Assembly (NCBI GenBank): GCA_026388115.1
Contig: JAPLKK010000030.1
Coordinates: forward strand, 73,160 to 111,253
Length of the DNA stretch: 38,094 nucleotides
Direction of reading: 5' to 3'
Source: Elusimicrobiota bacterium
GTDB lineage: Bacteria > Elusimicrobiota > Elusimicrobia > UBA1565 > JACRDR01
The notes beneath the pieces were generated by a model. That model had not been told where the DNA came from. It made no database searches and saw only the letters and a program-made list of their open reading frames with translations. This document shows, piece by piece, positions 1 through 38,094 of the stretch. The position numbers and the translations under genes were made by a program. Numbering within the stretch: the stretch's first letter is position 1; each line of letters begins with the position of its first letter.

Positions 1-2
1 AT

Positions 3-1859
3 CCCTGGCTGTACCCGCACGGTCCCCCGCCGAGCCCCGAGACGGGTGCGGCGGGCCGGCCCGAGACGGGCCGGCCCGCCGGGACGCCAAGCCCCTATGC
101 GGTGCAGGGGCAAAAAGCCTATTCCCGCGCCGTGCAGTCGGCCCCGGCGCTCAATCCGGCGAACGGCTCCCACCCGAGCGAGACTCCCCCTCCCGACGAC
201 GCGATCATCGGGGAGACGTCGATGCTCGGCGGCCCAGGCTCCGGGCCGGCGGGGATGAGCGCGGCGGAGGATCCGCCGTTCTCCGGCTCCGGCCCCGGCG
301 GCGCGACGGCGGGCGGCTCGGCGGCCGCGAGCGCAGGCGGCCTGTCGACGTTCCCAGGGAAAACGCCCGGCGGCGCGGCTACGGACGCGGGACCTCCGGG
401 CGCCGCGCCCGGAGCCCCGTCCCTGCTCAACGATGCGCGCACCAGCTTGAGGATCGGCGACTCGAAAGCCGCCATCGCGCTCCTGCGCCAGGCCGTCGCC
501 GCCCATCCGGCCGACGTCGAGGCGGCAGCGCTTCTGTCGATGGCCTACAGCCGCGCGCACGATCACCGCGCGGCCTTGGCCGCCGCCGACGCCGCGCTCA
601 AGCTCGCGCCCGACAGCGCGTCCTTGCTCGACGCCAGGGCGTACGCGCTCAACCGGCTGGGCGATTTCCGCGGCGCCCTGGCCGCCGCCGATCGAGCGGC
701 CGACTTGAGGCCGCGGGACGCGGTCGCGCAGTTCAACCGGGTCATCGCGCTCGCGGGCCTGGGAGACCGCTCCGGGGCGCTTGACGCCCTCAGAACCGCC
801 GCGATGCTTTCCCCGAAATTCGCTCCGTATCTGGAGAAGGCCCAGAAGGCGGGCGGCGAGGATCTCTCCTTCCTGTTCCAGAGCGAGGGGCAATCCTCCC
901 TGCTGGCGCTCTCGCGCTCGCTCGCGCCGCTTCCGCCGCAGCTGCCCTGGTGGGCCCTCGGCGCCGTCGCGGGCGGCGTCTGCGCGCTCGCCTTGCGGCT
1001 GCTCGCGCGCCGCCGGCGGCGATCGGCCTCCGCCGCGCCGGCGGCCAAGGCCCAACGGCTTGCCGGGCGTTACGAGCTCGGGCGGAGGATCGGCGAGGGC
1101 GGTATGGGCCTCGTGTATGAAGGCAAGGACCTCGTGCTCCGCAAGCGCGTCGCCATCAAGGGGATGCGCAGAGAGCTCCGCGCCGATGAGCGCCTGCGCC
1201 GCAGGTTCCTCGACGAGGCGCGGGTCGTGGCGAAGCTGCGCCACCCCCATATCGTCGACCTCGTCGAGATCGTCGAAGAAAAAGGGGAGGTGTACCTCGT
1301 CTTCGATTACGTCGCAGGCAGGACGCTGGAGCAATGGATCGCCGAGGGGAGGCTCCCGTTCGCGCAAGCGCGCGCGCTGTTCCGCCAGGCGGCATCGGCG
1401 TTGGATTACGCGCACGAGCGCGGGGTGATCCATCGCGACCTCAAGCCGTCGAACATCATGGTGGACGACAAAAGCCGGGCGTGGGTGATGGACTTCGGCA
1501 TCGCGCGCGTGCTGAAGGAGGCGGCGGGCCGGGGAGTGCCGAGGAGGCAGACTCTGGGCGCGGGCACCCCTCCCTACACGGCGCCCGAGCAGGAGCAGGG
1601 CAAGGCGTGCAGGGAATCGGATGTGTACTCGCTCGCGATCTGCCTCTATGAGGCCGTCACGGGCGAGCGGCCTTTCTTCGGCGTCGGCGCCGGCCTGCTG
1701 ATGAACAAGCTCAAGAAGGAGTACGCGCCCCCCTCGGCCGTCGCCACCGGACTGCCGCCGGGGCTCGACGCGGTCTTCGCGAGGGCTTTCGAGCCGGATC
1801 CCCAAAAGCGCTATCCGAGCGCGGGAGCGCTCGTGCGCGAGCTGGACGCGCTCTCATGA
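3..1859 (+). CDS. Receptor-type Ser/Thr protein kinase with TPRs (copy 1, 5' end outside window)
   Basis: The reading frame is open to the first base, and the first visible residues match the linker of the downstream paralogues (motif ARAVQ..PAL.PANG, then DAIIGE), so the signal peptide and Cys-rich head lie upstream. Next come about four TPR-like helix pairs (nt 424-830), one membrane segment from nt 948 (WWALGAVAGG) closed by a basic stop-transfer cluster, and a full kinase domain from nt 1071. All catalytic marks are present: glycine loop GEGGMG, lysine in VAIK (nt 1150-1161), HRDLKPSN (nt 1432 on), DFG and the TAPEQ substrate-binding loop. Known for the family: phosphorylation of Ser/Thr in the cytoplasm. 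Inferred: the TPR part is periplasmic and senses or binds partners, the reverse of PknB-type kinases with C-terminal ectodomains. The stop overlaps the start of the M50 gene (ATGA), so the two are translationally coupled. Confidence 0.9.
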   Translation, partial: PWLYPHGPPPSPETGAAGRPETGRPAGTPSPYAVQGQKAYSRAVQSAPALNPANGSHPSETPPPDDAIIGETSMLGGPGSGPAGMSAAEDPPFSGSGPGGATAGGSAAASAGGLSTFPGKTPGGAATDAGPPGAAPGAPSLLNDARTSLRIGDSKAAIALLRQAVAAHPADVEAAALLSMAYSRAHDHRAALAAADAALKLAPDSASLLDARAYALNRLGDFRGALAAADRAADLRPRDAVAQFNRVIALAGLGDRSGALDALRTAAMLSPKFAPYLEKAQKAGGEDLSFLFQSEGQSSLLALSRSLAPLPPQLPWWALGAVAGGVCALALRLLARRRRRSASAAPAAKAQRLAGRYELGRRIGEGGMGLVYEGKDLVLRKRVAIKGMRRELRADERLRRRFLDEARVVAKLRHPHIVDLVEIVEEKGEVYLVFDYVAGRTLEQWIAEGRLPFAQARALFRQAASALDYAHERGVIHRDLKPSNIMVDDKSRAWVMDFGIARVLKEAAGRGVPRRQTLGAGTPPYTAPEQEQGKACRESDVYSLAICLYEAVTGERPFFGVGAGLLMNKLKKEYAPPSAVATGLPPGLDAVFARAFEPDPQKRYPSAGALVRELDALS

Positions 1860-2521
1860 GGTGGGGACGGGCGTTCGTTCTGATCGCGTTGGTCACGCTG
1901 ACGTGGTTCACATGGCGGAGCAAAGCCGTCTATCCGGTCCGGATCTTCGTGACGTTCCTGCACGAGATGGGCCATGCGGCGGGCACCCTGGCCACGGGCG
2001 GCAAGGTCCTGCGGATCACCATCAGCCCCGACACGAGCGGAAAGTGCCTCAGGCAGGGAGGCTGGGACATCGTCGTCATCCCGGCGGGCTACCTCGGCTC
2101 GATGCTGTTCGGCACGTTGATCCTGCTCGCGGCGAGCCGCACGCGCTTTCGCAAAGCCACAAGCTTCCTTCTCGGCCTCGTTTTCTTGGCCTGCGTCACC
2201 TTCTATGTGCGCTCGATGTTCGATTTCTTCTTCGGCCTTGCCTGGGGCGTCGCGCTCGCCTCGGCGGGCTGGTGGCTGCCGGAGGATGCGAACGATCTGC
2301 TGTTGTCGTATCTGGGGACCGCGTCCTGCCTCTTCGCGGTATTCGACCTGCGAGACCTCTGGCGCCTCGGAAGCGCCGCCGACACGGACGCGGGTCATTT
2401 CAGCGATAAGATACTGCCTTTGCCGCCCCGAGTATGGGCGGCCCTGTGGGCCGCGGTCGCCGTCGTGTGGGCGCTCGCCGCCCTGCGCGCCGCAGTACGC
2501 TCAAGCCGTTCGAGTCGTTAG
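1856..2521 (+). CDS. M50B-like membrane metallopeptidase
   Basis: A 221-residue polytopic membrane protein. A first hydrophobic segment (about residues 5-20) is followed by FLHEMGHAAG, giving the zinc motif H36-E37-x-x-H40. Further hydrophobic segments lie near residues 70-90, 98-125, 145-165 and 195-212. A later FAVFDLRDL stretch resembles the part of M50-type proteases that supplies the third metal ligand. This layout fits the Peptidase M50B-like family, which is related to site-2 proteases. It overlaps the kinase gene upstream by four bases. Inference: it may cleave a membrane partner, possibly one of the neighbouring single-pass kinases, but nothing here shows the substrate. The C-terminus is a basic Ser/Arg tail. 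Confidence is high for the zinc-peptidase fold and low for the partner. Confidence 0.8.
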   Translation: MRWGRAFVLIALVTLTWFTWRSKAVYPVRIFVTFLHEMGHAAGTLATGGKVLRITISPDTSGKCLRQGGWDIVVIPAGYLGSMLFGTLILLAASRTRFRKATSFLLGLVFLACVTFYVRSMFDFFFGLAWGVALASAGWWLPEDANDLLLSYLGTASCLFAVFDLRDLWRLGSAADTDAGHFSDKILPLPPRVWAALWAAVAVVWALAALRAAVRSSRSSR

Positions 2522-2603
2522 ATGCTCCCGTTAGCAACCTTTAAGAGACGTTCTCGCCCCCCGGAAATTCCTTCTACTGCCAGGCTTTTTCGTCTTAAGA
2601 AGG

Positions 2604-2655
2604 AAGTTAGTGGCGGCGGAGTGCCTTTGGGCGCATACTATCACACGGTACCAGG
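2604..2655 (+). promoter_or_regulatory. Conserved upstream element of kinase copy 2
   Basis: The block AAGTTAGTGGC (2604-2614), seven variable bases, TGCC-TTTGG (2622-2630), GCGCATAC-TAT (2631-2641) and ACCAGG (2650-2655) recurs at the same spacing before kinase copy 4. It lies just before ATG 2659. A -10 could be TACTAT (2636-2641); no convincing -35 is seen. It is probably the shared promoter or operator of these receptor genes. Confidence 0.5.
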
Positions 2656-2658
2656 CCA

Positions 2659-5064
2659 ATGAGGACTAGATTCCTGATCCTTTCCGCAGTACTGTCGGCC
2701 GTTCCGTTCAAGTGCGAGGCTGCGTGCCTGCCGCCGCTGGTGGAGTGTAAGTTGCCGGGCGTTTGCGCCATCAAGGGTTGCTGCCCCGAGGATCAGCAGA
2801 AGGCGAACCAGGCCATCGGCGCCAAGTCCTCCATCATCAAGGGCGATGCGTGCAAGGGAGCGCTCGACGGAGTGGAGAAGGCGGTCCAGCAGGCGAGCCA
2901 GGGCGGCGGCGGGAGCCCTTCCGGCGGCTCTCCATCCAGCGGGAACGACTCCGGCGGCAGTACCCCCTCCTATGGCGACCAGGCCTACCCTTCGCAAGAC
3001 GCGAGCGGGCTCGTCCCGTCGCAGGACGCAAGCGGGGTCGTTCCCCCGAGCGGGGCGAACCCGGCGCAAGGCGGCGGCGGTGGCGGCCTCCCTTTGCAGA
3101 GCGGAACCGAAGCCGTCCCTTCACAGAGCGGAACTGAAACCGCCCCTTCGCTGGGCGGCAACGGTGCCGCCCCTTCCCAAGGCGGAACTGGAGCCGCCCC
3201 TTCACAGAGCGCAAACGGAGTCGCCCCCTCGCAAGGCGGCAGCAAGGATGGCCCTTGGCGCGGGTCTCAAGCAGGGGGAAACGGCGCCGCTCCCAACAGG
3301 TCGAAGCAGCCTGTTCAGGCGATGAGGAGCGGCAGGAGCTCGGCCCCGAACGTCGTCCGGCCGGCGTCCGGAGTTCCCTTCATCTCCCCCGCCCCTCCCG
3401 CCAATGCTGCGGCGACCTCCAACCAGAAGCCGGCCGTCATCGTCGCGCCCGGGGCCGGCGGCATGATGGCTCCCAGCGAATCCAGGGGTTTTCCTTCGCT
3501 CCGCACTCAGGCTGTCGCGCCGGAAGCGAGCCAACCGGAAGATGGCCCCGTCGTGAGGGGGCGGCCTCACCTGACCACGAGCGAAAACGCGGCGCAGGAT
3601 ATGACGGAACTGGAAAGCCCGGACGCCCGCGCCGCCCGAACGGCCTCGACGACTGATTTGGGCGACCTTCCCACTCTCAACGACGCCGTGATCGGAGAGA
3701 TGACGATGCCCGGCAGCCGCGCCGAAGTGGCCCCCGGCTCGCCCTTCGTTCCGGACGCGGACGTTTCCTTGACGGATCAGGCGCGCGCGAGCCTGAAGGC
3801 CGGCGACTCCAAGACCGCGATCCGTTTGCTGCGCCAAGTCCTGGCCGTGGATCCCGGCGACGCCGACGCGAGCGCGCTTCTCGCGACCGCCTACAACCGC
3901 GAGCACGACTACCGCGCCGCCCTGGCCGCCGCCAACGCCGGCCTCGGGGTCTCGCTGGACAACGTGCCCCTGCTCGACGCCAAGGCCTACGCGCTCAACC
4001 GCCTGAAGGACTTTCGGGGCGCCTTGGCCGCGGCCGATCGCGCGGCGGCGCTGAGGCCGCGCGACGCGCTCGCGCAGTTCAACCGTGCGATCGCGCTCGC
4101 GGGCCTGGGAGACCGCGTCGGGGCGCTCGAAGCCCTCAAGGCCGCCGCGAGCCTCTCCCCGACGTTCGTCCCGTACCTGGAAGCCGCCCGGACGACGCGC
4201 GGCGCGGACCTCAAGTTCCTGCTCGAGGACGACTACGATCTGGCCGGGCAAACGCCGCTTTCCCGGCGGGTGGGCTGGTGGATCCTCGGCGTCGTCGCGG
4301 CCGTCGGTTGCGCGCTGGCGACGCTCATCGTGCTCCGCTCGGAGGTCGGGACGGACGGCATGGGCGTCGTGCACGAAGGCATGGACACGGAGCTCGACCG
4401 GCGCGTCGTCATCAGGAGGATGCGCGAGGAGGTCTGCGCCGACGAGCGTGTGCGCCGCGGGTTCGTAAGCGAGGCGCGGGCCGCGGCGCAGCTGCGGCAC
4501 CCCCACATCGTCGAACTCCTGGAGATCGTCGAAGCCGAGGGCGAGGTCTATCTGGTCTTCGAGCACGTCGGCGGGCGGACGCTGGAGCAGCGGATCGCCG
4601 AGGGGAGGCTCCCCTTCGCCGAGGCGCGCGCCCTCTTCGTGCAGGCGGCGTCGGCCTTGGACTACGCGCACGCGCACGGCATCCTCCACCGCGGCCTCAG
4701 GCCCTCGAACATCATGGTGGACGAGGATGGCGTCGCCTGCTTGATGGATTTCGGCGTCACCGTCGCCGGCGCGCCGCCTTACCTGGCGCCGGAGCAAGAG
4801 CAGGGCAAGGCCCGCGCGGAATCCGACGTCTATGCTCTGGCCATCTGCCTCTACGAGGCTCTGACGGGCGAAAGGCCTTTCGACGGGATCGACGCCGGCC
4901 TCTCGATGAACAAGCTCAACAAGGCATACGCCCCCGCTTCCAAGGTCGCCAAGGGACTGCCGGCATACATCGACATCTTCTTCGCGAGGGCTTTCGAGCC
5001 CGATCCAACGAAACGCCATTCGACCGGGGGAGCTCTGATGAGCGAGTTGGAGGGGCTCAAATGA
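2659..5064 (+). CDS. Receptor-type pseudokinase with TPRs (copy 2)
   Basis: 801 residues. A signal peptide (residues 1-21, ending CEA) is followed by a Cys-rich head with KGCCPED, then a Ser/Gly/Pro-rich linker with imperfect PSQ-G repeats, the linker motifs QAMRSG..S.PN..RPAS and DAVIGEM, TPRs at about 370-515, a membrane segment at about 540-560 and a kinase-like domain to the end. The kinase core is degraded at every key site. The beta-3 lysine is Arg586 (VVIRRM instead of VAIKRM). The catalytic Asp of HRD is Gly679 (HRGLRPSN). The glycine loop reads GTDGMG. About 30 residues are missing between membrane and glycine loop, the activation segment is shortened, and its conserved Thr is Ala (AGAPPY). 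DFG and APEQ remain. With the frame intact over 801 codons, it is best read as a pseudokinase. The stop overlaps the ATG of copy 3 (ATGA). Confidence 0.9.
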   Translation: MRTRFLILSAVLSAVPFKCEAACLPPLVECKLPGVCAIKGCCPEDQQKANQAIGAKSSIIKGDACKGALDGVEKAVQQASQGGGGSPSGGSPSSGNDSGGSTPSYGDQAYPSQDASGLVPSQDASGVVPPSGANPAQGGGGGGLPLQSGTEAVPSQSGTETAPSLGGNGAAPSQGGTGAAPSQSANGVAPSQGGSKDGPWRGSQAGGNGAAPNRSKQPVQAMRSGRSSAPNVVRPASGVPFISPAPPANAAATSNQKPAVIVAPGAGGMMAPSESRGFPSLRTQAVAPEASQPEDGPVVRGRPHLTTSENAAQDMTELESPDARAARTASTTDLGDLPTLNDAVIGEMTMPGSRAEVAPGSPFVPDADVSLTDQARASLKAGDSKTAIRLLRQVLAVDPGDADASALLATAYNREHDYRAALAAANAGLGVSLDNVPLLDAKAYALNRLKDFRGALAAADRAAALRPRDALAQFNRAIALAGLGDRVGALEALKAAASLSPTFVPYLEAARTTRGADLKFLLEDDYDLAGQTPLSRRVGWWILGVVAAVGCALATLIVLRSEVGTDGMGVVHEGMDTELDRRVVIRRMREEVCADERVRRGFVSEARAAAQLRHPHIVELLEIVEAEGEVYLVFEHVGGRTLEQRIAEGRLPFAEARALFVQAASALDYAHAHGILHRGLRPSNIMVDEDGVACLMDFGVTVAGAPPYLAPEQEQGKARAESDVYALAICLYEALTGERPFDGIDAGLSMNKLNKAYAPASKVAKGLPAYIDIFFARAFEPDPTKRHSTGGALMSELEGLK
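2989..3243 (+). repeat. Imperfect Ser/Gly/Pro/Gln tandem repeats in the pseudokinase linker
   Basis: Units of about 9-10 codons of the form (A/V)PSQ-x-G-x-x-G repeat through the linker, for example QDASGLVPS, QDASGVVPP, GGNGAAPSQ and GGTGAAPSQ. They encode a low-complexity spacer between the Cys-rich head and the TPRs. The paralogues use different linker repeats at the same place. Confidence 0.7.
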
Positions 5065-7646
5065 AGGTCAGCTCCCTCGCCGCCGCCGCATTGCTGATGG
5101 CGGTTCCTTTTGAATGCGGGGCCGATATCTGCCCAGGGACTGAGATTGTCGTGCCGGACCTGGGTTGCTGTCCTGGGCATTCACAAGCTGCGAACGCGAT
5201 GTGCGGAGCCATCAAATGCAGCGCTTGCGGCGGCGACGTCGACTATAAGAAAGCCCTGCAGGACAAGGTTAATCAACTAAACGGCGGTCAGGGCGGCGGC
5301 AGAGGCGGCGGTGGCCGTGGAGGTGGCGGCCGGGGCGGCGGCAGAGGCGGTCGTGGCTGGCCGCACGAGGGGAACGATGGCCTTGGTGGACACGAGGGTC
5401 TTGGCGGGCACGACGGTCTTGGCGGACACGAGGGTCTTGGCGGGCACGAGGGTCTTGGCGGGCACGACGGTCTTGGCGGGCACGACGGTCTTGGCGGGCA
5501 CGAGGGTCTTGGCGGGCATGACGGCTTTGGCGGGCACGACGGTCTTGGCGGGCACGACGGCTTTGGCGGGCACGACGGCTTTGGCGGCCACCACGGCTTT
5601 GGCGGGCACGACGGCTTTGGCGGGGGCGGGGATGGTTTGGGGCATGGACTTCAGGGAGGAGGCGGGAACAGCGGCGTGTCCAACATCTTTGGCCAAAGCC
5701 CGGCGAACTTCACTCCGCTACAGCCCATTCAGGCAGTCAAAAGCGGCATAGGCTCGACCCCGAACCTTCTACGGCCGGCGTCCGAGGCTCCCTCCTCCGC
5801 CGCCCCCGCCGCCAGCCCCTCCCCCTCTTCTCAGAAGTCGGTCGTCGCCACCGATCCAGGAGGAAGCAACTTGGCGGCATCCAACGAGGCCAAAACTGGT
5901 CCTTCACCCCACGCTCAAGGTCACGGATCGGGCGTGGACCAACCCGAAGGCGGCCCCATCGATCTGAGCCAGCCTTCCGCGGCTTCGCGCCGCTATGGGG
6001 CGCAGTATGCGGCGCCGGAGCAGAACCCGAACGCCCGTGCCGTCCAAACGGGCCCGGCGCTCGATTCGTCAAACGGGACCCGCGCGGGCGCGCCTGCTTC
6101 GGTCAGCGACGCCGTTCTCGGAGAAATGATGACGCCAGGCACGCCCGGTGAAATGGCCCCCGGCGCGCCCTTGCTCGGAGCCGCGCCGGCGGCCGTCGCC
6201 GTCTTGAAAGACAAGGCGCGCGCCAGCTTGAAGACCGGCGACTCCAAGACCGCGCTCACATTGCTGCGCAAGGCCCTGGCCGCAAATCCCGACGATGCCG
6301 AAGCGGATTCGCTCCTTGCGATGGCTTACAGCCGCGAGCGCGACTACCGCGCCGCCGCGGCCACCGCCGACGCCGGCCTCAGGGTCTCGCCGGACAACGT
6401 GCCCCTGCTCGACGCCCAGGCCTATGCGTTCAACCGCCTGAAGGACTTTCGCCGCGCCCTGGCCGCGGCCGATCGCGCGGTGGCGCTGAAGCCCCACGAC
6501 GCGGTCGCGCATTTCAACCGGGCGGCGGCGCTCGCGGGCCTCGGAGACCGCGCCGGGGCGCTCGAGGCCCTCAGAGCCGCCGCGAGCCTCTCTCCGAGAT
6601 TCGCTCCCTTCCTGAAGGCGGCCCAGAACCGCAAGGATCTTTCGTTCTTGTACGAGGACGACGAGGATCTGCCGATGGCAGGGCGGCTGTTCCGGCAGAC
6701 GCGTTGGTGGCTCCTCGGCACCCTCCTGGGCGGGGCCTGCGCGCTGCCCCTGTTCCTCTTGCGCCGCGCGCGCCGGCGGAGGACCGTCGCCGCGCCGGAC
6801 GCCCGGCGCCCCGCGCCCTGCCTCCTCGCCGAGCATTACGAGCTCGGGCCCGCGCTTGGCGAGGGCGGCATGGGCGTCGTGTACGAAGGCACGGACGTCG
6901 TGCTCAACCGGCGCGTCGCCATCAAGAGGATGCGCGAGGAGATCCGCGCCGACGAGCGCGAGCGCCGCAGGTTCCTCAGCGAGGCGCGGGCCGTGGCGAA
7001 GCTGCGGCACCCGCATATCGTCGATATCCTGGAGATCATCGAGGACGGGGGCGAGGTCTACCTGGTCTTCGAGTATGTCGCCGGACGGACGCTGGAGCAA
7101 CGGATCGCCGAGGGAAGGCTCCCCTTCGCCGAGGCGCGTGCCCTCTTCCAGCAGGTGGGCTCGGCCTTGGACTACGCGCACGCGCACGGGGTGATCCACC
7201 GCGACCTGAAGCCCTCGAACATCATGACGGACGAGGAAGGCCTCGCGCGCGTGATGGATTTCGGCGTCGCGCGGATCCTTGACGAGGTGGCGAGCACCCG
7301 CGGCGTGAGCAGGGGGAGCACGATCGCCGGCACGCCGCCCTACATGGCGCCGGAACAAGAACAGGGCAGGGCGTGCAGGGAATCCGACGTGTATGCTCTA
7401 GCCATCTGCCTCTACGAGGCTCTGACAGGCGAAAGGCCTTTCGGCGGCCTCGACGCCAGCCTCTTGATGAGCAAGCTCAGCAAGACGTACGCGCCCGCTT
7501 CTGAGGTCGCCGCGGGGCTGCCGCAAGGACTCGACGCCGTTTTCGCGCGGGCTTTCGAGCCGGACCCCACGAAACGGTATCCCAGCGCGAGGGAGCTGGT
7601 ACGCGAGCTGGACACGCTGGCGTGCGCGTCCGAATCCACTCAGTAG
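5061..7646 (+). CDS. Receptor-type Ser/Thr protein kinase with Gly-His repeat ectodomain (copy 3)
   Basis: ATG 5061 is chosen because it overlaps the previous stop and opens a signal peptide (residues 1-21, ending ECGA); 861 residues result. The head is Cys-rich (LGCCPGH, then C-x(4)-C-x(2)-C). It is followed by a Gly/Arg stretch, 13 units of GGH(D/E/H)G(L/F), a linker with motifs shared with copy 2 (QAVKSG..S.PN..RPAS) and with copies 1, 2 and 4 (DAVLGEM), and TPRs. A membrane segment starts near residue 549 ([10 protein letters not shown]) and is closed by an Arg cluster. The kinase (about 593-850) has an intact glycine loop GEGGMG, Lys622 (VAIKRM), Asp715 (HRDLKPSN), DFG and APEQ. It should be an active cytoplasmic kinase with a periplasmic sensor part. 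It is co-transcribed with the pseudokinase, an arrangement that would suit an active/inactive pair; that pairing is inference. Confidence 0.9.
5385..5618 (+). repeat. 13 tandem 18-bp units encoding GGH(D/E)G(L/F)
   Basis: Thirteen uninterrupted 18-bp units encode hexapeptides [18 protein letters not shown] or GGHHGF. There is one His per unit, two in unit 12. The acidic/His pattern could bind divalent metal. The near-identical units also make copy number prone to change by slippage or to collapse in assembly. Confidence 0.9.
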
Positions 7647-7712
7647 CCGTTCAGAGAACACTGAGCCTCTGGAAAAAGCTTTTTATTTCCTACCTCTTTT
7701 GTGCTGAAAATA

Positions 7713-7760
7713 AAGTTAGTGGCCATCCCATGCCGTTTGGACGCATACCTATAGTGCCAG
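7713..7760 (+). promoter_or_regulatory. Conserved upstream element of kinase copy 4
   Basis: Same block as at 2604-2655: AAGTTAGTGGC (7713-7723), seven variable bases, TGCCGTTTGG (7731-7740), ACGCATACCTAT (7741-7752) and GCCAGG (7756-7761). It differs from the first copy mainly by single-base indels. A TATAGT or CATACCTAT stretch could serve as the -10. Confidence 0.5.
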
Positions 7761-7769
7761 GATAGCCCA

Positions 7770-10271
7770 ACGAAAACCGGATCCTTCGTCATTGTCTCAT
7801 TACTGATCGCGCTTCCCCTCGAATGCGCAGCGTATCAGTGCGAAGACGGGTCGCACGCGCCGATTCCGGATTGCTGCCCTTCGCACCATAGGCATACGCC
7901 GTTCGGCTCCACCTGCGCAAACGGCGTCGATAAGAGCGCCGTGGACAAAGCCGTGGATGACCAGTTCGATCAGGCGGAGGGGAACCCTGCCGACACCGGC
8001 GCTGACGGAACCCCGACCGACGGCGCTGGGACCGGCCCGACAGACGGCGCCGGCATCGGGGGCGGCCCGGCCGACGGCGCCGGCGCGGGGATCGGCCAAG
8101 CCGTCGGCGCCGGCGGCAGCGCGCTCTCGAGCTTCGGCACTCCCTCCGGGAGCGGCGGCGCGGGCCAATACTCCGGCGGCCAGGGCGGCCCGTACACCGG
8201 CGGCGGCAACGCTCTCCCCCCGAGCGGCGGGAGCCCCCACCCCAATCCCAGCGCGCCCCAGAACACGGACGCCCACCCCACTACGCACACCTACGGGTCG
8301 GGGAACGAAGTCATCACCGCGAGACCCGCTGCCGCGGCTCCCCAACCGTCCAAACAGGCGCCCAGCGAGGCAGCGCACCCAAGCTCCAGCAGTCAGCATC
8401 CGACGGCCCAGGCTTCTCCCTCGTATGCCCCCCCCTCCAACGCCGCCCCTTATAGCGCCCCGGCATCTCCAAGCGACGCTGTCGTCTTCAGGTCCGCGGC
8501 GAGCAGCGGGCTGTCTTCCGGCGGATTCAAGTCTTCTTCTTTTGCCAGTTCCCGCGGTTCCGCGTTGGCCGCCGGCCGACCCCAAGGCGGCCCGGCGGAG
8601 GCATTTCGGCCTCTCGTGACCCAGCGCCAACCCGCCGAACGGGAGGCGGTGCAGGAGCAGACGGCATACGCCCGCGCCATCCAGTCCTCCCCGGCAGTCG
8701 ATCCGGCGAATGGCGCCCGCCAGAGCGGGCTTCCCCGTCCCGAAGACGCCGCCGTTGGAGAAATGTCTCGACTCCGCGCCTTTGGCCCGACCTCCGGCGG
8801 CGAGAGCGCGTTGGCGAGTCCATCGATGGCGGTTCCCTCCTTGACGGATAGAGCGCGCACAAGCTTCACGAGCGGCGGCTCCAGGACCACGATATCCCTG
8901 CTGCAGCGAGCCGTGGCCGACCATCCCGCGGATGCCGACACGACCTCGCTTCTCGCGCTGGCTTACAGCCGCGAGCGCGATTTCCGCGCCGCCGAGGCCA
9001 CCGCCGACGCCGGCCTCAAGGCCTCGCCGGACAGCGTGCCCTTGCTCGACGCCAAGGCGCTCGCGCTCAACCGCCTGAGGGAGTACCGCGACGCCCTGGT
9101 CGTGGCCGATCGCGCGGTGGCGCTGGATCCGCGCGACGCGATCGCGCATTTCTACCGGGCGATGGCGCTCGCGGGCCTTGGAGACCGCACCGGAACGGTC
9201 GCGGCCCTCAAAGCCGCCGCGAGCCTCTCCCCTATATTCGGCCCGTATCTGGAGGCCGCCCGGAGGGCGCTCGGCAACGATCTCAGGTTCCTGTTCGAGG
9301 ACAACGAGGATCTGGAACTGCCGCCTTCCCGGCCTTGGCGGGCCCTCGGCGCCGCCGCGGGCGGCGTCTGCGCGCTGGCCCTGCTGCTCCTCGCACGCCG
9401 CGCGCGCAGGCGGCCGGCCGTCGCCGCGGCGGCCGCGGAGCGCCCGGCGCCCAAGCCGCTCGCCGGGCATTACGAGCTGGGGCGCGAGATCGGCGCGGGA
9501 GGCATGGGCATCGTGTACGAAGGCATGGACCTCGTGCTCCACCGGCGCGTCGCCATCAAGAGGATGCGCGAGGAGATCCGCGCCGACGAGCGCGAGCGCA
9601 GCCGATTCGTCAGGGAGGCGCGGGCCGTGGCGAAGCTGCGGCACCCGCATATCGTCGATATCATCGAGATCATCGAAGAGGAGGGCGAGGTGTACCTGGT
9701 CTTCGAGTACGTCGCCGGGCGGACGCTGGAGCAATGGATCGCCGAGGAGAAGCTCTCCTTCGCCGAGGCGCGCGCCCTGTTCGGGCAGGCGGCGGCGGCC
9801 TTGGATTACGCTCACGCGCACGGCATTATCCACCGCGACCTCAAGCCCTCGAACGTCATGGTGGACGCGGAGGGCCGCGCGCGCCTCTTGGATTTCGGCG
9901 TCGCGCGAGTCGTGGACAAGGCGGCGAGCGCCCGCTGGAAGACCGGGCGGCACACCGTCGCCGGCACCCCGCCCTACATGGCGCCGGAGCAGGAGAATGG
10001 CGAGGCCTGCAAAGAATCCGACGTGTATGCGCTGGCCGTCTGCCTCTACGAGGCTCTCACGGGCGAAAGGCCTTTCGGCGGCATCGGCTCCGGCCTTTCC
10101 ATGAACAAGCTCAACAAGGAATACGCGCCCGCCTCCGGCGTCGCCACGGGGCTGCCGGCGGGCCTCGACGCCGTCTTCGCGAGGGCTTTCGAGCCCGCTC
10201 CCGCGAAGCGCACTCCGAGCGCGGGGGCGCTGACGCGCGAGCTGGACGCGCTGGGCGAGCCGGTGTCCTAG
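7770..10271 (+). CDS. Receptor-type Ser/Thr protein kinase with apparent ACG start (copy 4)
   Basis: The frame is open from just after a stop at 7752-7754. Translation from 7770 gives a signal peptide aligned to copy 2 (KTGSFVIVSLLIALPLECAA), a head with PDCCPSH, a Gly/Ala/Pro linker, the motifs ARAIQ and DAAVGEM, TPRs, a membrane segment near nt 9331-9400 and an intact kinase (VAIKRM Lys at 9558-9560, HRDLKPSN Asp at 9837-9839, LDFG, APEQ). The codon aligned to ATG of copy 2 is ACG (7770-7772), with AGGA seven bases upstream. The first ATG, GTG or TTG in frame is GTG 7941, which would remove the signal peptide and Cys-rich head. Either ACG is used, the start has been lost, or the base call is wrong. 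From ACG the protein is 833 residues. The stop shares CTAG with the converging gene on the other strand. Confidence 0.8.
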   Translation, partial: TKTGSFVIVSLLIALPLECAAYQCEDGSHAPIPDCCPSHHRHTPFGSTCANGVDKSAVDKAVDDQFDQAEGNPADTGADGTPTDGAGTGPTDGAGIGGGPADGAGAGIGQAVGAGGSALSSFGTPSGSGGAGQYSGGQGGPYTGGGNALPPSGGSPHPNPSAPQNTDAHPTTHTYGSGNEVITARPAAAAPQPSKQAPSEAAHPSSSSQHPTAQASPSYAPPSNAAPYSAPASPSDAVVFRSAASSGLSSGGFKSSSFASSRGSALAAGRPQGGPAEAFRPLVTQRQPAEREAVQEQTAYARAIQSSPAVDPANGARQSGLPRPEDAAVGEMSRLRAFGPTSGGESALASPSMAVPSLTDRARTSFTSGGSRTTISLLQRAVADHPADADTTSLLALAYSRERDFRAAEATADAGLKASPDSVPLLDAKALALNRLREYRDALVVADRAVALDPRDAIAHFYRAMALAGLGDRTGTVAALKAAASLSPIFGPYLEAARRALGNDLRFLFEDNEDLELPPSRPWRALGAAAGGVCALALLLLARRARRRPAVAAAAAERPAPKPLAGHYELGREIGAGGMGIVYEGMDLVLHRRVAIKRMREEIRADERERSRFVREARAVAKLRHPHIVDIIEIIEEEGEVYLVFEYVAGRTLEQWIAEEKLSFAEARALFGQAAAALDYAHAHGIIHRDLKPSNVMVDAEGRARLLDFGVARVVDKAASARWKTGRHTVAGTPPYMAPEQENGEACKESDVYALAVCLYEALTGERPFGGIGSGLSMNKLNKEYAPASGVATGLPAGLDAVFARAFEPAPAKRTPSAGALTRELDALGEPVS

Positions 10272-10903
10272 CCGGCGAGGCCGAGCAGGCTCTTGGCCGA
10301 CCTCGCGATCGCGGCCCAGGAGGCGCAGCGCAGGACCGGCTTGAGCACCCTGCCGTCGTCGCCGGTGAACGCGGCGTTCCACGGGCGGTCGAAGATGATC
10401 ACGGGCATGGGCGTGCTGTTCACCAGGAACTCCAGCATCGCCGGAGCGTCGTCGATGGCCAGGGAGAATCCCATGCCCGCGAGGCTCTCCAGGGCCACGA
10501 GGCTCGAAGACGGCGCGTGGCGGCCGTACTTATCGACGAAGAGCAGCCGGTCGTAAGGGACGCAGTGGCGCTCCAGCCAGGCTCGAGAGTCCTCCTCGGT
10601 CTCCGGCGGACGGCCGGTGACCACGAAGACCTCGACGCCCGCCTTTTTCCAGGCGCCGAGGGCCTCGCGGGCGCCCTCCACGGGCGCGAGGTTCCCGACG
10701 CACTGGGTCGCGTGCGCGGCCTCCATGAATCCCTTGAGCTCGGGTGCCGTCAGCCCGAAGGCCCGCCCCAGGTCGAAGCAGTGGATGTCCTCGTAGGCGA
10801 CGCGCTTGCCGAACTCCTCTTGCAGGAGGTCCACGAGCCCGCGCGCCGTCTCGCAGAGGACATCGTCGAAGTCGATGTAGACCCGCCGCGGGGACTCAGG
10901 CAT
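10268..10903 (-). CDS. HAD-superfamily hydrolase, 5'-nucleotidase-like
   Basis: 211 residues. HAD motif I is YIDFDDVL with the nucleophile/acid pair D11 and D13. Motif II is VVTGRP, and the late acidic motif is AIDDAP. There is a helical cap of about 60 residues between motifs I and II, as in the deoxyribonucleotidase/NT5C-like group. Family role: removal of phosphate, most often from nucleoside monophosphates or small phosphate esters. Its place at the end of a run with uridine phosphorylase and base-modifying enzymes fits nucleotide breakdown, but the substrate is not shown by the sequence. Its start lies eight bases inside the preceding gene. Confidence 0.75.
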   Translation of the reverse strand: MPESPRRVYIDFDDVLCETARGLVDLLQEEFGKRVAYEDIHCFDLGRAFGLTAPELKGFMEAAHATQCVGNLAPVEGAREALGAWKKAGVEVFVVTGRPPETEEDSRAWLERHCVPYDRLLFVDKYGRHAPSSSLVALESLAGMGFSLAIDDAPAMLEFLVNSTPMPVIIFDRPWNAAFTGDDGRVLKPVLRCASWAAIARSAKSLLGLAG

Positions 10904-11603
10904 GGGGGCCCGCCGCCAGGAAGTCCGTCGAGGTGATGGTCGAGGCGATGCACAACCCGCCGACCGGATGTTTGGCCGGATCGAGGTCGGCGGGAAAACC
11001 GGCGAGGGGCAGGCCCGCGCGCTTGGCCTTCGCGAGGGCTTTCAGGGTCACCGGGAACACCCGGGAGAAGCTCGCGGTCGAGGAGGGGAACCTGGCGAAC
11101 CCCGAGGTGATGAGCACCCAGAGGTTCCCCATGGCGATCTTCTCTTCCGTCCCGTAGGGGTTCTCGGTCTTGTACTCCGCTTTCCCGAGGGTTATGGAGA
11201 AGAAGGCCGACGCGTAGCGGATGACGTCGGTCTCGAGGAGCTCGGCCGCGCCCAGCTTCCGCGAGAGGACCGTCTCGATCACGAAGTTCACGGGATGATG
11301 CCCGTTCTGATTCCGCTCGGTCACCTCGGGGAACCGGAAGAAGTACTCGGTGTCGCTGTTGCGGATCAGCTCCATGGAGCCGATCAGGGAGAGGTACAGG
11401 TCCCGGGGGATCCGCTGGGTGGGCACGCTGACCACGTTCGGATGGGTGAGATTCGACCCGGGGCGCCTGATGCCCACGAGGAGCCGCTCAGACAGCGAGA
11501 AGCCCCCGGCCTTGGGGCCGCTCCCGTCCACGATCGTCAAGGCTGCGACGGTCGATCCCCAGGCGGTGAGGTCCGAGGAGAGCGCTCTTCGCCGGGCTGG
11601 CAT
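10896..11603 (-). CDS. Unrecognised conserved-looking protein, possibly degenerate Nudix-like fold
   Basis: 235 residues with no signal peptide or membrane segment. The N-terminal third (LLVGIRRPGSNLTHPNVVS) resembles the strand and loop that precede a Nudix box, and ETVLSRKLG could be the remnant of the box helix, but the diagnostic REUxEExGU is absent. I therefore do not assign hydrolase activity. A GGAG five bases before ATG 11603 supports this start. It lies 25 bases after the amidohydrolase gene and overlaps the HAD gene by eight bases, so it belongs to the same transcription unit. The C-terminal half carries no motif I recognise. Confidence 0.6.
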   Translation of the reverse strand: MPARRRALSSDLTAWGSTVAALTIVDGSGPKAGGFSLSERLLVGIRRPGSNLTHPNVVSVPTQRIPRDLYLSLIGSMELIRNSDTEYFFRFPEVTERNQNGHHPVNFVIETVLSRKLGAAELLETDVIRYASAFFSITLGKAEYKTENPYGTEEKIAMGNLWVLITSGFARFPSSTASFSRVFPVTLKALAKAKRAGLPLAGFPADLDPAKHPVGGLCIASTITSTDFLAAGPHA

Positions 11604-11628
11604 CAGGTCTCCGGCGACTCGATAGCTG

Positions 11629-12942
11629 CTAGCCGCGACCGGCCAGGACGCCGGCCTTTTTCGGGCTTGCGGCCGGGCGCAGCCGGCCGTTGCCCTCCGG
11701 CCGGCCTTGGCGCGGGTCGCCCTCTTCCGACATCGCCTGCTTGTCGACGAGCTTGCCGTGGCTGACGACGTGCAGAGGCGCCGTGTGGTACCAGAGCGCC
11801 TCGTAGACGGATTTGGCGTTGAGGACGACCAGGTGCGCCGGCGCGCCGACCTTGAGGCCGAAGTTCTTCAGGTTGATGCACTTGGCCGCGTTCACCGTGA
11901 TCATGTCGTAGATCGTCTCCATCTCCGGGAACGTCGTCATCCACAGGAGATGGACGTTGAGGAAGCCGACCTCGAGCATGCTGTTCTGGCCGAACGGGTA
12001 GTAGGCGTCGCACACGTCGTCCTGGCCGAAGCAGACGAGGTTCCCGTTGGCCAAGAGCTCCTTGACCCGCGCGTGCAGCGGCCCGGTGTGCGGGTCGCTC
12101 ACCACGCCCATGCCGGCCTTCTTGAGGAGCGCCGCGACCTTGCGGAAGTAGGGCTCCTGGTAGAGGGCCATCGCCCGCGCGTGGTGCGCCAGCGACCGGC
12201 CGATCCGGCCGGTCTCCAGGGTCTTGGTCGCCAGCATCTCCAGGGTGCGCAAGCCCGGGTCGCCCGCGTCGTCGACCAGCATCGAGATGTCGGCGTCGTA
12301 CTCCTGGGCGATCTTCATCATCTCGTCGATGTGCGTCCGCTCGTCGGCCTCGGTGTACTCGATCCACGGGATGCCGCCCACGACGTTGGCGCCCAGCTCC
12401 ATCGCCTTCCTGATGAGGTCGACGGTGCCGGGCTCGCGGACCACGCCGTCCTGCGGGAAGGCCACGACCTGCACGTCGACGATCCCCTTGAACTCCTCGC
12501 GCGCCTTCAAGAGGGCCTTGAGCCCGATGAGCTTCGCCTTGCTGTCGACGTCGGCGAAGGCCCGGATGTGGGTGTTGCCGTTGAGCGCCGCCTTCTTCAG
12601 GCACTTGCGCACGTTCTTCAGGATCCAGCCTTCCTCGTATTGGTCCTTGATCCGCGCCGCGAGCTCGATGGCGGTCATCGCCGCGCCCATGCCCTCTCCG
12701 TGGTACGAGGAGAGCGCCTTCGAGTCCATCATCGTCAGGGTGTAGACCTTGCAAAGGTGCAGGTGCGTGTTGACGAAGGACTCCGTGACCAGGTTGCCGC
12801 CGGCGTCGACGACCGTGGCCGTCTTGAACTCGGCCTTTGCGATCTTGCCGATCTTTCGGATGACGCCCTTCTGGACGGCGATGTCGGCGAGGCCCTTCTG
12901 GGTCCTCAGGCGCGCGTTGCGGATGATGAGTTCGTAGGCCAT
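11629..12942 (-). CDS. CodA-like amidohydrolase with changed metal-site residues
   Basis: 437 residues from ATG 12942. The protein follows cytosine deaminase (CodA) over its length: H60-x-H62 (NTHLHL), H254 (AHHARAM), D308 in CFGQDDV followed by YYPFG, and a closing amidohydrolase domain (GAPAHLVVLNA). Against E. coli CodA as I remember it, VHCDE reads MLVDD here. The His metal ligand is therefore Leu222, and the catalytic Glu is Asp225, with no gap in the alignment. The enzyme probably still belongs to the amidohydrolase superfamily, but cytosine deamination cannot be assumed; another ring amide or imine could be the substrate. The gene starts 14 bases after the [2Fe-2S] subunit gene of the molybdenum hydroxylase, suggesting consecutive steps. 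Confidence 0.8.
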   Translation of the reverse strand: MAYELIIRNARLRTQKGLADIAVQKGVIRKIGKIAKAEFKTATVVDAGGNLVTESFVNTHLHLCKVYTLTMMDSKALSSYHGEGMGAAMTAIELAARIKDQYEEGWILKNVRKCLKKAALNGNTHIRAFADVDSKAKLIGLKALLKAREEFKGIVDVQVVAFPQDGVVREPGTVDLIRKAMELGANVVGGIPWIEYTEADERTHIDEMMKIAQEYDADISMLVDDAGDPGLRTLEMLATKTLETGRIGRSLAHHARAMALYQEPYFRKVAALLKKAGMGVVSDPHTGPLHARVKELLANGNLVCFGQDDVCDAYYPFGQNSMLEVGFLNVHLLWMTTFPEMETIYDMITVNAAKCINLKNFGLKVGAPAHLVVLNAKSVYEALWYHTAPLHVVSHGKLVDKQAMSEEGDPRQGRPEGNGRLRPAASPKKAGVLAGRG

Positions 12943-12956
12943 GGGATGACTCCTGA

Positions 12957-13433
12957 TCAGTTTTGAGCCTTCATCTTCTTCTGCGCCAGCTTCGCCCCTT
13001 CGAGGATCGACTCGTAGCCGGTGCAGCGGCAGAGGTGCTCCTCGAGGGCGTCGATGATCTCCGTCTCCGACGCGTCGAGCTTGCGCTCGAAGAGGCTGTA
13101 GAGGCGCATCGCGATGCCGGGGATGCAGAAGCCGCATTGCACCGCGCCGGCCTCGATCAGCCCTTCCTGGATCGGGTGCAGCTTCGTGCCTTGGGCGAGG
13201 GCCTCGATCGTGAGGACTTCGGCGCCATTGAGCTTCTTGGCGAAGACCTTGCAGCTGTTCTCCGCCTTGCCGTTGAGCAGGACCGTGCAGGCGCCGCAGG
13301 AGTAGTCGTCGCAGCCCTGCTTGGTGCCGGTGAGGCCCAGCTGGTCGCGGAGGACGTCGATGAGCTTCTCCCACCCCTCGATCTCGACGGTGCGGGGGAC
13401 GCGGTTGACCGTGAACGTGATCTTCTCAGCCAT
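12957..13433 (-). CDS. Molybdenum hydroxylase small [2Fe-2S] subunit
   Basis: 158 residues from ATG 13433. The N-terminal plant-ferredoxin-type cluster is bound by C41, C46, C49 and C61 (GCDDYSCGACT then C). The C-terminal cluster is bound by C100, C103, C135 and C137 (QCGFC and CRCTGY). This is the full eight-Cys set of xanthine dehydrogenase/CO dehydrogenase small subunits. It passes electrons from the molybdenum cofactor to an acceptor. Its ATG shares one base with the stop of the large-subunit gene. No gene for the usual FAD subunit lies nearby, so the acceptor is probably not NAD via FAD. Confidence 0.92.
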   Translation of the reverse strand: MAEKITFTVNRVPRTVEIEGWEKLIDVLRDQLGLTGTKQGCDDYSCGACTVLLNGKAENSCKVFAKKLNGAEVLTIEALAQGTKLHPIQEGLIEAGAVQCGFCIPGIAMRLYSLFERKLDASETEIIDALEEHLCRCTGYESILEGAKLAQKKMKAQN

Positions 13434-15772
13434 CACCTCTTCCCTCCATCGGCCTTGGCGTCCAGGGCCCTCTTCATCTTCTCCGGCGTGACGGGGATCT
13501 CGAAGAAGTCGATGCCGGTGGCGTCGTAGATGGCGTTGAGGATGGCCGGCGGCGCGCCGATGACGGGGTGCTCGCCGATGCCGCGCGCCCCGAACGGCCC
13601 GATGGTGCCCGGCGTCTCGACGAACTCCACCGTCTGCCTCTTCGGCGCGTCCTTGATCGTCGGGAAGCGGTACGTCCGGAAGAACGGGTTGACGAGCTTG
13701 CCGTCCTTGTCGAACCGCACCTCTTCGGTCAAGGCCGCGCCGATGGTCATCACGACCCCGCCGGTGACCTGGCCGCGGATCTGCTGGGGCTGGATGACGC
13801 GGCCCACGTCGAAGGAGGAGGCGAAATGGTCGACGATGATCTTGCCCGTCTTCTTCTCGATGCGGATCTCCGCCGCCTGGGCGCCGAAGGTATAGGACAC
13901 GCCCATCGAGCCCTGCCCCTTCTCGTCGTAGCCGGAGTAGCGCGGCAGCCGCGCGTCGGCGACGGCCTGGACGACCTCGCCGACCGTCATGCCGTTCTCG
14001 TACATGTAGCCGCGCACGAGCTTCTCGATCGGGACGTTGACGCTGGGGTCGGAGGAGAGGAAGACCTTCTCGCCGTCGTACTCGAGCAGGTCGACGTCGC
14101 AGCGCAGGGCCTGCGACGCGGTCTGCTTCATCTGCTCGATCGCCTTCAGGCACGCCCGCATCACCGCGCGGCCGCCCTGCTTGGTGAACATCGAGCCGAT
14201 CGTCTGCCACTCCCAGGGCGAGAACTGCGTGTCGATCTCGGTGTAGACGTGGATCCTCTCGGGCGGGATCTTGAGCGTTTCCGCCGCCACCAGCCTCACG
14301 ACGTTGCGCAGCCCTTGGCCGACCTCCGCGCCGCCGCAGTTGACGACGACGCTGCCGTCGGCGTTGAACTTGACGTAGGCGCCTTTCGAGGAGAACGGGG
14401 CGCCCTTGGGCGACTTCATGACCGCCGCGAAGCCGCGGCCGTAGCAGTAGTCCGCGTCCTCTTTCGGTTTCGGCTTGTCGAAGACCGCCTTCTTCACGAT
14501 CGCGACGCACTTGCGGATGTCGCCGTTGGTCTCCCAGAGCTTCTCGCCGAGCGCGGTCTCCTTGCCGGGCCCGAGATAGTTCTTATCGCGCAGGACGAAC
14601 GGGTCCATCTTGAGCTTGCGCGCCAGGATGTCGATGAGCCGTTCCTGGGCGAGCATCGCCTCCGGGTGGCCGTAGCCGCGCCAGGCGCCGATCGGCGGGG
14701 TGTTGGTGTAGACGAGATGCGTCTCGAGGTCGCAGTTGGGGTACTCGTAGGCCCCGCCGGAGTTGTGCGCCGCGGCGTTGCCCACGTGCACGCCGGTGTC
14801 GGAGTAGGCGCCGGTGGAGTGGTAGACGGTGGTCTTGAGCGCCATCAGCCTGCCGTCCTTCTTGGCGCCGATCTTCATCCGGATGAGCATGCCGTGGCCG
14901 AGGAGGGTGCTGGTGAAGTCCTCCTTGCGGGTGGCGACCCACTTCACCGGGTAGCCCGGCACGAAGCTCGCGATGTAGGCGATCGTCTGCTCCACGACGA
15001 TATCCGACTTGTAGCCGAAGCACCCGCCCACCTCGGGGATATGGACCCGCACGTCGGACTCGGGCCGCCCGTAGACGCGGGCGACCTCCTCGCGGATGAT
15101 GAACGGGCAGATCGACGAGGACCAGATCTCGATCGTATTGTCCTCGTGGAACCACACGATCGAGCCGTGCGGCTCGATCGCCGCGCAGGAGCCAAAGGGG
15201 TACTTGAACTCGCCCTCCACGACCACGTCGGACGACTGGAAGCCCTTCTCGGCGTCGCCCTTGATCAAGTGGTAGTAGTTGGCGAGGTTCGAGCCGTTCT
15301 TCGGGGTGAAGCACGGCAGGTGCCAGTAGTCGCCGGCCTTTTCGTGGATCGGAACGGCCTTCGGATCGATGGCGTCGAGCGCCTGGACATAGACCGGCAG
15401 CGGCTGGTACTGGACCTTGATCTTCTTGAGCGCCTCTTTCGCCGCGTGCGGGTTGGTGGCGACGACCGCCGCCAGCGCCTCGCCCATGTGGCGGACCTTC
15501 TCGTCCGCCATGGGGATCTGGTCGCGGATGTTGTCGCCGTAGACGTGCTTCTTCGCGCAGCCTTTGCCGGTGACGACCTTCACCACCCCGGGCTCCTTCT
15601 CCGCCTCGGAGACGTCGATGGAGACGATCTTCGCGTGGGCGTAGGCGGGGCGCAGGATGGCGGCATAGAGCATCCCGGGGAGCTTGAGGTCCGCCAGGAA
15701 GAGGGCTTTCCCGGTCGCCTTCTGCACCGCGTCCGGGCGAGTGATGTTCTGCCCGACGTATTTGAGGGTCAC
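13433..15772 (-). CDS. Molybdenum hydroxylase large (molybdopterin) subunit
   Basis: 779 residues from GTG 15772, which overlaps the stop of the phosphorylase gene (GTGA). The N-terminal third holds the aldehyde oxidase/xanthine dehydrogenase a/b hammerhead domain (VGQNITRPDAVQKATGKA). The rest is the molybdopterin-binding domain, with GGCFGYKSD, GAWRGYGHPEA, GGAEVGQGLRN and, near the end, GARGIGEHP, whose Glu (about residue 734) matches the catalytic Glu of xanthine dehydrogenase. The family hydroxylates carbon next to nitrogen in heterocycles, or aldehydes, using water. Between uridine phosphorylase and a CodA-like hydrolase, the likely substrate is a free pyrimidine or purine base; that is inference. 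Confidence 0.92.
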   Translation of the reverse strand: MTLKYVGQNITRPDAVQKATGKALFLADLKLPGMLYAAILRPAYAHAKIVSIDVSEAEKEPGVVKVVTGKGCAKKHVYGDNIRDQIPMADEKVRHMGEALAAVVATNPHAAKEALKKIKVQYQPLPVYVQALDAIDPKAVPIHEKAGDYWHLPCFTPKNGSNLANYYHLIKGDAEKGFQSSDVVVEGEFKYPFGSCAAIEPHGSIVWFHEDNTIEIWSSSICPFIIREEVARVYGRPESDVRVHIPEVGGCFGYKSDIVVEQTIAYIASFVPGYPVKWVATRKEDFTSTLLGHGMLIRMKIGAKKDGRLMALKTTVYHSTGAYSDTGVHVGNAAAHNSGGAYEYPNCDLETHLVYTNTPPIGAWRGYGHPEAMLAQERLIDILARKLKMDPFVLRDKNYLGPGKETALGEKLWETNGDIRKCVAIVKKAVFDKPKPKEDADYCYGRGFAAVMKSPKGAPFSSKGAYVKFNADGSVVVNCGGAEVGQGLRNVVRLVAAETLKIPPERIHVYTEIDTQFSPWEWQTIGSMFTKQGGRAVMRACLKAIEQMKQTASQALRCDVDLLEYDGEKVFLSSDPSVNVPIEKLVRGYMYENGMTVGEVVQAVADARLPRYSGYDEKGQGSMGVSYTFGAQAAEIRIEKKTGKIIVDHFASSFDVGRVIQPQQIRGQVTGGVVMTIGAALTEEVRFDKDGKLVNPFFRTYRFPTIKDAPKRQTVEFVETPGTIGPFGARGIGEHPVIGAPPAILNAIYDATGIDFFEIPVTPEKMKRALDAKADGGKR

Positions 15773-16572
15773 GTTCGCGCCCCCTTCCTCTTCGCTCGCG
15801 CCGACGGCTTCGGCGGCTTCCCGTCCGCGCGGGCGAGGATCCGGATCGCCTCGATGGCGGTCCGGATCGCGTCGTCGATCCCCACCTTGGCGACGACCGG
15901 ATGGTCGTCGTAGGTGGTGCCGATGATGGCGAGGACCTCGCCGGCCCGGACGCGCCGGATGGAGGAGACCACGAAGAGCGCCGCGGCCTCCATGGCGGTG
16001 GAGATCACGTTGGAGCCGTACCAGGCCTTCCACTTCGACCGGTTCTCGTCCTCCAGCGGCAGCGGGGTCTTTCCCTCGATGAAGAAGGCGTCCTTGCAGT
16101 GGGAGATGCCCACGTGGTGCTTGTAGCCCAGCTTGCGGGCCGCGTCGCGCAGGGCGCAGGTGACGTCGAGGTCCGCGACCGCCGGGTAGCTCAGCGGCAC
16201 GTACTGGCGGGTGGTGCCCTCCTCCCGCACGGCCCCGGTGGTGATGGCCAGGTCTCCGAGCCCGACCTCCCGCTGAAGCGATCCGGCCGTCCCGACGCGG
16301 ATGAAGGTGTCGGCGCCGACCTTGATGAGCTCCTCGATGGCGATCGCCGTCGAGGGGCAGCCGATGCCGGTCGAGGTGCACGAGACCTTGATCCCGTCGA
16401 CCGTGCCGGTGAAGGTGCGGAACTCGCGGTTGAAGGCGATCTCTCGCGCGTCGTCGAAGTACGCCGCGATCTTCGGGACGCGCCCCGGGTCGCCGGGGAG
16501 CAGGACGTAGCGCCCGACGTCGCCCTTCTTCAGGTGGATGTGATACTGCACGTTCGGATCGAGGTCTGCCAT
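15769..16572 (-). CDS. udp: Uridine phosphorylase family nucleoside phosphorylase
   Basis: 267 residues. The family marks are GDPGRV (phosphate), FNREFRT, STGIGCPSTAIAIEEL, RVGTAGS and TAMEAAAL (ribose-binding Glu in MEA). Spacing follows E. coli Udp rather than the PNP trimer family. The reaction is nucleoside plus phosphate to base plus ribose 1-phosphate, in the cytoplasm. The ribose- and phosphate-site motifs are intact. The base-site region (HCKDAFFIEGK) differs from Udp, so uridine itself is likely but unproven. A GGAG lies nine bases before the ATG. The basic C-terminal tail ends by overlapping the hydroxylase start. It is the second gene of a seven-gene run. Confidence 0.85.
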   Translation of the reverse strand: MADLDPNVQYHIHLKKGDVGRYVLLPGDPGRVPKIAAYFDDAREIAFNREFRTFTGTVDGIKVSCTSTGIGCPSTAIAIEELIKVGADTFIRVGTAGSLQREVGLGDLAITTGAVREEGTTRQYVPLSYPAVADLDVTCALRDAARKLGYKHHVGISHCKDAFFIEGKTPLPLEDENRSKWKAWYGSNVISTAMEAAALFVVSSIRRVRAGEVLAIIGTTYDDHPVVAKVGIDDAIRTAIEAIRILARADGKPPKPSARAKRKGART

Positions 16573-16599
16573 GGCGCGGCTCCGATGTATTCAGTCGCC

Positions 16600-17010
16600 C
16601 TAAATTCGTGCGGGCAGGAGGTTCCCCAGCGTGTAGACCCTGCGCGCTCCGCGACGGCCGACCACCGAGATCGGCATCGCGGGAGAGCCGAACTCGGAGA
16701 GCGCTTGCAGGCACTCGCCGCGGGGCGGCGCCGGCCTGCCCGCGACGACGACGAGGGCGGCGACGATCTGCCGCTCGCCGGCGGCGACCGCCTGGGCGAC
16801 AGCCCCGCACGTGGCGGCTATCGTCAGCCCCAGAGAGTGGTTCTCGACCCTGCAGCCGGCATACGCGCGCCCGGAGTCCGCCAACACCGCCGCGCCCGAA
16901 GGCCGTCGAGAGTACGGGACGTAGGAGCGCGGGAAAACCGCACGCGCCTTCCGCGTGAGGCTTGGCCACCCGATCGCCGCCTTTCCGGCGACAGCCGCCC
17001 TCCGCTTCAT
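16600..17010 (-). CDS. Cytidine deaminase-like protein lacking catalytic residues
   Basis: 136 residues. Most of the fold of small cytidine deaminases is readable: YVPYSRRPSGAAVL, AGCRVENHSLGLTI, ALSEFGSPAMPISV and the tail LGNLLPARI. The zinc and proton-shuttle motif, TICAERTA in active enzymes, is TIAATCGA here, so the Cys ligand and the catalytic Glu are gone. The second motif PCGACRQ is PRGECLQ, so one of the two remaining Cys ligands is Arg. It should not deaminate by the known mechanism; a binding or regulatory role, or decay, are the options. I prefer ATG 17010 over ATG 17022 because a promoter -10 (17018-17023) overlaps the latter. It ends 27 bases before udp and is probably the first gene of the run. 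Confidence 0.75.
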   Translation of the reverse strand: MKRRAAVAGKAAIGWPSLTRKARAVFPRSYVPYSRRPSGAAVLADSGRAYAGCRVENHSLGLTIAATCGAVAQAVAAGERQIVAALVVVAGRPAPPRGECLQALSEFGSPAMPISVVGRRGARRVYTLGNLLPARI

Positions 17011-17017
17011 CGAGGGA

Positions 17018-17047
17018 ACCATAGCAGTTTCACCGACGGCCGCTCAA
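17018..17047 (-). promoter_or_regulatory. Sigma-70-like promoter of the nucleoside/base gene run
   Basis: Reading the minus strand, TTGAGC (17047-17042), an 18-base spacer, then TGC directly followed by TATGGT (17023-17018) as an extended -10. The ATG at 17010 follows seven bases after the -10, so the transcript would begin at or very near the start codon. Confidence 0.55.
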
Positions 17048-17109
17048 TAGAAAGCGCGCCGCAGGCGAGCCGGGCATGGCGGTTCATCCTTCCTTATAGC
17101 AACAGCTGC

Positions 17110-17133
17110 GCGGCGCTCCGTGGAAGGCGCCGC
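17110..17133 (-). terminator. GC hairpin downstream of the exported-protein gene
   Basis: GCGGCGC (17110-17116) pairs with GCGCCGC (17127-17133) across a 10-base loop, 29 bases past the stop at 17162. There is no U-run, so it is at best a weak or factor-dependent terminator. The rest of 17023-17161 shows nothing beyond the promoter above and a small CCGCGG inverted repeat. Confidence 0.35.
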
Positions 17134-17161
17134 GGGTGGACCGCGGGGGTCCGACTGCAGG

Positions 17162-17797
17162 CTAGCTTTCCGGCCAGCCGAGAGACTTGCAGGGCGCCTT
17201 CAGCAGATGATCGGCGGTCTTGGCATCCACCGCGTGGCACACGTCGCGCGACTCGATGAGCCAGATGAACTTGCCGCGCAGCCGCGGGCTGCGCGCCAGC
17301 CCCCGCCCCTTCTTGGGCACCAGGAGCAAGCACGCCCGCATGCCGTCGATCGGGGCCGGCGCGAGGCCGTGCTTCCTCGCCGACAGCAGAGCCTCGGCGG
17401 TGTCGATGGGCCGGCCAGGCAGGCAGCGCGGGGCCTCGCCGGACATCCCCTGCCCATACTGCCACTCGCCGGAGCATTGCGGCGCGGCGCCCGACGCGTA
17501 CGGCAGGCATATCTTGGCTTCGTAGCGCATCTTCGAAAGGGTCGGCGAGCGAAAGACGAAGTCGAAATCGTCCTCGGAGGGACGCTTGAAGTCGAGCGTC
17601 CTGAAGAGCAAGGCCTCGACCGACGCGACGCAGGCATCGGCGCTGAAGTTCATGTGGGCCCGCTGGAGGGCGGCCACCATCAGCCGCTGGGAGCCCGCGC
17701 CCGGAGGCTCGCCGTCGGGACGCTTGGCGGGAAAGTCGGCGGCGACCGCGGCAAGGGCCGCCAAGAAGACTAGACCCCGACATAAGGGATCACGCAT
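17162..17797 (-). CDS. Exported protein of unknown function
   Basis: 211 residues. A signal peptide (hydrophobic LVFLAALAAVAA, about residues 9-20) is followed by a soluble domain with seven or so Cys residues after the signal peptide, suggesting disulfides in the periplasm. I recognise no domain. The gene overlaps the DnaQ-like gene by eight bases and ends a four-gene block (Nudix, CpXC, exonuclease, this). The association with cytoplasmic nucleic-acid enzymes seems positional rather than functional. Confidence 0.65.
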   Translation of the reverse strand: MRDPLCRGLVFLAALAAVAADFPAKRPDGEPPGAGSQRLMVAALQRAHMNFSADACVASVEALLFRTLDFKRPSEDDFDFVFRSPTLSKMRYEAKICLPYASGAAPQCSGEWQYGQGMSGEAPRCLPGRPIDTAEALLSARKHGLAPAPIDGMRACLLLVPKKGRGLARSPRLRGKFIWLIESRDVCHAVDAKTADHLLKAPCKSLGWPES

Positions 17798-18308
17798 GGA
17801 GAGGCTCTTTGGCGCCGTCGCGCAAGGCGGCGAGCACGATCTTCGCGCACGCCTCGGCGTCGGACAGCGGCTCGTGGTGGTTCAGGCTCAGGCCCAGGTG
17901 GCCGCAGACGCTGGGCAAAGCGTTCGACGGAAGCTTCCACAACCGGCGCGACAAGCGCACGGTGCAGACCCAGCGGTGCTCGGGCGCCGGCAAGCCGGCG
18001 GCGAAGCAGCAGGCGGCGAGCACCTTGCGGTCGAACGGCGCGTTGTGCGCGGCGAGGAAATCGACGCCTTCGAGCATGGCGGACAGCGCGGGCCAGGCTT
18101 CGGCGAAGCGCGGCGAGCCGCTGACGTCCGTCCAGCGGATGCCGTGGATGTGCGTGAACACGAAATGCCGGCGCGGCGGCTGGAGCAGCGTCCGCTCCCG
18201 GCGGACGATCCTCCCCTCCTCGACGCGGACCAAGGCGACGGCGCAGGCGCTGTCGGCGCCGTAGTCGGCGGTCTCGAAGTCGATGGCGACGAAGGGGGGA
18301 TGGGTCAC
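17790..18308 (-). CDS. DnaQ-like DEDDh 3'-5' exonuclease
   Basis: 172 residues from GTG 18308, which overlaps the previous stop (GTGA). Exo I is AIDFET (D10, E12), Exo II is AAHNAPFDRKVL, and Exo III is H-x(4)-D in HHEPLSDAEAC. This is a stand-alone epsilon-type exonuclease fold, close to the size of the catalytic part of DNA polymerase III epsilon, with no polymerase-binding tail or GIY-YIG fusion. Family role: removal of 3' nucleotides from DNA or RNA. The substrate is unknown; it could act in repair or oligonucleotide turnover. Confidence 0.85.
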   Translation of the reverse strand: MTHPPFVAIDFETADYGADSACAVALVRVEEGRIVRRERTLLQPPRRHFVFTHIHGIRWTDVSGSPRFAEAWPALSAMLEGVDFLAAHNAPFDRKVLAACCFAAGLPAPEHRWVCTVRLSRRLWKLPSNALPSVCGHLGLSLNHHEPLSDAEACAKIVLAALRDGAKEPLHA

Positions 18309-18940
18309 GCGAGGGGCGGGTCCTCTCCCGCGCCTTCCAGATACTTGATCCAGCGCCGGTAGCCGTCGAGACGGTCGTTGGCGTCAAGAAGGCGCCGGAG
18401 GCCCGACAAGGCCCCCTGGCGCGCGAAGCCCTTGCCGGCGGCGAGGGGCAGCTTCCGGGGAAGGCCGTGCTCGCGCGCGAACGCGGGCCGGACCGCCCGC
18501 ATGGATAGGCCCAGCTCCTTCGCGTACCACTCGGCGACGTCGGATTCGTCCTTCAGGTCATCCTGGCGGTAAAGGAGCTCCTCCAGCCCGTCGGCGCCGA
18601 AGAAGACGACCGGCTTCTCATGGATCCCGAGGCGTTCCGCGACGGGCCGCATCCGCTCGAAATCCTCCTCCATCTTCTTGCGCCAGCGCTCCGCCTCGGC
18701 CTCGAAGGACGCCGGGAACACGAAGGCGAGCAGGTCCTCGGCCACGTCCGCGTAGACCCAGGAAACGTCGGGATAGAAGATCCGGGCGCAGTGCGGGCAC
18801 TCCATGACGTTGAGCTCGCCGGACTTGATCCGGTCGCGCAGGGTCTCGTCCAGGTCGCCGCGCACGAAGCTCCATATCTCATGCTGCTCGGTCTCGGAGC
18901 AGCCGGGACACTCCAACTCGACGAGGCCGGTGAACGACAT
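18305..18940 (-). CDS. CpXC-domain protein
   Basis: 211 residues. Two CpXC zinc-ribbon-like pairs are visible, ECPGC near the N-terminus and ECPHC about 40 residues later, as in the CpXC family. These are followed by a helical, charged region (SFEAEAERWRKKMEEDFERM) and a C-terminal helical segment. The family has no firm biochemical role; a metal-binding structural module is likely. ATG 18940 shares a base with the Nudix stop, so the two are coupled. Confidence 0.75.
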   Translation of the reverse strand: MSFTGLVELECPGCSETEQHEIWSFVRGDLDETLRDRIKSGELNVMECPHCARIFYPDVSWVYADVAEDLLAFVFPASFEAEAERWRKKMEEDFERMRPVAERLGIHEKPVVFFGADGLEELLYRQDDLKDESDVAEWYAKELGLSMRAVRPAFAREHGLPRKLPLAAGKGFARQGALSGLRRLLDANDRLDGYRRWIKYLEGAGEDPPLA

Positions 18941-19368
18941 CAGAGCCCCAAGAGCGCCGGCAAGCGGGCGGTGAACTCGCGGTCGGAAGGGAACATCTCG
19001 CCGGTGGGGATGCGGCCGGCTTCGGCCCAGAACAGAGAGAGCACATCGTCGCCGTTGCCGCCGTCGCGCAGGCGCCCGCCCAGCTTCTCGACCAGCCAGT
19101 AGATGCTGACGATCTGGATGGGCTTCTGGGTCGACAGGTGCAGGCCCTCGCTGGCGTAGAGGATCCTGGCGGGCCGGGCCTTGAGGCCGGTCTCCTCCTT
19201 GAACTCGCGGGCGAGGGCGGCGATGGGAGCTTCGCCCAACTCCACTCCGCCGCCGGGGAAATTGACGAACTCGCGGTCGTAGAAGCGGCTGCGCGTCATC
19301 AGCACGCGCGAGCCCTCTCGGAGCACGCCGTAGATGCGGCAGCTGAACGTCAGCGCTTGCTTCTCCAC
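18940..19368 (-). CDS. Nudix hydrolase
   Basis: About 142 residues. The complete Nudix box is GGGVELGEAPIAALAREFKE followed by ETGL, matching G-x5-E-x7-REUxEExGU. The family cleaves nucleoside diphosphate-linked compounds; the substrate cannot be told. An earlier TTG at 19377 is possible, but it overlaps a TGC-TACCCT extended -10 (minus strand 19385-19377). GTG 19368 lies eight bases after that hexamer, the same geometry as the other presumed leaderless genes here. It heads the block of four overlapping genes. Confidence 0.85.
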   Translation of the reverse strand: MEKQALTFSCRIYGVLREGSRVLMTRSRFYDREFVNFPGGGVELGEAPIAALAREFKEETGLKARPARILYASEGLHLSTQKPIQIVSIYWLVEKLGGRLRDGGNGDDVLSLFWAEAGRIPTGEMFPSDREFTARLPALLGL

Positions 19369-19474
19369 GACGGGCAAGGGTAGCAGGTTGCAACACCAGG
19401 CGGCAAGGGTGAGTTTGCTGCCGCTGCCGGGCCGGATGTGGGTCCGGCGAACCTTCTTACCGCCTCTCGACGAA

Positions 19475-21262
19475 CTACTCCCAGGAGCAGGAGCGGCCTT
19501 TGTTCTGCTCCTTTAGGTAGGACATGAGCGGGGAGAAGTAGTCCAGCATCGGTTTCGAGCTCAGGTCGGCGCCGGTCGTCTCGCGCATGAGCTGGCGCCA
19601 GTCGCGGGTGGCGCCGACGCTCAAGAGGCCCTTCAGGAAGTCGCCGACCTCCTTGTGGCCGCGGTAATCGCAGCTGCGCGGGTCCTGATGAAGAATAGTA
19701 CGGCAGATGTGGTCGTGCACCTGGTACTTGAACACCGTGCCGACGGCGTAGGTGTAATAGTAGGCGGGGTTGTCGTTGATGTGCGTCTTGGTGCAGGCGT
19801 CGCACAGGTCCTCGCCGCGGGTCTCGGGCGGGTCCACTCCCTGGAACTGACGGACGTATTGCCACCAGCGCGCGTTCCATTCCGACGGCGGCAGGTTGCC
19901 GGCGTAGAGGTCGCGCTCCCAATGAGACATGGTGCCGGCGGAGAACGGGAGGAAGGTGATGGTCTCTCCGAGAGCCTCGTTCAAGAGCCACCGGGTCTGG
20001 TCGATGGTCGCGGTCGAGGGCAGCACCCCGACGTCCCGCAGATAGGGCTGCTGGCTGGCGGCGATGGCGATCATGTCGCCGAAGCCCTCGTGAAAGGCGC
20101 GGTTGGCGCCGTCGCGCAGAAGGATCGGCACCTCGGGCCTGGCATAGGAAAGGAAGTAGTAGATATGGCCGAACTCGTGGTGCGCGGTCCCCCACCAGTA
20201 CGCGTTGGGCTCGATGCTCTGCAAGGACCGCACCTCGTGGTCGAGGTCGATGTGCCAGGCGGTGGCATGCGTGTTCTTCCTGCGCGCCTTCGGGTCCACC
20301 GGATACAGGTCGGAGTTCCGCCAGAAGTTCTCGGGCAGGGCGCCGAGGCCCAACGACACATAGAACGCCTCGGCCTGCTTGGCGATCCACTCGGGCGTGC
20401 GCGTCTTGAACAGCGGGTCGAGGTCCACGCCCTCGACCAAGCCCGGCCACTCCTGCGCCCAGCGGTTGCCGAGCCAATGCGCGGGGATGCGCTTGGGGAC
20501 GGGCTCGCCGTAGCGCTTGGCCAGCTCGTACTTGGTCCAGCAGTGGAGCTGCCGGTAGAGCGGCTGGATGTCTTTGAGCGTGTCCTCGAGCATCTTCATC
20601 ATCTCGGGCGTGGACATCTCGTACCAAGCGACCTGCAGGTCGAAATAGGACGGGTACTCGAAGGCGCGCGCCACCTGGTTGCGAAGATCCCGGAGCTCGA
20701 TCAGGCCGGGCTTGAGCGCCGGCCCCGATTCCTTCGCCGCGTTCCAATACTTCAGCCGCACCGCCAGGTCGCGGCTGGAGACGAGCACGTCGTCGATCTC
20801 GTTCGGCGTGGTCGGCCGCACGCACTTGCCGCCCTGACGCTCCAGGCAGAAGGGAAAAGAATCCATCGTGCTCGATTGGCGGCTCTCCGCCTCGACGCGC
20901 TCGGCCGATGCCTCGGGCAGGGTGCCCGGGTTCTCGGCCGCGTACAGCCATACGCGCTCGAGCTGCTTGCGCGTGAGCGGGGACAGCTCGGAGTCGTGGG
21001 CGCGCAGCCGGCGCGCCGTCTCGATCACGTAGCCGTCGCCCGTCAGCGCCGCGAGCGCCTTGTTGCCGGCGACGCGGCCCTCGTCGTGGGCGGGCGAGAC
21101 GTCGGTCGAAGCGAGCCAGGCCTGCTTCTGAGCCACCGTATAGACCGCCTGGTAGAGCTTCTCGTAGGTGGCGAGGAAGGCCTTGGCCTCGCGCTCGGCG
21201 GGAGTGTCGGCGGCCCGGGCGAGGCCGAACGACAGGACGATCAGCAGCGCGTGATGGAGCAT
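19475..21262 (-). CDS. Exported M2-family metallopeptidase (peptidyl-dipeptidase A/ACE-like)
   Basis: 595 residues. A signal peptide (MLHHALLIVLSFGLARA) precedes a long all-helical peptidase. The active site is H362-E363-F-G-H366 in AHHEFGHIYYF, with the third zinc ligand E392 in HEGFGD, 26 residues downstream. Length and the flanking pattern match bacterial M2 enzymes, which release C-terminal dipeptides in the periplasm. ACE-type residues around the chloride site cannot be judged by eye. The C-terminus carries extra Cys residues (RSCSWE). The start codon follows TAGATT by six bases with no Shine-Dalgarno. The next gene upstream on this strand is another exported zinc protease, 40 bases away. 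Confidence 0.88.
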   Translation of the reverse strand: MLHHALLIVLSFGLARAADTPAEREAKAFLATYEKLYQAVYTVAQKQAWLASTDVSPAHDEGRVAGNKALAALTGDGYVIETARRLRAHDSELSPLTRKQLERVWLYAAENPGTLPEASAERVEAESRQSSTMDSFPFCLERQGGKCVRPTTPNEIDDVLVSSRDLAVRLKYWNAAKESGPALKPGLIELRDLRNQVARAFEYPSYFDLQVAWYEMSTPEMMKMLEDTLKDIQPLYRQLHCWTKYELAKRYGEPVPKRIPAHWLGNRWAQEWPGLVEGVDLDPLFKTRTPEWIAKQAEAFYVSLGLGALPENFWRNSDLYPVDPKARRKNTHATAWHIDLDHEVRSLQSIEPNAYWWGTAHHEFGHIYYFLSYARPEVPILLRDGANRAFHEGFGDMIAIAASQQPYLRDVGVLPSTATIDQTRWLLNEALGETITFLPFSAGTMSHWERDLYAGNLPPSEWNARWWQYVRQFQGVDPPETRGEDLCDACTKTHINDNPAYYYTYAVGTVFKYQVHDHICRTILHQDPRSCDYRGHKEVGDFLKGLLSVGATRDWRQLMRETTGADLSSKPMLDYFSPLMSYLKEQNKGRSCSWE

Positions 21263-21268
21263 GCGCCG

Positions 21269-21274
21269 AATCTA
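21269..21274 (-). promoter_or_regulatory. -10-like hexamer of the M2 peptidase gene (leaderless geometry)
   Basis: TAGATT on the minus strand lies six bases before ATG 21262. No Shine-Dalgarno is present between them. Confidence 0.45.
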
Positions 21275-21302
21275 GCAGATTCGGCCGGAAACCGTCTAAC
21301 GG

Positions 21303-23876
21303 TTACGAATCGCTTCCGTCGTCGACGGCCTTCTGGATGGTCTTCTGCACGTCCTTAAGATGCAGGCGCGTGTCGCGGTCGAGCGTCTTGCTCTTGAGCG
21401 CGCGATCGATGCGGCCGGAAAGCGAGGTCAGCTCGCCGCGGACGGCGGCGCGGGCGTCGCCGGGGACGCTCTCATCGCTCAAGAGCCGGACGACGATCTC
21501 CGCGTCCTTGCGCTGCAGTTCGCGCCGCGGGGCGGTGATGGAGGATGGCGCGGCCCCCTGGATCTCCTTCCAAACGGCCGACTGGACGGAGCTCAAGAGG
21601 TCGCGAGCGCCGAAAGAGTCCTTGGGATCGCTCACCATCGAGGAGCGCTGCGCCAGGCGGTTCAAGGTCGAGGCGGAGAGGATCTCGCCGAGCACCCCCT
21701 CCTGCATCCCGCTCGTCATCGCGTCCACCGGAAGCGGCCCCGACGGCCGCCCCTCGGCGGTGCGGTCTCGGCCCATGCGCCGGACCAACTCCGGCGAGGG
21801 CGAGATCGGCTTGCCGCTGAACACCGCCTCATTAAGGAAAGCGAGCGCCCGGCGTTGCTCCGCCGCGCTCACCGGCGCGAAGGCGTCGCCGGTCGGCTGG
21901 CGGCTGGTGCGCACGCCGCCGATCACCGGGATGACGGCGTCCACGCCGCCGACATAAGCCGAGAAACCCGTGAGGAAGCGGCCGCGGAGCTCGTCGCCGG
22001 TGTTCTGGGTGTCGCCTTCCAGCGTCTGCCACAAGCCCTTGGCCAGCGCCGTGCGGTTCTTGGCGTAGGCGATGGGGTCTTTGCCGAGGTCGAAGCGCTG
22101 GCTGTCGGGATCGGAGCCGCCGGCGTCCTCATCGGTCGCATAGGCCAGGCTCGGGTCCTTGATGGAACGCGCCGCGATCCCGGACAGCGTCGAGGCCTTG
22201 GCGGCGGAGTCCGCCGGCACCGGCTTATAGCCGTACTCGATGGCCCACTGGTCGTAGGGGCCGATCTTCGTCTGGAAATACCGGCCCTGCGCCTTGCCGC
22301 TCGCGGCGATGTTGGCCGGCACGTAGTCCATCAAGGAGCCGGTGACCAGGCCGTCTTTGCCCAGGTCGCCCTCGCCGAGCATCGTGCTCCCCTTGAAGTT
22401 GTGGCGCAAGCCGAGCGTGTGACCCACCTCGTGGGCGATCACGTGCGCCAGGTACTCCTGCTTGAAGCGCTCGCGCTCCTCGGGGCTGAGGTCGCCGCGC
22501 CCCTGCAGCAGCGCCAGGGCCGACCGCGCCTCGATGGCCGACCGCTCCATATACGACTCGTCGTTATGGCCGCCCTTCGGCGCGGCCGTCTTCACCGGGA
22601 CGAGCTGGGACTCGTCCGCGAAAAAGCGCGCCATCTCGTCCGAGACCGATATGCTCGCGTTGTAGATCTCGCCGGTAAGAGGATTCGCCCGGCTGGGACC
22701 GATGGCGAAGCCGGCGTTATTGCCCATGAACCAGCGGACCATGTTGTAGGCCGCGCTGGAGGGGTCGAAGGTCGCCCGCTCCTTGGCGGACATGTCCTTG
22801 TCCACCTCCTTGACCACGATCGCGTTGCGGAACCCCGCCGCCTCGAACGCCGCGTTCCAGGCGAGGATGCCCGCCTTGATGGCCGGGCGGTACTGGTCCG
22901 GCACGGTCTCGTCGATCCAATAGGTGATCGGCTTCTTGGGCTCGGAGACCGGCGCATCCGGCTCCTTCTTCTCGAGGCGCCAGCGGTTGGCGAGGCGCAC
23001 GTACGGGTCGAGGCGGTCCTTGAGGTCCGAGCGGCTGTAATCGCGGTACTCGGTCTGGAAATATCCCACGCGCGGGTCGGCCGTCCGCGTCTCGAAGCCG
23101 TCGGCCGGCAGCTCGGAGACGCTGTAGGCGACCCGGATCGCGATCCGCCGCGAGTCGGGCAGCTCCGAGCCCTTCTGCTGGGAGCGCGCGAACATCAGCT
23201 GGGCGCGGGCATCGAGGTTCGAGGCCAGCGAGCGCACCGATTCGACGGTGCTTTCAGGCGGCACCTGGCGCAGGTCCTCGGAACCGGGATACGCCTGCTT
23301 CAGCTTGCCCGCGATGTCCAGCATATCCTCGAGGAAGAGCTCATCGGCCGGCACCGCGAACGGGCCGTCGCCCGCCGAGCCGCTCGAGATGACCGGCAAC
23401 GTCGCGATGACGGAGGGCGGGAAGGACTGCGCGACCGCCTTCTCCTCCGGCGTGCCCGCCTGGGCGCGATGAGAGGTGTCTTTGCGCAGGACCTGGATCT
23501 TGCCGCCGGCCCAATGGAAGGTGAAAAGGAAGGAGTCCTCCTGCATCGCCGAATAGACGCCGCGCTCGCCCGTTCCCTGCTCGACCGAGGCGTTCATCAG
23601 GTAGCTGCGCTCGAGCTGGTTCTGCTTGAGGATGAGGGCGAACTTGCCGTCGTGCTCCTCGACCGCGAAGAGGTGTCCGGCGTCGGCGCGCGGGTCGAGG
23701 CCGCTCTTGAGCCCCGTCATCGTCTCCGACAGGCCCGGGAACGCGTCGGCGGCCTTGGGACCATCGCATGCCGTTTGCGGCGCGGGCTTGGAGACCTGCG
23801 CCGGCGCTCCGACCGCAAGCATCGCTGAAAGCAGGAATGCGCTGATCATGGCGTTAACCCGTCTTCTTCCCTTCAT
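21303..23876 (-). CDS. Large exported zinc-dependent metalloprotease (HEVGHTLGLRHNF type)
   Basis: 857 residues. The signal peptide has a basic start and a hydrophobic core (MISAFLLSAMLAVGAPAQ). The middle holds AHEVGHTLGLRHNFKGS at about residue 480, an extended metzincin-like HExxHxxGxxH site. The N-terminal and C-terminal extensions correspond to the DUF5117/DUF5118-like and DUF4953-like regions of this large, poorly studied bacterial family. Family role: secreted or periplasmic proteolysis of unknown target. An internal ATG at residue 10 is a possible start, but the upstream ATG gives the expected positively charged signal-peptide head. It is divergent from mepA. Confidence 0.82.
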   Translation of the reverse strand: MKGRRRVNAMISAFLLSAMLAVGAPAQVSKPAPQTACDGPKAADAFPGLSETMTGLKSGLDPRADAGHLFAVEEHDGKFALILKQNQLERSYLMNASVEQGTGERGVYSAMQEDSFLFTFHWAGGKIQVLRKDTSHRAQAGTPEEKAVAQSFPPSVIATLPVISSGSAGDGPFAVPADELFLEDMLDIAGKLKQAYPGSEDLRQVPPESTVESVRSLASNLDARAQLMFARSQQKGSELPDSRRIAIRVAYSVSELPADGFETRTADPRVGYFQTEYRDYSRSDLKDRLDPYVRLANRWRLEKKEPDAPVSEPKKPITYWIDETVPDQYRPAIKAGILAWNAAFEAAGFRNAIVVKEVDKDMSAKERATFDPSSAAYNMVRWFMGNNAGFAIGPSRANPLTGEIYNASISVSDEMARFFADESQLVPVKTAAPKGGHNDESYMERSAIEARSALALLQGRGDLSPEERERFKQEYLAHVIAHEVGHTLGLRHNFKGSTMLGEGDLGKDGLVTGSLMDYVPANIAASGKAQGRYFQTKIGPYDQWAIEYGYKPVPADSAAKASTLSGIAARSIKDPSLAYATDEDAGGSDPDSQRFDLGKDPIAYAKNRTALAKGLWQTLEGDTQNTGDELRGRFLTGFSAYVGGVDAVIPVIGGVRTSRQPTGDAFAPVSAAEQRRALAFLNEAVFSGKPISPSPELVRRMGRDRTAEGRPSGPLPVDAMTSGMQEGVLGEILSASTLNRLAQRSSMVSDPKDSFGARDLLSSVQSAVWKEIQGAAPSSITAPRRELQRKDAEIVVRLLSDESVPGDARAAVRGELTSLSGRIDRALKSKTLDRDTRLHLKDVQKTIQKAVDDGSDS

Positions 23877-23969
23877 GCGGATAGGATGTGCCGGCGCCCC
23901 GTCATCTACATGGGGCTAAGGACCGGCGGGCCGGGGGACTTAAGGACCTAGTGCGGCGGACATGCGGGA

Positions 23970-23999
23970 GTCCGGATCGCGTCTCCCGGCCATCCGGAC
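23970..23999. promoter_or_regulatory. Inverted repeat in the protease/mepA divergent region
   Basis: GTCCGGAT (23970-23977) and ATCCGGAC (23992-23999) form a perfect 8-bp inverted repeat with a 14-base spacer, 34 bases before the mepA -10 and within the 170-base divergent gap. It could be an operator for a dimeric regulator; no regulator gene lies beside it. Confidence 0.4.
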
Positions 24000-24032
24000 A
24001 TCTTTGTAATGGCCGCGCAACAAGTCCTTTAG

Positions 24033-24038
24033 TATAAT
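24033..24038 (+). promoter_or_regulatory. -10 hexamer of mepA (leaderless geometry)
   Basis: A consensus TATAAT ends eight bases before ATG 24047, so transcription should begin at about the start codon. No good -35 is seen at 16-18 bases. Confidence 0.6.
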
Positions 24039-24046
24039 CCCGGACC

Positions 24047-24952
24047 ATGTTGGCCCTCCAGCTCTGGGTAACGGTGGCTGCCGCGGCGATGGCGCAGAGC
24101 GCCGTGTTGCCGGACGCGACGATGGCGCCCGTGCCGCCGCCTGCGGCCGTCCAATCGGCCCCCTCCAAGTCCGCTCCGGCTTCAGGCGCCATGAATATGG
24201 CCCCCGGGGGGCGCGAGCTGGAGGTCCTGCCGCCCAAGCCGGCGCCCTTCGAGGCGGAGCTGAAGCATCTCGAGTCCGAGCTCAAGGTCATCGAGGCGAA
24301 AGGCCCGAGCCTATCGACCGGCTTCGCTTTCCGCCGCGGCCGCCTGCGCAATCCCGCGCAGCTGCCCCTCGAAGGCCTGGGCTTCCGCTCCATCCGCCCC
24401 TTGCGCAACGCCTATTATGGCACCGACGACATGATCTCCGGGCTCATGGAGACCTGCGCGGCCCTCAAGCAGGCTGATCCCGACATGCCGCCCCTGGCCG
24501 TCGGCGACATCACCGGCCCCCAGGGGGGGCGCATCGCGCTCCATCGCTCCCATCGCAGCGGCCGCGACGCCGATCTGGTGTTCTTCTGGACCGACCCGGA
24601 CGGCAAGCCGCTGCAGACCGAGGAGTTCATCCGCTTCAACCGCCGCGGGCGGGCGCTGTATAAAGGAAAGCCGGTCCTGTTCGACGCGCAGCGCAACTGG
24701 AACCTGGTGCGCGGCCTGCTGGCCAACCCGCGCTTCGGCGACCGCGTGAGGTGGATCTTCGTCTACACGCCGTTGCGCAAGCTCCTCCTCGACTACGCCG
24801 AGCGCGTCGAAGGCGACCTATATTACCTGGAGCGCGCCTGGCAGACGCTCGCCCAGCCCGGCCGCCGTGCCGGCCGCCACGACAACCACTTCCACATCCG
24901 CATCGACTGCTCCGACGAAGAGCGCTTCGAAGGCTGCCGCAACGACCACTGA
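24047..24952 (+). CDS. mepA: Penicillin-insensitive murein endopeptidase (M74)
   Basis: 301 residues: signal peptide (AVTVAAAAMAQ-type hydrophobic start), a Pro/Ala-rich linker to about residue 70, then the MepA catalytic domain. The zinc motifs are ALHRSHRSGRDADL and RHDNHFHIRI, the two signatures of the LAS/M74 fold. The family cuts D-alanyl-meso-diaminopimelate crosslinks in peptidoglycan in the periplasm. This supports a diderm host with DAP-type wall. The N-terminal linker is longer than in E. coli MepA. Confidence 0.9.
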   Translation: MLALQLWVTVAAAAMAQSAVLPDATMAPVPPPAAVQSAPSKSAPASGAMNMAPGGRELEVLPPKPAPFEAELKHLESELKVIEAKGPSLSTGFAFRRGRLRNPAQLPLEGLGFRSIRPLRNAYYGTDDMISGLMETCAALKQADPDMPPLAVGDITGPQGGRIALHRSHRSGRDADLVFFWTDPDGKPLQTEEFIRFNRRGRALYKGKPVLFDAQRNWNLVRGLLANPRFGDRVRWIFVYTPLRKLLLDYAERVEGDLYYLERAWQTLAQPGRRAGRHDNHFHIRIDCSDEERFEGCRNDH

Positions 24953-24974
24953 GCCGGCCGGCCGCGCGGCATTC

Positions 24975-24980
24975 TAGATT
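24975..24980 (+). promoter_or_regulatory. -10-like hexamer before the small unknown gene
   Basis: TAGATT lies six bases before ATG 24987 with no Shine-Dalgarno. Confidence 0.4.
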
Positions 24981-24986
24981 CACCCT

Positions 24987-25340
24987 ATGATCCGGCGCGA
25001 CTGGTTCAAACGGCATGTCGAGATCCTGGCGCAGGCCCTGGGCGTCGCTCTCGGCCTGAAGAACAAAGGCGAGACGTCGGCGGCCGCCGCGGTCATCGAG
25101 GCCGCCGTCCGCAGCACCTTCGGCCTGAGCGGGGCGCTCGCCCTCGGGCTCTCGCTGAAGGAATTCCTTTCTTTGGCCTGCCGGGGAGAGAAGCCCTCGC
25201 CGGAGCTTCTCTCAACCTTGGCCGAGCTGTTTCGCGAATGGGCGGGATTGCTGGAGAAGGAAGGGCGCGCGGCGGAGGCGGCGTCGGCGCTGGGACGCGC
25301 CGTAGAACTCAGTCAGATTGCGGGCACGAAGACCGGCTGA
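24987..25340 (+). CDS. Small helical protein of unknown function
   Basis: 117 residues, probably all-helical and cytoplasmic. The last 45 residues (ELLSTLAELFREWAGLLEK, then EAASALGRAVEL) look like a TPR-type helix pair. The N-terminal part starts RRDWFKRHVEILAQALG. I recognise no family with certainty. It follows mepA by 34 bases but has its own -10-like hexamer, and it converges on the HEAT-repeat gene. Confidence 0.6.
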   Translation: MIRRDWFKRHVEILAQALGVALGLKNKGETSAAAAVIEAAVRSTFGLSGALALGLSLKEFLSLACRGEKPSPELLSTLAELFREWAGLLEKEGRAAEAASALGRAVELSQIAGTKTG

Positions 25341-25341
25341 C

Positions 25342-25359
25342 GCCGGACCTGGATCCGGC
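25342..25359. terminator. Hairpin between convergent genes
   Basis: GCCGGA (25342-25347) pairs with TCCGGC (25354-25359) around CCTGGA, just after the stop at 25340 and 28 bases past the stop of the opposing gene. It has no U-run and may act in both directions. Confidence 0.4.
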
Positions 25360-25386
25360 CTGCCGCGCCGTCAGGAACGCCTTCCT

Positions 25387-25770
25387 TCACCAGGAGCCGG
25401 TCTTGTAGACGCGCTTGCGATAGGCCATCACGGCTTTCTTGGCCTTGGGCGTCCCGATGCGCAGCAATGCCTCCGCTGCCCGGTTGCGCACGATGGAGGC
25501 CGGGTCTTTCAGCGCGCGGATGAGATCCGGCGTCGCCTCCACCGGCACCGGGTTGATCTGGCCGAGGTCCTCGGCCGCCTTCGAGCGGATGTTCTCGTCC
25601 GGGTCCTTGAGCGAGCCGAGCAGGGTGCTCAACAGAAGCCCCCGGTTATGCGGGGTGTATCCGCCCGGCTCCGCGGCGCCCCCCGACGAAACCGTGCCCG
25701 TGGACGGCTTGGCGGGCGGTTCGGCGAAAGCGCACAGGGCTGAGAGCAGCACGGCGAACGCGGTCATCAT
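25387..25770 (-). CDS. Exported HEAT-repeat protein
   Basis: 127 residues. A signal peptide (MMTAFAVLLSALCAFA) precedes a short linker and two to three HEAT/PBS-lyase-type helical pairs (LLGSLKDPDENIRSKAAEDL and LIRALKDPASIVRNRAAEAL). Such repeats bind proteins; there is no catalytic motif. It starts ten bases after the malQ stop, so it is likely co-transcribed, although the two act in different compartments. Confidence 0.75.
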   Translation of the reverse strand: MMTAFAVLLSALCAFAEPPAKPSTGTVSSGGAAEPGGYTPHNRGLLLSTLLGSLKDPDENIRSKAAEDLGQINPVPVEATPDLIRALKDPASIVRNRAAEALLRIGTPKAKKAVMAYRKRVYKTGSW

Positions 25771-25780
25771 AGGGATCCCA

Positions 25781-27331
25781 TCAACGAGCGCGCTCGAAGG
25801 CGTCGGTGAGCGCCTTCAGCCGCCGGCCGACGCCGCGCGGGAGGGGGCGGGTGAGCCGCCAGCGCCAGTTGCCCTGGGCGATCCCCGGCATGTTCATGCG
25901 CGCCTCGGAGCCGAGCCCCAGCAGGTCCTGCGCCGGGATGATCGCCGTGTCGGCGGGCGACGCCAGCGCCGTGCGGATCATGTCCCAATGGATCTGGCGC
26001 CCGTTGGACCCGATGTACGTCATCACGAAGGCGCGCTCCTTCTCGATCTGCTCCGGCGTGCGCGTGCTGCTCGCCGAGCCCTGGTCCTTCCACCAGCCGA
26101 CGATGGTGTCGTTGTCGTGGGTGCCCGGATAGACGATGCAGCGCCGACGGAAGCGGTGAGGCTGGTAGTTGCGCGACTCGGGGTCGAGGCCGAAGGCGAA
26201 CTGCAGGACCACCATCCCCGGCAGGTCGAAGCGGTCGCGCAGGGCCTTCACCTCGTCGGTCACGATGCCCAGGTCCTCGGCGATGAGTTCCACCCCGCCG
26301 AGCGCCGCGAAGACGCGCTCGAAGAACTCGGCTCCGGGCCCCGGCATCCACCGCCCCTCGCGAGCGGTCTTCGCATGGCCGGGGATCTCCCAATAGTTGT
26401 GGAAGCCGATGAAGTGGTCGATGCGCACCGCGTCGAAACGGGCGAAGGCCGCGCGCAGCCGCGCGATCCACCAGTCGTAGCCCCGCGAGCGCATCACGTC
26501 CCAGCGGTACAGCGGATTGCCCCAGAACTGGCCGTCCTTCGAGAAATAATCCGGCGGCACGCCCGCCACGACGATCGGCCACCCCTCCCGATCGAGCAGG
26601 AACAGCTCGGGATGGGCCCATACCTCGGCCGAATCGCGGGCGACGAAGATGGGGATGTCGCCGATGAGCCCCAGCCCTCGCGCCGCGGCCGCGGCTCGCA
26701 GGCATTTCCAGTCCTTGTCGAACTGCCATTGGACGAAGCGCTCGAAGCGCAGCCGCTTGGCGAGGCGCCGCTGGGCCTCCTCCAGCGCGGCGTGCTCGCG
26801 CAGCCGCACCGGGTGCTCCCACTCCCACCAGGCCGCGTTGTGGCGCTCGTGACGCAGGGCCATGAAGAGCGCGTAGTCCTCGAGCCACCAAGCCTCGGAG
26901 TGGGCCCAGGCGTCGAACTCCGACCGGACCTCGCCGGGAGCGCTCGTCTCGAACGCCTCAAAAGCCTCGTGAAGGCGCTCCTGCTTGAAGCGCTCGGCGG
27001 CCGCGAAGTCGGCGACGGCCCCCCCCAGCCCGCCGGACGGAGCGAGCCTGGAGCGCTGGAGAAGCCCCTCGTCGGCAAGCCGCTCCAGGCTGATGAGCAG
27101 GGGGCTTCCCGCGAACGCCGACAGGGCGCTGTAAGGCGAGTGCCCCGCTCCCGACGGGACGACCGGGAGCATCTGCCACCAGGTCTGCCCCGTCTCCGCG
27201 AGGAAATCGAGGAATTCATGGGCGCGGGGTCCGAGGTCGCCGCAGCCGTACGGCCCGGGCAAAGACGTCACGTGCAGCAATATCCCCGAAGAGCGCTTGC
27301 GCAAGGTCGGCATTCCCGGCAAGTGTACCAC
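25781..27331 (-). CDS. malQ: 4-alpha-glucanotransferase (amylomaltase)
   Basis: 516 residues of GH77. The opening SSGILLHVTSLPGPYGCGDL is diagnostic. VRIDHFIGF carries the nucleophile Asp, LIAEDLG the acid/base Glu, and YPGTHDNDT the transition-state Asp. The enzyme moves alpha-1,4-glucan segments between maltodextrins in the cytoplasm, implying glycogen or maltodextrin use. GTG 27331 is preferred over ATG 27313 because GAGG lies seven bases before the GTG, while ATG 27313 has no properly spaced site. No other glycogen gene is in view. Confidence 0.93.
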   Translation of the reverse strand: MVHLPGMPTLRKRSSGILLHVTSLPGPYGCGDLGPRAHEFLDFLAETGQTWWQMLPVVPSGAGHSPYSALSAFAGSPLLISLERLADEGLLQRSRLAPSGGLGGAVADFAAAERFKQERLHEAFEAFETSAPGEVRSEFDAWAHSEAWWLEDYALFMALRHERHNAAWWEWEHPVRLREHAALEEAQRRLAKRLRFERFVQWQFDKDWKCLRAAAAARGLGLIGDIPIFVARDSAEVWAHPELFLLDREGWPIVVAGVPPDYFSKDGQFWGNPLYRWDVMRSRGYDWWIARLRAAFARFDAVRIDHFIGFHNYWEIPGHAKTAREGRWMPGPGAEFFERVFAALGGVELIAEDLGIVTDEVKALRDRFDLPGMVVLQFAFGLDPESRNYQPHRFRRRCIVYPGTHDNDTIVGWWKDQGSASSTRTPEQIEKERAFVMTYIGSNGRQIHWDMIRTALASPADTAIIPAQDLLGLGSEARMNMPGIAQGNWRWRLTRPLPRGVGRRLKALTDAFERAR

Positions 27332-27338
27332 TTATGGG

Positions 27339-27342
27339 CCTC
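27339..27342 (-). promoter_or_regulatory. Ribosome binding site deciding the malQ start
   Basis: GAGG on the minus strand, seven bases before GTG 27331. It favours this start over the in-frame ATG at 27313. Confidence 0.55.
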
Positions 27343-27364
27343 ATAGGATTTATTAGCTTTGCTA

Positions 27365-27393
27365 TTGACAGATTTAAGATTAGGTGCTATCCT
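27365..27393 (+). promoter_or_regulatory. Sigma-70 promoter of the sigma-factor gene
   Basis: A perfect -35 TTGACA (27365-27370), a 17-base spacer, and -10 TATCCT (27388-27393) with the extended TG one base upstream. Transcription should begin near 27400, about 150 bases before the coding start. It is the best consensus promoter in the window. Confidence 0.8.
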
Positions 27394-27419
27394 TTGCACG
27401 GCAGCGTCACATCGAGGGA

Positions 27420-27542
27420 GCCGCCCCCTCATCCCTCCCTACGGGCGGCCGCGCACGGCGACAGAGGAAAGCGACCTCGTCGCCAGGTCGGGGCGCGGTA
27501 AGCGCCCCGACACGGCGACAGAGGAGAACGGGCCTCGTCGCC
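27420..27542 (+). promoter_or_regulatory. Structured leader of the sigma-factor mRNA with four hairpins
   Basis: Hairpin A: GCCGCCC (27420-27426) with GGGCGGC (27443-27449). Hairpin B: GGCGAC-A-GAGG with CCTC-GTCGCC (27457-27484). Hairpin C: a perfect 10-bp stem, GTCGGGGCGC with GCGCCCCGAC (27487-27511, loop GGTAA). Hairpin D: the same stem as B with a different loop (27514-27542). B and D are direct repeats, so the left arm of B can pair with the right arm of D around C, an alternative fold. D ends one base before the Shine-Dalgarno. No in-frame ATG, GTG or TTG lies between the promoter and GTG 27554. Confidence 0.7.
27454..27487 (+). repeat. Leader direct repeat, unit 1
   Basis: CACGGCGACAGAGGA at the left and CCTCGTCGCCAGG at the right, shared with unit 2 at 27511-27545. 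Only the loop bases between them differ. Confidence 0.8.
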
Positions 27543-27545
27543 AGG
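27511..27545 (+). repeat. Leader direct repeat, unit 2
   Basis: Second copy of the unit at 27454-27487, one base longer in the loop (AGAACGGG instead of AAAGCGA). Its right end runs into the AGGAG ribosome binding site. Confidence 0.8.
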
Positions 27546-27547
27546 AG
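27543..27547 (+). promoter_or_regulatory. Ribosome binding site deciding the sigma-factor start
   Basis: AGGAG, six bases before GTG 27554 and directly after the last leader hairpin. Confidence 0.7.
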
Positions 27548-27553
27548 AAACGC

Positions 27554-28882
27554 GTGGAGACCGATAACTACGGTACGCCGGAGCCGGGGCCGCGCAGGGG
27601 CCACGGGACATCGGACACCTACCAGCTCTTCTTCACGGAGATGGGCAAGACGCCGCTGCTCAAGCCCCGGGAGGAATCGGCGCTCGCCGGGCGCGTCGAG
27701 CTGAACCGCCGCGCGTGGCGGCGCCTGGTGCTCGGCTCGCCGATCGCGCGCAGGCAGCTCTTGAACTGGGCCGAGCTGATCCGCGCCGGCGAGATGAGCC
27801 CGAAGGAGCTGCTCCCCCGGGGGAAGGCCTCCTCGCGCCAGCTCGCGTCGATGCGCACGAAAGTCCTGCGGCTGGCCTCGAGCGCCGCGCGAGCCGACAA
27901 GCGCGCGGCAAGGACCCGCCTGCCGCGCGCGCCGGCAGAGCGCCGCGAGGCGGCGCGCCGCCGCTTGCGCGAGCGCGCGGCGTTCCTGGAGCGCTTGGAG
28001 TCTTTGCCCCTGCACGAAGAGAAGCTCCGGCGCCTCGCCAGCCGGATCACGGAGCTCGGCCGGCGGGCCGGGGAGGGCACGCTCGCCGTCCCTGCTCCCA
28101 TGCCCGTCGATAAGCTGATCGACATGGCGGACCGGCTTGCGCGTCTCGAGAGCGCGATCATCCGCGACGAGCAGAAGCTGCTCGAGGCCAACCTGCGGCT
28201 CGTCGTGTCGATCGCGCGCGCCTACGCGACCGAGAACCTCGAGCTGGCGGACCTCATCCAGGAGGGCTCGCTCGGCTTGATGCGCGCCATCGAGAAGTTC
28301 AAGGCCCGCAAGGGCTACAAGTTGTCGACCTACGCGACCTGGTGGGTGCGCCAGGCGATCCAGCGCGCCATCGGGGACCAGGACCGGACGGTGCGCCTGC
28401 CCGCCCACGTGCAGGAGCAGATCGCGCGCTACAAGAAGATCGGCCGGCGTTTCTTTCAGGAGCACGGCCGCATGCCCGAGGCCTCCGAGGCCGCGGGCGA
28501 GCTGCGATTGTCCGACCGCCGCGTCGGCGAGCTGATGCAGGCGATGCAGGACCCCGTCTCGCTCGAGCGCCCCCGGAACGAGGAAGAGGAGGAGCTCCAT
28601 CTCTCCGACCTCCTGCAGGACCACAGCGAGCCCGCCCCCGCGGCGCGCGCCGAGGAGGAGCTGCGGCGCCAGGAGATCGACCGCTGGCTCTCGACGCTGA
28701 GCGAGCGCGAGCAGGGCATCTTGCGCCTGCGCTTCGGCATCGGCACCGAGGAGCACACGCTGGGCGAGGTCGGCCGGCGCTTCCACGTGACGCCCGAGCG
28801 AGCGAGGCAGATCCAGATCGAGGCGCTGCGCAAGCTCCGGCACTCCCCGCAGTCCGAGATGATGCGGGAGTACTGGGCGTGA
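27554..28882 (+). CDS. RNA polymerase sigma factor, RpoD/SigA family
   Basis: 442 residues from GTG 27554. Region 1.2 starts near residue 21 ([16 protein letters not shown]). An Arg-rich non-conserved stretch runs to about residue 170. Region 2 includes [35 protein letters not shown] and [16 protein letters not shown]. Regions 3 and 4 end with a helix-turn-helix, [19 protein letters not shown]. It lacks the long acidic region 1.1 of E. coli RpoD. It may be the housekeeping factor or a group 2 alternative; the sequence alone does not decide. It has its own strong promoter and an unusual structured leader, so expression is probably controlled after transcription starts. Confidence 0.92.
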
Positions 28883-29043
28883 GCACCCTGCGCCTCTGAG
28901 TCCGCCGGCCCTCGGCCTTCGCTCTCGCTAGGCTGAAAGTCCCACCGAAGAACACGGAGCGGACAGCCCGAAAGGGAAAAGCCCTCGGCCCCGAGACGGC
29001 CTTGCTCGCCGCCGCAATCCTTCACGGGTCACGTGGAGGAAAG
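28883..29043 (+). other. Unassigned 161-base leader/intergenic region
   Basis: Contains a GAAA-capped hairpin CCC-GAAA-GGG (28967-28976), then AAAAGCC and further GC-rich half-stems, and ends in GGAGG (29035-29039) four bases before ATG 29044. The order is loosely reminiscent of small aptamers, but I cannot match a known riboswitch. Confidence 0.3.
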
Positions 29044-29682
29044 ATGAGACGACTTCTCACCGTCGTGGCCGTCGTGGCGGCGCAAGCCGCCACGGGCCAG
29101 GAGTTCGCGGTCCATGAGGCGGCCGCCCGGAGCCTGACGGAAGCGGCAAAGGCGGGGATGCAAGCGCGCCCGGCGTCTACGGCCGACGGCGCGAAGGCGC
29201 CGCCGGCCCAGGGGCGGTGTCCGGGCCCCGACGGCCTCGGACGACCTTGGATCGAGCAGGATACGGGCGCTGTTCCCGCGCGGCTGGCCGCGCACCTGTC
29301 CGCGGCGCTCGACCGCAGCGAGGTCACGTTGATCCAACTCAATGAGGAGATGTGGTGGATCGGCGCGGCCAGGCGGGGCGTCGAGGACAGGCCGGAGGGC
29401 GACGGCGCCGGCTGCTCCGTCCTCGGCACCGCCGCGCTCTACGTCATCGGCTGGGGCGACGACTTCGAATTCGACTTCGACCAGTTGGTCGATGAGGGCG
29501 GGGAGCACGCCCTGGGGGCGCGGCTCATCGAGCTCCGCTGGTACGACGAGGCGACCGGCAGGAAGCGCCGGTGGTTCAACTCCGCGCTGGCCGAGAAGCT
29601 GCACTGGGGCGTCGACGGCCGCGTGCCCTTCGGGGACGCCAGCCCGCTCCCGCTGCCGGCGGCGCCGAATGAGCTCCTTTAG
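29044..29682 (+). CDS. Exported protein of unknown function
   Basis: 212 residues from ATG 29044, supported by GGAGG just upstream. A signal peptide (MRRLLTVVAVVAAQAATG) is followed by an Ala-rich stretch and a domain with two Cys residues and a strongly acidic patch (GWGDDFEFDFDQLVDEGGE). No family is recognised. Upstream it has the structured-looking leader; downstream a long hairpin separates it from the converging Memo gene. Confidence 0.65.
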   Translation: MRRLLTVVAVVAAQAATGQEFAVHEAAARSLTEAAKAGMQARPASTADGAKAPPAQGRCPGPDGLGRPWIEQDTGAVPARLAAHLSAALDRSEVTLIQLNEEMWWIGAARRGVEDRPEGDGAGCSVLGTAALYVIGWGDDFEFDFDQLVDEGGEHALGARLIELRWYDEATGRKRRWFNSALAEKLHWGVDGRVPFGDASPLPLPAAPNELL

Positions 29683-29695
29683 GAGCGTCTCCTAG

Positions 29696-29745
29696 GCACG
29701 GGGGCCCCCCTAGGCCGGTGCTGCGCACCGGCCCAATCCCCGTGC
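29696..29745. terminator. Nested hairpin between convergent genes
   Basis: The outer arms GCACGGGG (29696-29703) and CCCCGTGC (29738-29745) enclose an inner stem GGCCGGTGC (29713-29721) and GCACCGGCC (29725-29733). It lies between two converging stops and is symmetrical, so it probably ends transcription from both sides. A smaller CTCC-TTTA-GGAG hairpin overlaps the upstream stop. Confidence 0.6.
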
Positions 29746-29763
29746 ACAGCCGCAAGGAATCGG

Positions 29764-31017
29764 CTAGAAGATCGCGCTCGCGAAGGAGACGATGCCGCCC
29801 GCGGGATCGGGGGCCTGGCCGTAGCTGAGCAGGCGGCCGGACGGGGCGCCCAGCGCCTTGAGCCACCGCAGCGCGGTATAGGTCGCGGACAGCCCGCAGA
29901 CCTTGCGCCAGTGTCCGTCGGCCACCACCGAGAGATAGAAGCCGTCGGCGTCCAGGGCCAGGGCCTTCTCCAACGACTTGCGGTCCTCCGCCTCGATCTT
30001 CTTCTCAAGCTCGGCGTTGAGCTCCAGCTCGTCGCCGAAGCGCGGACCCACGTGAGCGAGGTCGACGCCGGCGAGGATCATGACGCGCTGCTTCTTCGCT
30101 CGCCGCCGCAGCAGGGCGCCGACGCGCGCGATCGCTTCCTCGACCGTCGAGATCGTCGAAGGCGCGCGGTCGGGGGCCCACCGCTCGAAGCTCGAGCACA
30201 GGATGGGCACCCAAGGAGGGGTCTTCTCCCGCCACAAGAATCGCAGCCAGACGGCCTGGAACTCGAGCGAGTGCTCCTTGCGGTGCACCCACTCGTCGGC
30301 GCGGGCGTCGTACCAGAGGGCGCCCGCGATCTCCTTATACAGCGCCTCGTCGACGGCCATCGGTCCCCAGGGCGTCTCGTAGGCCTTCGGCGTCATCGCC
30401 CACGGCGAGGCGGGCGAGGCGTGGGCCACGCCGAGCGCGACGATGACGTCGGGCGGCTCGCACTCGGCCAACGCCTGGTAAGACCAGGCGTAGACGGGCC
30501 CGCCGCGGTTGAAGTCGATATGCGGCGCGACGAGGCCCGCGGGCGCCCGCCCGTTCGCCGGCGCTTCGGGGAAGGGCTTTCCGGGGCCCTTGGCGTCGCG
30601 CGCGAAGCCGCCGAAGAGGCGCGCCAGCTCCAGCGTGTCGGCGGGATACGAGGCCCCGCGCAGGGTCGCCGGACGCGTCGGGCTGTCGAGGAACTCTTGC
30701 AGGATCTTGCGGCGGCGCTCGACCACCTCGTCCGTCTCCAGCAGGCCCGCGCGCGCGAGCTCCCCCGCGACGCGCTCGATATCGGCGTACGCGACCGTGA
30801 CGCCGGCCGATTCGCGGAGCATGGACTGGATCTGCCCGGCGTCCCGGTTGCCGTCCAAGAGCGAGGCGGCGGCCATGCTGGCCGGAGACAGCGCGAGGTT
30901 CTCGCTCTCCGCGGATTCGGGGTCGCGCAGGACGAACATCGGCCGGTCCTCGTGCATGACCGGAACGATATCGAGGTCGCGGCGCAGCGAAGGCAGGGGC
31001 TTCCTCTCTTCGGTCAT
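29764..31017 (-). CDS. Memo-family protein (AmmeMemoRadiSam system protein B) with N-terminal extension
   Basis: 417 residues from ATG 31017. The C-terminal 280 residues carry the Memo marks GLVAPHIDFNRGG, LGVAHAS, EHSLEFQ, PILCSS and AGVDLAHVGPRF, in family order, including the His and Cys residues of the metal-binding pocket. The N-terminal 130 residues are an extra helical domain. In the known three-part system Memo travels with AMMECR1 and a radical SAM protein. Neither is adjacent here, so it stands alone in this window. Biochemical role remains poorly known; metal-dependent redox activity is reported for animal Memo1. The start follows a TACAAT by eight bases. Confidence 0.85.
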   Translation of the reverse strand: MTEERKPLPSLRRDLDIVPVMHEDRPMFVLRDPESAESENLALSPASMAAASLLDGNRDAGQIQSMLRESAGVTVAYADIERVAGELARAGLLETDEVVERRRKILQEFLDSPTRPATLRGASYPADTLELARLFGGFARDAKGPGKPFPEAPANGRAPAGLVAPHIDFNRGGPVYAWSYQALAECEPPDVIVALGVAHASPASPWAMTPKAYETPWGPMAVDEALYKEIAGALWYDARADEWVHRKEHSLEFQAVWLRFLWREKTPPWVPILCSSFERWAPDRAPSTISTVEEAIARVGALLRRRAKKQRVMILAGVDLAHVGPRFGDELELNAELEKKIEAEDRKSLEKALALDADGFYLSVVADGHWRKVCGLSATYTALRWLKALGAPSGRLLSYGQAPDPAGGIVSFASAIF

Positions 31018-31025
31018 CGCCGGAC

Positions 31026-31031
31026 ATTGTA
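31026..31031 (-). promoter_or_regulatory. -10-like hexamer of the Memo gene (leaderless geometry)
   Basis: TACAAT on the minus strand, eight bases before ATG 31017, no Shine-Dalgarno. A C8 tract (31061-31068) lies in the divergent gap. Confidence 0.4.
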
Positions 31032-31094
31032 CCTCATCGGACGCGCGGCGCCGCCGTCCTCCCCCCCCGATAGGCGGGAGCGGACGATATACGT

Positions 31095-31100
31095 TACAAT
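31095..31100 (+). promoter_or_regulatory. -10-like hexamer of the acyl cassette (leaderless geometry)
   Basis: TACAAT, six bases before ATG 31107, mirroring the hexamer of the divergent Memo gene. No clear -35. Confidence 0.4.
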
Positions 31101-31106
31101 GCCGCC

Positions 31107-32282
31107 ATGGCGGCACTGGATCTGCGGCGCGAGCTGACTCTGGCCGACGGCCGGCGGCTCCTCATCAGCCGCGCCAAGCCCGACGACGTCTTGCGCATCC
31201 GCTGGCTGTACAACCGCATCTACGGCGGCAGCTACCCCTTCTCGCTCGTTTACAACCCGCAGGAATGCTCCAAGGCCATCGAGAGCGACCGCTACCTGTG
31301 GCTCCTCGCCTCCGACGGCGACCAAGCCGTCGGCAGCATGATCTTCACCTTCAGCCGCGGCATCCAGCTCGCCAAGGTCTTCGGCGGCGTGGTCGCCGAC
31401 GAGTACCGGCGCCAGGACGTCGCCGAGTCGATGATGGCCGTCGGCATGGAAGCGCTGATCGGCCCGATGTCCGCGGCGCGCACCATCTACGCGACGACGC
31501 GGACCGTCAGCCTCGGACCCCAGCGCCTGGCCGAGAAGACAGGCTTCAAGAAGCTCGGCATCTTCCCCAACGTCCACCGCGTCCAGCGCTCGGAGACGCA
31601 CACCCTGGCCGTCTACTTCCCCGAGGGCGCGCTGGCGAGCCGCGAGAAGGCGCCGCGCCTGCCTCTGGTGCTCAAGCCCTTCTTCCAGCTCGTGCGCCGC
31701 GAGACCGGCCTGCCCGAGGCGGAGTACCTGGACCTCCCCATCCCCACCGACGGCGGCGAGACGCAGGCCGACTTCGAGGTGGTGCAGGCGCCCCAGTTCA
31801 TCTGGAGGCGGTACCAGAAGATCAAGCAGGCCGGCCGCTTGTGGCTGGACTTCTTCCCGTTCACCCAGCCCAACCTCCTCCTCGTGAGCAGGGACGGCCG
31901 CACCGAGCTGTATCTGTACCGGTCCCCCAAGGACGGCCACTGCGTGCTGACGGGCGCGCGGTCGGAGAGCCTCGAGCTGTTCCGCGTGCTCGACCAGGGC
32001 GCCGCCTTCCTGGAAGAGATGGGAGTGCGCTACCTGGAGATCCTCATCGACGCGAGCGAGGCGGAGATGATCGCCCAAGCCTTGGGAGCGCGCTTCTTGC
32101 CGTCGGCCTACTACCCCGCGATGCGTTGGGAAAAAGGCCTCGGGCGCGACTACGTGATCCTCTCGCGCTCTCTGGCGATCCTTGATTTCCGCGGCCTGAC
32201 TCTCCAGCCCGCCTTCGCCGATTACCTGCGCGAATACTTCCGGTTGTGGCGCGAGCTGCACATCGGCCGCGTCGTCGCGTGA
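31107..32282 (+). CDS. GNAT-like N-acyltransferase, first gene of the acyl cassette
   Basis: 391 residues, no signal peptide. The N-terminal half looks like a GNAT fold: a DDVLRIRWLYNRIYGG helix, a central strand (YLWLLASDGDQAVGSMIF), then FGGVVADEYRRQDVAESMM in the position of the acyl-CoA pyrophosphate loop, and TIYATTRTVSLGPQRLAEKTGFKKLG. The C-terminal 200 residues form a second domain ending in a helical tail, so it could be a double-domain acyltransferase. The acyl donor is unknown. It is coupled to the LuxE-type gene (GTGA), which suggests that the activated acyl group made by the next proteins is its donor or its product. Confidence 0.65.
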   Translation: MAALDLRRELTLADGRRLLISRAKPDDVLRIRWLYNRIYGGSYPFSLVYNPQECSKAIESDRYLWLLASDGDQAVGSMIFTFSRGIQLAKVFGGVVADEYRRQDVAESMMAVGMEALIGPMSAARTIYATTRTVSLGPQRLAEKTGFKKLGIFPNVHRVQRSETHTLAVYFPEGALASREKAPRLPLVLKPFFQLVRRETGLPEAEYLDLPIPTDGGETQADFEVVQAPQFIWRRYQKIKQAGRLWLDFFPFTQPNLLLVSRDGRTELYLYRSPKDGHCVLTGARSESLELFRVLDQGAAFLEEMGVRYLEILIDASEAEMIAQALGARFLPSAYYPAMRWEKGLGRDYVILSRSLAILDFRGLTLQPAFADYLREYFRLWRELHIGRVVA

Positions 32283-33388
32283 AGGCCATCGAGCGGCTGT
32301 TCGCCGGGCCGCCGTTCCCGCGGCGCCCCAACGGCCGCTTCGCCCCCGCCCTGCGCGAGTGCGCCATGCTCCAGGCCCGGCGCTTCCCGACCCTGGCCCG
32401 CCTCTACGCGCGGGAAGGCTTCGACCCTGCCGGCCTGCGCAGCGAGGCGGACGTGCGCCGCCTCCCCTTCCTTCACGTCTCCGTCTTCAAGGAGCACGAT
32501 TTCCGGCCGGCCCGCCCGTTCCCGATCGCCCTCACCCTCACCAGCAGCGGCACCAGCGGCCAGAAGAGCATGACGCGCCTCGACGCCGATTCGCTGCGGC
32601 GCGTGAAGGCGAGCGCCGAGGCCGTCTACGGCGCGCTCGGCATGGTGGACAAGGGCCTGCGCACCAACTACGTGTGCATGACCTATGACCCGCGCCAAGC
32701 CAAGGACCTCGGCACCGCGTTCACCGACGAGCTGTTGACGTCGTTCACCGCCGTGGGCGACGTGCATTACGCCATCCGCCGGGAACGCGCCGGAGGCGAG
32801 TTCCGCTTCGACCTCGCCGGCACGCTCGCGGCCTTGCGGCACTTCGCGGCCAGCGGCCTTCCCCTGCGCATCCTGGGATTTCCCGCCCACGTGTATTTCA
32901 CGCTCCATGCCTGGCGCGAGCACGGCTGGCCGAACCTCCTCTTGGGCGACCAGAGCTGGGTGCTGACGGGCGGCGGCTGGAAGGGGCATCAGGGCAGCGC
33001 CATCGGCAAGGACGAGTTCCGCGCCCACGTCTCGGGATGGCTCGGCATCCCGGTCTCGAACATCCGCGACCTTTACGGGTTGGTGGAGCACGGCATCCCG
33101 TACGTCGAGTGCCGGCTGGGCCAGATGCACATCCCCGATTACGCCCGCGTCCTCGTGCGCGACCCGGAGACGCTGGCGGTGCTGCCGCACGGCCGGCGGG
33201 GCCTGCTGCAGCTCGTCACGCCGTACCTCACGAGCTACCCCTCCTTCTCGGTGCTGGCGAGCGACTGGGGCGAGACGCGGCCATCCTGCCCGTGCGGCAC
33301 GCCGGGCGGCGTCCTCGTGCTGCACGGCCGCGCGGGCCGCTCGCCCGCCAAGGGCTGCGCCATCACGGCCGCGGAGCTGCTGAGATGA
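32279..33388 (+). CDS. LuxE-type acyl-protein synthetase
   Basis: 369 residues from GTG 32279. The adenylate-forming motif is LTSSGTSGQKSM (about residues 83-95). The middle (YGLVEHGIPY) and C-terminal parts (SDWGETRPSCPCG, then GRAGRSPAKGCAIT) follow LuxE of luminous bacteria, where a Cys close to the C-terminus carries the acyl group; Cys360 is the candidate here. Family role: activation of a fatty acid with ATP and transfer to the LuxC reductase. The next gene encodes a LuxC domain and overlaps by four bases, so the pair should work together. No luxAB-like luciferase is in view, so light production is not implied. Confidence 0.85.
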   Translation: MKAIERLFAGPPFPRRPNGRFAPALRECAMLQARRFPTLARLYAREGFDPAGLRSEADVRRLPFLHVSVFKEHDFRPARPFPIALTLTSSGTSGQKSMTRLDADSLRRVKASAEAVYGALGMVDKGLRTNYVCMTYDPRQAKDLGTAFTDELLTSFTAVGDVHYAIRRERAGGEFRFDLAGTLAALRHFAASGLPLRILGFPAHVYFTLHAWREHGWPNLLLGDQSWVLTGGGWKGHQGSAIGKDEFRAHVSGWLGIPVSNIRDLYGLVEHGIPYVECRLGQMHIPDYARVLVRDPETLAVLPHGRRGLLQLVTPYLTSYPSFSVLASDWGETRPSCPCGTPGGVLVLHGRAGRSPAKGCAITAAELLR

Positions 33389-35988
33389 GGGCTTTCCTCT
33401 GGGGACAGACGCGGCAGGTCCGCGAGCTCGACGCCGCGGCCGCCGAGCGGCTGTGCGACGAAGCGCTCAAGCGACGCGCGGCCGCGGCGGCGCGCCCCTT
33501 GTGGAAGACGCTCGCCATCCTCGAGCGGGCGGGACGCCTTTGGGAGAGCCCCTCCGCCCCCTGGCGCCGGCGCGCGCAGAGGGTCATGCCGCGGGTCAGC
33601 GGGTTCTCCGGCCCGATGGTGCGCCGCACCCTCGACATCCTCCCGCGCCTGCTCGAGCGCGCGGCGCTGCGCCGCCGCGTGGAGGCGGAGCTCCGGCGCG
33701 AGGACGCGCTCGAGCGGTGGCGTCTCGAAGCGGGCTACACGACGGCCGTCCGGGCCTATCCGCTGGGAAGCGTCCTGCACGTCGCCGCGGGCAACGTCTT
33801 TCTCGGAGCCGTCGACTCGCTCGTGATGAGCCTGCTGACCAACAACGTCACGGTCCTGAGGCTTTCCTCCGCCGACGCGGAGTTCCCGTTCCTGTTCGCC
33901 GGCACGCTGCTCAAGGCGGACCCGGACCGGGAGCTCGCCGGCACGCTCGCCATCGTCGGCTTCGGCAAGGAGCGCGAGGACGTCGCCCGAGTGTTCAAGC
34001 GCCGGATGCAGGGCATCGTGCTCTGGGGCGGCGAGGAAGCGGTATCGGCGTGGCGCAAAGACCTCGGCGCCGGAACGAAGCTGATCGCCTTCGGCCCGAA
34101 GCTCTCCTTCGGCGTCGTCACCCGCCGCGGCTTGGACGAGCTGGGCGCGCGCGAGGCGGCGCGGCGCGCGGCGGCCGACATCGCCTGCTGGGACCAGGCG
34201 GCGTGCGCCTCCCCGCAGACCCTTTTCGTCCAGCACCCGAGGCCCGATGAGTTCCTGCGAGCCCTCGCCGCCGAGCTCGGCCGCGAAGGCAAGCGCCTGC
34301 CGCCCGGAAAGCTCTCGCCCGACGACGCGGCCGCGGTGCTCGAGGAACGCCACCGCATCCTGGCCGCCGAGCTCGAGGGCGAAGGCCGGCTGCTCGCCCC
34401 CCGCGACATGGGCTGGACGGTGGCGTGGCGGCGCAAGCCGGGGCTGAGGTCCTCTCCGCTGTCCCGCTTCATCCAGGTGTGCCCTTTCAAGGACAGGCGG
34501 CACCTCGTCAAGCTGATCGCGCCTTCCGCCGCGTACCTGCAGAGCGCGGGACTGCTGGCGTGCGGGACGGAGCGCGCGGAGTACGCCGGCGCGCTGGCCG
34601 CCGCGGGCTTGTCGCGCATCCCCGAGCTGGGCCGGATGCTCGAGAGCGAGGATGGCGCGCCGCACGACGGCCGCTACGCGCTCGGCGAGCTGGTGCGCTG
34701 GGTCTGCGGGCCCGCCGAGGCCGCGATGGCGGACGCGCCGCAGGCGCTCGCCTCCCTCATGGGCCAGGCCGCCGCCGAATCCACTTTCTATCGCAAACAG
34801 CTCAAGGGCAAGCCGCTGCCGCTTTTGGACAAGAGCCACCTTTATGAGAACGCGCCGCCGCGCTCCGACGCCATCCTGACCCGCGCGGGCGAGGGCAAAG
34901 GCCAATTGATCTTCGCGACCGGCGGCTCCACGGGCCAGCCCAAGTTCTCGCTCTACACGGAAGAGGAGTTCGAGGAGACCTGCCGGTGGCTCGCCTTCAG
35001 CATGAGGCAGGCGGGCATCAAGAGCGGCGACAAGGTGGCCAATCTCTTCGTGGCGGGCAATCTCTGGTCCTCGTTCCTCGCCATCAGCGGCGCGGCCCGC
35101 GCGCTCGACTGCGCCCATCTTCCGCTCGGCGGCACCGCCGAGCCGGAGTACATCCTGGACTCCATCCGTCGCTTCAGGGCCAGCGTGCTCATCGGCCTGC
35201 CCACCACGCTCTTGGAGTTGGCGCGGCGGGCCGAGGCCGCCAGGAGGCCCCTCGGGCACGAAAGGAGGCGCCTCGGGGTCGAGAAGATCTTTTACGGCGG
35301 AGAGCACGTCTCCGCGGAGATGGAGGCGGCCCTCAAGCGCGCCTTCGGCGCCCGCCTGGTGCGCTCGGCCGGCTACGCGAGCGTGGACGCGGGCCTGGTC
35401 GGGTTCCAGTGCGGCGCCTGTCAGGGGACCGCTCACCACGCGGCCGCCGGCCTGCAGCACGTGGAGATCCTCCGCCCGAACGGACGGCCCGCCGGCCGCG
35501 GCGAGAGCGGAGAGATCATCACGACGAACCTCCTGCGGCGCTGGATGCCGGTCATCCGCTACCGCACCGGCGACCTCGGCCGGTGGCTTGCGGGCCCGTG
35601 CCCCTGCGGGCACCCCGCGCCGCGCTTCGTCCTCCTCGGCCGCTGCGACGACCGCATCAACGTGGGCGGCGCGCATCTGGACGTGGACGACGTGGGCCGG
35701 GCGGTCGCCTCGGTGGCGGGGCTCAGCCTCGCCTACCAGGTCGTCGTTTCGGCCGAGGGCGGGGAGCGGCTGACGGTGAAAGTCGAGCGGAAGGCCGGCG
35801 GCGCGTCGCCGGAGGCCCTCGCGAAGAAGCTCTCCAAGGCCCTGCTCGCCGAGTCGGAGGAGCTGAGCGATTCGGTCAGCCGCGGCTGGCTGCCCGCGCC
35901 CGCGGTGGACATCATCCCTCCCGGCGCCCTGCCGCGCCAGCCCCGCACCGGGAAGCTCCGGCGCGTGATCGACCTGCGGCGCGCCTAG
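33385..35988 (+). CDS. Fusion of LuxC-type acyl reductase and PaaK-like AMP-forming ligase
   Basis: 867 residues from ATG 33385. Residues 1 to about 470 are LuxC-like: GYTTAVRAYPLGSVLHVAAGN, LSSADAEFPFLFA, and the catalytic Cys274 in DQAACASPQT. Residues from about 480 are an adenylate-forming domain of the phenylacetate-CoA ligase type: FATGGSTGQPKFS (about 510-522), YASVDAGLVGFQCGAC with a likely zinc-binding Cys set, IRYRTGDLGRW, and the mobile C-terminal domain ending TGKLRRVIDL. LuxC reduces an acyl thioester with NADPH to an aldehyde; the PaaK part would activate a carboxylate. Joining both in one chain beside a LuxE protein suggests a channelled carboxylate-to-aldehyde route. The substrate chain length is unknown. 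Confidence 0.85.
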   Translation: MRAFLWGQTRQVRELDAAAAERLCDEALKRRAAAAARPLWKTLAILERAGRLWESPSAPWRRRAQRVMPRVSGFSGPMVRRTLDILPRLLERAALRRRVEAELRREDALERWRLEAGYTTAVRAYPLGSVLHVAAGNVFLGAVDSLVMSLLTNNVTVLRLSSADAEFPFLFAGTLLKADPDRELAGTLAIVGFGKEREDVARVFKRRMQGIVLWGGEEAVSAWRKDLGAGTKLIAFGPKLSFGVVTRRGLDELGAREAARRAAADIACWDQAACASPQTLFVQHPRPDEFLRALAAELGREGKRLPPGKLSPDDAAAVLEERHRILAAELEGEGRLLAPRDMGWTVAWRRKPGLRSSPLSRFIQVCPFKDRRHLVKLIAPSAAYLQSAGLLACGTERAEYAGALAAAGLSRIPELGRMLESEDGAPHDGRYALGELVRWVCGPAEAAMADAPQALASLMGQAAAESTFYRKQLKGKPLPLLDKSHLYENAPPRSDAILTRAGEGKGQLIFATGGSTGQPKFSLYTEEEFEETCRWLAFSMRQAGIKSGDKVANLFVAGNLWSSFLAISGAARALDCAHLPLGGTAEPEYILDSIRRFRASVLIGLPTTLLELARRAEAARRPLGHERRRLGVEKIFYGGEHVSAEMEAALKRAFGARLVRSAGYASVDAGLVGFQCGACQGTAHHAAAGLQHVEILRPNGRPAGRGESGEIITTNLLRRWMPVIRYRTGDLGRWLAGPCPCGHPAPRFVLLGRCDDRINVGGAHLDVDDVGRAVASVAGLSLAYQVVVSAEGGERLTVKVERKAGGASPEALAKKLSKALLAESEELSDSVSRGWLPAPAVDIIPPGALPRQPRTGKLRRVIDLRRA

Positions 35989-35994
35989 ACTTTG

Positions 35995-36000
35995 TAGAAT
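35995..36000 (+). promoter_or_regulatory. -10-like hexamer before the autotransporter gene
   Basis: TAGAAT, eight bases before ATG 36009 and seven bases after the previous stop. It would allow separate, leaderless expression. Confidence 0.45.
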
Positions 36001-36008
36001 CGTTCCCC

Positions 36009-38094
36009 ATGGAGTTCGCCTCCCGGACGCTGCGCTTGCTTTGCGCCCTCCTGGTCCTCGCCGGACAAGTCCAGGCGGCGACGTTCACGGTCGATCTCCT
36101 GGGACCTGGGCTCGGGCGGCGTGATCGGTCTGACCAGCGTCGCCCTGCCCGTCGGCGCGAACACGACGCTGGACATGACGAACGCGCCCTCGGCTCCGAC
36201 CATCACGGGTCCACAAGCCGTCTCTTTGGGCGGCGCCGTGACCTTCGGCAATAGCAACACGGCCCAGACGGCGGTCGTCTCCGCCGTCGTCAGCGGGGCC
36301 GGCTCCCTGACCAAGGCCGGCGCCGGAGAGCTCGACCTGACCGGCGTCAACACCTACCTGGGCGGGACCCGGCTCAACGGCGGCGTGGTGAACATCAACA
36401 GCGACTCGAGCCTGGGCGCTGCCGCCGGCGCCCTGACGTTCGCCGGCGGCACGCTGCAGCTCAAGCTCGCCACGCCCGTCTCCTCCGCCCGCGACATCTC
36501 GCTGGCCGGCAACGGGACGTTCGATACGAACGGGAACGCCTCGACGCTTTCCGGAATCATCAGCGGCCCTGGCTCATTCACCAAAGGCGGGGCGGGCACG
36601 CTCACCCTCTCCCCTTCCGCGGCGAACACCTACACCGGCGGGACGATCATCAACTCGGGCACCCTAAGCATCGGCGACGATTCGTATCTGGGCTCCGGCG
36701 GCGCCGTGACCCTCAATGGCGGCTCGCTCGAGGCGACCAATACGATCATCTCAGCGCGGACCTTCACGATGAGCGGCACCGGGACGATCGACACGCAGAC
36801 CTTCGGCGTGACGCTGGGCGGCCTCGTCAACGGGGGCGGCGTCCTGACCAAAGAAGGGACGGGCACGCTGACGCTGACCGGCACGTCCAACAGCTACGGC
36901 GGGATCATCGTCGACAAGGGCATCCTGAACGTGAACTCCGACGAGGCGCTGGGCTCCTCGGTGACGCTCAACGGCACGACCCTTCAGACCGACACGGCGA
37001 CGCCGGGCAGCGGCGCGGGGATCACCACCGCCCACCCGATCACGCTGAGCGGCGGCGGGACTATCGATACGCTCGGCAACAGCTCGACTTTCTCCGGCGT
37101 CATCAGCGGCAACGGCGGGCTCAACGTCAGGGGGGACGACCGTCAACATCGGGAGCATCCTGAACATCACGGCGGATTCGGCCCTCGGCGACGCGTCGGG
37201 CGGGCTGACCCTGAACGGAGCCACGCTCCAGGCGGGCGGCAACATCACCTCGGCGCGCGCCATAGCGATCAGCGGGGCCAGCAAGTTCGATTCGAACGGC
37301 CACGACTCGACGCTTTCCGGCGTCATTAGCGATGGATCGAGCAGCGGGAGTCTCGAGAAGTTCGGCTTGGGCACCTTGACCCTTTCCGCCTTGAACACAT
37401 ACACCGGCGCGACCCTGGTCAGTTCGGGGACCCTTCGACTGGGAGCCCAGCCGAGCCCCTCCGGCTCGTTGCCCGCCGGCACGGTGCTGACGGTGTCTCC
37501 TCTCGGCACGTTCGACCTGCAGGACTTCAGGCAGAGCGTAGCGAGCTACAGCGGCGGCGGGACGCTGGCGATGCGGCTGCAAGCCGCTCAAAAGCAGACA
37601 GCCGGCGCAGGTCTTCCCGGCACCCCAAGCCTGACGGTCACCGGCGGCGCCAACATGATCGGCACGACCTTGAACGTGACCCTCGCGCCGCAGGTCATCA
37701 AGACCGGCGATTACTTCACGCCGATCAAGTACGGGTCGCAACTGGGAACCGCGTCCCAGCTGACGGTCAATTCCCCCGCCGCGATCCAGTTCACGCCGGA
37801 CTATACCAGCAACGGCGGATACCTGACGCTCACGGCATCCCTCGTGCCGTTCGCCGACAGCGCGCTCAACAGCAACCAAACGGCAATCGGCAACGCGCTC
37901 GAGCCCTTGCGCGCCAACCCGACGGGTGACGCGGTCGCGGTAATCGGGACCCTATACACGCTCAACGCCACGGAACTGCGCGCTGCGCTGGACCAGATCG
38001 GCCCCGTCAGCCTCGGCGCGATGAGCTCCCTGGGCGCGGCCGAAGCGGGCGTGCAGTCGACCGCGGTGAGCCAGCGCATGAGCGCGCTCGCGCA
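36009..38094 (+). CDS. Autotransporter with PATR-type passenger, two apparent +1 shifts, 3' end outside window
   Basis: ATG 36009 opens a signal peptide (MEFASRTLRLLCALLVLAGQ, cleavage after VQAA). The passenger continues in the next frame from about 36100 (WDLGSGG) and changes frame again at the G6 tract 37130-37135, each consistent with one extra base. It holds about five passenger repeats of the form GTLTL..NTYTGGT.I..GTL.I, for example GAGTLTLSPSAANTYTGG and GLGTLTLSALNTYTGA. From about 37850 the pre-barrel helix region appears (LYTLNATELRAALDQIGP), and the frame is open to the window end, where the beta-barrel should begin. Role: a surface-exposed or secreted beta-helix, adhesin-like. 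The shifts could be decay, phase variation or base-call errors. Confidence 0.75.

What the first reader, a model, noticed from the sequence alone, without database searches (positions are those of the whole stretch)
1..10271. Tandem family of inverted-topology receptor kinases with a Cys-rich CCP head and TPR ectodomain
Four consecutive paralogues combine a signal peptide, a head with a CCP motif, fast-changing low-complexity linkers, TPRs, one membrane segment and a C-terminal kinase. Known bacterial receptor kinases of the PknB type have the kinase first and the ectodomain last. Kinase and TPR parts are very similar while heads and linkers diverge, as expected if different signals feed a shared cytoplasmic output. 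I do not recognise the CCP head as a described domain.
Basis: partly seen in the sequence, partly recalled or inferred. Interest (0 to 1): 0.75.

Follow-up and report, generated by a model that had tools for sequence, protein, structure and literature searches.

The report
Head-swapped receptor kinases in Elusimicrobiota
A bacterium of the phylum Elusimicrobiota carries a tandem set of membrane receptor kinases, three of which wear a small cysteine-rich outer "head" that also occurs on about eleven other predicted secreted proteins of the same genome, most of them under the same promoter-like DNA element, so the kinases may watch over, or dock with, the cell's own secreted proteins.

Summary
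Tandem receptor kinases: confirmed; "four with CCP heads": not. Copy 1 starts just after a 20-N assembly gap; its head lies upstream of the gap and is an unrelated head shared with kinases of relatives. CCP heads are on copies 2-4. Copy 2 is a predicted pseudokinase (Lys and HRD-Asp lost). Copy 4 has ACG where ATG is expected. C-terminal kinases behind a signal peptide, TPRs and one membrane helix are not unusual here: the family is in 56 of 57 close genomes and, with the same layout, in the apparent Elusimicrobium minutum genome. CHASE2 kinases also put the ectodomain first.

New: the CCP head matches no Pfam, NCBIfam or PDB family and was found only in this genome, in 14 proteins: 3 kinases and 11 other predicted secreted proteins (one endolysin-like). 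Eleven of the 14 genes have an upstream element TTAGTGGC-N17-19-GCATAY, some degenerate; exact genome hits are 9 against 0 for the reversed control, two before amidase and lipase genes. Kinase heads match non-kinase heads better than, or as well as, sister kinases' heads, although TPR and kinase parts are 59-75% identical: mosaic receptors. Sensing of secreted CCP proteins or their target is inferred, not shown.

The parts
3..1859 (+). Copy 1 (5' part missing): linker, TPRs (420-about 870), TM (948-1010), kinase (1059-1859). Its real N-terminus lies upstream of the window beyond a 20-N gap and has a non-CCP head
1856..2521 (+). M50B-type membrane peptidase gene, overlaps copy 1's stop by ATGA; not found next to the G024/G025 orthologues
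   Evidence: Pfam PF13398 E 1.3e-41; absent from L092/L093
2607..2638 (+). Upstream element TTAGTGGC-N11-TTTGGGCGCATAC of copy 2, 20 nt before the ATG
2659..5064 (+). Copy 2: full-length CCP-headed receptor, predicted pseudokinase (VAIK Lys to Arg, HRD Asp to Gly, Gly-rich loop truncated, activation loop shortened)
2659..2721 (+). Copy 2 signal peptide MRTRFLILSAVLSAVPFKCEA
   Evidence: hydropathy
2722..2904 (+). Copy 2 CCP head, 6 Cys
3766..4332 (+). Copy 2 TPR repeats and membrane helix (about 4267-4332)
5061..7646 (+). Copy 3: complete receptor kinase; start codon overlaps the stop of copy 2 (ATGA)
5124..5285 (+). Copy 3 CCP head, 6 Cys
5370..5624 (+). Copy 3 linker: 14 tandem copies of an 18-bp unit encoding GGHDGL-type repeats
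6201..6824 (+). Copy 3 four TPRs (6201-6650; AlphaFold pLDDT above 90) and membrane helix (6705-6764)
6825..7646 (+). Copy 3 kinase domain with VAIK, HRD, DFG intact
   Evidence: Pfam PF00069 E 3.9e-50, alignment
7716..7748 (+). Upstream element TTAGTGGC-N12-TTTGGACGCATAC of copy 4, 21 nt before the ACG
7770..10271 (+). Copy 4: receptor kinase with signal peptide (7770-7832), CCP head (7833-7973, 4 Cys), linker, TPR/TM (8838-9458), kinase (9459-10271). No canonical start codon before the signal peptide; ACG at 7770

Best explanation
These are type-I-topology receptor Ser/Thr kinases: exported head, linker and four TPRs outside, one membrane helix, Hanks-type kinase inside. Copy 1 is the ancestral gene, orthologous to one kinase of relatives. 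Copies 2-4 are lineage-specific tandem duplicates whose 5' ends (signal peptide and disulfide-rich CCP head, and for copies 2 and 4 also the upstream element) belong to a module shared with about eleven other predicted secreted proteins of the same genome. Inferred: the shared head lets the receptors bind, or sit on the same surface as, the co-produced secreted CCP proteins, so that the kinases report their presence or target to the cytoplasm; copy 2, apparently catalytically dead and translationally coupled to active copy 3, acts as a regulatory partner or decoy. Shown by sequence: architecture, head sharing, shared upstream element, mosaic relationship, loss of catalytic residues. Inferred: topology, disulfides, ligand, direction of module transfer, promoter function, pseudokinase role.
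For: Pkinase and TPR hits; TPR model confident, pLDDT above 90 over residues 1-150; hydropathy with Arg-rich end after the TM in copies 1, 3, 4. The four copies form one clade (100/100), sister to the G024/G025 genes. Copy 1's head is kinase-associated in relatives and occurs once in this genome. The CCP profile finds 14 places in the own genome (E 2e-24 to 2e-4) and none below 0.05 in 56 relatives. All 14 heads have an even number of Cys, 4 to 10. Exact upstream element: 9 hits in 4.15 Mb, 0 for the reversed control; 11 of 14 CCP genes have it, some with 1-3 mismatches; the other two exact hits precede Amidase_2 (E 2e-19) and Lipase_3 (E 1e-6) genes. One CCP protein ends in an endolysin-like domain (PHROG 873, E 1e-27). 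Best head partners: copy 2 with C257 (62%, E 9e-30), copy 3 with C152 (2e-12), copy 4 with C251c (2e-11), against copy 4-copy 3 0.002 and copy 4-copy 2 0.24-0.3.
Against: No ligand, phosphorylation or localisation data. The head has no confident structure (pLDDT 50). For copy 3 the identities to secreted heads (43%) and to copy 2 (40%) are nearly equal, so the swap is clear only for copies 2 and 4, on segments of only 45-60 residues. C257 runs off its contig and may itself be a kinase, so copy 2's best partner may not be a non-kinase. C257 and C152 lack the element, and copy 3 has none of its own. Copy 4's missing start codon and copy 2's dead catalytic site could mean decay rather than function. 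Signal peptides and TM were judged from hydropathy only. The head and element were seen in one genome only, a 286-contig assembly.
Confidence: 0.55

Rival explanations
1. The CCP head is a cell-wall or surface-binding module (PASTA-like in function). Kinases with it sense the state of the wall, and secreted enzymes use it to reach the wall; there is no direct kinase-secreted protein contact.
For: A CCP head is fused to an endolysin-like domain; the same upstream element precedes a secreted amidase gene.
Against: No similarity to any known wall-binding domain; most CCP proteins have low-complexity or unassigned C-termini.
Confidence: 0.25
2. 5' capture only: duplicated kinases picked up promoter, signal peptide and head of a secreted gene. 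The gain was expression, and the head has no sensing role.
For: Element, signal peptide and head are shared together for copies 2 and 4; heads diverge freely.
Against: The Cys number stays even in all 14 heads, and heads match different partners, which suggests maintained folding and more than one event.
Confidence: 0.2
3. A decaying tandem array: copy 2 is a degenerating kinase, copy 4 has lost its start codon, and only copies 1 and 3 work.
For: Copy 2 has HRG and VVIR; copy 4 has ACG at the start position.
Against: All four frames are open over more than 600 codons; copy 2 keeps 67-72% kinase identity to its sisters and an intact upstream element.
Confidence: 0.2

Closest known systems
PknB/Stk1-type PASTA receptor kinases
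   Same: Hanks-type kinase, single membrane helix, extracytoplasmic sensor; kinase domain matches NF033483
   Different: Reverse domain order, no PASTA repeats, match far below the family cut-off (278 against 450 bits)
CHASE2 Ser/Thr kinases (PMC2176072)
   Same: N-terminal extracytoplasmic sensor, C-terminal kinase
   Different: CHASE2 with three membrane helices instead of head, TPRs and one helix; no CHASE2 hit in the Pfam scan
Order-wide Elusimicrobiota SP-TPR-TM-kinase family (this work; apparent E. minutum homologue L150)
   Same: Same layout; copy 1 is the orthologue of the G024/G025 genes
   Different: Copies 2-4 carry the CCP head, found in no other genome searched, and two of them the shared upstream element
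Sushi/CCP (complement control protein) domain
   Same: Only the three letters CCP
   Different: No Pfam hit at E up to 10; the motif here is Cys-Cys-Pro

Membership tests
Hanks-type Ser/Thr protein kinase | Pkinase domain over the curated cut-off | tested here: met
   116-173 bits against 31.7 in all four copies
Hanks-type Ser/Thr protein kinase | Catalytic Lys, HRD Asp, DFG | tested here: met
   Copies 1, 3, 4 keep all three
Active kinase (copy 2) | Catalytic Lys and HRD Asp | tested here: not met
   VVIR and HRG in copy 2
PknB/PASTA receptor kinase | Kinase N-terminal, PASTA ectodomain C-terminal | tested here: not met
   Kinase is C-terminal, no PASTA hit; NF033483 278 against 450 bits
CHASE2 kinase | CHASE2 domain | tested here: not met
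   No CHASE2 hit
TPR protein | TPR helical repeats | tested here: met
   Pfam TPR hits over cut-off, AlphaFold helical hairpins pLDDT above 90, PDB TPR sequence matches
Sushi/CCP domain PF00084 | Pfam match | tested here: not met
   No family at E up to 10 for the heads
Elusimicrobiota SP-TPR-TM-kinase family | Same layout and common ancestry | tested here: met
   Profile hits in 56 of 57 genomes, tree, apparent E. minutum homologue
Elusimicrobiota SP-TPR-TM-kinase family | Extracytoplasmic TPRs | not testable with these tools
   Only hydropathy and positive-inside pattern; needs reporter fusions

The most novel reading that the evidence does not exclude
A head-sharing ligand-receptor network in a bacterium: secreted CCP proteins and CCP-headed receptor kinases, expressed from the same class of promoter, recognise each other through the common disulfide head, with a pseudokinase co-receptor made together with an active kinase.
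Probability: 0.2. Interest if true: 0.8.

Novelty: new variant of a known kind. Interest (0 to 1): 0.5.

Why it matters
Little is known about what bacterial Ser/Thr receptor kinases sense. Here the sequence itself points to candidates: other predicted secreted proteins of the same genome that carry the same head and, mostly, the same upstream element. It also shows receptor evolution by head swapping on a conserved TPR-kinase chassis in a phylum whose signalling is little described.

Tried and rejected
Head against Pfam, NCBIfam and PDB sequences: nothing. AlphaFold of the head: not confident. The M50B neighbour as a conserved partner protease: rejected, absent from the G024/G025 loci. The upstream element as a folded RNA leader: no more stable than shuffles for the two window copies. 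The element in relatives: two hits, at chance level given five reversed-control hits. Head search in relatives: nothing convincing. Regex census of catalytic motifs over all held family ORFs was too noisy to use. Naming the genus through genome contigs failed, with one distant hit; the phylum rests on G090 having the size of the E. minutum genome, 1,643,562 bp. Plasmid search: the ten matches listed cover only the kinase domain. Two literature searches for earlier descriptions of TPR-ectodomain kinases found nothing relevant.

Full report
Setting. The window is C64:73160-111253 of a 4.15 Mb, 286-contig genome. A genome of the same class has exactly the size of Elusimicrobium minutum, 1,643,562 bp (size in PMC2613244), so the phylum is taken to be Elusimicrobiota; this is an inference from size.

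The genes. Copies 1-4 occupy 3-1859, 2659-5064, 5061-7646 and about 7770-10271 on the + strand. Pfam finds TPRs and a C-terminal Pkinase domain in each, and an M50B peptidase between copies 1 and 2. One hydrophobic segment precedes the kinase and, except in copy 2, is followed by an Arg-rich stretch, consistent with a cytoplasmic kinase; copies 2-4 begin with a signal-peptide-like segment. AlphaFold gives the TPR block with pLDDT above 90. Copy 1 to M50B and copy 2 to copy 3 overlap by ATGA.

Corrections to the finding. The window starts right after a 20-N gap. The open frame before the gap encodes a signal peptide and a head 41% identical over about 200 residues to the N-termini of the G025/G024 kinases. 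That head is found in seven of 57 genomes, mostly in kinase-length frames, and once in this genome. Copy 1 therefore has no CCP head, as far as the two pieces either side of the gap belong to one gene. Copy 2 has VVIR and HRG in place of VAIK and HRD, and a shortened activation segment: a predicted pseudokinase. Copy 4 has ACG at the position of the start codon, 21 nt after the shared element as in its relatives.

The family. A profile of TPR-TM-kinase finds the family in 56 of 57 close genomes, with 1-27 matches at E 1e-60 each, and in 166 of 295 genomes of the phylum; outside the order part of these matches cover mainly the kinase. The apparent E. minutum protein has a signal-peptide-like segment, TPR-like repeats, one TM and a C-terminal kinase. 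Copies 1-4 form one clade (100/100), sister to the G024/G025 genes. Tandem arrays also occur in relatives.

The CCP head. No Pfam match at E up to 10, none in NCBIfam over this stretch among the families shown, and no credible PDB sequence match. An eight-sequence profile finds 14 places in this genome and nothing convincing in 56 relatives: the three kinases and eleven other proteins with signal-peptide-like N-termini, one of them cut by a contig end (C257). Ten of these were scanned against Pfam, none over a cut-off (the third C251 member was not scanned). One (C261) has an endolysin-like C-terminus (PHROG 873, E 1e-27). All 14 heads have an even number of Cys, consistent with disulfides.

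The shared upstream element. Five strict hits in the genome, all before CCP genes, and nine with a relaxed exact pattern against none for the reversed control. By gene, 11 of 14 CCP genes have it, some with 1-3 mismatches, in most about 20 nt before the start. Two exact hits precede an Amidase_2 and a Lipase_3 gene. Copy 3 is probably read from copy 2's element; C257 and C152 lack it. The element is absent from relatives above chance. It looks like a promoter, but that is inferred.

Mosaic structure. Kinase parts are 67-75% and TPRs 59-72% identical, heads 26-39%. Copy 2's head is closest to C257 (62%), copy 4's to C251c (E 2e-11, against 0.002 and 0.24 for its sister kinases), copy 3's to C152 by BLAST score and about equally to C251c and copy 2 by identity. 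So heads appear to have been exchanged with other CCP genes, most clearly for copy 4 and copy 2, less clearly for copy 3. The direction of exchange is not established.

How it most likely works. Exported head and TPRs meet a partner, the kinase signals inside; the shared head and element suggest that the partner is, or lies with, the secreted CCP proteins. Copy 2 may regulate copy 3. None of this was tested. Known comparisons: PASTA kinases have the opposite order; CHASE2 kinases have the same order with another ectodomain (PMC2176072).

Verdict. Real, partly misdescribed, a new variant of a known kind; the head-sharing network is the interesting part.

Noticed in passing
window 1856-2521: M50B-type membrane peptidase gene between copies 1 and 2, overlapping copy 1's stop; absent from the loci of the G024/G025 orthologues.
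   Followed up: partly
L031 17142-17161: 20-N assembly gap directly upstream of the window that cuts copy 1.
   Followed up: yes
L129 (C251:26000-36000) and L101 (C251:56000-63000): Two clusters on contig C251 with six CCP-head genes; the first also holds a secreted Amidase_2 gene behind the same upstream element, next to a divergent response-regulator gene.
   Followed up: partly
L031 8812-12511: Another signal-peptide/TM/C-terminal kinase gene followed by a response-regulator-like and a histidine-kinase-like frame.
   Followed up: no
L039 18-2225: Repeat-containing, TM protein with a kinase-like C-terminus lacking HRD and DFG: possible second pseudokinase of the genome.
   Followed up: no
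L035 6313-8283: TPR-TM protein of the same general layout that ends after the membrane segment, without a kinase.
   Followed up: no
L036 2616-4955: Kinase with several N-terminal membrane segments that looks like a CHASE2 kinase (by eye, not scanned).
   Followed up: no
window 36121-38092: Gly-rich repeat frames that look like an autotransporter passenger (by eye).
   Followed up: no
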